Assembly (NCBI RefSeq): GCF_900095885.1
Contig: NZ_LT615367.1
Coordinates: 2,170,001 to 2,234,000 of the forward strand
Length of the DNA stretch: 64,000 nucleotides
From: Dickeya aquatica
Lineage (GTDB): Bacteria > Pseudomonadota > Gammaproteobacteria > Enterobacterales > Enterobacteriaceae
Direction: 5' to 3'
Shown: one piece after another, positions 1 to 64,000 of the stretch
How positions within the stretch are numbered: position 1 is the stretch's first letter
Layout of the letters: every line of letters starts with the position of its first letter
Translations under genes and position numbers: made by a program
Notes under the pieces: generated by a model
What the model was told of the DNA's origin: nothing
What the model saw: the letters and a program-made list of their open reading frames with translations, nothing else
The model's database searches: none

Positions 1-1
1 C

Positions 2-934
2 TTTCGGCGCTGGCAGCAGACTCAAGACGATCTTGAAACTGCTACGCTGATGCTGGATGACCCTGAAATGCGCGACATGGCGCAAGAAGAGCTAAAAGCC
101 GCCAGAGCCGCCAGTGATGAGCTGGAACAACAGTTACAGGTTCTGCTGTTACCAAAAGACCCGGACGATGAGCGTGGGTGCTTCCTTGAAATTCGTGCCG
201 GTACCGGTGGTGATGAAGCAGCGCTGTTTGCGGGTGATTTATTTCGTATGTACAGCCGTTACGCTGAGTCCCGCCGCTGGAAAATTGAGGTCATGAGCGC
301 CAGTGACGGTGAGCACGGTGGTTACAAAGAGATGATTGCCAAGGTCGTGGGTGACGGAGCCTATGGCCAGCTTAAGTTTGAGTCAGGTGGTCATCGGGTG
401 CAGCGTGTGCCTGCCACGGAATCTCAGGGGCGCATTCACACCTCAGCATGTACGGTTGCGGTGATGCCGGAAGTGCCAGAGGCTGAATTACCGGATATCA
501 ACCCCGGCGATCTGAAAATCGATACTTTCCGCTCGTCTGGGGCGGGTGGTCAGCATGTTAACACCACGGATTCGGCCATCCGTATTACCCATTTGCCGAC
601 CGGCATTGTGGTGGAGTGTCAGGATGAACGTTCCCAGCACAAAAACAAGGCGAAAGCATTGTCGGTATTGGCGGCCCGTATCCGTGCGGCTGAAATGCAA
701 AAACGCCATCAGGAAGAGGCTTCAACCCGACGCAATCTGTTAGGCAGTGGCGATCGTTCTGACCGTATTCGTACCTACAATTTTCCCCAGGGCCGAGTGA
801 CCGATCACCGCATTAACCTAACGCTCTACCGGCTGGATGAAGCGATTGAAGGTAAGTTGGATATGCTGATTCAGCCGATTGTGCAGGAGTATCAGGCCGA
901 TCAGCTGGCGGCTCTGGCCGAGCAGGATCAATGA
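2..934 (+). CDS. prfA: Peptide chain release factor 1 (5' partial)
   Basis: RF1 recognises UAA and UAG stop codons in the ribosomal A site and triggers hydrolysis of peptidyl-tRNA. The frame is open from base 2, so the true start lies upstream; about 310 residues are visible against about 360 in E. coli, so roughly 50 N-terminal residues are missing. The stop-codon-reading tripeptide PAT lies in RVPATESQ, and the catalytic GGQ loop is seen in [10 protein letters not shown]. Nearly every stretch can be aligned by eye to E. coli RF1. It overlaps prmC by 4 bp (ATGA), which fits translational coupling with the enzyme that methylates the GGQ glutamine. In E. coli hemA lies upstream, but that cannot be checked here. 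Confidence 0.97.
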
Positions 935-1794
935 GTTATCAGGAGTGGCTGCAACAGGCGGTGAGCCGTTTGCAAGGCAGTGACAGCCCAAAGCGTGATG
1001 CGGAAATTTTACTGGGCCAGGTAACGGGCAAGAGCCGTACCTTCTTGCTGGCGTTTGGTGAAACGCCACTCGGTGTGAGCGAATTGCAGCAAGCCGAGAT
1101 CCTGCTATCCCGCCGTATCAACGGGGAACCGATTGCGTATCTGACCGGTATAAGAGAGTTTTGGTCACTGCCGCTGGCGGTGTCACCGGTAACGCTTATC
1201 CCGCGGCCAGACACCGAGTGTCTGGTGGAACAGGCGTTGTTGCGCCTGCCTGCGTATGCCGCAAACGTGCTGGATTTAGGGACGGGTACCGGAGCTATTG
1301 CGCTGGCGATTGCGCACGAACGCCCGGACTGCCAACTGACGGGGGTTGATTTTCAGCCTGATGCAGTGGCACTGGCGCAGCATAATGCTGAGCGGTTGAA
1401 TATCCGCAATGCCCGGTTTTTGCCCAGCGACTGGTTCTGCGCATTACGTGGTCAGCAATTCTCACTGATTGTCAGCAACCCCCCCTATATCGATGAACGT
1501 GACCCGCATTTATCCTGTGGCGATGTGCGATTTGAGCCGTCCAGTGCCTTGATTGCCGACGATCAGGGATTGGCCGATTTGCGTACGATTACGCAACAGG
1601 CAGGTACGTTTCTGTTACCCGCAGGCTGGCTGCTGCTGGAGCACGGCTGGCAGCAGGGGGCAGCCGTGCGCGAACTGTTGCAACTCGCCGGATTTGAGGC
1701 CATTCAAACCCAGCGTGATTATGGTGGCAATGAGCGGGTGACACTGGGACAATGGCCTCAGCGTCTTGCGCCGGATCACGTTAGCCATGATTAG
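931..1794 (+). CDS. prmC: Release factor glutamine N5-methyltransferase
   Basis: PrmC transfers a methyl group from SAM to the GGQ glutamine of RF1 and RF2, which speeds peptide release. The 287-residue product has the SAM-binding loop [13 protein letters not shown] and the catalytic NPPY motif in [10 protein letters not shown], both diagnostic for the family. Its ATG overlaps the prfA stop by 4 bp, so the two are co-translated. In E. coli sirB2 follows prmC; here only about 160 bp separate prmC from sirB1 and I see no sirB2 reading frame. Confidence 0.96.
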
Positions 1795-1953
1795 CGCTAT
1801 TTATCCTTCGTCTGGATTAATGTGACTGCTGACGACGCGCGGGTTTGGCATTATTATCTGACTCGCCTGACAGACCGCATACGCAGATGAGTGCAGGCAG
1901 ACTGGCACGTATTCAGGCTCGCTGCCGATGTTATTTTTGCTGATGGAATCACT

Positions 1954-2763
1954 ATGAGTTCTATTGCCGATTTTGAATTTAACCAGTCACCGCTAAGTGA
2001 AGGGGTGATGCTGGTTTCCCAGTCAATACGCCGTGATTTTGCCACCCAGGATGTCAAACAGCATCTGCAACGATTAGTTGATGAAGCGCGAGCGAGCATT
2101 TCGAGCGATCTGCACCAGGATCAGCAACTGGAACAGCTGATTGAACTGTTTTTCCGTACCTGGGGATTTGGCGGGGCCAACGGTGTCTATCGGTTGTCTG
2201 ATGTGTTATGGCTGGATAAAGTGCTGGCGACACGTCAGGGAATGCCGGTTTCGCTCGGGATCATCTTTTTGCATATCGCTCATCAACTTGAGCTGCCATT
2301 AATGCCCGTGATTTTCCCGACTCAGTTGATCTTGCGCGCCGACTGGCTCGATGATGAGATGTGGCTGATTAACCCGCTCAACGGCGATACCCTCAGTGAG
2401 CATGTGCTGGAAGTCTGGCTGAAGGGGAATCTCGGTTTATCGGCAAGGCTGATGGACAGTGACCTGGATGAAGCCGAAAACGTGATGATAGTCCGCAAGC
2501 TGCTCGACACGCTTAAAATTGCGTTGATGGAAGAAAAACAGATGGAGCTGGCGCTCCGGGCCTGCGAAGCCATATTGCAGTTTGACCCGGAAGATCCGTA
2601 TGAAATCCGCGATCGTGGTTTGATTTATGCGCAACTGGATTGCGATCATATCGCACTCTCTGATTTGAGCTACTTCGTTGAACAGTGCCCGGAAGACCCG
2701 GTCAGTGAAATGATTAAGGTTCAGATCCACTCCATTGAGCAAAAACAGATTGTGCTGCACTAG
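1954..2763 (+). CDS. sirB1: SirB1 family protein (YchA)
   Basis: The product is a 269-residue cytosolic protein of the SirB1/YchA family, the same length as in E. coli. The family has a transglutaminase-like N-terminal fold and a TPR-like C-terminal part; its biochemical role is not established. I chose the ATG at 1954 (MSSIADFEFNQ), which matches the family N-terminus and has a GGA Shine-Dalgarno-like stretch just upstream, over a GTG at 1891 that would add 21 unrelated residues. The position between prmC and kdsA is conserved in enterobacteria, with sirB2 missing here. Confidence 0.9.
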   Translation: MSSIADFEFNQSPLSEGVMLVSQSIRRDFATQDVKQHLQRLVDEARASISSDLHQDQQLEQLIELFFRTWGFGGANGVYRLSDVLWLDKVLATRQGMPVSLGIIFLHIAHQLELPLMPVIFPTQLILRADWLDDEMWLINPLNGDTLSEHVLEVWLKGNLGLSARLMDSDLDEAENVMIVRKLLDTLKIALMEEKQMELALRACEAILQFDPEDPYEIRDRGLIYAQLDCDHIALSDLSYFVEQCPEDPVSEMIKVQIHSIEQKQIVLH

Positions 2764-2824
2764 ATGGATGGTGCGGCATGAGATTGGGGCGCGTGACCCA
2801 GTCATCTGATTTATCCGACAATAA

Positions 2825-3688
<864 letters not shown>

Positions 3689-3734
3689 TGATAGTACCCC
3701 TTATCACTCAGTACAGTGACTGAGGGGGATGAAT

Positions 3735-3766
3735 AAAAAAACCGCCGGTTAATGGCGGTTTTTTTG
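3735..3766. terminator. Rho-independent terminator after kdsA
   Basis: AACCGCC and GGCGGTT pair around a GGTTAAT loop. A T-run follows on the + strand and an A-run precedes, so it can work in both directions between convergent kdsA and ydgH. Confidence 0.85.
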
Positions 3767-3796
3767 TACTCATTGCAATCACGCGGGTTGCGGGTA

Positions 3797-4747
3797 TTAC
3801 TTGTATAAATCTGCACCAATGGTGTAGTGGTCGCCTTTTTCCTGCCACTCTCTGGTAATGTGGTAGAACTTGGCCCCTTTCTTGTAAGCCTGTTTAGCAA
3901 CGGCTTCTGAAATATCGGTCGGGCTGTTAAAGCTGCCACGCAACGTAATGGCGTCAAACGGTGCCATTTGTGCAGCGGTCGCGTTATTCAGCTCCTGAAT
4001 AGTGGTGCCGTCGGCCATCGTGACAGTGTAACGTGAGCCAACAGTGGAGGACTGGGTCTGGAAGAAATTCCCCACTTTATCACTCAGGCTTGAAGAGGTG
4101 GCTATCCCTGGAATTTCCACTTTTGCAGCAGCCTCTCCGCCAGCGGCCAGCGCTGCTTTACCGGCTTCTGAGTTAGCCGGGATGGCATCCGGGCTTTGCA
4201 CCTGACGCTTGGGAGCGTCTTTCTTGTACACAAACGCAGTAATAGATTGCGTGGCACCGCTGGAGTTGATGTCCACCTGGCGGGCGATAAAAAACGCATC
4301 TGCTGCTTTTGCTTTTGCCGCTTTACCAATCGCTTCATTGACTTCGGGCTGATTACCAAAAGAGCCGGTCACGGTTACGGTGTCATATGGCTCCAGCCGC
4401 ACCGCTTCGTCTTTGGGCAGCTCTTTAACGCCGCTGAATCTACGGTATGACGTGTCTTTCACTGCCGCTGGCGCATCTTTTTTGTAGAGATCGACCGTGA
4501 CTTGCCAGCGACCACCATTCACTTCCGAGGTGCTCTGGATGTAAAACGCCGCGGCACCACGCGCATCGGCTTTTTTAGAGGCATCGGCAGCCGCTTCATA
4601 AATCGCGTCATAGCGGCCTAAAAAAGTCATACGCTCAAAAGGCTGTAGAGACTGCGCTTTTTCAGGCGTCAATTCCTGTGCAGCCTGCGATGAAAACGCG
4701 ACTATTGATAAAAGAGTGGAGGCAACAACGCGGGTCTTCAGCTTCAT
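3797..4747 (-). CDS. ydgH: YdgH family periplasmic protein with three DUF1471 domains
   Basis: This is a secreted protein of the YdgH/BhsA/McbA family; the DUF1471 module recurs in enterobacterial stress and biofilm proteins, with no known enzymatic activity. The 316-residue product has a signal peptide (MKLKTRVVASTLLS, cleavage near FSSQA-A) and three repeats recognisable from the recurring pattern 'PFDTVTVTGSF ... AYKKGAKFYHITR ... ADLYK'. I chose the ATG at 4747 because AGGA lies 7 bases upstream and the signal peptide begins there; the longer frame from 4849 adds 34 residues of no recognisable kind. It is divergent from pntA, as in E. coli. Confidence 0.92.
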   Translation of the reverse strand: MKLKTRVVASTLLSIVAFSSQAAQELTPEKAQSLQPFERMTFLGRYDAIYEAAADASKKADARGAAAFYIQSTSEVNGGRWQVTVDLYKKDAPAAVKDTSYRRFSGVKELPKDEAVRLEPYDTVTVTGSFGNQPEVNEAIGKAAKAKAADAFFIARQVDINSSGATQSITAFVYKKDAPKRQVQSPDAIPANSEAGKAALAAGGEAAAKVEIPGIATSSSLSDKVGNFFQTQSSTVGSRYTVTMADGTTIQELNNATAAQMAPFDAITLRGSFNSPTDISEAVAKQAYKKGAKFYHITREWQEKGDHYTIGADLYK

Positions 4748-6789
<2,042 letters not shown>

Positions 6790-6799
6790 GGGGTAGCTG

Positions 6800-8188
6800 A
6801 TGTCTGGAGGATTAGTGACGGCAGCGTATATTGTTGCCGCAATTTTATTTATTTTCAGCCTGGCTGGCTTATCCAAACATGAAACCTCACGTCAGGGGAA
6901 CATTTTCGGTATCAGCGGGATGGCGATTGCGCTATTAGCCACCATCCTCGGGCCGAATGCCGGTAACGTAGGCTGGATTATCGCTGCGATGGTCATTGGT
7001 GGGGCCATCGGCATCCACCTGGCGCGTAAAGTTGAAATGACCGAAATGCCAGAACTGGTGGCAATCCTGCACAGTTTTGTCGGGTTTGCGGCTGTTTTAG
7101 TTGGGTTTAATAGCTTTATTGGCGAGGGTGAGATAACCGATCGGGTGATGGAAAACATTCACCTGACCGAAGTGTTTCTGGGCATTTTTATCGGTGCGGT
7201 GACGTTCACAGGCTCGATAGTCGCATTTGGTAAGCTGCGTGGCGTGATGTCATCCAAACCGCTGATGTTACCTAATCGTCACAAGATGAATCTGGCTGCA
7301 TTAGTGCTGTCATTTCTGCTACTGCTGGTGTTTGTCAAAGCCCACAGCGCCGGGATGCAGGTGTTTGCACTGCTGCTGATGACGCTGATTGCTCTGGCCT
7401 TTGGCTGGCATCTGGTCGCATCAATTGGCGGAGCCGATATGCCGGTTGTGGTTTCGATGCTCAACTCCTATTCTGGCTGGGCCGCTGCTGCCGCAGGCTT
7501 TATGCTGAGTAACGATCTGTTGATTGTTACCGGTGCACTGGTCGGGTCATCGGGGGCAATCCTCTCTTACATTATGTGTAAAGCGATGAACCGTTCGTTT
7601 ATCAGTGTAATTGCCGGTGGGTTTGGCACTGACGGTTCATCGTCGGGAGCAGATGAGGAAGTGGGCGAGCACCGTGAAACCTCGGCTGAAGAAGTGGCTG
7701 AACTGCTGAAAAATTCAAGCTCGGTTATCATCACTCCGGGGTACGGTATGGCGGTTGCTCAGGCGCAGTATCCGGTGCATGACATTACCGCCAAGCTGCG
7801 CGCGCGCGGGATCAACGTCCGCTTTGGTATTCATCCGGTGGCGGGGCGTTTGCCGGGGCACATGAACGTGTTGCTGGCAGAAGCCAAAGTGCCGTATGAC
7901 GTGGTGCTGGAAATGGATGAAATCAATGATGATTTTTCTGATACCGATACGGTGCTGGTGATTGGCGCGAATGACACGGTTAACCCGGCTGCGCAGGAAG
8001 ACCCGCATAGCCCGATTGCCGGAATGCCGGTATTGGAAGTGTGGAAAGCGCAGAACGTGATAGTCTTTAAGCGTTCGATGAATACCGGTTATGCTGGTGT
8101 ACAGAACCCCTTGTTCTTTAAAGAGAATACTCAGATGCTGTTTGGCGATGCCAAAGAAAGTGTTGAGGCAATCCTGAAAGCGCTGTAA
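6800..8188 (+). CDS. pntB: NAD(P) transhydrogenase beta subunit
   Basis: PntB carries most of the proton-channel membrane domain and the NADP(H)-binding domain III. The 462-residue product has multiple hydrophobic helices through about residue 260, followed by the soluble domain III with [34 protein letters not shown] and the NADP contact region [12 protein letters not shown]. The length equals the E. coli protein. It is co-transcribed with pntA and ends 39 bp before a shared hairpin terminator. Confidence 0.97.
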
Positions 8189-8227
8189 CCGCGGCTGGAC
8201 GGCATAACGATAAGACGCAATAAATCA

Positions 8228-8249
8228 ACGGGGGCCTTTTGGCCCCCGT
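8228..8249. terminator. Bidirectional terminator between pntB and uspE
   Basis: A perfect 9 bp stem (ACGGGGGCC and its complement) with a TTTT loop lies in the gap between convergent pntB and uspE. The flanking T/A tracts are short, so strength is uncertain. Confidence 0.7.
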
Positions 8250-8277
8250 ATTATTGACGGTGGTGTATAAGGTACAC

Positions 8278-9243
8278 TCAGGCATCATCCGCTTTCGTAT
8301 CGGCTTCGCTCTGTAGCGTTAGCGAGGCAACAAAATCATCGGGCTTAATTGCCAGCAAATCGCACTTCAGGTGGTCGATAACATGTTCAACGGTATTACC
8401 AATGAAGGCAGCGGACAAACCGGTACGCCCCAGCGAACCTAGCACCACCACACCCGCTTGCAGATGTTCTGCCAGATCGGGGATAACATCCTCTGGCAGG
8501 CCTTTTTCCACATGGGTCAGCCGTTCATCCAGGCCAAATTTCTGTCGCAGTGATTTCATCGCCAGCAGGTGCTGGCCCCGAATGGCACCGTTATAGACAC
8601 CGGGGTCAAAATCGGGCAATTCAATGGCGATATTAATTGGCGTGACAGGATAGGCCCCAACCAGATGTACTTCGGTTTGGTCAACCTGACGTGCCAGCGC
8701 CAGTGTTTCTGACACCAGCTTAATGTTGAGTGGGTCGTGGTACGGGTCTTCACTGGCCAGATTAACGGCGACCAGCGCACGGCCATTTTGCGGCCAGGGC
8801 TGGTCTTTGACCATCCAAACCGGGCAGGGGCACTTGCGCAGTAATTGCCAGTCGGTCGGGGTGAAGATAACCGCTTCCAGCCTGTCGTGCTGATGTGCCA
8901 TCTTGAGCAACAAATCGTGCTGACCGGCAACGACTTCCTGAATAATGGCTTCATAAGGTTTGTTGTGCCAGACCACTTTGATTTCAATGGCAACACCTGC
9001 ATCAAGGTAATACTTGCACTGTTCCGTAATCCATTCGGTTCGTTGGGCAATAACGCGTTGCCTCATCTCGGTTCTTTCATCGGGAGAGAGCAGGGTGGTC
9101 ATTTCATAGGAAAAGTCGTAGATAGGCAGAAACGCCTTGATTCTGCCTCCCAGCCGCTGAACCAGATAAACCGCCCGCCGTAGTGCGGGTTGGTCGTCCT
9201 GATTTGGGTCAATAGCGACCAGTAAATTCTGATACTTCGCCAT
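8278..9243 (-). CDS. uspE: Universal stress protein E
   Basis: UspE is a cytosolic tandem universal-stress protein: two Usp folds in one 321-residue chain (E. coli 316). The first begins [21 protein letters not shown]; the second ends with the nucleotide-loop-like [23 protein letters not shown]. In E. coli it is induced in stationary phase and linked to motility and DNA-damage resistance. A strong AGGAGG sits just before the ATG. It lies downstream of fnr on the same strand (144 bp gap), the conserved enterobacterial arrangement. Confidence 0.95.
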
Positions 9244-9387
9244 AGCGCCTCCTGTTGGCTGTCAGTCCGCAGCCTGCCCGTTAAGAGTAACGCATGGAAA
9301 TCGCTTTGAACAACAGGTGATGAGTGCCGGAACAACAATTTAGCGTAATCATTGATCCGGCGGGGAAAGTAAAAGTGTGTGGAGGTA

Positions 9388-10140
9388 TTACACTTTGGTG
9401 CGTGATGAACCTGCCAGTTCGGCCAGAGCATCCGTATTCTCAATGGTAATATATTTGCCTTTTACCGCCAGCATGCCACTTTTTTGAAAGCGCCCTAACA
9501 GGCGGCTGATGGTTTCCACCGTGAGGCCGAGATAGTTGCCTATGTCGCCACGGGTCATGGTGAGGCGGAATTCGCGCGGAGAGAAACCGCGCTGCGCAAA
9601 CCGGCGAGACAAATTGTAGATAAACGCCGCCAGACGCTCTTCGGCATTTTTCTTCGACAGCAGCAGGATCATATCCTGATCGCCACGGATCTCTCCGCTC
9701 ATCAGTCGCATCATTTGCTGGCGCAGATTGGGCATTTTGCCAGAGAGGTCGTCGAGCGTTTCAAACGGGATTTCACACACCATAGAGGTTTCGAGCGCCT
9801 GGGCGAAACTGGGATGCTGTGCACCACCGATGGCATCAAACCCGACCAAATCGCCTGCCAGATGGAAACCGGTTATCTGCTCATCACCCTGCTCGGTGAT
9901 GGTGTAACTTTTGATGGTGCCTGAGCGGATGGCGTACAGTGATTTCAGCTCATCCCCCGCCTTGAACAACGCCTGCCCTTTCTGGATAGGTTTTTTCCTT
10001 TCAATGATATTGTCGAGCTGATCAAGCTCATGCTCATTAAGTGTGAAAGGAATACAGAGCTGGCTGATGCTGCAATCCTGACAATGAATGGCGCAACCGC
10101 CAGACTGAATGCGTCGGATTATTCGCTTTTCAGGAATCAT
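9388..10140 (-). CDS. fnr: Fumarate/nitrate reduction global regulator FNR
   Basis: FNR is the oxygen-sensing transcription factor that switches cells to anaerobic respiration through an oxygen-labile [4Fe-4S] cluster. The 250-residue product is almost identical to E. coli FNR. The four cluster ligands are present: Cys20, Cys23 and Cys29 in [11 protein letters not shown], and the later one in SMVCEIPF near residue 122. The cyclic-nucleotide-binding-like fold is followed by the recognition helix in [16 protein letters not shown]. An FNR box lies about 20 bp upstream of the start, which fits autorepression. Confidence 0.97.
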
Positions 10141-10160
10141 AGACTTTACTCAGGCGATAA

Positions 10161-10174
10161 TTGATGTCGGTCAA
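10161..10174. promoter_or_regulatory. FNR box upstream of fnr
   Basis: TTGATGTCGGTCAA matches the FNR consensus TTGAT-N4-ATCAA with one mismatch in the second half-site. Its position just upstream of the fnr start is where autorepression is known in E. coli. Confidence 0.65.
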
Positions 10175-10372
10175 TTTTAACAGCTTTTATTGGGTCTGAT
10201 AAGATCCGCTATCTTTAGAACTGACTATTAAATAGTGAGCTTATTAATATTTTTTCCATGCGATTAAGTCGCCTGATGTTTTTCCTCACGTCGTTGCAAC
10301 CCGTCGATGGGTATTATGTTTCAAGAAGAAAATAGCCACTAAAGCGTAATCACGGTTAGTGAATAAATGTCG

Positions 10373-10885
10373 TCAGGCTGAATACCCTTCATGGCGCAAC
10401 AACCATTTTTTGCGTTCAATGCCACCGGCATAACCGGTCAGGGCACCCCCTGCGCCAATCACTCGATGACAAGGCACCACGATGCTGACCGGATTGGCTC
10501 CATTAGCCATCCCGATAGCCCGTGATGCGGTAGGCTTACCAAGGCGATGAGCCAGTTCACCATAGGTTGTGGTGGTGCCACAGGGTAATGTTCGCAGAGC
10601 CTGCCAGACGCGTTGTTGAAAATCGGTACCTCTGGCGGCGACGGGGAGATTATCAATAATGTGTAAATCCCCCTCAAAATAGGCCCGCAGTTTGTCACTC
10701 AGACCACCCGGATTACTACAGGTTTTCAACGTAAAAGGATCGTCGTGGTAACGTCTATTCAGCGAGAGAAATAAATCTTCTTCATATTCACGCCACTCAA
10801 CCGCCCGAAGATGATAACGCTCATCGGTAATCAGTAATAACTCACCAATAGGGGTAGGCAGTGTATCGAATAAAAATATCTGCAT
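10373..10885 (-). CDS. ogt: Methylated-DNA-protein-cysteine methyltransferase
   Basis: Ogt repairs O6-alkylguanine and O4-alkylthymine by transferring the alkyl group irreversibly to its own active-site cysteine. The 170-residue product has the catalytic VVPCHRVIG motif near residue 138 and the DNA-binding helix-turn-helix region in TTTYGELAHRLGKPTASRAIG. The fnr-ogt order matches E. coli. Ogt rather than Ada fits because there is no N-terminal Ada sensor domain. Confidence 0.94.
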   Translation of the reverse strand: MQIFLFDTLPTPIGELLLITDERYHLRAVEWREYEEDLFLSLNRRYHDDPFTLKTCSNPGGLSDKLRAYFEGDLHIIDNLPVAARGTDFQQRVWQALRTLPCGTTTTYGELAHRLGKPTASRAIGMANGANPVSIVVPCHRVIGAGGALTGYAGGIERKKWLLRHEGYSA

Positions 10886-11048
10886 GTTTTCACATCCTGT
10901 CCGGTATGCCGGTTTTATCAGAGGGCGTTGCGCCTGGGTTCAAAACCGTAGGGCACGCATGGCAAATGCGTCTCAACACGGTCGGGCATTGTCGCCCGAA
11001 GCGTATTGGCTGTCACATGAAAACGGTATGAATTTTGTCGTGCAGAAG

Positions 11049-11076
11049 CAGTAAGGCGCATTTTTGCGCCTTACTG
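11049..11076. terminator. Strong hairpin after the FIST chemoreceptor gene
   Basis: A perfect 12 bp stem (CAGTAAGGCGCA and its complement) around TTTT, 15 bp beyond the stop of the minus-strand chemoreceptor. There is no T-run on that side, so termination is only likely. Confidence 0.55.
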
Positions 11077-11079
11077 CCG

Positions 11080-11087
11080 GGGGAGGG
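11080..11087 (+). other. KOPS motif (GGGGAGGG)
   Basis: The sequence matches the FtsK-orienting motif GGGNAGGG and points rightward, toward the dif site at 50.8 kb. Confidence 0.5.
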
Positions 11088-11090
11088 CCA

Positions 11091-13034
11091 TCAGGATGAG
11101 GTCAGTTTTTGCAGTACCGTGAGCTGGTTTACGGCGTCCTGCATGGCATCCATACCTTTAGCAAGATCTTTGAGGTTAGTGAGATTTGCCGTCATATTGG
11201 CGCGATCGCGGTCGGTTTCGGCACTCATGCTGGCGATTTGGTTCGCCGCCGAGATACTTTTTTCCGCCATTTGCTGAGTGGTGGTGACGGTTTGCTGTGC
11301 AATTGAGCGAATATGCGCAATGGTATCGACAGCCTCCCGAATGCTGTGGGTGGTGGCATCAACCTGCTCTTTTGAGGAACTGGCGAGCTTGCGCACTTCT
11401 TCGGCCACGACAGCAAACCCCCGGCCCGCTTCACCCGCGCGTGCAGCTTCAACGGCGGCGTTGAGTGCCAGCAGGTTGGTTTTATCTGCAATGGCATTGA
11501 TACCGCTGGTGATATGCGTGATGCCAATCGAGATACGCTCCAGATCGTTCAGGCCAGTTTCAAGCCGCCCCTGAGCTTCCTGGGTTTTGGCTGCCGAGTC
11601 ACTGATTGCCCGGATGCTGGTTTGCGCCACATCAAGTGTGTCACTTTGCCGCAAGGTTGCCTGCTCCAGTTGAGGCATGGCTGTCAGAAGCGGAGCCAGG
11701 GCCTGCTCATATTCCACAACCTGCTTGACCACCGTTGACTGAATATCGTGCAAGGCTTCCCAGCGACGCAACGCGCGTTGGGCATAATGGCCCGCGTAGG
11801 CGGCGTAATCCACCGGGAAATGAGACATGGCCTTGACATCATGGCTAAAAAAAGCCAGCGCAGAGAGCGTTTGATTGATAGGAACGCCAAGAATTTCGCC
11901 AAAGCTTGAGAAGCCTGCTGCCGGGATCTGCGCGAAGAATTGCGCTTCGTTCAGGCGAGTATTGCCCGCACGGCGCAGTACGCAGTCATTGAGTAAGACC
12001 AGTTCCGGCTTGCCGTGCTGTGAGACAAATTGCTGCCAGTCGCGCTCTGTGGTGGCGATGAAATCGGTCGATTCCATCAGGTATAACCGATCGCCAAATT
12101 CAAGATCGCAGAAAAACGCGATTCTGTCTTGCTTGATAGCGGCCACCGAGCGCACAAAGTATTCGTCATTGACTTTGACGGCGAAGGTTTTGCCGACCAG
12201 ATGCTGGCTGATTTGCTCTGGAGAGCATCGCAGGCAGGCGGCAATCGCCTCAATTAGCGGTTGCTCGTTGCCGTGGGCGTCAAAAACCGATTTTACCGTA
12301 CGGGCGACAGGGTCGGCCTCTGCAACCAGCCAGCTCTGTTTGGTGGGGGCGAAATTCTGGCTCTTGAATGGCGCAAAGGATTTGCCCGGAGCCATTTGGC
12401 AAAACACGATGACTGCTTTTCCCTGTAGCACGTTGTTGTCGGCACTGATATAGGTGCCGCTGAAGTCCAGCTTCCCACCGGCGGCACCCCCAATCGCCAG
12501 ACAGGGAAAGCGCCGACAGGCGTACCAGGCCTGCATTAAAAACCCCTCCGAAGCCGCCAGGCCATCACAATAAATCAGCGCAAAAGTGTTCTCGGATGAC
12601 AGCGGCATACTGACGTTCATTCGCTCCAGCTCACGGCGAATGGCATCAATTCTGACGCGAGCGTTGGGTTTGTCATGCATGTGCAGGTCAACCATGTGCA
12701 CTTCATGGCGTGCAATCAGCGACTGTGGCAACCACAACCAGCTTCCTTGCGGGCCTTCCATGTCACAGTAGGTGGATTGACCGCGCTGGCTGCAAAGCGC
12801 ACCGGTCGATGACAAGGTAATCACACTGCGATAAGGGGCGGAGAAACGTTGCCAGGCTCGATTGACCGCGGCGAAGTCGGCATGAGGGGGAACGAACACC
12901 ATCAGTAGCCCAGGGGCGGACGGTAATCCCAGTTGTGACAGCGAAGAAGGCAAAGCATCACACCGATAGACGCCGCGAGCGGGGCGCGATTTCTTTAAAC
13001 CCGGAATTGAGAGACGGCTCAGAAAAGATGACAT
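11091..13034 (-). CDS. Soluble methyl-accepting chemotaxis protein with FIST sensor domains
   Basis: The 647-residue product joins an N-terminal FIST sensor (about residues 40-235) and FIST_C part (about 240-390, including [13 protein letters not shown]) to a C-terminal chemoreceptor signalling domain with the hairpin tip region [36 protein letters not shown] domains are predicted to bind small ligands, possibly amino acids. I see no membrane segment and no C-terminal CheR-binding pentapeptide, so it is probably a cytoplasmic receptor. The ATG at 13034 is preceded by GGAG 6-9 bases upstream; a longer frame to 13100 lacks this. It is monocistronic by context. Confidence 0.88.
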
Positions 13035-13356
13035 GATATCTCCACATCCTATGGTTAAATTAATTAATGAGATATGTTTCTTCATCCTACGAGAAGCCAT
13101 GCCACCGTAAGGTGATCACGATCACCGGGAAGCGTGATATCAGTCAGTAAATTCATTTTCGTGTACAGGATCACAGGGTTATACGGGCTGAAAGGGGCGG
13201 GGTGAAACAACTAATTACACTTAGACATTATTTAAGAGATGTAAAGTCAAAACGGCATACTTGTCTGGCTCTGTCAGGCATCACACTGTGACTGAGATGC
13301 CTGTTAAGCGCAGCATGCCAAATGGTTTAGGTGACAATGTCACGTTTAATGCGCAT
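13035..13356. other. Intergenic region with a hairpin and a matS site
   Basis: This 322 bp region holds the chemoreceptor promoter side, an 8 bp inverted repeat at 13275-13303 (CAGGCATC and its complement) downstream of the cyclopropane-synthase-like gene, and an exact matS site. I see no gene. Confidence 0.5.
13331..13343. other. matS site (GTGACAATGTCAC)
   Basis: It is an exact match to the MatP-binding consensus GTGACRNYGTCAC. MatP binds these sites only in the terminus macrodomain of enterobacterial chromosomes, so the site independently places the window near the terminus. Confidence 0.9.
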
Positions 13357-14580
13357 TCACGGGCACTCGGCGGTTATCTGTACCGTGCTGATGGTGCGGG
13401 CCATAAAGCCGGCTTCGCAATAGCACAGGTAGAATAGCCATAAGCGCCTAAAACGTTCATCAAAGCCCAGCGGCGCTATCTCGGCCCAATGCTGTAGAAA
13501 ACGCGTGCGCCATTCATGCAGGGTGCGGGCATAGTCCAGCCCCATATCATGCAAATTGCGCGTTACCAGGCGGGTATGGCGGGTCATGGTGTTGTTTAAT
13601 ACGGTGATTGAGGGCAGAAAACCACCGGGGAAAATGTAGCGCTGAATGAAGTCCACGCGCCGGCTGTAGCGCGCATAGCGCTGATCGCTGATAGTGATAG
13701 CCTGTAGCGCGAGGCGGCCTCCGGGCTTGAGCCGCTGCTGGCAGTGCTGAAAAAAGACCGGTAAAAAAGCCTTGCCGACAGCTTCAATCATTTCAATCGA
13801 GACGATTTTGTCGTACTGCCCGCTCAGGTCGCGGTAATCCTGACACAATACGGTGATGCGGTCATCAAGCCCTGCCTGCCGCACACGCTCGCAGGTATAC
13901 TCATACTGTGCGTTTGACACGGTTGTGGTCGTGACACGACAGCCATATTCGCGGGCGGCAAAGAGTGCCATTTCGCCCCAGCCGCTGCCAATTTCGAGCA
14001 GATGGTCATGTTCGTTGAGTTGTAACTGCTCGCACAACCGGCGCAGTTTTGCCTGCTGCGCCTGCTCAAGCGTCGCATTTGGGTCGCTATACAGTGCGCT
14101 GGAGTAGAGCATGCTTGGGTCGAGAAAACGTTGATAAAACGCATTACCCAGGTCGTAGTGTGCGGCGATATTGCGGCGGGCCTGATGACGGGTGTTCCGG
14201 TGCAAAAGATGCCGAACTTGCTGAAAGGGCAATAACAGCAGCGAGAAACGGGATTCCAGTGCCGCGATAACCGCGCTGTTTCTAGCCAGTGCCAACAGCG
14301 TTGCGGTCAGGTCTGGGGTGCTCCAGGCTCCATCGAGATAGCTTTCTGCCGCACCTATTCCGCCGCCGAGCAGGCATTGACGATAAAAGACCGGGTTATG
14401 CACCGTAACCTGGGCCTGCAAGGTGGCATGAGGATGACCAAATGCATGCTGAGTTCCATCGGCGTCATCAAGTTGCAGGTAGACATCCCTGAGCTGGCTG
14501 AGCAGGCGAAACATGATGCGACGGGCAGGCGATACTGTGCGCTGGCGTCGCTGTTTGAGTGGGTAAGCCGGGTTATTCAT
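13357..14580 (-). CDS. Cyclopropane-fatty-acid-synthase-like SAM methyltransferase
   Basis: The 407-residue product belongs to the CFA synthase family, which methylates the double bond of membrane phospholipid acyl chains using SAM. Seen: the SAM-binding loop LLEIGSGWGEMALFAA, the family stretch AHYDLGNAFYQRFLDPSMLYSS, and IVSIEMIEAVGKAF. It is the last gene of a six-gene operon and overlaps the DUF1365 gene by 8 bp. Its linkage to an SDR, an FAD oxidoreductase and DUF1365 suggests a modified rather than ordinary cyclopropane product; this is inference. It is not the housekeeping cfa, which is normally a stand-alone gene. Confidence 0.88.
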   Translation of the reverse strand: MNNPAYPLKQRRQRTVSPARRIMFRLLSQLRDVYLQLDDADGTQHAFGHPHATLQAQVTVHNPVFYRQCLLGGGIGAAESYLDGAWSTPDLTATLLALARNSAVIAALESRFSLLLLPFQQVRHLLHRNTRHQARRNIAAHYDLGNAFYQRFLDPSMLYSSALYSDPNATLEQAQQAKLRRLCEQLQLNEHDHLLEIGSGWGEMALFAAREYGCRVTTTTVSNAQYEYTCERVRQAGLDDRITVLCQDYRDLSGQYDKIVSIEMIEAVGKAFLPVFFQHCQQRLKPGGRLALQAITISDQRYARYSRRVDFIQRYIFPGGFLPSITVLNNTMTRHTRLVTRNLHDMGLDYARTLHEWRTRFLQHWAEIAPLGFDERFRRLWLFYLCYCEAGFMARTISTVQITAECP

Positions 14581-15364
14581 GGTGTTTTCTCTTGGAAGAT
14601 GGATGCGCGTAAACAGGAACCTTCTTGAGCCACAGGCGCAGCGCCTGCCAGTAAATGGCCAGCGCGGTTTTCAGCGTCATCATCGGCAGACGGCGTATGT
14701 GCTGGTAGAGTGAGCGGCGTGTCAGCATGACGCGCCGCAATTGTAATGTGGCATCCAGCACTTTTGCGTGATCCGGCCGGGCGGTTGTCAGGGGCGATGC
14801 GGCAGTGCCGTCGCTGGCCAACGATGACTTGATACGGTGATGATTTTCAATGTGAACCCTGAGCGAGGCACCCGGCGCGGTAAACTGCCAGTGGTAATCC
14901 ATCTCCAGCGGGTTAAACGGTGAGACGTGAAAACATTTGGCCTGGGGTTCGGGGTGGTCTGCGGGGATGGCATACACATGGCGTTCATTCCACGGTGTGT
15001 TGCGTACCTCGGCCAGCAACCAGCGGAGCTGGCCTGCCTCATCATGGCAGTAGTAAAAATTGACCGGGTTGAAATGGAATCCGCAATAGCGTAACTGACA
15101 GAGTAAATAGACTTTACCGTGCAGCGTTTCGCCGGTCAGTGCCGTTAAGCGCCGCAGTGCTGCCTGCCGGAGATCACCACCGTCCAGATAATCATCCGGC
15201 TGGAAAGAAGCCAATGCGGCGCGGCGTGAGGCAATCCCTACCGTTTTCAAGAGTGCCAGCTCGTCAAGGTCGAGCAGTAGCATGAAAATTGGATAGGTAA
15301 AGTCATGGGCTTTGGGCGAAAAGCGGCGATGGCGTAACCAGCCGGTGTAGAGCGCGCTGTTCAT
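14573..15364 (-). CDS. DUF1365 domain-containing protein
   Basis: The 263-residue protein is of the DUF1365 family, which is typically found between an FAD oxidoreductase gene and a CFA-like gene. Recognisable stretches are HRRFSPKAHDFTYPIFMLLLDLDEL, LCQLRYCGFHFNPVNFYYC and KCFHVSPFNPLEMDY, the last two being the conserved core. No catalytic mechanism is established. Its 4 bp overlap with the upstream FAD gene and 8 bp overlap with the downstream methyltransferase gene show tight co-expression, so a role in the same lipid-modification path is likely. Confidence 0.87.
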   Translation of the reverse strand: MNSALYTGWLRHRRFSPKAHDFTYPIFMLLLDLDELALLKTVGIASRRAALASFQPDDYLDGGDLRQAALRRLTALTGETLHGKVYLLCQLRYCGFHFNPVNFYYCHDEAGQLRWLLAEVRNTPWNERHVYAIPADHPEPQAKCFHVSPFNPLEMDYHWQFTAPGASLRVHIENHHRIKSSLASDGTAASPLTTARPDHAKVLDATLQLRRVMLTRRSLYQHIRRLPMMTLKTALAIYWQALRLWLKKVPVYAHPSSKRKHHE

Positions 15365-16650
15365 GCCACCTCCGTGCCGCCGGTAAGTCGTTTGTTCAGC
15401 GTGGTGACGACATCCAGCGCGCTGCGAACCCCATCCTCATGAAAGCCGTTATACCAGTAAGCACCACAGTACCAGGTATGGTGGCGGCCACTGATTTCAC
15501 GCCGCCGCCGCTGCGCCATCAGGCTTTCAGGGCTAAATACCGGGTGATGATAGGTAAAGCGGCGCAGTACCTGTTGCTCATCGATTGGTCTGCTCGGGTT
15601 AAGGGTGACGCAAAAGGTATGGGGAGTCGATGCCGGTAATCCTTGCAGGATGTTCATGTTATAGGTCACACATGCGTGAGTTTGTTCCTCTTCCAGGCTA
15701 GCGCCAGCAAGGCGGTAATTCCAGCTCGCCCATGCTTTGCGCCGACACGGCAGCCAGCTTGTGTCGGTGTGCAACACCACCTCGTTTGCCTGATAAGGCA
15801 GATGGCTCAAAATGTGCCGCTCGGTTGGGGTGGCATCCTTAAGTAAGGACAGTGCCTGATCGGCATGACATGCGAAGATGACCTCGTCAAAAAACTCACT
15901 GCCCCGAGCCGATAACACGCGCACCGCGACCGGTGAGCGCCACACACCCACGACAGGGGTTCTGCACAAAAACGTCATGCGGCTATTTAACTGCTGTTGC
16001 ATTCGGCGGATGTATTCGCGTGAGCCGCCGGGTATCACATACCACTGCGGGCGACGGGTGATATCAAGTAAACCGTGGTGATTAAAAAAACGCAGAAACA
16101 GCCGCAGAGAGAAGCGGCGCATGTCGGCCATAGATGCAGACCAAATGGCGGCCCCCATGGGTAAAATATAGTGACGGGCAAAATAATCGTTAAATTTTTC
16201 ATGCACCAGCAAATCACCTAATGTCAGGTCGTTGTCCGGGCGTTTTGTCAGGTAGCGTTTGCAGCAGCGGTTAAAGCGCAAAATATCCGATAATAAGCGC
16301 CAGAATCGGGGGTTGAACCAGTTGCGTTTTTGGGCAAACAGTGAAGAGAGCGTATGTCCATTGTACTCAAGGCCACTGGCCTGATTGTGAACGGAAAAGC
16401 TCATTTGTGTTTTTTGGCCTTGCAGATTGAGTTCATTCAGCAGGCTGATAAACCGCGGATAGGTGCGGTCGTTATAGACAATGAAGCCGGTGTCGATAGC
16501 GTAGGTACGCCCGTCGAGCGGGACATCAACCGTCGCCGTGTGCCCGCCGAGATAGTCGTTAGCTTCAAATAGCGTGACCTGATGTTGATCCGCCAGTTTC
16601 CAGGCGCAGGTCATCCCTGCAATACCACTGCCGATAATGGCTATCTTCAT
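15361..16650 (-). CDS. FAD-dependent amine-oxidase-like oxidoreductase
   Basis: The 429-residue flavoprotein starts with the Rossmann dinucleotide-binding motif IAIIGSGIAGMTCAW and the partner acidic residue in TLFEANDYLGGHTATV, typical of the NAD(P)-binding/amine-oxidase superfamily that includes desaturases. Inside the operon it is the probable redox enzyme acting on acyl chains. It overlaps the SDR gene upstream and the DUF1365 gene downstream by 4 bp each. The substrate cannot be read from sequence. Confidence 0.87.
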   Translation of the reverse strand: MKIAIIGSGIAGMTCAWKLADQHQVTLFEANDYLGGHTATVDVPLDGRTYAIDTGFIVYNDRTYPRFISLLNELNLQGQKTQMSFSVHNQASGLEYNGHTLSSLFAQKRNWFNPRFWRLLSDILRFNRCCKRYLTKRPDNDLTLGDLLVHEKFNDYFARHYILPMGAAIWSASMADMRRFSLRLFLRFFNHHGLLDITRRPQWYVIPGGSREYIRRMQQQLNSRMTFLCRTPVVGVWRSPVAVRVLSARGSEFFDEVIFACHADQALSLLKDATPTERHILSHLPYQANEVVLHTDTSWLPCRRKAWASWNYRLAGASLEEEQTHACVTYNMNILQGLPASTPHTFCVTLNPSRPIDEQQVLRRFTYHHPVFSPESLMAQRRRREISGRHHTWYCGAYWYNGFHEDGVRSALDVVTTLNKRLTGGTEVA

Positions 16651-17366
16651 GGTCTCACCAGTCGTTGTGTAATACGTTGTTGTAGTGATAGTGGTAGCCG
16701 GGCAACCATACCGAGCAACCAGGCAAACACCGCAGGAAAGCGAATGTCGTCACGTCCGGCCGCGATACCGCGGCGAATGGCGCGTGAGGCGGCCTGTACG
16801 CTGACTTGCATGGGCATCGGGAAGTCGTTGCGTTGAGTGAGCGGCGTATCGACAAACCCTGGCATCACCAGCGTGACGCCGATACCGCGAACGTGCAGAT
16901 CAAGGCGCAGGCTTTGGGTGAAATACGCCAGTGCGGCTTTAGAAGCTCCATAGGCTTGCGCTCGTGGTAGTGCGACCAACCCGGCGAGAGAGCCGATGAC
17001 AACAATACGTGCACCGGCCTGTAGCTGGGGCAACAGAGTCTCGAGACAATAGACCGGCCCGAACAGATTGGTGGCGAACACGCGCGTTATCTTATCGACC
17101 TCTATCTGGCCGTGCTCAAGGTATTCGCAGGTTCCGGCATTGAGGATCACCAGATCGCACGGTGTCTCGGCCAAATAATGGCGGGTTTGCGCTAACTGGC
17201 TGACATCAAAAACCCGGGTGTGAATTTGACGCCCCGGTGAGTCGAGCGTGGCCAGCGCCTGAGCGTTACGGCCACAGGCTATGACCTCCCAGCCGTCGTC
17301 AGCGTAATCGCCCGCCAGTTGTTTGCCAATGCCGGAGCTGGCACCGGTAATCAGAACGCGTTTCAT
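16647..17366 (-). CDS. Short-chain dehydrogenase/reductase
   Basis: The 239-residue SDR has the coenzyme motif TGASSGIGKQL, the NAG motif in ILNAGTCEYLEHG, and the catalytic YGASK (Tyr and Lys). I chose the ATG at 17366, which overlaps the upstream gene's stop by 4 bp (ATGA) and gives a normal SDR start (MKRVLITGASS); the frame runs to 17465 but the extra 33 residues overlap the upstream gene and are implausible. It is part of the MerR-led operon. The natural substrate is unknown. Confidence 0.87.
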   Translation of the reverse strand: MKRVLITGASSGIGKQLAGDYADDGWEVIACGRNAQALATLDSPGRQIHTRVFDVSQLAQTRHYLAETPCDLVILNAGTCEYLEHGQIEVDKITRVFATNLFGPVYCLETLLPQLQAGARIVVIGSLAGLVALPRAQAYGASKAALAYFTQSLRLDLHVRGIGVTLVMPGFVDTPLTQRNDFPMPMQVSVQAASRAIRRGIAAGRDDIRFPAVFAWLLGMVARLPLSLQQRITQRLVRP

Positions 17367-17797
17367 GGGGCGAGCCTCGTTTTCAGAAAGTGGATACCCT
17401 GCCTGAGAAGCGGCAGCTGTTCGTACAGCAATGCGCCCATGTCGTAGAAATCGTGCTGAAAACACACCCGTTCGTGCTTAAATTCCAGCCATGAGCACCC
17501 TTGCAGCGTCAGCGCAGCCCCGCGCCGCAAGCGAGGGTGAGCATAGTCCATTCGCCACAATAAGGTAGCGTGCTGGTCATCACTGAGAATGTGGTGTACG
17601 TCAAAGTGGCAATAGCGGGTGCGTTTCACTAAACCATTAAAGTAATCGCAAAGTTGCACCAGACCGCGGTGTTCACCTAGCGGGTCGTGCAACACCACAT
17701 CCTGATGATAGAAATCCGCCAGTTGTGCGGGCGTGCAGATATCAAGCTGGCGATAAAACCCGATAATCCTTTGCAGAGCATGGGGCGTGGTGGTCAT
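17363..17797 (-). CDS. Nuclear transport factor 2-like (SnoaL-type) protein
   Basis: The 144-residue product has the NTF2/SnoaL cone fold pattern: an N-terminal helix (ALQRIIGFYRQLDICTPAQLADFY), then HQDVVLHDPLGEHRG and later DYAHPRLRRG and GCSWLEF. Such proteins are binding or lyase-like scaffolds. It is the second gene of the operon, overlapping the MerR gene and the SDR gene by 4 bp each. NTF2-like genes accompany this SDR/FAD/DUF1365/CFA set in other Proteobacteria, as recalled from family knowledge. Confidence 0.82.
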   Translation of the reverse strand: MTTTPHALQRIIGFYRQLDICTPAQLADFYHQDVVLHDPLGEHRGLVQLCDYFNGLVKRTRYCHFDVHHILSDDQHATLLWRMDYAHPRLRRGAALTLQGCSWLEFKHERVCFQHDFYDMGALLYEQLPLLRQGIHFLKTRLAP

Positions 17798-18543
17798 GCG
17801 GCCTCCCGCTGGCTCAGAATGACAAGCTCAATATGCCGGCCATCGTCAAGCCACTGTTGATGCTGACGATGCTGGCCGGGGGAAAGGGGTTGCGCATTGA
17901 CCAGCAGCCAATGGCAACCGGATACCAATTCTGGCCTGGGGCAGGTCAGCGATTGGGGGATGACGCTACAGCGCAGCGAGGAGGGCGTGCGGCGCAATGC
18001 CTCGAGCCAAATCTCGGTGGTGTCCTGAAGTTGCCAGCCTGCGATGATAGTATCCTGACCGGCACGCTTGCGTGCACCTTCAAGGCAAAATGCGCTATAG
18101 CTGATAATGACACTGTCAAGCAGGTGGTGAAGTGTCTGAATCGTTTCCTGGCTGCTGGTCAGCCGCGCACGCAGCGGGCGCAGTATCTGATCAACCAGAT
18201 ACTCTCGCGGGTATTCGCGCCCGGCGTCATAAAGCAGGTTGCGCAGGCGTGACAGCTCTCCTGCCTGTAACGACGCCAGCAAGATATCCTGCAAATCGGT
18301 ATTGCCGCGCCCCATATTGACGGACTGCCCCTCCAGCAGGCGTTTAATCTGACCTATCGGCACGCCTCTTTTGATCCACGAGAGAATAACGCCCACTTCC
18401 AGCAAGTCGGCATCATCATAAAGGCGATGGCCGCCTTCGGTACGTTTAGGGCTTAACAGTCCGTAGCGTCGCTGCCAGGCGCGCAATGTGACTGCGTTAA
18501 CGCCGCAGCGGGCTGAAAATTCACTGATACTGTAAGTGGCCAT
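17794..18543 (-). CDS. MerR-family transcriptional regulator (MlrA/BluR-like)
   Basis: The 249-residue regulator begins with the MerR winged helix (YSISEFSARCGVNAVTLRAWQRRYGLL, then GHRLYDDADL) and has a C-terminal domain like that of E. coli BluR/MlrA (AFCLEGARKRAGQDTIIAGWQLQDT). The domain resembles the cobalamin-binding fold of LitR/CarH light regulators, but I do not see a clear B12-binding histidine motif. It heads the six-gene operon. Three TGTAYAA repeats lie just upstream and are the likely operator, suggesting autoregulation. Confidence 0.87.
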   Translation of the reverse strand: MATYSISEFSARCGVNAVTLRAWQRRYGLLSPKRTEGGHRLYDDADLLEVGVILSWIKRGVPIGQIKRLLEGQSVNMGRGNTDLQDILLASLQAGELSRLRNLLYDAGREYPREYLVDQILRPLRARLTSSQETIQTLHHLLDSVIISYSAFCLEGARKRAGQDTIIAGWQLQDTTEIWLEALRRTPSSLRCSVIPQSLTCPRPELVSGCHWLLVNAQPLSPGQHRQHQQWLDDGRHIELVILSQREAA

Positions 18544-18587
18544 AACGTGTTGTACCTTCGGTGGTGTTACCGATTAAACCTTAGTCA

Positions 18588-18623
18588 ATTGTACAAAGTT
18601 ATACAAATTTTAATTTTTGTACA
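18588..18623 (-). promoter_or_regulatory. Likely MerR operator: three TGTAYAA direct repeats
   Basis: Read on the minus strand the region contains TGTACAA, TGTATAA and TGTACAA in the same orientation, 45-80 bp upstream of the MerR start. TGTACA-type half sites suit MerR-like dimers. The assignment to this regulator is inference from position. Confidence 0.55.
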
Positions 18624-18803
18624 GCTTTGCCGTTATCGCGAAGTCATCGGGGAAAAACCGCCGGGGATTAGCCGGGGGTGTGCATTATTGCACCTTAAAA
18701 TTCATACGCTTGGCGTTTCCCTGACATTTGGGGGATTTAGGGTATAGTGTTAAGAGGGGATGGAATAACATCAGAATAATGCGTGGATCAGGAGAACAGA
18801 AAA

Positions 18804-19376
18804 ATGGCTAATAGCATGATAAAACGGGGGTTATGTGGTTTGTTGCTGGCAATGCCGCTGGCGGGGCTGGCAGACCAGAACCCGGATTTAATTGCCGGTT
18901 ATACCTCTCAGCAACTGGCAGATGCGTTGCCCCCTGCAGTCGATGGCTTAAAGCGCCGTGGAGTGGAAGCTGATGCCAAGGCGCACTCGGTTCAGGCCGA
19001 ATATGTGGATACCGCGACCCGGCGCAAGGCGCTGGTGACGATTTATACGTTGCCTTCTTCAACCGACAAAGTCTCGGTTGCCAGCAGTGACAGTGACCTG
19101 GATGCGGTGATAGCCAGTTCAGAAAAAGAGATGTTACGCCAGCGTATTCGCCCGGAGAAAAAAGAGCTGGTGGCGGACGGTTCGCCGAAGTTTCGCTGCC
19201 TGCTCACATTGCTAAACGATCAGGTGGTGCATTCGCTGTGTGCCGCAGTGGTGAAAGGTCGCGTGGTGGAGATTCAACCGGTCACCCTGGTGGATAACAA
19301 GCAGTTTGCACCCGCCCAGCAGCGTCAGGCTGACATGGTACTGGCGATTGGTAAAAGCCTGCTGGCAGGCAAATAA
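18804..19376 (+). CDS. Secreted protein of unknown function
   Basis: The 190-residue product has a clear signal peptide (MIKRGLCGLLLAMPLAGLADQ) and so is probably periplasmic. The mature part is hydrophilic, with two cysteines in FRCLLTLLNDQVVHSLCAAV that could form a disulfide. I do not recognise the family. The ATG at 18804 is chosen for the AGGAG 10 bases upstream. It is transcribed away from the MerR operon; a terminator follows about 95 bp after the stop. Confidence 0.75.
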   Translation: MANSMIKRGLCGLLLAMPLAGLADQNPDLIAGYTSQQLADALPPAVDGLKRRGVEADAKAHSVQAEYVDTATRRKALVTIYTLPSSTDKVSVASSDSDLDAVIASSEKEMLRQRIRPEKKELVADGSPKFRCLLTLLNDQVVHSLCAAVVKGRVVEIQPVTLVDNKQFAPAQQRQADMVLAIGKSLLAGK

Positions 19377-19471
19377 CATTGCATTGACCACTACGCGTTG
19401 ACGACCACAGGGCTAACCGACGCTGACTCATCACACGCAGTTGGGGTGTGGTCGTCCCGCGGCGCGTACTC

Positions 19472-19497
19472 CCGGCATTGTTTGCCGGTTTTTTTTG
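19472..19497 (+). terminator. Rho-independent terminator
   Basis: CCGGCA and TGCCGG pair around TTGTT, followed by eight T residues. It closes the transcript of the secreted-protein gene. Confidence 0.8.
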
Positions 19498-19556
19498 CCT
19501 TAATTTGAATGAAAAAAATCATCAATGATCTAAATTAAGCATAATATTGGTTAATG

Positions 19557-19572
19557 TGTGATTCAGATCACC
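19557..19572. promoter_or_regulatory. CRP-like site upstream of the chemoreceptor gene
   Basis: TGTGATTCAGATCACC matches the CRP consensus TGTGA-N6-TCACA except for the last base. It lies about 92 bp before the chemoreceptor start, a place where CRP activation is common. Confidence 0.6.
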
Positions 19573-19663
19573 TTGCTTTGCTAAAAGAAACGCATTTCTA
19601 TCCGATAAGCCAACAGTAGGCTTCGTTGTGTTGCCGTTTGTTTCACCTGTTGGAGATGCAAGG

Positions 19664-21607
19664 ATGAGTGTGTTTGGACATTACGTGAAAAATCTCAAGA
19701 TAGCTCACAAACTGTATGGTGGATTTGGCATTGTACTGCTGCTGGTGATGCTGGCATCCGTATTCAGTTCGGTTCGCTTTTTTACTATTCGGGATTTGTA
19801 CATAAAAAGTGACATCATGAACGACATGGGGGATTTTATCGATCTCACCCGGATAGCCCGGATAAAATTCACCTATACGCTCAGTAATGACAATCTGACC
19901 AACCTGAATAAGTACCTTGATCAAGCGCGTCAGCTTAATGACAAAGCCAAAGCACTCGGCTGGGATGCTGATTATCAGCAAGATCTTGACAAGGTCACTC
20001 AGGATTTTACTGACTATACCAATCAGTTAGAGCGCATTAAGACCAGCGCGCAGTCAGTCAGTGCGGTCGTGCGTGAACAAGCGGCGCTTGCGCCACTGGA
20101 CGGGCTGGATGAGGCGTTTTATGACACCCTAAGCGATCCGGCGCTATTACGGCAGTATCATCAAACCAGCGTACGTTACCTGCAACTGGTTGACAGCGCC
20201 CACCAGTTACAGAAAGAAAACAGTGAAGCGGCCTTCAAGGCGATGCAAGAGGCGTATGCGGCGGCGAAAAAAGCGTTTGATGACCTGAATGCGCAGTTTC
20301 CGCTGCAAGAGCGCAGCCGTATCAGTGAACTGGGTAGCCGAATTGAGCGCTATAACCAGAACAGTGTGAAATATAACGACAGCATCACACAGTTAAGGAG
20401 TGCGGATTCGGCGCTCAGGGCAACCGGCGATAAGCTCATTAGTGATATCACGGTTGTACTCAATAAAATTGCCGCGCGTAACAACGTGGTGATTAATGAT
20501 GCCGTGGTGCAGACCGTTATTTTTGGCCTGGCGGCAATGGTGTTGGGCTTGCTGATTGCCTGGTCGGTCACTCGCCAGATAACCCGCCCGCTGATTGCCA
20601 ATCTGAAACTGGCAGAGCAGATTGCCGGGGGCGACTTGACCACCACAGTGGAGGTCGCGCGGCATGATGAATTGGGGCAACTGACGCAAGCGATGATGGT
20701 GATGACAGACCGGTTGCGTCAGTTGATTGCCGATATTCGCCACAGTGTCTATAGCGTGGCCAGTGCAGCCTCACAAATTGCAACTGGCAATCATGATCTC
20801 TCCTCGCGTACAGAACAACAGTCCTCGGCGATTGTGCAAACGGCTGCCAGTATTGAGCAACTGACATCGACGGTGAAAAACAACGCGGAAAATGCCCGTC
20901 ATGCCCGTCACATTGCCGAGCAGGCCTCTGCCAATGCCGATCGCGGTGGCGAGATTATTCATAAAGTTATTCAGACGATGACAGAGATTTCTGGCAGTTC
21001 GAAAAAGATTTCCGACATTACTACCGTCATTAACGGCATTGCCTTTCAGACCAATATTCTGGCGCTCAACGCGGCCGTTGAAGCGGCGCGTGCCGGTGAA
21101 CAGGGGCGTGGCTTTGCGGTCGTTGCCGGTGAAGTCCGTAATTTGGCACAGCGCAGCGCCCAGGCGGCCAAAGAGATAGAGAGCCTGATTTCGGAGTCAG
21201 CGAACCGGGTCAATACCGGCACTGTATTTGTCTCGGATGCGGGCAATGCGATGGATGAGCTGATGACATCGGTGAAACGGGTGCACGATATCATGGGGGA
21301 AATCGCCTCCGCGTCTGATGAGCAGAGCCGCGGGATTAGCCAGATTGGTGCTGCCGTGGCAGAGATGGACACCACCACGCAACAGAATGCGGCGATGGTG
21401 CAACAGTCCTCGGCAGCCGCACAGGCTCTGGAGGAAGAGGCCGCGATGCTCTCGCAACGGGTGGCGGTCTTCCGCTTATCCCAACAGGATGAAGCCGGAT
21501 CCGCCGCCGCATCGCATCGCGTGGCATCCACGGCCCGACCTGCATCGCTAGCGCAGACTCACACCATCACTCATCGGCAAGATAAAGATAACTGGTCATC
21601 GTTTTAA
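19664..21607 (+). CDS. Transmembrane methyl-accepting chemotaxis protein
   Basis: The 647-residue receptor has a first membrane helix ([19 protein letters not shown]), a periplasmic all-helical region of about 240 residues long enough for an HBM-type bimodular sensor, a second helix ([18 protein letters not shown]), a HAMP domain ([18 protein letters not shown]) and the signalling hairpin ([34 protein letters not shown]). It ends in NWSSF, close to the NWETF pentapeptide that tethers CheR and CheB. The ATG at 19664 has TGGAG and AAGG upstream. HBM receptors in other genera sense organic acids; the ligand here is unknown. Confidence 0.92.
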
Positions 21608-21661
21608 ACCGGGCTTCAGGCAACGCGCAGTTGCCGTGTGACTGGCGAGTGTCTGAATAGC

Positions 21662-21690
21662 AAACCGGCAGCAGATGCCGCCGGTTTTTA
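21662..21690 (+). terminator. Terminator after the chemoreceptor gene
   Basis: AAACCGGC pairs with GCCGGTTT and is followed by further T residues; it lies in the gap between the convergent chemoreceptor and PTS genes. Confidence 0.7.
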
Positions 21691-21704
21691 CCCTCGAGTC
21701 AGGG

Positions 21705-22982
21705 TTACTGGAACAGCCGGAGGAGCCAGTCCAGAACAAGAGAGGGCAGTGTGAAGTCAGGGTCGGCAAAGGTAACGCCCTGTGCGCCCAGGTGGGAAAA
21801 CAGCGGCAGCGTCAAGGCAGGCAGCACACACAAGAGCAGGCCATTGAGGCTGCTGGCGATGATGGCACCCCGGACGCCCCCGGTCGCATTACCGAAAATG
21901 GCCGCCGCGCCGCCGGTAATAAAACTGGCCATAATACCGGGCACAATAATCGGCAGGCCAGCCAGCGGGAACAGCAAAATGCACACCAGCTCCACGCAAA
22001 AGCTCACCAGAAACCCTATCAAGGTTGCGTTAGGCGCTTTGGTAAACAGCACCATGACATCCACAGCGGGCACTGCGCCCGGGGCAAATACGTTAGCGAA
22101 CCCCTTGAATGCCGGTACTATTTCAGCAGTGAATAAATTGACGCCGGCTTTAGCTAAATAGAGCCCACAGGCAAAGGTGGCGGATTGCTCCAAAATGAAA
22201 ATCACCGCGTTTTTATCCGCCGCACCTGCGCCATACACCATCACCATGGCTTCGCTGATTTGTGGCCGCGTTGCGAACAGGCAAGACAGCAGCAGCAATA
22301 CCAGCATGGTTAACAGTGTGGCGACGTTCGGTTCGCGCAGAAAATCAATGCGCTGACTGAGCGCCAGCTGTTCGGTGTCATTCGCTTTATTGCCAAACCA
22401 TTTACCCAGATACGATCCCAGCACATACGATGAAATGGCCGCATGGGAGATGGCATACTCATTTGAACCGATGATTTGGCGGCTAAAGCGGCTCAGAATA
22501 TAGGGCGATGCCGCCATGTATAAACCAATGAGCAGTGAAGAGACGGCCACAATAGTGGTGTGGGTAAAGTGAAAGGGCATCAGTACCGCGGTAAACGCGA
22601 AGGCCATAAACAGCACCAGATGCAGCGACAGGTAAATGTATTTTAAGCGGGTGAACCGCGCCAGCAGAATATTTAACAGCATGGCAAACAGCAAAATGAG
22701 CGCGGCGGTAGCCCCCACTTTGTCGAGGGTTGCGGCCATTATCGCCTCATTACTGGGAACTACCCCCGTAATATGAAACGCATGAGAAAACAGTGTGCTG
22801 AATGCTGTGAGCACTTTCATCAGAATGCCTCCGCCTATCTTTATCATGGTAAAACCGATGAAAGACAGAAAAGTGCCGGTTATCAGGCGGGAAAGCGGAG
22901 CGCGTTGAAACAGTAAACCAAGGAATGCCACGATGGCGATAATAACTGATGGTGTCTTGACCAGGCTGAGTAAAATATCCAT
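21705..22982 (-). CDS. PTS ascorbate-type (SgaT/UlaA) IIC permease, orphan
   Basis: The 425-residue, very hydrophobic protein fits the UlaA/SgaT family of PTS IIC transporters, which import and phosphorylate L-ascorbate or related sugars with IIA and IIB partners. Seen: SFIGFTMIKIGGGILMK near the N-terminus, later FTAEIVPAFKGFANVFAPGAVPAVD (equivalent to [24 protein letters not shown] in UlaA), and IIVPGIMASFITGGAAAIFGN. No IIA or IIB gene is next to it, which is unusual. The start at 22982 has a GGATG upstream; an ATG at 22994 is possible. The substrate is not certain. Confidence 0.8.
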   Translation of the reverse strand: MDILLSLVKTPSVIIAIVAFLGLLFQRAPLSRLITGTFLSFIGFTMIKIGGGILMKVLTAFSTLFSHAFHITGVVPSNEAIMAATLDKVGATAALILLFAMLLNILLARFTRLKYIYLSLHLVLFMAFAFTAVLMPFHFTHTTIVAVSSLLIGLYMAASPYILSRFSRQIIGSNEYAISHAAISSYVLGSYLGKWFGNKANDTEQLALSQRIDFLREPNVATLLTMLVLLLLSCLFATRPQISEAMVMVYGAGAADKNAVIFILEQSATFACGLYLAKAGVNLFTAEIVPAFKGFANVFAPGAVPAVDVMVLFTKAPNATLIGFLVSFCVELVCILLFPLAGLPIIVPGIMASFITGGAAAIFGNATGGVRGAIIASSLNGLLLCVLPALTLPLFSHLGAQGVTFADPDFTLPSLVLDWLLRLFQ

Positions 22983-23024
22983 TTTTTCATCCATTTGCGA
23001 TGCGTCTGTAAAAGGGCGTCCATT

Positions 23025-23052
23025 CCCGGTACTACGGTGGTGACGTACCGGG
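23025..23052. repeat. Inverted repeat in the leader of the PTS IIC gene
   Basis: CCCGGTAC and GTACCGGG are separated by 12 bases, 43-70 bp upstream of the start codon. It could be an operator or a leader hairpin. Confidence 0.45.
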
Positions 23053-23193
23053 TGTAATATATTTTCACATTTTTTAAAATATCGTTCCAGTTAACTTTCG
23101 CCGAGAATACAACACGTAATTTTTGGCAGACAGAGAGGCGATATGCGCCGCAATAGCATGTGGTGAGAGGGAAAGGAATGGCCGTAGCACGTA

Positions 23194-23229
23194 TAAAAAA
23201 CCGACAGGGCAGTCATTCGCGCTGTCGGT
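23194..23229 (-). terminator. Terminator after padC
   Basis: On the minus strand ACCGACAG pairs with CTGTCGGT and is followed by TTTTTT, 22 bp after the padC stop. Confidence 0.8.
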
Positions 23230-23251
23230 GAGGTATTGCCGGTTTGAGGGC

Positions 23252-23761
23252 TTAGGCTTTCAGGTTGTCAGGAAAGTTCTCTGGCAGTTCGCTGGCGGCG
23301 CAGTTGATCACCGTGTCGTCGTTCTCACCGCATGCGCGCACTAATGTAATGGTGGCGAATTCGTCAATCACCTCCGTGGGGTAAGCCGGGCCTGTGGCAC
23401 GGTAGGACTCCATCAGCGGAATATGCTCGTTTTGGAAGCAGACGGTTTTTTCCGGGTTATTGATTACCCAGCGTGGGAAAAAGATAGTGCCATGGAAAAT
23501 ACGATCGGTCAGATTGATAATCAGGCTGACATCCGTACCCGTTGGTTCAGTCCATGAAATTTTATACACTTCGCGTGCCACACGGGCGATAAATACCCGC
23601 TGATCTTTCACCCAACGATTACCGACAATACCGCTGTGGATGCGGTAATCCAGCGTATGGTCATTTTTGACATACAGCTCATAATTCCAGCCGTTATCGT
23701 AGGTGTAAACCAGATGTTTGCCAACGAAACCGCTGAGGTCGTGTTTATCGAAACTGTTCAT
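23252..23761 (-). CDS. padC: Phenolic acid decarboxylase
   Basis: PadC removes CO2 from ferulic, p-coumaric and caffeic acids to give vinyl phenols, detoxifying plant hydroxycinnamates. The 169-residue product is the family's usual size and shows the substrate-clamp tyrosines in HLVYTYDNGWNYELY, the conserved arginine in DYRIHSGIVGNRWVKDQ and glutamate in VYKISWTEPTGTD. I chose the ATG at 23761 with GGAG directly upstream; the frame to 23833 would run into the intergenic region. It is divergent from a LysR gene, the usual arrangement for a phenolic-acid-inducible padC. Confidence 0.95.
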   Translation of the reverse strand: MNSFDKHDLSGFVGKHLVYTYDNGWNYELYVKNDHTLDYRIHSGIVGNRWVKDQRVFIARVAREVYKISWTEPTGTDVSLIINLTDRIFHGTIFFPRWVINNPEKTVCFQNEHIPLMESYRATGPAYPTEVIDEFATITLVRACGENDDTVINCAASELPENFPDNLKA

Positions 23762-23837
23762 ATTTTCTCCTTTTTGTTTGTTGAATACAGTATAAACAGG
23801 GATTAAATTGATGAATAACGCAGTTTTTGGCATGAAT

Positions 23838-23856
23838 TGATTTAAAAATTAAATCA
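23838..23856. promoter_or_regulatory. Palindromic operator between padC and the LysR gene
   Basis: TGATTTAA and TTAAATCA form a perfect 8 bp inverted repeat around AAA, within the 121 bp divergent promoter region. It has the T-N11-A layout expected of a LysR site. Confidence 0.6.
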
Positions 23857-23882
23857 TTTAACGCGACTATGGAGACGGTGAT

Positions 23883-24764
23883 ATGAAAACCACGCTGGAA
23901 CAATGGATGCTGCTGCAAGCGGTGGTTGAGTTGGGTGGGTTTGCCGCCGCTGCCGAGGCATTTAACCGCAGTCAATCCTCGGTGAGTTATCAGCTCTCGC
24001 TGATGCAAGAGCGGCTGGGCGTCGCTCTGCTGGAGCCTGCGGGGCGTAAGACCACGCTGACTGCGCCCGGTCAACAATTACTGACGCAGGCCGCACCGTT
24101 GCTGAAGGCTTTTCAGGCACTGGAAGTACGCGCGGCGGTGTTAAAACGCGGTGGCCGGGCCAGAATTGATTTGATTGTTGACAGCGTGTTTCCTAAATCG
24201 GTTCTTTTTGCCGCGTTGCGCGAATTTCAGCATCATTATCCCCACACACAAGTCCATCTGACCGAAGTGTTGCGCAGTGAAAGTCAGGCGCAACGGCTGG
24301 ACAGACAGGCAGATATCTGGCTGCTTTCTCACCCGTGGGATGGGTTAAATCAGGGGCGGCTATTGATGGAAATGGCGTTTGTTGCCGTTGCGCGGGCAGA
24401 TCATCCGCTGCACCAGTTAGCCTCGCCCTTGTCGTATCAGGATTTAAAAAATTATCCGTTGATTGAAATTCTTGACCGGCAACAGCAAAACGATAGCCAG
24501 CGAAAGCCTGCCAGCGCCGAGAACTGGACGTTTACCACCGTCGAAGCGGCGATTGAGGCGGTCATGCATGGGGTGGGGTACGGCTGGTTACCGGAGCCTC
24601 GCATCCTCTCCTGGCTTGATAGCGGTGAACTAAAACCACTGTCACTGGCACAAGGCGGGCGGCGTTTTACGCCACTTTATCTGGTGGTGGACGAAGAAAA
24701 TCAGACCGGTGACGCCATTGTGGCAATGCTGGTTAACCTGCTGACACACGCCTCCCTTGCCTAA
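23883..24764 (+). CDS. LysR-family regulator, probable padC activator
   Basis: The 293-residue product is a LysR-type regulator: the N-terminal winged helix is in GGFAAAAEAFNRSQSSVSYQLSLMQERLGVALLE, and the effector domain follows (e.g. YGWLPEPRILSWL at the hinge pocket side). It is transcribed away from padC with a shared operator region, so induction of padC by phenolic acids through this protein is the natural inference. GGAG lies upstream of the ATG. Confidence 0.88.
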   Translation: MKTTLEQWMLLQAVVELGGFAAAAEAFNRSQSSVSYQLSLMQERLGVALLEPAGRKTTLTAPGQQLLTQAAPLLKAFQALEVRAAVLKRGGRARIDLIVDSVFPKSVLFAALREFQHHYPHTQVHLTEVLRSESQAQRLDRQADIWLLSHPWDGLNQGRLLMEMAFVAVARADHPLHQLASPLSYQDLKNYPLIEILDRQQQNDSQRKPASAENWTFTTVEAAIEAVMHGVGYGWLPEPRILSWLDSGELKPLSLAQGGRRFTPLYLVVDEENQTGDAIVAMLVNLLTHASLA

Positions 24765-24794
24765 CACAGCACCGCCATTCGGCGGTGCTGTGTT
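24763..24794. terminator. Long hairpin between LysR and ferritin-like genes
   Basis: A perfect 14 bp stem (AACACAGCACCGCC and its complement) with an ATTC loop lies between two convergent genes. It overlaps the LysR stop codon region. Confidence 0.75.
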
Positions 24795-24817
24795 GGGTGA
24801 ATACAGGATATCTTGAT

Positions 24818-26374
24818 TTATTTATTGATGAATGAGCGTGGTTTCGGCGGTGTTGCTGCCAGTGCTGCCTGAATCTTCATCGGGTTAAAGTAGTTGCGCA
24901 TCAGGCGGATGCGGTGATCTTCGGTAAATTCATACCGGATAGCCCAGTCATAACTGTAAGGCACGCGGGTAGAGCGGGTGATCCCTTGCTGGCTGCCGTA
25001 AGCCATTGCCTGATTATCACTGAAGAACACTTTCTCCACCACTTCACTACTGAACTCTACCGTCTGGCTCATCAGTGACCAGAACCGGGTGAACCCTTCG
25101 TGACCGTAGAACACCCCGGTATAAGGCACATCGACCGGGCCGGTCATGTCCCAGACCAGCTGTTCGCTCAGGCAAGCCAGCGCCATTTGCAGGTCGCCTG
25201 CGGCGTAAGCCTGACCCAGCTTCTCCAGCGTCGTTTGATTATTGGAGAATGTAACGGCCTGGCTTTTGGCCTGGAAGCGTGGCGGCGGCGGCGGGGTGTA
25301 TTCAAAGGTGGGGGCCGCATGGTAAGCACTGTCACCGGGGAAAGGGTGATCGACAATGGCGCGGAAATCTTCACGTAGCGAGCCCATCGCCATGATGGCC
25401 GGCGTCAGTTTCAGCGGGCGACCACTGAGCGCCAGTTCCAGGTTTTCCAGCACCTCGCAATAACGGCGGTTAAAGCGGGTAATGGCTTTGCGTAGCTCCC
25501 CTTCAGGGTAATCGGTGATTTTGGCGGCACTGTGAGTGCGTACCGCTTTGTCCCACTCGATATTCAGCGGGTCGCCGGTTGGCCCGCTGGCGATGGTATC
25601 GCCGTGGGTGTACATCCGCTCGCAATAAATTTCATTGAAACGGTAGTAGTGTGGAACGTCATTTTCATCGCCTTGCCAGATGTTATGCGGTGAACCTTCG
25701 CCCTGGTCGCAAATCTGGCGCAGCGCTTTCACTGCGGTGTCCAGATCGGTTATCGGGTGCAGCTCACCATAGGAGCCGTGGCAGAATTGCTCAGTGACTA
25801 TTTGCCGGGTCGGGTCGCCACAGAATACGGCTTTCTCGCCAAAGGACTCTACGGCTGCCCGCAGGCGTGATTCAATGTAGATATAGTATTCGCCAATCGA
25901 CATGTCACTACAGACATGACTGGCGACCACTTCCGGGCGAACATACTTGGGGTGTTCTATCTGCATGGCCTGATGAATGGCGTGCTGAGAGAAAGGGTGT
26001 AACTGAATTTCCAGGTCTTCAATACCGAAAGGTAACGCCGCCGGGTAGTCTGGCAGAAAATTTGGGCTGCTTATTTCCGGTGTGCCGCCAACGGCATTAA
26101 GCAAATTGCCTGCCAGCACAAAGTGCAGCATTTCCTCTACCACCACAGAGTGAATCACCTCGGGAACGCGCGGGTCAATATCATCGTTAATGGTGTAGAG
26201 CATGGTCAGGTAAGGGGGAATAACCGCATGTTCCAGCACCATTGCCTTTTGCAATAAGTCACGAATGTCATCCAGTTCATGCGCCAGATCTTTATGGCTG
26301 GTGAGTTTGACATAACCTTGTTCCCTGAACGTTTTTTCCAGGTCTTGCTGTATATTTTGTTGGTTTAAGTTCAT
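24818..26374 (-). CDS. Ferritin-like protein fused to a SnoaL-like domain
   Basis: The 518-residue product has an N-terminal ferritin-like region (about residues 30-340) of the type seen in VioB/RebD-like enzymes: metal-ligand candidates are in LEHAVIPPYLTMLY, VVEEMLHFVLAGNLLNAVGG (ExxH) and YYIYIESRLRAA. After a proline-rich linker (EYTPPPPPRFQ, about residue 375) comes a SnoaL/NTF2-like domain (VFYGHEGFTRFWSLM, RYEFTEDHRIRLMRNYF). Ferritin-like members dimerise imine intermediates in bisindole synthesis; no partner pathway genes are here, so the reaction is unknown. It stands alone between padC/LysR and srfABC. Confidence 0.8.
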   Translation of the reverse strand: MNLNQQNIQQDLEKTFREQGYVKLTSHKDLAHELDDIRDLLQKAMVLEHAVIPPYLTMLYTINDDIDPRVPEVIHSVVVEEMLHFVLAGNLLNAVGGTPEISSPNFLPDYPAALPFGIEDLEIQLHPFSQHAIHQAMQIEHPKYVRPEVVASHVCSDMSIGEYYIYIESRLRAAVESFGEKAVFCGDPTRQIVTEQFCHGSYGELHPITDLDTAVKALRQICDQGEGSPHNIWQGDENDVPHYYRFNEIYCERMYTHGDTIASGPTGDPLNIEWDKAVRTHSAAKITDYPEGELRKAITRFNRRYCEVLENLELALSGRPLKLTPAIMAMGSLREDFRAIVDHPFPGDSAYHAAPTFEYTPPPPPRFQAKSQAVTFSNNQTTLEKLGQAYAAGDLQMALACLSEQLVWDMTGPVDVPYTGVFYGHEGFTRFWSLMSQTVEFSSEVVEKVFFSDNQAMAYGSQQGITRSTRVPYSYDWAIRYEFTEDHRIRLMRNYFNPMKIQAALAATPPKPRSFINK

Positions 26375-26930
26375 GGTGTTATTCCGTCTTAGTCAGTTTC
26401 AGCAGCGACGAAGCCTGTAATCAGTCTTATACATTATTCCTAGCATGAATCTTGAATATCATCATCTTTTGTAGCGTTTTTTTCGTGTTTAACGTGTACT
26501 GGCACACATTCTGTTCAGTTTGACAACAACTGTTTGCATTTGTCAGGTGAAGAAAACGGTGGCTGATCGTGCTTGCCAGACGTGCTGACGTCGCCTTGTT
26601 TTTCCGTGCCGACCCGATAGTGAGACTTATGAATCCTCCCTGAGAAGGCGGTTATCTTGCCGGTCAGGGGGTGAAGAAAGGTAGGTTAGCCTGCGTACCT
26701 TATTTAGCGTAGACAATGTTGTTTTAAACCGGGCGAATATTAAGGAAAAAACAGGCAATAAAAACCGGGTACGGCAGTGCTAACCCAGTGAGAAACTATG
26801 ACGTGAGAAGCGCTTTTTTGCAAGATTCCTGGTTTATCCGTTGATTGAGCGTTGAATACAGCATGAGGAATGCATTGTGTAAAGTTGACGTTTAGTGAGG
26901 GCAGCGTTTGGACTCTGCCCTCACTCTCAG
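26375..26930. other. Intergenic region between the ferritin-like gene and srfC
   Basis: This 556 bp region has no convincing gene. It holds an 11 bp stem hairpin at 26894-26925 (AGTGAGGGCAG and its complement) just beyond the srfC stop, which may end the srfABC transcript although no T-run follows. The left part must contain the promoter of the ferritin-like gene. Confidence 0.5.
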
Positions 26931-29447
26931 TCAATGTTCCGCGGGTTTGATAAGTGCCAGTATCGTGCCCAGTTTCTCACGCTGTTTAGGCTTGATATCA
27001 CGTCCGGCGGCATAACCGGCGTTTTGGATGATAAGCTCGTTAAGACCAATCAGCCAGTCGTAGATATAGTAGGCGGTATTATTCACCGGCGTCGCCGACA
27101 GTTTTGTCAGCCGCCGCGTCGAGCCGAAATTTGCGACCTGTTTTTCCGGTTTGACAAAAATTTTCTGGCCTTTATTGACGCGGCTGTCTGGCCGCAGGCT
27201 TTCTGCCATTTGCTGGAAGCCCAGCCAGGCGACAAAATCGCCCAGCACATTAAGGACGCGTGAGACTTGACGGTCAGCCTTGCTTTCCCGGTTAAGCCCA
27301 AGTTGCCCGGAATCGACCAGCATAGTCTGCAAATCATCTTCAATGCGCAGGCGGATGCTGGCGGTAATTAACTCTTCGGCCAGCATTTCGATGGTCGGTC
27401 GATTGATGCCCAGTAACTCGATAACCGCGACGTTATCCGGCAGGTTACGCAAGTGATTAACCCAGTAGTGATAAACGTGACGCGCAAATTCCGATTCATA
27501 GCTGTGGTTTTCTGCCACCTCAGCGTCATCTGGCTCAGGAAGAGGCGACGACGGCGCTTCCTGCGGTTCACTGTCATGACTAAACAGGTCGATATCCAGT
27601 CCGACGCCAAAGGGCTCATAGCTGGCCAGTGGAACCACGCTATCCTGGGTGTCTTGATAGGGCGTAAAAGCGCGAGGTGACTGAACCTGTTGTTGCAGAT
27701 ACAAATGGCGCAACTCATCGCGCGAGGGCAGCAGGCGCTCCAGCAGTTCGCCGTGTACGCCGGTTCGGGTTTGCAATGCTTTTAGCATCGATTCGGCGAT
27801 ACGCTGCTTACGGGCAGGATCATCTGCCCCGGCAGGTTGATACCAACTGCCCAGCAGGTTATCAGACAGCTCGCGCTGTAGTTCATTGAGTTGCTCACCG
27901 ACGCGGCCGAGCTTCACGTCCCGGCGAACCTCCGCCTCCAGCCAGGCCGCCATGCGGTTGATCCCCCGTTTGTCCATCGCCAGCATCGTACCCCAGGCAT
28001 CACCCGGTGTGCCGACATAGCGCTGTACCGCTTCATCATGATTCTGTCCGTGGGTGAAGCGGCGGTCATGACGGGTGACAGCCCAGATAAGCCCCGGCTT
28101 GCGGCGGCTGCGAACGTGCGGGTTCTCGCCCTGGGTATGGCGCACCCAGTGTTCCAGCGCCCGGCCTACATGGCGCACATCCGCTTTACTGGCGGCGGCC
28201 GTGCAGACCATCAGCAGGCTCATCTCCTGATTATCCGTGTAACGCTCCAGCAGATAGGCGCGTTTGGCGCGCAGCAGTGCGCGAGAGAGCGGATGCGGCT
28301 TGATGCGCAGTGGCCGGTCTGGGCTATCTTCATCAGGGAAAAGCGGCGCGTCTTCATAGAGACTGAACCCCGGGAAATCCAGCACGTCCACCTGTTCAAA
28401 CAGTGTCTCTTTCGGCGGTGATAACAGTGGTATCTGGATTTCTGCTACCAGCATAATCATTTCTGCCATCGACAGTTCCACCCCTTTGGCTGCCCGGCCA
28501 TTGACCATTGGACGAACCTGGGTACTCAGGTCTGAGGGGCTATTAAGCCGTTCAAACAAATGGGTGTTGAACAGGCCACTGTCGGGTAACAGCGCATCGT
28601 CAACCAGCAGGCTTATCGGTGCCAGCACTTTGTGCGCGCCACTGAGGTGTGCCAGCGTATGGGCAAAGTGGCGATAGAGCGCCGTATAGTCTGCTTGTTC
28701 CCCCCATAAGATGGAAAACAGATTGGCGCGGTCGTCCAGGCTAAGATGAGGGGCCAGTTCAACGGCCAGTGGCCAGAACTTACGCTCCAGCGGTTTTTGT
28801 CGTCTCGCATCGTGGCGTACCAGGTAGTCCCACAGCGCCACAACATCGTCACCGTTTAAACCGGGTACCGGCTCTTGCTGGCGATGCAACGAGAGTGTTT
28901 TGAGATGATCGGTAATATGTTGCTCATCAAGCTCAGGAAGCGTGGCCGTCGCCTGCGCGCTGGCGCTGCCTTCAAGAATAAAGGCATAAGCCAGAATACG
29001 GGCGATATCCGCTTCGTTTAACAACAGCAGGTGTATCGGATTAGGCGTGTTTTTGCCTTCAGTCTGGCGGGTAAAGCGGGTAACAAACGCCGCCGGTTGA
29101 TTGTCCGGGTTGATATTTTTTTGGTAGTCGAGCGTGACCCCGCCGACGGAGGTTTCGACTCGGCCATTTTCTCCCGCGGCCAGTGAGGTCAGCAAATAGC
29201 TCTTGCCACTCTGCGCCAGCCCGAACATGCCGATGGCAATCTCTTTCAGGGCGGATTCTGACAAGCCCCGAGCCTTGTTGCGGCAGCGGCGCAGCTTCAC
29301 AATCAGCCGCTCGGCTTCCATCTCCAGCCGCGGCACAGTGCGCCGGGTTTCTTCCACCCAGCCAATCGCCTGATCGATCCCCTGAGAAACCGATTGCACC
29401 TGACGATTGAGACGGCTCGATAACTGTTTGGGCGTTAATGGTTTCAT
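26931..29447 (-). CDS. srfC: SrfC family putative virulence factor with a P-loop
   Basis: The 838-residue SrfC-family protein starts with a helical segment and then a nucleotide-binding P-loop, GLAQSGKS, at residues 76-83; a switch-like DFPGF motif appears in VDVLDFPGFSLYED, so it resembles a dynamin- or GTPase-like NTPase. There is no signal peptide. The name comes from Salmonella srfABC, reported as regulated by SsrB; the molecular function is unsettled. It overlaps srfB by 4 bp (ATGA), so the two are translationally coupled. Confidence 0.88.
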   Translation of the reverse strand: MKPLTPKQLSSRLNRQVQSVSQGIDQAIGWVEETRRTVPRLEMEAERLIVKLRRCRNKARGLSESALKEIAIGMFGLAQSGKSYLLTSLAAGENGRVETSVGGVTLDYQKNINPDNQPAAFVTRFTRQTEGKNTPNPIHLLLLNEADIARILAYAFILEGSASAQATATLPELDEQHITDHLKTLSLHRQQEPVPGLNGDDVVALWDYLVRHDARRQKPLERKFWPLAVELAPHLSLDDRANLFSILWGEQADYTALYRHFAHTLAHLSGAHKVLAPISLLVDDALLPDSGLFNTHLFERLNSPSDLSTQVRPMVNGRAAKGVELSMAEMIMLVAEIQIPLLSPPKETLFEQVDVLDFPGFSLYEDAPLFPDEDSPDRPLRIKPHPLSRALLRAKRAYLLERYTDNQEMSLLMVCTAAASKADVRHVGRALEHWVRHTQGENPHVRSRRKPGLIWAVTRHDRRFTHGQNHDEAVQRYVGTPGDAWGTMLAMDKRGINRMAAWLEAEVRRDVKLGRVGEQLNELQRELSDNLLGSWYQPAGADDPARKQRIAESMLKALQTRTGVHGELLERLLPSRDELRHLYLQQQVQSPRAFTPYQDTQDSVVPLASYEPFGVGLDIDLFSHDSEPQEAPSSPLPEPDDAEVAENHSYESEFARHVYHYWVNHLRNLPDNVAVIELLGINRPTIEMLAEELITASIRLRIEDDLQTMLVDSGQLGLNRESKADRQVSRVLNVLGDFVAWLGFQQMAESLRPDSRVNKGQKIFVKPEKQVANFGSTRRLTKLSATPVNNTAYYIYDWLIGLNELIIQNAGYAAGRDIKPKQREKLGTILALIKPAEH

Positions 29448-32400
29448 TTCTTAAAGACGCTCCCGCTATCGATCCAGTAATGGGCGATGCCAGATACCGT
29501 GCTGGACAAGGTATTGAGTTTTAACCGCAACTGATTGGGTGACAGGGTGAGCCCTGAGCCCAGTACGGCTTCGGCTATTTCAAATCGCTCAGGTGTCACG
29601 TTACCTGCGCTGATACACTCCTCACCGGGCACCACTTTTAGGCGAACCCGTAGTACGCTATCCCCCGCGACCTTACGCGCCAGTTCCGGGTCAACAATCG
29701 AGAGTGAATAAAGCGGTGATGCAGGCCAGCGTTCGTTATCCAACTGGCGAAAGCCGAGACACAGCGAGCCGCGGACTTCAAACCCCGGCTGGGTATCGAG
29801 GGTAAAATCGGCATCATCAAGATCGATGTCGTTGTAGTAGACATTATCAGTGGTCAAGGTGTTGCCATTATCCAGCATACCCAGATAGCGCACCGTGGAG
29901 TAAGGCTCAAAATCCCCGGCTTTGAAATAGAATCCTGGCAAGCGTAAATCCAGTGCCAGCAGGCACAGCATTGCCCCGACGGCTGCGGTGGATTTTGGGT
30001 TTTCGATACGCCCGCGCTTATTAAACGGATACCAGTCACTGGTGTGGTAGCCATCGAGTGACATCATGCGGTTAATCGGCAGCGGTTGCAGGTGGCGAAA
30101 GAGCGCCTGAATGCCAGGGAAACGCGAAGGGCGACCGGTGAGCAACAGAATGTCACAGGCATACAACGAAACCACCTCAGACATCAGGCGCAGGTGTTGG
30201 GTGATGCTCATGCGATTGGCGAGAAATTCGCTGTGCAGTTTGCTCAGGCGCAGAATGAGCGGCACTTGCAGAATATCAAACGGCGTTTCTTCATCCGGCA
30301 GCTCGCGCTGAATTTCGCTGTTGACATACTCCAGCACTTTGCGGGTGGGCTCTTGCTCCAAAAGCTCGCCAAACAGGGTGTCTATCTCTGCATTCAGATC
30401 CAGCGGGTCGAACTGTTCATAGGCTTCCAGCACCGCCTGACCCATCGGGATAAAAATTTGTAATGTGACCTGCTGGCGCAACGTCAGTTGCCCATCCATC
30501 CGTCCTTCGCTGCCAAACAGCCGGGTCATCACACCATCCGGGCTGGTGACACCTGCTTTTTTCAGCGCCGCCTGCAAGGCAGGCAAAATATACAGCTGAA
30601 TAACATCCAGCAAAATATCATCGCCCGCGACCTTGAACCCTTCGCGGAACAGCAGCCGCGGAATAATTTTGACATTGCTGCCCACGCCGTCATCCAGCCA
30701 GTATTGTGTGATGGCAAGGTCAGTGGTGCCACCGCCGATATCAATGGAGGCGATACGCAGTGTCTTGCCCGGTTGTTCGTCATCAGCCAGTTCTTTATCC
30801 GGGCGGGCCATGCTGGCAAAAAACGCTTCTGCCCGGCCACCGAAATTCACCTGTGCTTCGTTATAGAGATACACCATCTGGCCACAGGTGGCTTCATCCC
30901 ATTCCATTTGCACATCAGGAACCGGCACGCAGCTCTTACGCTTGCCATCAATGGTGAGAAAATCGTCGTCCATCGGATGCCAGCCCATCGCTTTCCACAC
31001 CAGCCCGATGGCTTCAATCATGCGGCGACGGAAAATTTCACGTTCAGGTTTTGGCATGGCCGAGGGCAGCGTCAGAATAATGTTACGCAACTGGCGCGGT
31101 GCGTGGGTGTGGATCATCTTCAATCGTTGTGCGGCGCTGTTCATTTGCATCAGCGCTTGCGCCAGCAACTCCGCGAGCATAAATGTCATCACAGAGCTGC
31201 GGCTATAGTGCGGGTCAAAGACTGGTAGCCTCTCATCAAGGGGGAGGCTGAACAACGGCTGACCTTCATCATTGACTAACATGGTCAGTGGCATTGCCGT
31301 CGCCAGGGGTTCTGGCTGGCGGCTATTCATCGTCTGGCTAAAACGCCAGCCCGGCCCGTAAGGCTCTTCGTCCCACAGATAACGGCGTGGGCTGGAAATG
31401 CCGCTGGAGCCATCGGTGCCCTGACGCTGGAGCGCCAGGCGGCTGGCCTCACGCCCGACGCGAATGATTGACGGCCAGATAAAAGCATCGTCACGACCAC
31501 TTTCGAATGAGAAACTCTGCTTGCCGAAATGCGCCTGGGCAAACTCCACCCGGCTGTCAAATAGCTCGTTATACAGATAGTGTGGTTGACTGAGGTCACG
31601 GATTTGCAACTCGTAGGTTTGTTTAAGCCCGTTGCTTTCATCCGCATGATCTTCAACCAGGATACCGGCGGTATGTGAGTTGCCGACATCAAGGATCAAA
31701 TCCACGTTGATGGCTGGCTCCTGCAAGGTGCTACTGGTCAGGCGAATTTCGGGGATATCCAGCAATGTCACCATGATATCCAGCAGATTCAGGTAGTGCG
31801 CCTGATACTCAAACTCACGCAGATTCTGGCGAATATCCCGGGGCTTGCGGTTTTCTACCAACAACGCCTGTTGTGAAAATATCTCGCGCAGCCAGCCATC
31901 GACCCAGGTTTGGTCGAGAAACTCTTCGAGCTCCTCATTGTGGTGCGCGAGGGTGAACAACCGGCCGCTATGAATATCGGTTTCACAGGGGGCCAGTAAA
32001 TCTACGTCCTGATTTTCGGCATACACCCGGGTGTCAAAAGCCAGGCAAAGCCGGTGAGTGTGGCCGTCGTCGTCCGGTTGCTCAAGTTCAAGCAGTTGCA
32101 CCCGCGCCCAGTTATTCGGCCCGCCCATAAACGTCCTTGGCGGATTAAAGCGAAAGAACGGTACGGGTAACCACACTTTATTCAACAGCCGTAAAGACTG
32201 TTCCAGTGTGTAACTGGATTCTGGGTTCACCGCTTCCGGCAGCACTTGTGTGGCATTGGGAAGGGCGTATTTGCCGTTATTTTCATTAAAGGTCAGCCGT
32301 AACAGCGGCCCATTGGCACTTTTACGCACGAACCGGTTGGCAAAACTCGCCCGGGACGGCGGCAGCTTTAGCGCAAAATCAAGAAACTGAATACCGCTAT

Positions 32401-32449
32401 TTTGGATAAGCGTAATGTGTTGTTTATAGTCAGTCAGGGTTGCCAGCAT
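29444..32449 (-). CDS. srfB: SrfB family putative virulence factor (actin/Hsp70-like)
   Basis: The 1001-residue SrfB-family protein shows signs of an actin/Hsp70 ATPase fold: DLILDVGNSHTAGILVED near residue 250 fits the phosphate-1 motif and IASIDIGGGTTDLAITQY near residue 570 the phosphate-2 motif. This assignment is from motif reading and needs structural support. It lies 2 bp after srfA and overlaps srfC by 4 bp, so the three products are probably made in fixed ratio and may act together. Confidence 0.88.
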   Translation of the reverse strand: MLATLTDYKQHITLIQNSGIQFLDFALKLPPSRASFANRFVRKSANGPLLRLTFNENNGKYALPNATQVLPEAVNPESSYTLEQSLRLLNKVWLPVPFFRFNPPRTFMGGPNNWARVQLLELEQPDDDGHTHRLCLAFDTRVYAENQDVDLLAPCETDIHSGRLFTLAHHNEELEEFLDQTWVDGWLREIFSQQALLVENRKPRDIRQNLREFEYQAHYLNLLDIMVTLLDIPEIRLTSSTLQEPAINVDLILDVGNSHTAGILVEDHADESNGLKQTYELQIRDLSQPHYLYNELFDSRVEFAQAHFGKQSFSFESGRDDAFIWPSIIRVGREASRLALQRQGTDGSSGISSPRRYLWDEEPYGPGWRFSQTMNSRQPEPLATAMPLTMLVNDEGQPLFSLPLDERLPVFDPHYSRSSVMTFMLAELLAQALMQMNSAAQRLKMIHTHAPRQLRNIILTLPSAMPKPEREIFRRRMIEAIGLVWKAMGWHPMDDDFLTIDGKRKSCVPVPDVQMEWDEATCGQMVYLYNEAQVNFGGRAEAFFASMARPDKELADDEQPGKTLRIASIDIGGGTTDLAITQYWLDDGVGSNVKIIPRLLFREGFKVAGDDILLDVIQLYILPALQAALKKAGVTSPDGVMTRLFGSEGRMDGQLTLRQQVTLQIFIPMGQAVLEAYEQFDPLDLNAEIDTLFGELLEQEPTRKVLEYVNSEIQRELPDEETPFDILQVPLILRLSKLHSEFLANRMSITQHLRLMSEVVSLYACDILLLTGRPSRFPGIQALFRHLQPLPINRMMSLDGYHTSDWYPFNKRGRIENPKSTAAVGAMLCLLALDLRLPGFYFKAGDFEPYSTVRYLGMLDNGNTLTTDNVYYNDIDLDDADFTLDTQPGFEVRGSLCLGFRQLDNERWPASPLYSLSIVDPELARKVAGDSVLRVRLKVVPGEECISAGNVTPERFEIAEAVLGSGLTLSPNQLRLKLNTLSSTVSGIAHYWIDSGSVFKK

Positions 32450-32451
32450 GG

Positions 32452-33807
32452 TTATTTGCTCTCACGCTTAATCGTCATCGGTAACACCGTCTCGGCGTCG
32501 TAACGGCCATTACATTCAGCGGCTTCGCTCGCTTCCTGTCGGGTACAGATGATTTCCGGCATCGGGTAGCGGGAACCATCGCTGCAACGCGCACGGTAGC
32601 GGCTGTTGATAGCCAAATTACCTGACTGATGCAGACCCGCTTCGACTTCGGCCTGGCAAACAACGCCTTCGCTATAGGTAAAGCGCACATGGCCTTTACC
32701 GCCTTTAATCTGATAGTGGAACACCGGCGGCGTGCCGGTCAGCGGGTTTTTCGCCTGCAAGGTCGCTTGCCAGTTACCATCAAGGAAGCGTACCGAGCCA
32801 ATTTTCACCGCGTCGGCTGGCATAACCAGCGCACCTTTTGGTGCCGGGATGAGTGCGGCGGGCGGAGTCGGCGCTAACGTTGCAGGTGCAGCGTGATTTT
32901 CCTGCGTTGCCGGTACCGGTTCAACGGCAGACGCTGCGCCAGGCAACAACGTCGCAACATTTAATGGCAAATTCGGCTGTGGCAGCGCGTCGGACGTTGA
33001 AGGCTCCGAGGGCCCAAGGACGCGTTTTTCCGGTTTGATCGCCGTAACGGCCGCAGAAGGCATGGTGTCAGGTTTGGAGACACAACTGCGAATCTGAAAT
33101 ACCAGCGTGACCAACAAGGCGGCACCTGGTGCAACCCACCAAAAGCGTGTCCAGCGGCTGGCGCTCACGGGTGGGGTGCCAACGGGGGCGGCGGGGGCAT
33201 CATTGACTACGGGGACCACAGGAGGTGCCGGTGGTACAGGCGGTTCCGGTTCCGGTTCCGGTTCGATGTCCTGCGTTGTCACCACCGGCAGCGGTTCGGC
33301 AACCGGCTCAGGGATGATGGCTGGTTCAGCGGGGCGCAGGCATTCCAGCACATCACTGCGGGATTTTTTCCCCAGGCTGACGAACCCCCAGAATGTGACA
33401 ACCGGTTTATCATCCACTAAATAGACATGATTAGAACCGGGAAACTGGAACGCCTTTGAGAGCAAGACGCCGAACAGTTTTTGCGCCGGTTTATCTGACT
33501 GGCGAGCGCGCTCACTGATAGCATCCACTGTGGCAAGGTATTGTTCCAGTAGCGTCAGTGCAGCCGTGCGCTGTTCGTCACTGGCGGCCATCCAGGATGT
33601 TATCTTGCCGGTAAAGGGGGCATACCAGTCAATGCGGTCGCCCTCGTCATTGGGTTGGGGAATAGCCAGACAGTCAGCAATGTGCTGCTGTTGGCGAAGG
33701 CGCAGTGTTTCCCGTAATTGCAGCGCCGAGGCATAAACGGGCTGGCCGTTTTCTCCCAACGCAAGAAAATCGTCTAAATTTCCACTGCGTAAAAATAATT
33801 TTGCCAC
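32452..33807 (-). CDS. srfA: SrfA family protein, membrane anchored
   Basis: The 451-residue product has a cytosolic N-terminal part, an acidic-proline stretch (EPEPEPEPPVPPAPP, about residues 180-195), one membrane helix (WWVAPGAALLVTLVFQI near residue 225) and a C-terminal part with several cysteines that is probably periplasmic. It starts with GTG at 33807, preceded by AAGGG. It is the first gene of srfABC. No enzyme motif is seen. Confidence 0.85.
   Translation of the reverse strand: MAKLFLRSGNLDDFLALGENGQPVYASALQLRETLRLRQQQHIADCLAIPQPNDEGDRIDWYAPFTGKITSWMAASDEQRTAALTLLEQYLATVDAISERARQSDKPAQKLFGVLLSKAFQFPGSNHVYLVDDKPVVTFWGFVSLGKKSRSDVLECLRPAEPAIIPEPVAEPLPVVTTQDIEPEPEPEPPVPPAPPVVPVVNDAPAAPVGTPPVSASRWTRFWWVAPGAALLVTLVFQIRSCVSKPDTMPSAAVTAIKPEKRVLGPSEPSTSDALPQPNLPLNVATLLPGAASAVEPVPATQENHAAPATLAPTPPAALIPAPKGALVMPADAVKIGSVRFLDGNWQATLQAKNPLTGTPPVFHYQIKGGKGHVRFTYSEGVVCQAEVEAGLHQSGNLAINSRYRARCSDGSRYPMPEIICTRQEASEAAECNGRYDAETVLPMTIKRESK
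33238..33265. repeat. Hexanucleotide tandem repeat in srfA
   Basis: About four copies of GGTTCC encode alternating Glu-Pro residues. Such repeats can change length by slippage in whole-codon pairs. Confidence 0.6.
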
Positions 33808-33983
33808 GCCAAAAAGACCCTTTGTGATAAACCGTCAAAGCAGAAAATGCTGTTCTATTCTGCAATTATAATTCTGATGATCACCAATCAAATACATAAA
33901 GAAGTGACAAATATGACAAATATTTGCCTCATCAGCTTACCCGGTGAGCAATATCGCATAACTATGCGATGGACTGAAACATT

Positions 33984-34070
33984 AAAAAACCGCTTGAGTC
34001 CATGCGGCTGCACCGTCCGTTCAGTCATGGCGGACTGAACGCGATGCCAGAAATGCGGTTTTCTTTTTTC
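33984..34070 (+). ncRNA. Possible small structured RNA or complex terminator
   Basis: An outer stem AAAACCGC/GCGGTTTT (33986-33993 with 34055-34062) encloses a perfect 8 bp hairpin GTTCAGTC/GACTGAAC (34019-34026 with 34033-34040) and the run ends in TTCTTTTTT. Nested stems plus a T-run suggest a stand-alone transcript with its own terminator; there is no homology claim. Confidence 0.3.
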
Positions 34071-34093
34071 TGAAGGATTGATAACTATTTTCA

Positions 34094-34128
34094 TACTAAC
34101 ATTTTTGTTAGTACTTACTAAAAGTTAG
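34094..34128. promoter_or_regulatory. HxlR/QorR-type operator upstream of qorB
   Basis: TACTAACA and TGTTAGTA form a perfect 8 bp inverted repeat around TTTT, followed by the overlapping GTACTTACTAAAAGTTAG. TACT/AGTA half-sites are typical of HxlR-family (QorR, YodB) operators. Confidence 0.5.
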
Positions 34129-34271
34129 CTTTGGTCTTATGCTGGCAAACCTGAACCTCACTTCACCATCGATGAGCCAGGAAGTCAGTGAGGTGTACGC
34201 TATTTTTCACAAATACGGTGCGATAGATGTTTTTTCGCCTCTTTTTTTACTGAAGTTAACAGGAGTCAGAG

Positions 34272-35129
34272 ATGTTTGCGATTACAGGGGCAACCGGGCA
34301 GTTGGGGCGTTTGGTGATTGATTCGCTGGTGCAATCTGTTCCTGCAGAACAGATTATCGCGCTGGTTCGTGATCCGGCAAAAGCCGGTGATTTGGCCGCG
34401 CGTGGCATACATGTGCGCTACTTTGACTATGATCAGCCGCAATCGTTGGTCAGCGCCCTGAACGGGGTAGACAAACTGCTGCTGATCTCATCAAGTGAAG
34501 TCGGTCGTCGGGAAGCGCAGCATAACGCCGTTATTGCTGCGGCAAAGCAGGCCGCGGTTGGCCTGATTGCCTATACCAGCCTGTTGCATGCGGATACCTC
34601 GCCACTGGGGCTTGCGGGCGAACACCGTGCCACGGAAGCGGCATTGAAGGCCTCCGCCATTCCCCATGTGATTTTACGTAATGGCTGGTATACCGAAAAT
34701 TACGCTGCCAGTATCGCACCGGCGTTAGCACATGGTGCATTTATTGGTGCGGCTGGCGAGGGCCGTATTGCCTCGGCAGCGCGTCAGGATTATGCCCTCG
34801 CGGCCGCCACCGTGCTGCAATTACACGGTCAGGACGGAAAAATTTACGAACTGGCCGGGGACGACAGCTATACGCTGGCCGAATTTACTGCGCAAATCGC
34901 ACAGCAGAGCGGTAAGGCCGTGCAATACGTAAACCTGTCTGAGGATGAGTTTGCTGCGGCCTTAAAGAACGCAGGATTACCTGCCGGGCTGGCTGAGATG
35001 CTGGCAGATTCTGATGCGGGTGCACAGAAAGGCGGGTTATTCGCGCGTGGCGATGACCTGGTCAACCTGTTAGGGCGCTCGGCAACACCTTATGCTGACG
35101 TTATTCGTGACACGCTTTCATCACTGTAA
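34272..35129 (+). CDS. qorB: NAD(P)H:quinone oxidoreductase 2 (NmrA-like)
   Basis: QorB (YtfG) reduces quinones with NADPH and protects against redox-cycling compounds. The 285-residue product has the NmrA-type dinucleotide motif MFAITGATGQLGRLV and the family stretches LLLISSSEVGRR, YTSLLHADTSPLGLA and RNGWYTENY. AGGAG lies upstream of the ATG. The divergent regulator qorR, normally next door, is missing, although a matching operator remains. Confidence 0.92.
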   Translation: MFAITGATGQLGRLVIDSLVQSVPAEQIIALVRDPAKAGDLAARGIHVRYFDYDQPQSLVSALNGVDKLLLISSSEVGRREAQHNAVIAAAKQAAVGLIAYTSLLHADTSPLGLAGEHRATEAALKASAIPHVILRNGWYTENYAASIAPALAHGAFIGAAGEGRIASAARQDYALAAATVLQLHGQDGKIYELAGDDSYTLAEFTAQIAQQSGKAVQYVNLSEDEFAAALKNAGLPAGLAEMLADSDAGAQKGGLFARGDDLVNLLGRSATPYADVIRDTLSSL

Positions 35130-35651
35130 TTATTGATTACAGCGAATTATTCGCTAACACCGTGGCCGGGCTGCATGACATTTTAATGTTGTTATTGTTT
35201 GACAGCCGTTGTTCACCGGGGGGATGAAGCGCAGCAGGGTTACCCGAGTACCTGCTACCAACGCTGCCTGATGGGATTTTTCTTGTCAGTGTCTCTCGGC
35301 GCATAAAATGGCGCACCTGGGTTTCCCGGGTGCGCCATTTTTTATTCTGTTTGTATGCGTTAGTACCGTGTATTCTCTGGCCTTTTTTTGTAATAAAGCG
35401 CGTTGTTGTAATGAAAAATCAATTTTCCTGACGGAATCTTGTCATTTTATTTCTATTTTACTAACCTGTCAGTGTTGCCAGAGACTCTGCTTTCAAAATG
35501 AGTGAATCAGTAGCAGCGCTTATTTTATTCACAGGGTATATCTCGCATGGAAAGTACCTTCCATGTGTCTGGTCAATTTATTACATCAATAGATGATGAC
35601 GCTTTGTGATAATCATCTGATGTAGAGGAATGTATTCATGGAGGAAATAAT
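35130..35651. other. qorB-prtG intergenic region
   Basis: This 522 bp region has the qorB terminator at 35305-35344 and then an AT-rich stretch that must contain the prtG promoter. I see no gene in it. Confidence 0.5.
35305..35344. terminator. Bidirectional terminator after qorB
   Basis: AAAATGGCGCACC pairs with GGTGCGCCATTTT, giving a 13 bp stem extended inward, with A and T tracts on both sides. Confidence 0.85.
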
Positions 35652-37103
35652 ATGGCTTTATCAGCAAGAAAGGTTGTCTCCCCGTCAGGAACGGCAGATA
35701 GCTATACTGGCATTGCGGATGTTTATCAGTTATGGAATTACCATACTCGTGGTAACGGTGACATCGGCGATAAGCCGTCTTATACGCTTGAGCAAGCGCG
35801 CGATCAAATAACCCGTGGTAATTTTACCTGGAACGGCGATAAGGTTTTTGGCAAACCTGCTGCATTAACGTACTCATTCCTTCAGAATGTCTCTGATGCG
35901 GATATGCCAAAAGAAGAAAATGGCGTCGCTAGGTTTACAGGGTTTGTTAAATTTAATGATGCACAGATGCAGTATGCAAAACTTGCATTACAGACCTGGG
36001 CGGATGTTGCGAATGTCACGTTTCAGGAAGTCTCTGACTCTCAGCATGCAACTATCCAGTTTGGTAATTACACGCGCACCGGTACTGGCGCAGTGGATAA
36101 TAATAGCCAGGCATTTGGTTTTTATCCTGGTAATGAAAAATGGGCAGGTTCAGCCTGGTTTAATTACAACCAGGCAGATAATCAACGCCCTGATATTAAT
36201 GAATTTGGTCGAAATACATTAGCGCACGAAATCGGTCACACCCTCGGATTATTTCACCCCGGCAATTATGATGCCTCAGATGGTAACCCCGGCTATAAAG
36301 ATGTTACCTATGCAGAGGATACGCGCCAATTCAGTATTATGAGTTATTGGAATGAGGGTAATACCGGCGGTGATTTCCACGGCTACCATGCCGCCGCCCC
36401 TTTGCTGGATGATATTGCTGCTATTCAAAAATTGTATGGTGCCAATCTGAGTACACGCACCGGCGATACGGTATATGGTTTTCACTCCAATAGCGGGCGC
36501 GATTTTTATACTGCAACCGATGCTAAAACGCCGCTAGTATTTTCCGTATGGGATGCGGGTGGTAATGATACGTTTGATTTTTCAGGCTACAGTGATAATC
36601 AGAGAATTAGTCTGATTAGTACCACATTTTCTGATGTTGGTGGTTTAAAAGGCAATGTCTCGATTGCTGCCGGAGCCGTGATTGAAAACGCTATCGGTGG
36701 TTCTGGTAATGATGTTATTGTCGGTAACGTATCCAATAATCGTATTGACGGTGGTGCAGGTAACGATGTGATTTTTGGTGATGGTGGCGCTGATATCTTG
36801 ACGGGTGGGAAAGGGAAAGATATTTTTGTTTATGCATTTGATAATGATTCGTTATATTCATCTCCTGATATTATTACTGATTTTCAGCGAGGCGAGGATA
36901 GAATTGATTTGTCGGCATTTAATAAAAATCATCCCCTTAGCTTTGTTAACCAGTTTTCCGGCAATCAAAATGAAGTGCTGTTGAGCTGGAATGAGCAAGC
37001 GCATCAAACCAATGTGTGGCTGCATTTAAATGGGCATGAAAATGCTGATTTTATGATTGAGGTAGTTGGCAGTCCATTACAAACATCGGATTTTATCGTT
37101 TAA
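35652..37103 (+). CDS. prtG: Serralysin-type secreted metalloprotease PrtG
   Basis: The 483-residue secreted zinc protease has the HEIGHTLGLFH motif (three zinc histidines and the catalytic Glu), the Met-turn SIMSYW, and glycine-aspartate RTX repeats (GGSGNDVIVG, GGAGNDVIFG, GGADILTGGKGKD) that bind calcium. It ends in DFIV, the acidic-plus-hydrophobic C-terminal signal for type I secretion by PrtDEF. There is no N-terminal signal peptide. GGAGG precedes the ATG. Its place upstream of inh matches Dickeya PrtG. A terminator separates it from inh, so it is its own transcription unit. It is more AT-rich than its paralogues prtB and prtC. Confidence 0.92.
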   Translation: MALSARKVVSPSGTADSYTGIADVYQLWNYHTRGNGDIGDKPSYTLEQARDQITRGNFTWNGDKVFGKPAALTYSFLQNVSDADMPKEENGVARFTGFVKFNDAQMQYAKLALQTWADVANVTFQEVSDSQHATIQFGNYTRTGTGAVDNNSQAFGFYPGNEKWAGSAWFNYNQADNQRPDINEFGRNTLAHEIGHTLGLFHPGNYDASDGNPGYKDVTYAEDTRQFSIMSYWNEGNTGGDFHGYHAAAPLLDDIAAIQKLYGANLSTRTGDTVYGFHSNSGRDFYTATDAKTPLVFSVWDAGGNDTFDFSGYSDNQRISLISTTFSDVGGLKGNVSIAAGAVIENAIGGSGNDVIVGNVSNNRIDGGAGNDVIFGDGGADILTGGKGKDIFVYAFDNDSLYSSPDIITDFQRGEDRIDLSAFNKNHPLSFVNQFSGNQNEVLLSWNEQAHQTNVWLHLNGHENADFMIEVVGSPLQTSDFIV

Positions 37104-37137
37104 ACGTTATTTGCGAAGCCTAAATTCTTTTGGCCAG

Positions 37138-37186
37138 TAACAGCAGGCATTGTTTATATGAAAAATGCCTGCTGTTATTTTTATTT
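37138..37186 (+). terminator. Terminator between prtG and inh
   Basis: TAACAGCAGGCAT pairs with ATGCCTGCTGTTA (13 bp stem, 14-base loop), followed by TTTTTATTT. Confidence 0.85.
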
Positions 37187-37227
37187 GGTTTAAGTGCTCT
37201 TATTGACATCGGTATGATGAAAATATC

Positions 37228-37590
37228 ATGAGAAATTTTATTCTTATCGCACTATTTAGTGTGCTGGGTGGAGGATGTATGGCAAGCAGCCTGAGATTAC
37301 CACAGGCCGCAGAGTTGAGCGGCCTGTGGGTGTTGAGTAGCGGTGAAAAGCAGTGCGAGCTGCAACTGAAAACAGCGGTGCTTGACGGCACAACCTGGCA
37401 ACTGACGGCTGATGCCGAGTGTGTCCGCCATCTGTTACCTGGCGTACCGCAAGGGTGGCGTCCAACGCCGGATGGGTTGACCTTGACGCAGCAAGACGGT
37501 TCGGCCGTCGCCTTTTTTAGCCGTCAGCAGGCGAGTTATGAGTATCGGCTGGCCGATGGCAGCCTTCGTACGCTCAAGAAGAAAATCTGA
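37228..37590 (+). CDS. inh: Periplasmic inhibitor of the serralysins
   Basis: Inh (AprI family) is a periplasmic beta-barrel that plugs the active site of the proteases and protects the producer. The 120-residue precursor has a signal peptide (MRNFILIALFSVLGGGCMAS, cleavage before SLRLPQ); the N-terminal Ser-Leu-Arg-Leu-Pro of the mature protein is the part that enters the protease cleft. Two cysteines (QCELQ and ECVRH) form the family disulfide. The ribosome site is weak. prtD begins 14 bp downstream, so inh leads the prtDEF operon. Confidence 0.94.
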   Translation: MRNFILIALFSVLGGGCMASSLRLPQAAELSGLWVLSSGEKQCELQLKTAVLDGTTWQLTADAECVRHLLPGVPQGWRPTPDGLTLTQQDGSAVAFFSRQQASYEYRLADGSLRTLKKKI

Positions 37591-37604
37591 GGGAGTAAAC
37601 TGCC

Positions 37605-39332
37605 GTGAATACGTCCTCTGAGCGAGAGCGCTCTCTTTTTGGTGTACTGCGGCAGTTTCGCCGCAGCTTTTGGAGTGTCGGTGTGTTCAGCGCCATTATT
37701 AACCTGCTAATGCTGGCACCCTCGATATACATGTTGCAAGTCTATGACCGCGTATTGGCATCAGGTAATGGGATGACATTACTGATGCTGACCGTCTTGA
37801 TGGTAGGGTTGTGCGCATTTATGGGCGGGCTGGAGTGGGTGCGTAGCCTGTTGGTGGTCAGGCTGGGAACCCGTATCGATCTGGCACTGAATCAGGATGT
37901 TTTTAATGCCGCTTTTGCGCGCAATCTGGATGCGGGGGACAGCCGCGCCGGGTTGGCGCTGACCGATCTGACCGTATTGCGGCAATTTATTACCGGCAAT
38001 GCGCTGTTCGCTTTCTTTGATGTCCCTTGGTTTCCGTTCTTCCTGCTGGTGCTGTTCTTGCTCCATCCCTGGCTTGGTATGCTGGCATTGGGCGGAACCG
38101 TCGTTCTGGTCGCATTGACCTGGCTCAATCAGCGATTGACATCCGAACCTCTGGCGCAAGCCAACCAACAGTCACAGCAGGCGACACATCTGGCAGATGC
38201 GCAGCTACGTAATGCCGATGTGATTGAAGCGATGGGGATGTTAGGTAATTTGCGGCGTCGCTGGCTGGCAAGCCATTACCGGTTTATCTCATTGCAGAAT
38301 TTGGCGAGCGAACGAGCCGCCGCAGTTGGCGGTGCATCGAAATATAGCCGTATTGCACTGCAATCGCTTGTGCTGGGGCTGGGAGCGTTGCTGGCTATTG
38401 AAGGCAAGGTTACGCCGGGGATGATGATTGCAGGGTCGATTCTTGTCGGCAGGGTATTAAGCCCGATTGATCAATTGATTGCCGTCTGGAAACAGTGGAG
38501 CAGTGCCAAAACGGCCTGGCAACGTCTGACTAAATTACTGATTGCTTATCCACCTCAGTCGGCATCCATGACATTACCCCCGCCAGCAGGCCAGCTCAGC
38601 GTCGAGCAAGTGTCGTTGCGCACCCCTCAAGGCCATACCCGTTTACAGAATATCCACTTTACGCTACAGGCCGGTGAAACGCTGGTTATCCTGGGGGCAT
38701 CCGGTTCAGGAAAATCGTCGCTGGCGCGTTTGCTGGTCGCCGCTCAGTCTCCGTCACAAGGTAAGGTGCGATTAGACGGTGCCGACCTGAATCAGGTAGA
38801 TAAGAGCGTATTTGGCCCGGCCATCGGTTATTTGCCACAAGATGTGCAACTGTTTAAGGGAACGCTGGCGGAAAACATTTCTCGCTTTGGTCAGACGGAC
38901 CCAGAGAAAGTGGTCACTGCTGCCCGGCTTGCAGGGGTACACGAGCTTATTCTGTCATTGCCAAATGGCTATGACACTGAACTGGGTGAGGGGGGCAGTG
39001 GTTTGTCTGGCGGTCAGCGTCAGCGCATTGGGCTGGCCCGTGCGATGTATGGCGACCCTTGCCTGATGGTGCTCGATGAACCGAATGCCAGCCTTGACAG
39101 CGAGGGTGATCAGGCATTAACGCGGGCGCTGGTTGCGATGCAAAAGCGCGGAGCCACCATTGTACTTATCACGCATCGACCGGCTCTGACGACGCTGGCA
39201 CAGAAGATCCTGATCCTCAATCAAGGAAATCAGCAACGTATGGGGCTGGCGCGGGATGTTCTGGCCGAATTACAACCGCGCACCGCAGCGAATCAGGCTC
39301 AGATGAAACCGTCGGCTGTAATGCCACAATGA
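37605..39332 (+). CDS. prtD: Type I secretion ABC transporter for proteases
   Basis: PrtD is the inner-membrane ABC exporter that recognises the C-terminal signal of the proteases. The 575-residue product has an N-terminal membrane domain with several helices (residues about 20-300) and a C-terminal ATPase with Walker [11 protein letters not shown]-loop [11 protein letters not shown], signature [14 protein letters not shown], Walker B LMVLDEP and the H-loop in LITHRPA. It starts with GTG at 37605 and has GGGAG upstream. It is in an operon with inh, prtE and prtF, separated by 12-14 bp. Confidence 0.96.
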
Positions 39333-39344
39333 TGAGGCGTGTGA

Positions 39345-40706
39345 ATGACAAGCATGGATGTAACAAAACAACCCACCCAGGTGGTGGATGACTGGGATGA
39401 CAGCCTGATACACCAGCATGCCAACCGTGATGAGGCTCGTGCGCTGCGCTTAGGCTGGTGGCTGGTCATCGCCGGATTTGGCGGCTTTTTGCTGTGGTCA
39501 TTGCTGGCCCCGCTGGATAAAGGGGTCGCGGTACAGGGCAACGTCGTGGTGTCAGGTAACCGTAAAGTTATCCAGCATATGCAAGGTGGCATTGTTGATC
39601 ATATACAGGTCAAAGAGGGTGACAGTGTCACGGCTGGGCAGGTGTTGCTGACGCTCAATGCCGTTGATGCCCGCACGACCAGTGAAGGGCTGGGTGCGCA
39701 ATATGATCAACTCATCGCCCGGGAGGCGCGGTTACTGGCAGAACAGCGTCATCAGCCCTCGCTGGTGGAAACCTCTCGACTGGTTCAGGCTCGTTATCGT
39801 CCTGAAATGGCAGCGATTATTACTTTGCAGGGTGCGTTATTAAAAAGTCGCCAGCAGGCATTAAAGCTGGAAACAGATGGCCTCCTTGCCAATATCGAAG
39901 GCATGGAAAACTCGTTGAATGCACTGCAAAAAGTGATGGGGAGCAAGCAGTCGCAGCAGGCCGCGTTAAGCCAGCAGTTAGACGGCTTACGGCCACTGGC
40001 AGCGGATAATTATGTTCCGCGTAACAAAATGCTGGAAACCGAGCGTCTGTTTGCCCAGGTCAGTGGCGAAATAGCACAAACCAGTGGCGAGCTGGGCCGT
40101 ACTCGCCGTGATATTCAGCAGCAGAAACTGCGCATTGCCCAGCGTCAGCAAGAGTATGACAAGGAAGTGAATAGCGAATTGTCAGATGTGCAGGCGCGGC
40201 TTAGTGAGATAGTAAGCCAGCGTGAAAAAGCCGATTTTACTCTGGCCAACATTCAGGTTCGAGCGCCGGTTTCCGGTACGGTGGTGAATATGAAAGTGTT
40301 CACCGAGGGCGGAGTGGTCGGGGCTGGACAGGTGATGATGGATATTGTGCCAGATGATCAGCCGCTTCTGGTGGATGGACGTATTCCGGTAGAAATGGTC
40401 GATAAAGTCAGGGCTGGTCTGCCAGTGGAGTTGCAGTTCACGGCGTTTAACCAGAGCACGACGCCCCGCGTACCCGGCACTGTGACGCTGTTGTCAGCCG
40501 ACCGTCTGGTGGATGAAAAAGAGGGAACGCCTTATTACAGTCTGCGTATTCAGGTGAGTGATGAGGGCAAGCGCTCATTGCATGGGCTCGAGATTAAGCC
40601 GGGTATGCCAGTGCAAGGTTTTGTACGTACTGGTGAACGTTCGTTTATCAATTACCTGTTTAAACCGCTGATGGATCGTATGCATCTGGCGCTAACAGAA
40701 GAGTAA
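39345..40706 (+). CDS. prtE: Type I secretion membrane fusion protein
   Basis: PrtE is the HlyD-family adaptor linking PrtD to the outer-membrane channel PrtF. The 453-residue product has a single N-terminal membrane helix (LGWWLVIAGFGGFLLWSLL), a lipoyl-type hairpin (GNRKVIQHMQGGIVDHIQVKEGDSV), a long coiled-coil region (about residues 90-290) and beta-barrel parts with VRAPVSGTVVNMKVFTEGGVV. An alternative ATG three codons downstream cannot be excluded. A matS site lies inside the gene at 39619-39631. Confidence 0.95.
   Translation: MTSMDVTKQPTQVVDDWDDSLIHQHANRDEARALRLGWWLVIAGFGGFLLWSLLAPLDKGVAVQGNVVVSGNRKVIQHMQGGIVDHIQVKEGDSVTAGQVLLTLNAVDARTTSEGLGAQYDQLIAREARLLAEQRHQPSLVETSRLVQARYRPEMAAIITLQGALLKSRQQALKLETDGLLANIEGMENSLNALQKVMGSKQSQQAALSQQLDGLRPLAADNYVPRNKMLETERLFAQVSGEIAQTSGELGRTRRDIQQQKLRIAQRQQEYDKEVNSELSDVQARLSEIVSQREKADFTLANIQVRAPVSGTVVNMKVFTEGGVVGAGQVMMDIVPDDQPLLVDGRIPVEMVDKVRAGLPVELQFTAFNQSTTPRVPGTVTLLSADRLVDEKEGTPYYSLRIQVSDEGKRSLHGLEIKPGMPVQGFVRTGERSFINYLFKPLMDRMHLALTEE
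39619..39631. other. matS site (GTGACAGTGTCAC) inside prtE
   Basis: It is an exact match to GTGACRNYGTCAC, and the second in the window, 26 kb from the first. A coding-region location means it is maintained despite codon constraints or arises within them. Confidence 0.8.
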
Positions 40707-40718
40707 CGGAAAGAAACG

Positions 40719-42089
40719 ATGCGAAGGAAGGCGTTATTACTGGTGATAGTCGGTCTGTGTGCAACCGATGCCGGCGCGGTGGGGTTGCTGGATGCCTGGG
40801 AGATGGCATTACGTAACGATGCACAGCTGCGCGCTGCCGGTTTTGAGCGTGATGCGGGTCAGGAAGAAGTGGCAATAGGACGAGCCGGTTTATTGCCCTC
40901 GGTGCAATACAACTATGGCGCAAACTATAGCCACTCAAAAGTGACTCAGCGCGATCGCACGACGGATAACACCACAAAACGTAATTATGACAACTATGTC
41001 TCAACACTCACCTTGCGCCAGCCGCTGCTGGACTATGCGGCATGGGCGCGTTACCAGCAGGGGATTACCCGCAAACTGATGTCCGATCAGCGCTTTCGCG
41101 ATCGCAGTCAGGATTTGATGGTACGGCTGTATCAAGCATGGAGTGAGGCGCTACTGGCGCAGGAAAAGTTGACGCTGCTGGAGTCTCAGCGGCGTGCCTA
41201 TCAGGAACAACTGGCGCTGAATCGTCGCTTGCTGGCGGCAGGTGAAGGCACACAAACCGACCTGCGGGAAACCGAGGCACGTTACACGGTGATTGAGGCA
41301 CAGCGTATTGAGCAGCAAGATACGCTGGATGCGGCGATGACAGTATTGGAAAACATGACCGGGCAACCATTGCAGGTTCAGGCGTTGTCGCCACTGGTAC
41401 TGGATACATTACCGGACAATGTCACGGAAAACCGCGCGTTGCCACAATGGCGGGAACTGGCTGTCAGGCATAACGCCAAACTGGCGGTACAGCGTGAGAG
41501 CGTGGAATACAGCCGTTACGAAATTGAGCGCAACCGTGCCGGGCATTTGCCATCGCTGGATCTGGTTGCCTCAACGCGCAGCAGCCTGTCTGAGTCGGAA
41601 TATAACTATAACCAGAAATATGATACCCAAACCGTCGGGTTACAGGTGCGGGTGCCGTTGTACTCCGGTGGGCGGGTGTCTGCATCAATGCGTCAGGCGG
41701 CGGCGGAATATCAGCAGAGTCAGGCCGAGCTGGATAACCAAACCCGGCAAACCTTTGCTGAGCTGCGGCGTCAGTTCAATTTGTGCCTCAATGGTTCTGC
41801 AAAAATTAAAGCCTGGCAGATGAGTGTGGCGGCGGCGGAAGAAGCTATTCGCGCCACGCGGCAGAGTGTTTCCGGGGGGAGCCGCATCAATCTGGATGTG
41901 CTGATGGCAGAGCAGGAGTGGTATAACGCCCGCCGTGAACTGGCAGAGGTGAAATATCGCTGGTTACAAGCCTGGCTCAACTTGCGTTACACCGCCGGTA
42001 CCTTAAGCGAGCAAGACATGATTCAACTGGCAGCATGGTTTCAGCCAGAGGTGTCGGCTAATCATCAAGCCAATCGTAACGTTCATTAG
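40719..42089 (+). CDS. prtF: Type I secretion outer-membrane protein (TolC family)
   Basis: PrtF is the outer-membrane exit duct of the protease secretion system. The 456-residue product has a signal peptide (MRRKALLLVIVGLCATDAGAV), and two TolC-type repeats of coiled-coil helices (e.g. LLESQRRAYQEQLALNRRLLAAGEGTQTDLRETEARY and the later ASMRQAAAEYQQSQAELDNQTRQ). It is the last gene of inh-prtDEF. A 7 bp hairpin (42159-42180) follows without a T-run. Confidence 0.94.
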   Translation: MRRKALLLVIVGLCATDAGAVGLLDAWEMALRNDAQLRAAGFERDAGQEEVAIGRAGLLPSVQYNYGANYSHSKVTQRDRTTDNTTKRNYDNYVSTLTLRQPLLDYAAWARYQQGITRKLMSDQRFRDRSQDLMVRLYQAWSEALLAQEKLTLLESQRRAYQEQLALNRRLLAAGEGTQTDLRETEARYTVIEAQRIEQQDTLDAAMTVLENMTGQPLQVQALSPLVLDTLPDNVTENRALPQWRELAVRHNAKLAVQRESVEYSRYEIERNRAGHLPSLDLVASTRSSLSESEYNYNQKYDTQTVGLQVRVPLYSGGRVSASMRQAAAEYQQSQAELDNQTRQTFAELRRQFNLCLNGSAKIKAWQMSVAAAEEAIRATRQSVSGGSRINLDVLMAEQEWYNARRELAEVKYRWLQAWLNLRYTAGTLSEQDMIQLAAWFQPEVSANHQANRNVH

Positions 42090-42255
42090 CTTTTTTGTGC
42101 CGCTCCGGTTGGGTGATGACCGGTAATGCGTTGGCCGCTCGTTATTGTTACAAGATTTCCTCTGCGCAACAGGGCAGAGGAGTGGTGGTCATTCTCCTGA
42201 ACGATATTACGTATTTTTCGGGGTATGAATGATGAAAAAGGCATTCTGACAGTAG

Positions 42256-43725
<1,470 letters not shown>

Positions 43726-43833
43726 ATAACGGCACAAATAGCGGGCGCGTTTTTAACGGGTCCAACATGGTATTTCGAAAAATATTGTTATGCTGGTGTC
43801 ATTCTGGCAGGGAGTATTTCGCCCGGCTGATGA

Positions 43834-45312
<1,479 letters not shown>

Positions 45313-45333
45313 TTGTTTCTCTTGATTATTACT

Positions 45334-45365
45334 CAGGGCAGTTTATCTGCCCTGTTTATTATTTC
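45334..45365 (+). terminator. Terminator after prtC
   Basis: CAGGGCAG pairs with CTGCCCTG around TTTAT, followed by a T-rich run, so prtA needs its own promoter. Confidence 0.8.
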
Positions 45366-47159
<1,794 letters not shown>

Positions 47160-47189
47160 TTAACGCAACCGGCATTGTCGTGAACACAG

Positions 47190-47216
47190 CGGGGCATGAT
47201 GCAGTGCCCCCTTTTT
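47190..47216 (+). terminator. Terminator after prtA
   Basis: GGGGCA pairs with TGCCCC across an 8-base loop, followed by CTTTTT. Confidence 0.7.
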
Positions 47217-47223
47217 GCCAACC

Positions 47224-47246
47224 AATTTAGTTACAACATACTTATT
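47224..47246 (-). other. Ter site (Tus binding), left arm
   Basis: Read on the minus strand the site is AATAAGTATGTTGTAACTAA followed by ATT; from memory it differs from E. coli TerB at one of 23 positions, near the 3' end. G6, whose partner cytosine locks in Tus, is present. By the known polarity it arrests forks moving right to left and lets forks moving left to right pass. Confidence 0.92.
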
Positions 47247-47313
47247 AAGATAAAAGAAGACGTCTGCCTGAAACAATCACTTAGTCACTTTCAATCAGGG
47301 GAATACACGCGTC

Positions 47314-47351
47314 ATCAGGGACGGGGTGACTGTTTTCCCGTCCCTGATTTA
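47314..47351. terminator. Hairpin downstream of kup
   Basis: ATCAGGGACGGG pairs with CCCGTCCCTGAT (12 bp) around an 11-base loop, 28 bp beyond the kup stop. It probably ends kup and backs up the prtA terminator. Confidence 0.6.
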
Positions 47352-47378
47352 TCGCGGTAGCGGGTAATTAACTCGTTG

Positions 47379-49247
47379 TTATATAGCTATTCTGCGGCCT
47401 ATCTCAATGACCTGATTGCCCGGTAGTTGATAATACTCTGTAACGTGCAGGCTGTTTCGCATCATCCAGGCAAACAGATAGGATTGCCAGCGAGGCAGCG
47501 CATCTGTTCCGTTTTTCGCGACGATCGACTCATGGCCAATGTAGTACGTGACGGCTTCATGATCCGTACATTGACGCAAAGGCGGCACACTTTGAAGCAG
47601 GGCAGGGATGTCCGGTTTTTCCATAAACCCATAATAAGCAACACCTTGCCAAAAGCCCGGATGTTTTTCCGTCAGTGAAAGTTTATCTTCATGGCGGACT
47701 CTCGGGACATCAAGAACCTGAATTGTCAGTGAGATGATTTTATCATGCAGTGCCTGGTTGCGTTTAACGTGCCAGCGCATCACCGGCGGTGCAACATCCT
47801 GAACCCGGGTGAGAAATACGGCGACGCCAGGTACCCGAGAAATGCCTTTTTGTGGCAACGACTGAAGAAACTCCTCTACAGATAATGCCTTGTCCGCCAC
47901 ACTCTGAGAAACACGCGTTACACCACGCCGCCAGATAAACATAATGCAGAAAACCAGCAACGCCAGTAGCAGCGGAACATAACCACCTTCAAAAAATTTA
48001 AGCATATTCGCAAAACAAAATCCGGCATCGATAATGATGAATAACCCCGTCACACCAAGGCTGGTTAACTTACTCCAGTGCCAAATTTTGCGCATGGCGA
48101 CATACAATAAGAGTGTGGTCATCAGCATGGTGATAGACACAGCGATACCGTAGGCGGCTGCCAGGCGTTCGGAGGACTGAAAGAACACCACCAGGCTGAT
48201 AGTGACAGCCATCAATAGCCAGTTCACCGTGCCCAGATAGATCTGGCCATAGCTTTGTTCCGCCAGTCTGGTGATTTTCATTCTGGGCAACCAGCCGAGC
48301 TGAATCGCCTGTCGCGTCATCGAGAAAGCCCCGGAAATGATAGCCTGACTGGCGATAATGGTGGCCAGCGTCGCCAGCACAATCAGTGGCATTTGCCATG
48401 CAGGTGGACATAAGCGATAAAAAATGTTGGTAGTGGCATCAGATCCTGAAAGAATAAATGCCGCCTGGCCTGCATAATTTAATAACAGGCAAGGAAGTGC
48501 CATAGCATACCAGGCAATCCAAATCGGCTTGCGTCCAAAATGCCCCATATCGGCATACAAGGCTTCAGCACCCGTCACACACAAGAACACGCCACCTAAA
48601 ATCAGTAAGCCAACATGGCCGTGAGTAACAAAAAACTCTAATGCATAGAAGGGATTAATCGCTAACAGCACCGCAGGATAATGCACAATACTTCGTATAC
48701 CGAGCACAGCCAGCGTCAGAAACCAGATAAGCATCACGGGGGCGAAAAATTGACTGATTCTTGCGGTGCCAAGCGGTTGAATGGCAAAGATAACGATCAA
48801 GATAACCAGCGTCAGAGGCAATATATAATCTGTCGTTTCAGGGACAACCAGCCCAAGCCCTTCAAGCGCGGATAGCACCGAGATAGCAGGGGTAATTGCC
48901 CCATCACCGTAGATGAACGCCGCGCCCAGCAAACCCGTTGCAATGATCCATGTCTGGCGTTTGGATTGATTATTCAAAAGCAGTGACATCAGGGCCAGTA
49001 CGCCACCTTCACCTCGATTATCAATACGCATTGCAAATAACGCATATTTTATTGATGTCACTATAATTAGTGTCCAGAACAATAGTGACAACAACCCCAG
49101 TACGGTCTCGGGCTGGGCACTGCCTCCGGCTAATTGTATGACCGTGTTGAAAGTATAAAGCGGGCTGGTACCAATATCGCCAAACACAATACCTAATGCG
49201 GAGATCGCCATTAAGCCAGGCGATTTGTCTTGCGGTGTAGGAGTCAT
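47379..49247 (-). CDS. kup: Low-affinity potassium transporter Kup
   Basis: Kup is an inner-membrane K+/H+ symporter used for potassium uptake, especially at low pH or high osmolarity. The 622-residue product equals E. coli Kup. About twelve hydrophobic helices and the family signatures ALGIVFGDIGTSPLYTFNTV, YALFAMRIDNRGEGGVLAL and FIYGDGAITPAISVLSALEG are seen. I chose the ATG at 49247 with GGGA upstream; a longer frame to 49292 adds 15 residues. It lies convergent to prtA, with a Ter site between them. Confidence 0.95.
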   Translation of the reverse strand: MTPTPQDKSPGLMAISALGIVFGDIGTSPLYTFNTVIQLAGGSAQPETVLGLLSLLFWTLIIVTSIKYALFAMRIDNRGEGGVLALMSLLLNNQSKRQTWIIATGLLGAAFIYGDGAITPAISVLSALEGLGLVVPETTDYILPLTLVILIVIFAIQPLGTARISQFFAPVMLIWFLTLAVLGIRSIVHYPAVLLAINPFYALEFFVTHGHVGLLILGGVFLCVTGAEALYADMGHFGRKPIWIAWYAMALPCLLLNYAGQAAFILSGSDATTNIFYRLCPPAWQMPLIVLATLATIIASQAIISGAFSMTRQAIQLGWLPRMKITRLAEQSYGQIYLGTVNWLLMAVTISLVVFFQSSERLAAAYGIAVSITMLMTTLLLYVAMRKIWHWSKLTSLGVTGLFIIIDAGFCFANMLKFFEGGYVPLLLALLVFCIMFIWRRGVTRVSQSVADKALSVEEFLQSLPQKGISRVPGVAVFLTRVQDVAPPVMRWHVKRNQALHDKIISLTIQVLDVPRVRHEDKLSLTEKHPGFWQGVAYYGFMEKPDIPALLQSVPPLRQCTDHEAVTYYIGHESIVAKNGTDALPRWQSYLFAWMMRNSLHVTEYYQLPGNQVIEIGRRIAI

Positions 49248-49412
49248 ATGCACATCCCGGTGAGAGTGTAGGATAAGAAAAATGCCGTGCAATGACAGTG
49301 TAGACGGTTATGTTATTTCAGACGTGATGCCATCGATATTTCTGCTTAACACATAACGAATCTTATTTCCATGAGAATGACGAACCCGGCCTTGACAATT
49401 AGCAGAGATAAA

Positions 49413-49444
49413 AACGGGGGTTATCTATTAAGATAACCCCCGTT
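49413..49444. terminator. Terminator after the expansin gene
   Basis: A perfect 14 bp stem AACGGGGGTTATCT with complement and an ATTA loop, followed on the minus strand by TTTTATC. Confidence 0.8.
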
Positions 49445-49501
49445 ATTTATAGCATTAACATCATTTATTCAGCATTTACTACTAATGCTCTGTCACTATT
49501 C

Positions 49502-50197
49502 TTACGGTAACTGCACCTTGCCAGTAATCAGATAGGCAGAGGATGTGTTATCAGGCATTGGCGGCAACGTATCGCTTAATATATTGCCTTTCACGTCGGT
49601 GAATTCGATAGGTGTATAGTTTTTACCTAAATTCTCCAGAATAAAGTGGTTGTAATCTGTTTTCGGCGGGCTTATCCATTTCCCATCACGTAAATATCTC
49701 AGTGAGAGAATAGGGTACTTAACATTTCTAATCTGTACTGCGGCCCAGTATGGGTTAGAACCCTCTTTAACGCGGTAGACAACATTCCCGGTAACAGGCC
49801 CCTTAACCAATTCCCACTGAATATTGATTTTGCCATCTTGCAGATTGCCAATTTTCTTGAATGCATTAAATGACAAGTCCAGTGCGCAATTGCCTCCTTC
49901 AGGATAAAGGTCCGTGACATAAACAATCGTGCTGCCTTTAGGGCCGGTGACTTTCAGATAAGCACCGGCCAATGCAGCTTTAACGCCTTTATAGTTGAGC
50001 TGTGCGGGGTTCAGTGCTGTGATTTCCATATCGGCTGGAATCGGGTCCAGCAATACAGCACCTCCTGAATATCCTGAGCCTGTTGCTGTTGCATAGCCGT
50101 AGCAAATATCACCGAGTTGCCAGGCTGCATGAGCACTTTGGCTCAGCGGTGCTAATAATACAGAAGATACTAATAGAGCAGTCTTTAATTTCATCAT
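49502..50197 (-). CDS. Secreted bacterial expansin (EXLX1-like)
   Basis: The 231-residue product is an expansin, which loosens plant cell walls by disrupting cellulose-hemicellulose contacts without hydrolysis. A signal peptide (MKLKTALLVSSVLLAPLSQSAHA) precedes domain 1 (GYATATGSGYSGGAVLLDPIP, then VTDLYPEG and LDLS, carrying the key aspartates) and cellulose-binding domain 2 (WAAVQIRN, KTDYNHF). It aligns through its length with Bacillus subtilis EXLX1; one of the surface aromatics (Trp125) is Tyr here, and two cysteines (GDICYG, GGNCAL) could pair. The ATG at 50197 has AGGA upstream. Expansins are patchily spread among plant-associated bacteria, suggesting transfer. Confidence 0.93.
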   Translation of the reverse strand: MMKLKTALLVSSVLLAPLSQSAHAAWQLGDICYGYATATGSGYSGGAVLLDPIPADMEITALNPAQLNYKGVKAALAGAYLKVTGPKGSTIVYVTDLYPEGGNCALDLSFNAFKKIGNLQDGKINIQWELVKGPVTGNVVYRVKEGSNPYWAAVQIRNVKYPILSLRYLRDGKWISPPKTDYNHFILENLGKNYTPIEFTDVKGNILSDTLPPMPDNTSSAYLITGKVQLP

Positions 50198-50735
50198 AAT
50201 TATATCCTTATATATTATTTGTTGTGAATGCATCCCAATGTGTTTAAACGCTTAAGCATTAAATGTTTAACGCTAAACGTGTATTTTTTTATAAATGAAC
50301 AGTAAAAAAATGTCAAAGAAGAAAATAGAGTATTTCTTTCTGTAAAAAGAAAAATAAACCGCATAATAAAAAACTAATTACATCCTTTTAGGATGGATAT
50401 AAGAATCCAAAATCATCTAACAAGATGATCTGTCTGGTTAAAAATAAGAAACCACAGCAAATGGATGAAAATTAACCAGGTAATGACAGGTACTTAGCGG
50501 AATCAACGTCGCGAGATTTTTTTTGCACATTTTGCATGGATGTTCAACAAAACAGTGTAAAACAAGTGCGCCACCGTCGTTTGGCGGGAAGTAGATGACC
50601 ACAATCTCGAGTGCCCGGTGAAAACAGCGCGATCGATATATCATTCTCGGCAGGAACATTGGTCGCGTCCGACGAGGCCAGGCTGACCGAAAGCACGCAG
50701 TGTGTCAGCAAATCTCGTTGCATGGTTTGGCCCCC

Positions 50736-50743
50736 GGGTAGGG
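50736..50743 (+). other. KOPS motif (GGGTAGGG)
   Basis: It matches GGGNAGGG and points at dif, 58 bp away. Confidence 0.55.
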
Positions 50744-50801
50744 CTGATTGTCTCTGAAGTTCATGTTGTCTCCACAAGCTGATATTTTACCCGCACATTT
50801 A

Positions 50802-50829
50802 ATTTAACATAATATACATTATGCGAACC
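50802..50829 (-). other. dif: dif chromosome dimer resolution site
   Basis: The 28 bp site reads on the minus strand as GGTTCGCATAA (XerC arm), TGTATA (centre), TTATGTTAAAT (XerD arm). It differs from E. coli dif only at the fourth base (T for G). XerCD, driven by FtsK, resolves chromosome dimers here at cell division. Confidence 0.95.
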
Positions 50830-50910
50830 AAGGTAAGGTCAGACAGATTCTGGTATCCGGGCTGGCCACATAGTTGGTCAGTACCGACACATCCCGAATG
50901 GCTCGGCTTG

Positions 50911-51468
50911 TCATTTGTCATCACCTATGAGCTGATGGCGTTCATCATCATGACCGGATTCGTTGTAAACGAAGATGCCAGCCAATACGTTAGCAATGAA
51001 AGGTTTCTTTTCTTTCAGATATTCTTTTATGCCATGCTTATTTTCAGACTCTAGTTTCAATTTCAGTGCCTGGTAAGCATTTCTGATCTCCTCATGGGCT
51101 ATCAGCGCATCGCGAAATTGTAGCATCGCGGCAATCTGTTCATGCCCGCGAATACAAACATGGATTTTATGCGTTCGTATGCCGTTATAATCTCGTTTAT
51201 AAAAGCGATGCCCTGGCGATAAATCTCTTCCTCTGACATATCCATGACGTATTAAATAATCATCAATACGAGATTCACAATGCTGTGGCGTTATCTCTGC
51301 CAGCAGATCAATTTCTGGCTTGGCCGCAAGGCCGGGAACGGCGGTGCTGCCAACATGATAAAAAGCAATCAGTGCACCACCAAACCCCTTTTCAAGGCGT
51401 TGACATTCAGCAAGAAACATTTCTGGCCACCGTGCGTTATATGCTGTGATTTTACTGGTCAATGCCAT
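50911..51468 (-). CDS. GrpB/UPF0157 family nucleotidyltransferase-like protein
   Basis: The 185-residue product belongs to the GrpB (UPF0157) family, with a nucleotidyltransferase-like core (FYHVGSTAVPGLAAKPEIDLL) and HKIHVCIRGHEQ. The biological role is not known. I chose the ATG at 51468 with AGGAG upstream; the frame continues to 51651, but that part overlaps the GNAT gene. Its start is 4 bp after the GNAT stop, so the two form an operon. It sits 80 bp from dif. Confidence 0.85.
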   Translation of the reverse strand: MALTSKITAYNARWPEMFLAECQRLEKGFGGALIAFYHVGSTAVPGLAAKPEIDLLAEITPQHCESRIDDYLIRHGYVRGRDLSPGHRFYKRDYNGIRTHKIHVCIRGHEQIAAMLQFRDALIAHEEIRNAYQALKLKLESENKHGIKEYLKEKKPFIANVLAGIFVYNESGHDDERHQLIGDDK

Positions 51469-51472
51469 ATTA

Positions 51473-51994
51473 CTATTTCTCCTGTCGATTGACGGGGCAA
51501 GATGAAGACAATTGTTTTTCCAGCCTGAGAATGCCTGTATTTTCATCAACCAGAACAAAACCATGACGATAATATAGAGCCAATGCCGGGCTATTAATAA
51601 AAACACAAAGTCGAAGCCAGCATAGATGTTGTTGCCGACATGTCGACTCAATCGTTTCCAGTACCCATTTACCTATGCCGTAATTGCGCCATTCTGGATA
51701 AAGCTGTAAATCTTTTATCCAGCAAAATGATGCGTTGATATCAGTTTTCAGACAAAAGAAACCGATAATCTCATCGTTGTAATAAATCGTGGTGGTGTCA
51801 TTCGTTGTTAATATCTCATGGTGGCGTTCCGAGTCCCAAAAAAGTGCATGCTGTTGATAATACTCAATCATATTATGATGACTTAAACGCTCCATCATAC
51901 ATAACTCATCTTCATTGGCTATTGAAAGCCGAATAAAAGATGGATTAGCAAACCTGCACTGCTCATTTTTTGCGTTGCCTTGTCTGGGTATCAT
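51473..51994 (-). CDS. GNAT family N-acetyltransferase
   Basis: The 173-residue product has GNAT features: the acetyl-CoA loop region LYPEWRNYGIGKWVLETIE, a preceding strand (IGFFCLKTDINASFCWIKDL), and the C-terminal ALALYYRHGFVLVDE, typical of the family. The acceptor substrate is unknown. The ATG at 51994 has GAGG nine bases upstream; a GTG at 52012 is an alternative. It is upstream of the grpB-like gene in a two-gene unit. Confidence 0.82.
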   Translation of the reverse strand: MIPRQGNAKNEQCRFANPSFIRLSIANEDELCMMERLSHHNMIEYYQQHALFWDSERHHEILTTNDTTTIYYNDEIIGFFCLKTDINASFCWIKDLQLYPEWRNYGIGKWVLETIESTCRQQHLCWLRLCVFINSPALALYYRHGFVLVDENTGILRLEKQLSSSCPVNRQEK

Positions 51995-52294
51995 TAGATT
52001 CAACCTCACCACTCATAAATACGGGTACTGGATATAAATAGCATTGCTGTTATTCCAGTGCTGACTGCAATCCCCTTCCCTATTTTTAAGATCGCCACAC
52101 CCTTTCCAGAACATATTGAAAATGCTGCAACATAATGAATTTTCAAGTGAAGCATAACGAAAAAAACAGATAAGACATAGAGCCAGCCCCAAAGTTGCGC
52201 TATGCTGCGATGATTGTCGCACTTGCCCGCCTGAGATGATGTCAAGGAACCTGATGCGTTCAGAATATGCAGTCAAATCAATGAGGAAAAAAAT
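51995..52294. other. Divergent promoter region, GNAT gene and ydfG
   Basis: This 300 bp region carries the promoters of both divergent units. No gene or repeat stands out. Confidence 0.4.
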
Positions 52295-53044
52295 ATGATT
52301 ATTTTTGTCACCGGTGCTACAGCGGGATTCGGCGAAACTATCACCCGACGCTTTATTCAGGAGGGCCACAAAGTTATCGCCAGCGGTCGTCGTCAGGAGC
52401 GGCTGGATGAACTCAAAGCCGAGTTCGGTGCCGCATTACTGCCACTGCGGCTGGATGTTCGCGATCGTCTGGCAGTGGAACAGGTGATGGCCGCTTTGCC
52501 CGCTGAATGGCGTGATATTGATGTTCTGGTTAATAATGCTGGTTTAGCTTTGGGCCTGGAGCCCGCCCACAGAGCCAGTGTTGATGAATGGGAAACCATG
52601 ATTGACACCAACAATAAAGGATTGGTGTTTATGACCCATGCATTATTACCCGATATGGTAAAACGCAATGTTGGCCACATTATTAATATCGGCTCTACTG
52701 CCGGTAGCTGGCCGTATATGGGCGGAAATGTTTATGGTGCCAGCAAAGCTTTTGTTCGCCAGTTTAGTTTAGGTTTACGCGCCGACCTTTCTGGCACGAA
52801 AGTGCGTGTTACTAATATTGAGCCGGGGTTAGTGGGTGGCACCGAGTTTTCTTCTGTACGTTTCAAAGGGGATGAGACTAAGGTCACCCAGACATATGAC
52901 AAAGCGGATCCGTTAACGGCAGAAGATGTGGCTGAGGCGGTGTTCTGGGTCGCCACCCTTCCCGCTCGAGTCAATATCAACACGCTGGAAATGATGCCGG
53001 TTAATCAAACCTATGGTGGCCTGAAAGTTAACCGTGATGAATGA
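52295..53044 (+). CDS. ydfG: NADP-dependent 3-hydroxy acid dehydrogenase YdfG
   Basis: YdfG is a short-chain dehydrogenase that oxidises L-allo-threonine, serine and 3-hydroxypropionate and reduces malonic semialdehyde. The 249-residue product shows TGATAGFGETITRR (coenzyme loop), VLVNNAGLALG, catalytic GSTAGSWPYMGGNVYGASK, and the YdfG C-terminus NQTYGGLKV. GAGG lies upstream of the ATG. The length is close to the 248 residues of E. coli. Confidence 0.93.
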   Translation: MIIFVTGATAGFGETITRRFIQEGHKVIASGRRQERLDELKAEFGAALLPLRLDVRDRLAVEQVMAALPAEWRDIDVLVNNAGLALGLEPAHRASVDEWETMIDTNNKGLVFMTHALLPDMVKRNVGHIINIGSTAGSWPYMGGNVYGASKAFVRQFSLGLRADLSGTKVRVTNIEPGLVGGTEFSSVRFKGDETKVTQTYDKADPLTAEDVAEAVFWVATLPARVNINTLEMMPVNQTYGGLKVNRDE

Positions 53045-53434
53045 ATGGGCTTAACACATTTAGCCTTGTTTTCTGCTGTGTATTCTGGGCTTTTGTTAAC
53101 GCATCGGCAACATGCGGTATTTGGGAGACAAAATGCAGCTAAGTTGGCTTTTCCTGAACATATTAAGTCGGTTATAGTTTCACGGTACGAGCCAATGTAT
53201 AGTTGCAGTGGATTTTTATAGGGCTGCCATGACTCTGGCGTACTTTATGTATTCATCATTCGATGTCGGTAAGGTGAATCCGCTCCGCTATCTGCCCCGG
53301 TTTAACCACCTGGTTGAGATAAACCCGGAGCATCGGAGATGCCTGCCTCTTGTTGAATGAGGGATATGCGTAAGTCTTTCGCAGCGAAAGTTTTGTACTA
53401 TGTACTAATCGTGATATTCCAGTCTGGGTGAAAC
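53045..53434. other. ydfG-ynfB intergenic region
   Basis: This 390 bp stretch has no gene. A small hairpin (CTTTCG around CAG, 53376-53390) is followed by TTTT and may be a weak terminator or leader structure of ynfB. Confidence 0.4.
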
Positions 53435-53791
53435 ATGCAGAAAAAAACACGGAAATTATTTCTTCTCATTACTTCGTCATTGTTTAGCCTGAGCGTATTG
53501 CACTCAGCACAGGCTGCACAGCACATCATCATTGATAATGGCAACAGCGTATTGTCAAAAGAAGCGGCACGCGAAAGCAGTGAAGACTGGAATGAAAAGC
53601 GTGCCTTGCGTAACAAGATCAATAAGCATCTTGAAAAACGCGTAGATAAAGCAGACAGAGATTTCGACAAAGCCGATATGGCCGAAGCGATGGAAGAGAA
53701 ATGTAAAGCCAGCTCCAACTTCAATGCTTATTGGGAAGCCAGCTCCTCTCGCTGTCTTGACCGCCGTACTGGTCGTCAGGTAACACCGTAA
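53435..53791 (+). CDS. ynfB: YnfB family (DUF1283) secreted protein
   Basis: The 118-residue product has a signal peptide (KLFLLITSSLFSLSVLHSAQA) and ends with the DUF1283 hallmark NAYWEASSSRCLDRRTGRQVTP-like block (here split by the usual spacing), which matches E. coli YnfB. The middle is highly charged and helical (NKHLEKRVDKADRDFDKADM). The function is unknown; two cysteines probably pair in the periplasm. A 14 bp hairpin follows the stop. Confidence 0.9.
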   Translation: MQKKTRKLFLLITSSLFSLSVLHSAQAAQHIIIDNGNSVLSKEAARESSEDWNEKRALRNKINKHLEKRVDKADRDFDKADMAEAMEEKCKASSNFNAYWEASSSRCLDRRTGRQVTP

Positions 53792-53809
53792 TCATTTTGA
53801 TTATTAAAT

Positions 53810-53843
53810 GTGATTACGGTGCCTTGTCCGGCACCGTAATCAC
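53810..53843. terminator. Hairpin after ynfB
   Basis: GTGATTACGGTGCC pairs perfectly with its complement around TTGTCC; no T-run follows. Confidence 0.55.
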
Positions 53844-53967
53844 GAGAGACAAGAAATCAGATGTTTTTCAGTCGCAGAGACGTTATTACCGCCCGGACTG
53901 ATGGAGAATGCTCGTCAAAACTGCTGATGCAGAAACAGACCTGCCAGCGAGGGGAACAGACGGCCCA

Positions 53968-54639
53968 TCAAACCGAGGCCGCAATGGCAGATAAGTCAAT
54001 ATAATGTGATAAGTCCCGTTGCTCCGCTCTTGGCAGGTATGGCAACTCACCTAATTGCGGCGCGGGAATTTTTTCACGCAACGCATGGATAATTTCAGCA
54101 TAATTAGCAAGGCCGGGGTTGATGCGGTTAGCCACCCAACCTACCAGCGGCAACCCATCGTTAATAACTGCTTGCGCAGTCAGTAATGCATGGCTGATGC
54201 AACCCAGTTTGATACCTACTACCAATACAACCGGTAACTGCTCTTGCACTACCCATTCGGAGTAAGTGCGCATGTCATTCATCAGTGTACGCCAGCCGCC
54301 ACTTCCCTCGACAATCACGATATCTGCCAGTGTGTTGAGCTCGTTCAGCCCTTCCGTCATCGCACAGTAGTTGATTTTCAGCTCACTGGCACTGATTTCA
54401 TCTTCCGGTAACGCAACCGGATTGACTTGTTCATAACGCAGCGCGACTGACGACGCTTCTAACAGAATTAACGCATCTTTATTACGTAACCCTTCTTCTG
54501 TCTCCACACTGCCTTTGGCAACAGGTTTATAACCGACCACCGTTTTACCCGTGTTCGTCAGCGCTTGTAATAACGCCTTCGATACCACGGTTTTACCCAC
54601 AGCCGTATCTGTTCCTGTAACAAACATACGCTTTAACAT
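53968..54639 (-). CDS. bioD2: Dethiobiotin synthetase paralogue (YnfK/BioD2)
   Basis: The enzyme closes the ureido ring of biotin using CO2 and ATP. The 223-residue product has the P-loop GTDTAVGKTVVSKA, the diaminopelargonate-binding region GYKPVAKGSVET, and IVEGSGGWRTLMND. It is the BioD2-type copy, next to mlc as in E. coli, rather than the bio operon copy. It lies on the same strand as mlc with 160 bp between. Confidence 0.92.
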   Translation of the reverse strand: MLKRMFVTGTDTAVGKTVVSKALLQALTNTGKTVVGYKPVAKGSVETEEGLRNKDALILLEASSVALRYEQVNPVALPEDEISASELKINYCAMTEGLNELNTLADIVIVEGSGGWRTLMNDMRTYSEWVVQEQLPVVLVVGIKLGCISHALLTAQAVINDGLPLVGWVANRINPGLANYAEIIHALREKIPAPQLGELPYLPRAEQRDLSHYIDLSAIAASV

Positions 54640-54799
54640 GAAAACACCACTCCGGCAGGTACCACCTGAAAGACAAACCTCAAAAACTTACTTATGAAGC
54701 ATAAAGTCTAGGGGATGGCCTGAGAATGCGGCTTGCGTTAGCGCAAGGTTTTGTCGGTCAGTGGCGACAGGGCGGGCATGGCCCTGTCATCGGTATGCA

Positions 54800-56017
54800 T
54801 CAACCTTGTAGCAGCTTGACCAATAGCGCACCGCTATACAGCGCATCTTTGATTAAGGCCGCACCTGGCACGGTACCTTGGTTATAAAAGTGGGTGGAAA
54901 TGACCTGTAGGTTATGACTATATGCAGGCAATGCCTGACGGCGAATGCAATCAATAATAGCCGGATATAAAATATCAGCCGCCTGATTTAACGGGGAACC
55001 GATGAGAATTTTATCGGGATTGAACAGATTGACCATAATAGCGGCAATACGGCCTACATTATTACCGACATCAACAATAATATCGTTTGCCAGTGGGTCA
55101 TTATTCAGCGCAGCCTCACACAGGGATTCCACCGTTAACGGGGAACCATGGAGCCGTGAACTCATTGAGCCTTTCAGACGCTGTTGTGCCAGCTCCAGTA
55201 TGCTGTCAATGCTGGCAACGGTTTCCAGACACCCGTGATTGCCGCAATAACAGCGCTTACCATAAGGGTCAACCTGCGTATGGCCAATTTCAACCAGCGT
55301 GCGACTACCCGCGTGCAGCATCCGCCCTCCGGTGATAACCCCTGCCCCTACGTTATGGTCAATAACGATTTGAATCGCGTTCTGGCATCCACGCGAAGCG
55401 CCAAATAGCCGTTCGGCCATCGTCCACGCACAGATATCATGTTGTAAATAAACCGGCACGCCAGTGCCCAGTTCCAGCGCAGGGCCTATTGCCATCTCTT
55501 CTACATCATAAAATGGCATGCGGTGAATAACGCCGGTGGCAGAATCCACTATCCCAGGTGAGGTAATGGCGATCGCTGTCAGACGCTCGAGTACACGCTG
55601 GTGGCGGATAAAAAAATGGTCTATTTCGTTTAAAATCCTATCAAGTAGCGGTTGCGGGTGTTCACGAGGTAAAGAAACGGACTCTTCCACGACCAGGCAT
55701 CCGCTCAGATCGCGCAACGCCAATGTCATCATCAAATGACTGATACGGACTGAAAGGAAGTGCCAGGCTTCAGTATCCAGTACCAGGCCTATTGCCGGGC
55801 GTCCACGGCTCCCCATATCTTGATATTCGGTTTCCTTGACCAGATGGGCTTCCATCAACTCACGCACAATCTTGGTAATACTGGCAGGGGCAAGCTGGGC
55901 TTGTTTGGATAATTCGATGCGGGAGATGGGGCCATATTCATCAATCAGCCGATAAACGCCCCCGGCATTCATCTGTTTAATCTGATCGATGTGTCCCGGC
56001 TGACCACTGGAAATCAC
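54800..56017 (-). CDS. mlc: Mlc, glucose-responsive ROK repressor
   Basis: Mlc represses ptsG, ptsHI and manXYZ and is removed by dephosphorylated PtsG when glucose is present. The 405-residue product has the N-terminal winged helix (SRIELSKQAQLAPASITKIVRELMEAHLV) and the ROK fold with the zinc site in GHTQVDPYGKRCYCGNHGCLE (His and three Cys). The length and most of the sequence match E. coli Mlc (406). A 8 bp inverted repeat (GACAGGGC, 54766-54788) lies just beyond the stop. Confidence 0.95.
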   Translation of the reverse strand: MISSGQPGHIDQIKQMNAGGVYRLIDEYGPISRIELSKQAQLAPASITKIVRELMEAHLVKETEYQDMGSRGRPAIGLVLDTEAWHFLSVRISHLMMTLALRDLSGCLVVEESVSLPREHPQPLLDRILNEIDHFFIRHQRVLERLTAIAITSPGIVDSATGVIHRMPFYDVEEMAIGPALELGTGVPVYLQHDICAWTMAERLFGASRGCQNAIQIVIDHNVGAGVITGGRMLHAGSRTLVEIGHTQVDPYGKRCYCGNHGCLETVASIDSILELAQQRLKGSMSSRLHGSPLTVESLCEAALNNDPLANDIIVDVGNNVGRIAAIMVNLFNPDKILIGSPLNQAADILYPAIIDCIRRQALPAYSHNLQVISTHFYNQGTVPGAALIKDALYSGALLVKLLQG

Positions 56018-56134
56018 TCTGAAACGGCTCCTGCAATTAAGCGTAACTGGGTATTTTTCACGCTGTAAAATAAAAAACTGAGGATATGGTGGAGCTTTTA
56101 CTAATGGTCGTCAATTATTTGATTCAGCGTGTGA

Positions 56135-57043
56135 TTAAACGCACATATTTTTCGTCGAACTTGCCAGCATCAAGGTAATCAGTGTCTGTGCGGCGGTATT
56201 CAATGGCCGCTGCCGATGGGAAACCCACATTTCACTGATAGCATCGTCCTGCTGTAATGACAGGTATTTCACCCCATCGACCCGGATTCGACAGAATGAG
56301 GCCGGCAGCAGCGAGACACCCAGCCCGGCAGAAACGAGACCAATAATGGTCATCGCTTCACCCACCTCTTGAGTGATATAAGGCGTGATGCCGTACTTTT
56401 TCAGCAATGTCAGCACCTCATCGTACAATGCGGTGCCCACCTCACGGGCAAAAAAAACGAACGGCTCTTGTGCCAGGTGCTGAATACTGATTCGCCCGGC
56501 CGGGGCGCTTGCCAGCGGGTGCTCTTCATGCACAACCGCCACCATAGGTTCATGCAACAGCAATTGGTGATGCAGCATATCTGGCAATGGGTTGTTTCGC
56601 ATCACACCTAAATCCAGTTTGCCATCAAGCAAGGGGCAATTTGCTGTTTGGTGTTGATCTCCAGCATCTGGATATGAACGTCGGGATAACGCTGACGAAA
56701 TTGTAACAGGCCACGCGACACGGGCTTTACAAAGGGTGCAGACGAGGTAAAACCGATGTTCAACTCCCCGATTTCCCCCGCTGGATACGCCGGCACGCTC
56801 TGCTGCCTGATTAACCTGATGGATGATGGCCCAGGCTTCTTTTAGAAATTGAGCACCGGCTTGTGTGAGCCGTACATTGCGGTTATTGCGCTCAAGCAGT
56901 TGTGCACCGAGCTGCTCTTCCAGAATCTGTATCTGCTGGCTTAACGGAGGCTGGGAGATATGCAGTTTTTCGGCGGCCCGGCCAAAATGAAGTTCTTCTG
57001 CAACGGCAATAAAATAGCGTAAGTGTCTGAGCTCAATATTCAT
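56135..57043 (-). pseudogene. ynfL: LysR-family regulator YnfL with two compensating frameshifts
   Basis: The 302-codon frame begins with a normal LysR domain (ELRHLRYFIAVAEELHFGRAAEKLH, HISQPPLSQQIQ) and ends with a normal effector domain (TQEVGEAMTIIGLVSAGLGVSLLPASF). Between about 56775 and 56633 roughly 47 codons are read in the wrong frame; the adjacent frame gives the expected GEIGELNIGFTSSAPFVKPV and YPDVHIQMLEINTKQQIAP. A likely extra base is in the C run 56775-56779 and a missing A at 56631-56632 (plus-strand view). It is either a damaged gene or paired base-call errors. It is divergent from ynfM, as in E. coli. Confidence 0.8.
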
Positions 57044-57152
57044 ACTTTAAAAATATCAATCCTGTTTATTAATATATTATACAAAACAATTATCTCAATT
57101 CTATGATGCGCGCACTGATGCTATTGCCGTATTTTCCGGATAAGGATTGATT

Positions 57153-58418
57153 TTGAGTACCCCGCTGTCTGCCCGTGAACTGGCTGCCTCTGTCATGGAT
57201 GATGTTACAACCCACTCAGCACCTTCTGGCCATAAACCCCCTTTTGTCACCCGGGGCACTCCGCAATTCATACAAATAACGCTGGCTCTGTTCTCTGCCG
57301 GGCTGGCGACCTTTGCATTATTGTATTGTGTACAACCGATACTGCCGGTGTTGTCGCAAGCATTTGGTACTTCACCGGCGAGCAGTAGCCTGTCACTTTC
57401 GGTGTCAACCATCACCATGGCTGCGGGGCTGCTTTTCACCGGGCCACTATCAGATACTATCGGTCGTAAAAATGTAATGGTGGTGTCTCTGTTGCTGGCT
57501 TCCGTTTGCACGCTGATCGCCTGCACGATGACGAACTGGCAAGGCCTGTTAGCCATGAGAGCGCTAACGGGGCTGGCTCTCAGTGGCGTCGCCGCGGTGG
57601 CGATGACCTACCTGAGCGAAGAGATGCACCCCAGTGTCGTGGCATTTTCGATGGGGTTATACATCAGTGGAAATTCGATTGGTGGTATGAGTGGCCGCCT
57701 GCTGACCGGGGTCATGACGGATTTTTTCGGCTGGCGTGTGGCCATCGCCTGTATCGGCAGCGTCGCGCTACTCGCGTCACTGATATTCTGGCGTATTCTG
57801 CCAGACTCTTGCCATTTTCGCGCCGGCTCGCTGCGACCGAAGATACTTTGGCTTAACGCACGGCTACACTGGCATGATGCTGGGTTGCCACTGCTGTTTG
57901 CTGAAGGTTTTTTGTTGATGGGCACCTTCGTCACACTGTTCAACTATATCGGTTATCGCCTGCTGGCAGGCCCTTATCAGTTGAGCCAAACTGTGGTGGG
58001 GTTACTGTCCGTTGTGTTTTTAACCGGCAGTTACGCTTCTCCTCGGGCAGGCGCCATGACCGCTCGTTTTGGCAGAGGCCCGGTACTGCTTGGCAGTATT
58101 ACGCTTATGTTATGCGGCCTGCTACTCACGTCATTCAGCCCGCTGATGGTGATACTGGTTGGGATGATGTTATTCACCGCCGGTTTTTTTGCGGCCCATT
58201 CTGTTGCCAGTAGCTGGATAGGCATCCGCGCCCAGCGGGCAAAAGGACAAGCCTCGTCACAGTACCTGTTTTGCTATTACCTCGGCTCAAGTCTGGCGGG
58301 TACGTTGGGTGGTTTCTTTTGGTATCACTATGGCTGGACGGGCATAGTCTTATTTTTATCCAGCCTGTTACTGCTGGCGTTATGGTTGGGTATCAAGCTA
58401 AAAGCATTAAAGAATTAA
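57153..58418 (+). CDS. ynfM: MFS transporter YnfM
   Basis: YnfM is a 12-helix major facilitator family exporter of the drug/arabinose efflux type; its substrate is not known. The product is about 421 residues. The family loop GPLSDTIGRKNVMV follows helix 2, and GTPQFIQITLALFSAGLATF starts helix 1, both as in E. coli YnfM. The start is probably TTG at 57153, with AAGGA 7 bases upstream; a TTG at 57147 is too close to that site, and an ATG at 57195 lacks one. It is divergent from the LysR gene. Confidence 0.9.
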   Translation: MSTPLSARELAASVMDDVTTHSAPSGHKPPFVTRGTPQFIQITLALFSAGLATFALLYCVQPILPVLSQAFGTSPASSSLSLSVSTITMAAGLLFTGPLSDTIGRKNVMVVSLLLASVCTLIACTMTNWQGLLAMRALTGLALSGVAAVAMTYLSEEMHPSVVAFSMGLYISGNSIGGMSGRLLTGVMTDFFGWRVAIACIGSVALLASLIFWRILPDSCHFRAGSLRPKILWLNARLHWHDAGLPLLFAEGFLLMGTFVTLFNYIGYRLLAGPYQLSQTVVGLLSVVFLTGSYASPRAGAMTARFGRGPVLLGSITLMLCGLLLTSFSPLMVILVGMMLFTAGFFAAHSVASSWIGIRAQRAKGQASSQYLFCYYLGSSLAGTLGGFFWYHYGWTGIVLFLSSLLLLALWLGIKLKALKN

Positions 58419-58498
58419 CTCCCCTGCCACAGTGCGTTCTGTTACCAGCTATTGGCTGGTAACCCTCCTGCTTTCCTGCCTGACACGATTTAACACCT

Positions 58499-58526
58499 TT
58501 GTTTCACCGAGCTGATGGGTTATACT
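58499..58526 (+). promoter_or_regulatory. tus promoter
   Basis: TTGTTT (-35), a 16 bp spacer and TATACT (-10) lie just before the Ter site, so bound Tus would cover the start of transcription. Confidence 0.6.
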
Positions 58527-58549
58527 TTATTGTATGTTGTAACTAAAAA
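58527..58549 (+). other. Ter site (Tus binding) in the tus promoter
   Basis: The core GTATGTTGTAACTAAA is identical to E. coli Ter sites, including the G at position 6; the five leftmost and two rightmost bases differ. It is placed as E. coli TerB is, upstream of tus. Its polarity stops forks moving left to right. Confidence 0.9.
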
Positions 58550-58558
58550 GGTTGGAAA

Positions 58559-59485
58559 ATGGCAGCGTATGATTTAATTGCCCGAATGAACCACTGCTTT
58601 AATTTACTGGAGCAGCAATTGGCACAGCTGGAGCAATGTTTCCAACAGCTTCCCTTTGTGGGCGGGCATGTGTTCAGGTTGCCGCCCGTGGAGAAAGGCA
58701 AAGAACACATGCCCGTCACACAAATTACGGTAACGCCCTATTCAGGCCAAGATGCCAGGGATAAAGGGTTAGCGCATTTTCGACATTTGTTTATTCACCA
58801 TCATGCCGAATCAGTTAGCAGTAAAGCCGCTATTCGCCTGCCTGGCGTGCTGTGTTTTCAGGTATCGACAACGCAGTATCATCAGGCGCGTGAACGAGTA
58901 GAACTGATCAATTCGCTGAAAAAAGAGCTGGAGCATATCGTAACGGTAGAATCAGGCCTGGAACCAGAGCAACGTTTCGATTTCGTTCACACACATCTAA
59001 AAGGGCTGATTACACTGAGTGCTTATCGCACGATCACCTTGCTTTGCGATCCCGCTTCCGTTCGTTTTGGCTGGGCTAATAAAAATATCATTAAAAACAT
59101 GACGCGCGAGGCATTACTGGCAAAACTGGAGAAAAGTCTGCGAGCAGGACGTAGCCAGGCTCCTTATAGCAAGGAACAGTGGGCCTTTTTGCTTGAGCAG
59201 GAAATTCGCGACGTAAAACGCCTGCCAGAGCAGGCCTCATTGAAAATAAAACGCCCGGTAAAGGTACAACCGATAGCCCGCGTCTGGTATCCGGAACAGC
59301 AAAAACAGGTGCAATATCCCTGCCCTTCTCCGCTGCTGGTGTTATGCCATCAGGATACCGTGCCGGTAATGGGCTACCTCAGTGATTATGATGCTGAAAA
59401 TATTCAGCATCGGCATCGACCCAAGGCAACACCATTAAGGCTGTTGATTCCCAGGCTGCACCTGTATACCGATGACAACATCTGA
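58559..59485 (+). CDS. tus: Tus, replication terminus site-binding protein
   Basis: Tus binds Ter sites as a monomer and blocks DnaB helicase from one side only. The 308-residue product matches E. coli Tus (309) along its length; visible family stretches include NHCFNLLEQQLAQLEQ, RFGWANKNIIKNMTREALLAKLEKSL and the C-terminal LRLLIPRLHLYTDDNI. AAGG lies 8 bases before the ATG. A Ter site overlaps its promoter, the known autorepression arrangement. In E. coli fumCA lies between tus and manA; here manA follows directly. Confidence 0.95.
   Translation: MAAYDLIARMNHCFNLLEQQLAQLEQCFQQLPFVGGHVFRLPPVEKGKEHMPVTQITVTPYSGQDARDKGLAHFRHLFIHHHAESVSSKAAIRLPGVLCFQVSTTQYHQARERVELINSLKKELEHIVTVESGLEPEQRFDFVHTHLKGLITLSAYRTITLLCDPASVRFGWANKNIIKNMTREALLAKLEKSLRAGRSQAPYSKEQWAFLLEQEIRDVKRLPEQASLKIKRPVKVQPIARVWYPEQQKQVQYPCPSPLLVLCHQDTVPVMGYLSDYDAENIQHRHRPKATPLRLLIPRLHLYTDDNI
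59318..59325 (-). other. KOPS motif (minus strand)
   Basis: CCCTGCCC on the plus strand is GGGCAGGG on the minus strand, pointing leftward to dif. Confidence 0.5.
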
Positions 59486-59688
59486 CAAACAGCCAGTAAG
59501 CCATCATCATGTTACACACGTAAACGGCATACGGGTGATTTTCAGAGGCATGGTGATTTTTCTGCGTCTGGAATCATGGCATATAAAGCACTAACATGGC
59601 GTGCCGTTGCACAATGATGTCATCATTGTACGGGTCGTACCCTTATTTACTAAAAAACTAACCTGTTGTTAGGTAACGAGCAAACATC

Positions 59689-60849
59689 ATGCAAAAAATG
59701 CGCAACAGTGTGCAGCATTATGCCTGGGGCAGCCGCTCAGCGCTGACGGAACGCTATGGCATTGAAAATCCAGATAACTTGCCGATGGCTGAACTGTGGA
59801 TGGGCGCACACCCTAAAGCAGCTCTTTTTTACTGGATGCACACGGACAAGCCCGTAATCTGCGCGATGTCATCGCACAGGATAAACCCGGCATGCTGGGG
59901 GCGACCATCGCCACGCGTTTTGGTGAACTGCCTTTTCTCTTCAAAGTGTTATGTGCCGAACAGCCGCTTTCAATTCAGGTGCACCCGAATAAAGCGTCGG
60001 CTCAGGCTGGGTTTGCCCGTGAAAATGCAGCCGGTATTAGCCTTGATGCACCAGAACGCAACTATAAAGATGCTAACCACAAGCCCGAGCTGGTATCTGG
60101 CCATGAACGGCTTTAGGGAGTTCAGCGCTATTGCGGCACTGTTGCAACCACTTGGTGACGCCCACCCCGCAATAGCCGCTTTTTTGCACCAGCCACAGGG
60201 CCAGACACTGGCGACCCTGTTTGCCAGCCTGCTCAGCATGACAGGTGCGCAGAAAGCCCAGGCATTAGCGCAGCTAAAACATGTCACACAAACATCTCAG
60301 GGCGAGCCGTGGGAGACTATCCGGTTTATTGCCCGCTATTACCCGGATGATGGCGGCCTGTTCTCACCACTTTTGCTCAATGTAGTCACACTGCGCCCCG
60401 GTGAAGCCATGTTCTTGCGGGCAGAGACACCACATGCTTACCTCCATGGTAGTGCGCTGGAAGTGATGGCGAATTCAGACAACGTGCTGCGTGCAGGACT
60501 AACGCCTAAGCACATCGATATTCCCGAACTGCTGGCAAATGTCCGTTTTGAGGCCACACCGGCGGCATCAATATTGACGTCTCCGGCCCGCATCGACGAT
60601 GAGTACCATTTCCCTATCCCGGTCGATGACTTTGCCTTTTCATTGCACCATCTTGATGGCACACCGCACAGGGTGTCTGAGCAAAGTGCCACTATTCTCT
60701 TTTGCGTTGAAGGACACGTATTGTTAGAGCAAGGTCAACAACAACTCAGCCTGTTTGCGGGTGAGTCCTGTTTTATTCCGGCCTGCGAATCATCGATAAA
60801 GATTCAGGGGAACGGCAAGGTGGCCCGGGTTTACAACCGGCCTTTATAA
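59689..60849 (+). pseudogene. manA: Mannose-6-phosphate isomerase with an internal out-of-frame segment
   Basis: The 386-codon frame starts and ends as ManA (SVQHYAWGSRSALTERYG; later LRPGEAMFLRAETPHAYLHGSALEVMANSDNVLRAGL). After HPK (residues 41-43) about 93 codons are read in the wrong frame. The adjacent frame has the true sequence, including FGELPFLFKVLCAEQPLSI, QVHPNK (zinc ligands) and NHKPELV (zinc glutamate). A lost A near 59815-59818 and a missing 17 bases near 60095 (where FALTP-type residues are absent) together restore the frame. As read, the product would lack three zinc ligands and be inactive; a sequencing error is possible. Confidence 0.85.
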
Positions 60850-60916
60850 ACATTCATAGCAGTTATCTATGTTTGGTGTGTCATGCAGAAATCGTTAATC
60901 AACAAGGATATATAAC

Positions 60917-62479
60917 GTGGCAAAAAAAACCGTCATCGCCGCAGGCGTTGTGATCGCGCTCGCAGCTGCTTTTGTTGGCGCTTCCTGGTACACCGGTAAG
61001 CAGATTGAACAGCATATCGAGGAGGCAACTAACAACCTGAACACACAACTGAAAAATGCCTATCCGCAGTCCGGTATTAAAGTGGTGTTTCGCGACTATC
61101 AGCGTCATGTTTTCAGCAGCCAGATAACATTGGTTATTGAGCCAGACGTCACCAGCGCATCACAGCATATTCTGAGCGGAAATGATGAGATTGTCTTTAA
61201 CACCACCCTATTCCACGGCCCGCTGCCTATGAGTGGTTCGTCATTTAGCCTGAAACCTGCGATGGCTGCCGTTCATGCTGAAATGACGAATACCGAGTCT
61301 GTTAAGTCATTGTTTGCATTAACTAACAACAAGCCGTTTATCATCGTCGACAGTCGTATCGATTACAGTGGTGACACACACTCAACGTTCACACTGCCAC
61401 CGATAGCGTCTCAAACAGCCGATGAGATGAAAATTGCCTTTAGCGGTACCCAGTTACAGCTTGATATGGCCGTTGATCTGCGGGAAGCCAGGCTGGTGGG
61501 TAACATCAGTAATCTGTCGGTGGAAAAAGCCAACACACAGCGGCCTGCTGAAAAAATTGTCTTGCAGGATCTGGGCATCAACAGCGATACCCGCAAAGGC
61601 AAGTTTGAGCTGGAAGTGGGTGATGCCAAACTGACGCTGAAAAAACTGGTGATGGATATACCCAATGGCAATAACCTGACGTTAAACGATTTCTCCCTTA
61701 CTAATCACAGCAGTGAAGATGACAACAACCTGGCAGGTCAGATGGCCATCGCGCTGGGGTCAATAGTCTACGGCGAGCAGAACCTGGGGTCGCTGAATCT
61801 GAATGTCAACTTTGCCGGTCTGGATGGCAATGGCGCGCGCCAGTTTATGACGCAATATAGAAAAACCTTGCGGACGATGTTACAGGACAAAGAGCTGGGC
61901 ACCTCTGCCTATGAGCAGCAGATGAGTGCACTGGTGCTGCGCTCCCTGCCGCTGTTGCTCAAAGGTAACCCGAGCATCAAGGTCGCGCCATTAAGCTGGA
62001 AAAACGCCAAAGGAGAAAGCACGTTTACATTAGCGTTGGATCTAACCGATCCGCTGCAAAAAGGCAGTCAGCCAACCAGTAACCTGTCAGATGAAGAAGC
62101 CCTGATTCGCCAGTCGGTAAAAAGTCTGGACGCGCGCCTGAATGTACCGCTGGAGATGATAAGCGAAGCGATTGTGCAGGTCGCTCCTAAGGCCTCATCA
62201 GATGAAGAGAAAAAACAGACAGCCCAAATGGCTCGTCAGCAGGCCCAGTTGATGGCAAACATCGGTCAGATGAGCCAATTGACGGTGACTAAAGATAACG
62301 CCATAACCAGCCTGCTTCACTACAGCGATGGCGTGGTGACGTTCAACGATCAAAAAATTCCGCTCAGTAACTTTGTCGCGCCGCTGATTAATCAGCACAG
62401 TGAAAGTGCGCCCGAAGAAGACGACGATGCACCATCAGGCCCGGTGGATACTCAGTCCGACCCATCAGTAAGCCCATAA
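60917..62479 (+). CDS. ydgA: YdgA family protein (DUF945)
   Basis: The 520-residue product has one N-terminal membrane helix (VIAAGVVIALAAAFVGASWYTG) and a large periplasmic part of the DUF945 family, seen in VSFRDYQRHVFSS-like and PLSWKNAKGESTFTLALDLTDP stretches that match E. coli YdgA. The start is GTG at 60917 with AAGGA upstream. The function is not firmly known; the manA-ydgA order is conserved with E. coli. The C-terminus is acidic and low in complexity. Confidence 0.88.
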   Translation: MAKKTVIAAGVVIALAAAFVGASWYTGKQIEQHIEEATNNLNTQLKNAYPQSGIKVVFRDYQRHVFSSQITLVIEPDVTSASQHILSGNDEIVFNTTLFHGPLPMSGSSFSLKPAMAAVHAEMTNTESVKSLFALTNNKPFIIVDSRIDYSGDTHSTFTLPPIASQTADEMKIAFSGTQLQLDMAVDLREARLVGNISNLSVEKANTQRPAEKIVLQDLGINSDTRKGKFELEVGDAKLTLKKLVMDIPNGNNLTLNDFSLTNHSSEDDNNLAGQMAIALGSIVYGEQNLGSLNLNVNFAGLDGNGARQFMTQYRKTLRTMLQDKELGTSAYEQQMSALVLRSLPLLLKGNPSIKVAPLSWKNAKGESTFTLALDLTDPLQKGSQPTSNLSDEEALIRQSVKSLDARLNVPLEMISEAIVQVAPKASSDEEKKQTAQMARQQAQLMANIGQMSQLTVTKDNAITSLLHYSDGVVTFNDQKIPLSNFVAPLINQHSESAPEEDDDAPSGPVDTQSDPSVSP

Positions 62480-62802
62480 TGGCGGGATGAGCGCGTCATA
62501 TAAAACCTCACAACCGGGCACTGTTCGCCCGGTTTTTTTTATTCCGGGTTCAGCGTTATCGGCGCAAAACCGGTGTCACCGTCAGTCAGGTGGCGGCGGC
62601 CTGCACTGTCTTTGCGGAAATCTTCAACTTTCTTTTGGCTATCAATGGCAAAACACCGACATTTATTTTTATACTGCGCGTTACGCTAATCAGGCGAGGT
62701 TCCCCGTAGGGTGAGTCGCCCGTTTTTGCGGGCAAAAATACGCATCGATAATGAGGAACATGGCTTGAACTTACAGTTACTTTGCAAAGAAACGGGTAGA
62801 AC
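62480..62802. other. ydgA-add intergenic region
   Basis: This 323 bp region holds the ydgA terminator and then the add promoter region. A small GCCCG/CGGGC hairpin lies at 62718-62733. I see no gene. Confidence 0.4.
62512..62541 (+). terminator. Terminator after ydgA
   Basis: AACCGGGC pairs with GCCCGGTT around ACTGTTC, followed by eight T. Confidence 0.85.
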
Positions 62803-63819
62803 ATGATTGATCCGCACATTCCGCTGACGGATATCCACCGCCATCTTGATGGCAATATCCGCCCTCAGACCATTCTTGAATTGGGTCGCCAATTCAATAT
62901 CGCCCTGCCAGGACAGGATTTGGCCTCGTTGCTACCCCATGTCCAAATCATGGACAACGAACCGGATTTACTCAGTTTCTTACAAAAACTGGACTGGGGA
63001 GTTGCCGTACTAGGGTCTCTGGATGCCTGTCGCCGGGTCGCCTATGAGAATGTGGAGGACGCCATTCGTGCAGGGCTGGACTATACCGAACTGCGCTTTT
63101 CACCTTACTACATGGCGCAGGGTCATCGGTTACCGATGGCAGGTGTGGTAGAAGCCGTTATCGACGGTATCACCAGCGCCTGCCGCGACCACTCGCACCG
63201 GGTCATGGTACGACTGATAGGGATAATGAGCCGTACATTTGGCACTGAAGCCTGTCAGGAAGAGCTTGACGCATTATTACACAAAAAAGTGCGATTACCG
63301 CTATCGACCTTGCGGGTGACGAGCTCGGCTTTCCCGGCGGAACTGTTTACCGGCCACTTCAGCCGTGCGCGTGATGCAGGCTGGCGCATTACCGCCCATG
63401 CCGGCGAAGCCGCCGGGCCGGAAAGTATCTGGCACGCGATTCAGCAATTGGGTGCAGAGCGTATTGGGCACGGCGTTGCCGCCATTGTCGATCCTTCACT
63501 GATGGAATACATGGCCGAACATCAGATTGGCATTGAATCGTGTCTGACATCAAACCTGCAAACCAGTACGGTAAAATCGCTCGATGAACACCCACTGGTA
63601 CACTTTTTACATCATGGTATTCCGGCAACCATTAACACTGATGATCCTGCCGTTCAGGGCATCGACATTCGCCATGAGTATGAGGTCGCCGCACCGCTGG
63701 CCGGTCTGACACCGCAAGAGATTCGTCAGGCCCAGGAAAACGGTCTGCGCATGGCTTTCATTTCCGAACAGGAAAAACAGCAGTTGCGCCAGCAGGTACA
63801 ACAACGCGACGCCAAATAG
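62803..63819 (+). CDS. add: Adenosine deaminase
   Basis: Add hydrolyses adenosine and deoxyadenosine to inosine and deoxyinosine in purine salvage, using one zinc ion. The 338-residue product (E. coli 333) has the metal motif [10 protein letters not shown], the catalytic [15 protein letters not shown], and the metal-binding NTDDPAV. The ribosome site before ATG 62803 is weak (GGGTAG). It is followed by a hairpin terminator. Confidence 0.95.
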
Positions 63820-63843
63820 ACTCACGGATAACGGCAGATAGCA

Positions 63844-63869
63844 AAAGCGGGCTCATGTGAGCCCGCTTT
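63844..63869. terminator. Terminator after add
   Basis: A 12 bp perfect stem AAAGCGGGCTCA with its complement around TG, between convergent add and the next gene. Confidence 0.75.
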
Positions 63870-63908
63870 GGTCTTTCAATATGCTAAGTGCATAGTCCGT
63901 CTACTGTT

Positions 63909-64000
63909 TTATTTCGGCTGTACGGAGGAGTGATGACTGGTGATGAGCCACTGGCCGTTTTTAAACGCATAGGTATAAGTGTAACGGGCTTTGGCCTGTG
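63909..64000 (-). CDS. SgcJ/EcaC-like (SnoaL/DUF4440) protein, 3' end only
   Basis: The minus-strand frame ending with TAA at 63909-63911 encodes QAKARYTYTYAFKNGQWLI followed by TSHHSSVQPK. The ARYTY...NGQWLI...HHSS pattern is the C-terminus of SgcJ/EcaC family SnoaL-like proteins. Only 30 codons are visible, so the family call is moderate. It converges on add. Confidence 0.6.
   Translation of the reverse strand, partial: QAKARYTYTYAFKNGQWLITSHHSSVQPK

Follow-up and report, generated by a model that had tools for sequence, protein, structure and literature searches.

Tus-Ter replication fork traps have been sorted by the position of the Ter site next to tus. In type I traps, as defined in PMC8707476, a chromosomal tus orthologue whose product conserves the C6-binding residues has a Ter site no more than 50 bp upstream, this site is the innermost on its side, and an opposed Ter lies on the other side of dif; in type II traps, the E. 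coli form, the tus-vicinal Ter is not innermost. The type I trap of Dickeya (now Musicola) paradisiaca is given as 18 kb wide (PMC8707476; Toft 2022 via PMC10331603, PMC12914326), the two-Ter dyad of Edwardsiella tarda as 56 kb (PMC8707476), and the two-Ter trap of Cedecea neteri as 564 kb (PMC8707476). The type II trap of E. coli (TerA-TerJ) has TerA-TerC as its innermost opposed pair, about 267 kb apart by NC_000913 coordinates, in line with the figure of more than 250 kb in the original prediction for the DNA studied here.

We analysed a stretch of 64,000 nucleotides from the chromosome of Dickeya aquatica (hereafter the window), which very probably holds the innermost part of a type I fork trap, with both Ter sites bound by Tus and forks fusing within 11.3 kb. 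As in M. paradisiaca, the tus-vicinal Ter is innermost and the opposed pair is narrow; as in E. tarda, the pair surrounds dif, with tus-Ter on one side and a skew flip inside. With E. coli the locus shares an orthologous Tus, the Ter core, a TerB-like site before tus and a TerA-like site between lapB and pyrF. The difference is that TerB is not innermost in E. coli, whereas tus-Ter is innermost here, with no exact core further in.

An opposed Ter pair around dif

Two opposed Ter sites lie 11.3 kb apart with dif between them and tus at one end (Table 1), as the original prediction had described. The left-hand site, kup-Ter (AATAAGTATGTTGTAACTAAATT), is identical to E. coli TerB (AATAAGTATGTTGTAACTAAAGT, from NC_000913) at 22 of 23 positions, confirming the single difference stated in the original prediction. 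The right-hand site, tus-Ter (TTATTGTATGTTGTAACTAAAAA), ends 9 nt ahead of the tus ATG at 58559 and matches the core AGNATGTTGTAACTAA at 15 of 16 positions, A5 being replaced by T, with G6 and positions 8-20 intact. Its location in the 5' flank of tus had thus been given correctly, but not the intact 16 bp core, nor its placement in the tus promoter: a sigma-70 consensus scan of this flank found no plus-strand promoter, and the sole match, against 0.5 expected by chance, was on the minus strand. Judged by polarity, kup-Ter would stop leftward forks and admit rightward ones, and tus-Ter would stop rightward forks. All 39 tus-bearing genera sampled have an exact-core Ter on the same strand within 130 nt upstream of tus, and tus-Ter is presumably the site of tus autorepression.

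Table 1. Features of the inner Ter pair and its surroundings (window coordinates)
Feature	Position	Strand	Remarks
Serralysin-type metalloprotease gene	45723..47159	+	Convergent with kup, flanks inner Ter; PF08548, E 3.5e-91
Terminator-like hairpin and T run	47191..47215	+	3' of serralysin-like gene, just ahead of kup-Ter; consensus match only
kup-Ter (inner Ter)	47224..47246	-	Between serralysin-like gene and kup; one of three exact cores in the genome
kup, potassium transporter	47379..49292	-	3' end toward inner Ter; PF02705, E 7.6e-175
dif, chromosome dimer resolution site	50802..50829	-	Unique genome match; KOPS flip
tus-Ter	58527..58549	+	5' flank of tus
tus, replication terminus site-binding protein	58559..59485	+	308 aa; PF05472, E 2.8e-134

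The tus gene is intact: its product is identical to E. coli Tus at 168 of 309 E. coli positions and keeps I79, F140, H144, G149, L150 and R198. We take the first five to be the residues of the C6-binding pocket, which would then be conserved; a literature search for papers naming Tus pocket residues found none. Together with the 353 bits that the protein scores against the E. coli Tus structure 1ecr, the Pfam match identifies a chromosomal tus orthologue; the Ter 9 nt upstream is innermost on its side, a genome search having found no exact core between tus-Ter and dif, and an opposed Ter lies across dif. This is the arrangement of type I, and not that of type II.

The original prediction proposed searching the whole chromosome for the Ter core. 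Across the 4.5 Mb genome the pattern GNATGTTGTAACTA, which we call the exact core, occurs three times, against none for the reversed pattern used as a control, so the inner sites are not chance matches. With up to two mismatches there were 54 matches versus 76 for the control, an absence of excess that leaves the weaker matches without signal. All three exact-core sites are oriented so as to let origin forks pass. Two candidates with one core mismatch, at genome positions 2320170 (on the minus strand and within a reading frame) and 954720 (on the plus strand), were rejected as functional Ter sites; each would oppose origin forks.

The third exact core lies outside the window at genome position 2721747 (plus strand), 493 kb to the right, in the gap between lapB and pyrF, which is the place of E. 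coli TerA, with equal polarity. It matches the core at 15 of 16 positions, A20 being replaced by C, and with C20 it may be a weak site. Because this site exists, the trap is not strictly the two-site one that had been supposed, and differs from the E. tarda dyad, a form in which the genome has two Ter sites and no more; it is also five times narrower than that dyad.

Narrow traps in Dickeya and other genera

In all nine Dickeya genomes examined, two opposed Ter sites 11.3-30.1 kb apart enclose dif, with tus at one end and a serralysin-like gene at the other, and the pair in the window is the narrowest of the nine. The kup-side Ter has an exact core and the same polarity in every one of them and always lies beside the serralysin-like gene; kup or a piece of kup adjoins it in eight, and the ninth (G017) has no kup match beside the inner Ter. 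In a Musicola-like genome (G096) the inner Ter adjoins kup, with no serralysin match beside it, and the 18.0 kb pair fits M. paradisiaca, an identity that we infer. The TerA-like site is on the tus side in the window's genome and on the kup side in G096, and its position 20 is C in the former and T in the latter. The kup-side site was found only in these ten genomes. It was not found in the 10 Pectobacterium genomes searched, each of which has two exact cores; as these are tus-Ter and a site before pyrF, neither is a kup-side Ter.

This distribution bears on whether kup-Ter belongs to a fork trap at all. The site stands in a convergent gap, directly 3' of the terminator-like hairpin, and consensus matches to terminators in 47100-47450 number two against 0.2 expected; its main role could therefore be that of a roadblock to transcription where the serralysin-like gene and kup converge, or it could be a chance match. 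We consider this highly improbable, given that core and polarity are kept in all nine Dickeya genomes, including the one without a kup match, that the site is kept in G096 with no serralysin match there, and that the reversed control pattern has no copy in the genome.

That so narrow a trap is a rarity is not supported. Narrow type I traps are already published (PMC8707476), and the 11.3 kb trap adds one more; beyond the nine Dickeya genomes, another genus in our survey has a pair of only 6.5 kb. The survey of widths used exact cores only, with both sites on the contig that carries dif, as is the case for 29 of the 39 tus-bearing genera, and it flagged, by linear position, one exact core of opposing orientation (G145).

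Position of the terminus and fork fusion

The chromosome is 4,501,560 bp long. Its oriC is at the contig ends, between mnmG, at the end of the examined sequence (4501000), and mioC (42-482), and the cumulative skew minimum is near position 227. A candidate oriC at 4447.7 kb (second DnaA box, GATC-rich stretch) was rejected as the start of the dnaA gene, and the contig ends carry mnmG and mioC; the placement of oriC, and with it the midpoint, therefore stands. The window is opposite oriC, with dif at 49.3% of the contig counted from the skew minimum. Given oriC at the contig ends, the midpoint of equal arms is at about 2.251 Mb, about 22 kb beyond tus-Ter. The dif match, GCATAATGTATATTATGTTAAAT (genome 2220802-2220824, minus strand, starting at window position 50802), is the only one in the genome at up to three mismatches, and lies inside the inner pair, where it had been predicted.

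The original prediction also named skew as a check that might place fork convergence elsewhere. The GC-skew change point falls inside the trap, at genome position 2224132 (window 54132), so that the trap, like the E. tarda dyad, lies opposite oriC with a skew flip inside. A block bootstrap of 300 replicates gave a 95% interval of 2217684-2227886; 96% of the replicates fell inside the trap and none at or past the equal-arm midpoint. The 8-nat likelihood range, 2215416-2234571, is wider than the trap. The T-A skew maximum, at 2209073, is outside the trap. KOPS were counted across 424 kb: of the 23 on the plus strand, 19 are to the left of dif, and of the 19 on the minus strand, 17 are to its right. 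The best flip is at 2220736-2222073, at dif.

GC skew and KOPS cannot alone tell Tus arrest from FtsK selection, and both might reflect dif and FtsK instead of arrest by Tus. Forks might then fuse mostly by timing, with dif, FtsK and KOPS setting the skew switch and the trap serving as a rarely used safety device. The KOPS flip exactly at dif fits such an account, as do the E. coli tus mutant, for which an unchanged zone of FtsK activity is described (PMC3140498), and C. neteri, where skew is described as following dif instead of the Ter sites (PMC8707476). Nonetheless, we think it rather unlikely, since forks of equal speed must meet tus-Ter, the midpoint lying outside the pair, and since all nine Dickeya genomes have retained a narrow pair that encloses dif.

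In the type I trap that we favour, Tus encoded in the window would bind both inner Ter sites, the rightward fork would be stopped at tus-Ter and the leftward fork at kup-Ter, and the two would fuse within 11.3 kb around dif. Because the midpoint is beyond tus-Ter, at equal speeds the rightward fork would be the first to arrive, at tus-Ter, and would wait there for the leftward fork; kup-Ter would come into play if the rightward fork were delayed. Because narrow traps bring the expected fusion zone, dif and the skew switch together in some 11 kb, deletion of tus could provide a clean test of models for the location and cause of fork fusion.

Ancestry of the trap

Sections 2.4 and 3.2 of PMC8707476 propose a two-Ter ancestor, and the original prediction thought the window likely to be an example of a two-Ter form proposed as ancestral in Enterobacterales. 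On this reading, after Toft 2021, the narrow two-Ter trap would be the ancestral form, preserved here unchanged. The type I architecture, with the vicinal Ter innermost, agrees with this, but the distribution of the third site does not: an exact-core Ter occupies the gap between lapB and pyrF, at the position of TerA in E. coli, in 28 of the 39 tus-bearing genera sampled and in all nine Dickeya genomes. When both strands of the gap were scanned, all strong matches were on the strand opposite pyrF, and on the Tus tree the presence of this Ter takes 3 changes, versus 9.9 with shuffled labels. Of 84 root places, 59 (making up 69% of tree length) give a root with the site under plain parsimony; 22 give a root without it, as an unchanged narrow ancestor would have it, and 3 are undecided. 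Since the lapB-pyrF Ter is in 28 of 39 genera and the kup-side Ter, not found in the 10 Pectobacterium genomes searched, was seen only in Dickeya and G096, the narrow pair seems to be derived, an older, wider trap having gained a new inner Ter, although under plain parsimony this depends on the root. Given that dependence, the claim for the ancestral state also rests on how unlikely repeated gains would be in one gap and in one orientation. We therefore find it improbable that the window preserves the ancestral form.

With moderate confidence, we propose instead that a wide trap made of tus-Ter and the lapB-pyrF TerA was ancestral in tus-bearing Enterobacterales, and that narrow traps were built more than once by an inner Ter arising near dif at different genes. 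The third Ter of the window's genome would be an older, outer site that now lies on the side of tus and has changed at position 20. Inner Ter sites are found at kup (Dickeya and the Musicola-like genome), next to a GAPDH gene (Prodigiosinella, G114) and at other places (Lonsdalea, G103). Within Dickeya the core trap can have either orientation with respect to TerA, which suggests that it flips as a whole. One genome in our set (G147) carries the published C. neteri Ter and dif coordinates (3001, 3565 and 3424 kb); its second Ter is just upstream of pyrF, so that its pair is tus-Ter and the pre-pyrF Ter and, unlike the trap in the window, it has no inner kup-type site.

Individual Ter sites have genomic addresses common to several genera. 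This lets the evolution of the trap be traced one site at a time and makes the two-Ter ancestor of the literature a testable proposal rather than just an assumption. Neither pyrF nor narG is described as a shared address of Ter in the portions of PMC3140498, PMC10157177 and PMC8707476 that we consulted, and section 3.6 of PMC8347550 compares Salmonella and Klebsiella Ter sites without gene addresses. Besides TerA between lapB and pyrF, such an address is seen for TerD: in E. coli, Prodigiosinella and an Enterobacter alike, this site lies between narK and narG.

The opposed Ter pair and its position in the chromosome

Re-reading the sequence placed both Ter sites, dif and tus where the original prediction had put them, and its core observation of an opposed Ter pair around dif, with tus at one end, was right. 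The right-hand site (tus-Ter) had been credited with an intact 16 bp core; it has a T at position 5, giving 15/16. Changes at Ter positions 1-5 and 7 are deemed unlikely to alter Tus binding in E. coli, according to passages of a review (PMC10331603). A profile search identified Tus as a full-length PF05472 protein; it is identical to E. coli Tus at 168 of the 309 E. coli positions, and residues 79, 140, 144, 149, 150 and 198 are as in E. coli Tus. Because tus-Ter is only 9 nt ahead of the tus start codon, Tus likely represses its own gene from this site, as described for E. coli Tus at TerB in sections of PMC8707476.

Features in and around the probable fork trap
Feature	Window position	Strand	Exact copy of Ter pattern, contig position	Sequence or location
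Serralysin-type genes	43000-47159			Beside kup-Ter
kup-Ter (left Ter)	47224-47246	minus	2217228	AATAAGTATGTTGTAACTAAATT
dif	50802-50829			Between the opposed sites
LysR-type gene	56135-57043
tus-Ter (right Ter)	58527-58549	plus	2228532	TTATTGTATGTTGTAACTAAAAA
tus	58559-59485
tus-manA spacing	59485-59689
manA	59689-60849
Third Ter		plus	2721747	lapB-pyrF gap

The window spans 2170001-2234000 of a single 4,501,560 bp contig, which the searches for Ter and dif covered, with a reversed Ter pattern as a control. The genome has three exact copies of GNATGTTGTAACTA, and the reversed control has none across the contig. With up to two mismatches, there are 54 matches to the Ter pattern versus 76 to the control, so weak matches are uninformative. 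At up to three mismatches, dif has a single match.

In E. coli, a fork that meets a Tus-bound Ter from its G6 end is halted. The left Ter would thus block leftward forks and the right Ter rightward forks, so that forks would fuse within 11.3 kb; this fork-trap mechanism is very likely for the opposed pair. Since the equal-arm midpoint lies ~22 kb beyond tus-Ter, the rightward fork would, at equal fork speeds, usually wait there. oriC is at the contig ends (the mnmG match reaches 4501000, the end of the stretch examined, and mioC occupies 42-482); cumulative GC skew reaches its minimum close to position 227. Within a 424 kb stretch surrounding the terminus, the change point in GC skew falls at 2224132 (95% block-bootstrap range, 2217684-2227886); 96% of 300 bootstrap replicates place it within the trap, and no replicate reaches the equal-arm midpoint. 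The 8-nat likelihood range (2215416-2234571) is less tidy than the bootstrap, as is the T-A skew maximum (2209073), which lies outside the trap. KOPS polarity switches between 2220736 and 2222073, at dif.

Probable narrow traps in nine Dickeya genomes

An opposed pair with the single dif match between its sites is found in 9/9 Dickeya genomes, with widths of 11.3 (D. aquatica), 12.2, 13.7, 17.0, 20.2, 22.3, 24.8, 27.3 and 30.1 kb. In all nine, tus-Ter forms one side and the other Ter adjoins a serralysin-like gene; kup is on the far side of this second site in eight (only as a 119-residue piece in G021), with no kup match beside it in G017. Distances from dif are 7.7-10.7 kb to tus-Ter and 2.1-21.4 kb to the kup-side Ter. 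Because type I traps are described in sections of PMC8707476, as are an 18 kb D. paradisiaca trap and a two-Ter E. tarda dyad, the narrow trap here is of the same published type and therefore not novel in kind; its supposed rarity was overstated, given these published traps and the narrow pair in all nine Dickeya genomes. According to PMC10331603, two functional sites are in use on a single arm in D. paradisiaca.

The serralysin-type metalloprotease genes beside the inner Ter are in tandem, and most of the other eight Dickeya genomes have at least two such genes at this place. The tus-manA spacing is ~200 bases in D. aquatica and G020, and ~1.6 kb in the other seven. Similarity to the other Dickeya copies is lower for manA (57-62%) than for tus (79-85%) or ydgA (62-77%), and the LysR-type gene contains an unusual middle stretch. 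Local frame changes or errors in the sequence may be present.

A Ter site between lapB and pyrF

The third Ter lies in the same gap as E. coli TerA, which is flanked by the end of lapB at 1341727 and the start of pyrF at 1341921, and it has the same polarity relative to these genes. An exact-core Ter occupies this gap in 9/9 Dickeya genomes, with A at position 20 in eight and C in D. aquatica. Five genomes (G017, G018, G019, G022, G024) carry the site on the kup arm and two (D. aquatica and G020) on the tus arm; contig breaks hide its arm in G021 and G023. A core trap inverted as one unit stays functional, and PMC8347550 reports an inversion of this kind in E. coli EDL933. Five of the nine also share an outer Ter near a HypC-family gene, of which D. 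aquatica has no exact-core counterpart. Ten Pectobacterium genomes each have two exact cores, one ahead of tus and one ahead of pyrF, with lapB farther from the latter in G004.

We surveyed 69 genera, with one genome each. Each of the 39 genera with a Tus match carries an exact-core Ter on the tus strand, no more than 130 nt upstream of that gene. Of these, 28 also have one at most 500 nt upstream of pyrF, opposite in strand to pyrF; in the other 11, the best stretch in the pyrF gap matches at only 10-11/16 positions. Sixteen genera, many with small reduced genomes, have pyrF and no Tus match, and one of these (G120) has the lapB-pyrF Ter. When both strands of the gap were scanned, all 29 strong matches (the 28 and G120) were opposite to the pyrF strand. 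A 43-row Tus tree combined 39 genera with E. coli, D. undicola, D. oryzae and P. aroidearum, omitting Lonsdalea, for its broken frame, and Y. ruckeri. On this tree, the lapB-pyrF Ter requires 3 changes versus 9.9 with shuffled labels, and plain parsimony over 84 root places gives presence at 59, absence at 22 and an undecided state at three. The proposal that a two-Ter trap is ancestral is probably the wrong way round. TerA's shared lapB-pyrF address across genera was not found in the literature searched, although supplementary tables may hold it. E. coli TerD (narK-narG) has same-polarity counterparts in Prodigiosinella and an Enterobacter.

Where both innermost sites share the dif contig (29/39 tus-bearing genera), the narrowest trap measures 6.5 kb (G114) and the widest 563.8 kb (G147), and that of D. 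aquatica is the second narrowest. G120, a two-contig genome of the same family, has seven exact-core Ter sites, one of them at lapB-pyrF, and neither protein nor PF05472 searches detected a Tus in it; it may have lost tus, leaving its Ter sites behind. Five genomes have opposed exact-core Ter pairs 122-205 bp apart (G104:C2, G138:C16, G085:C24, G148:C54 and G120:C1), reminiscent of the plasmid R1 ter pair; these sit off the contig with the best dif match, where such a match was found.
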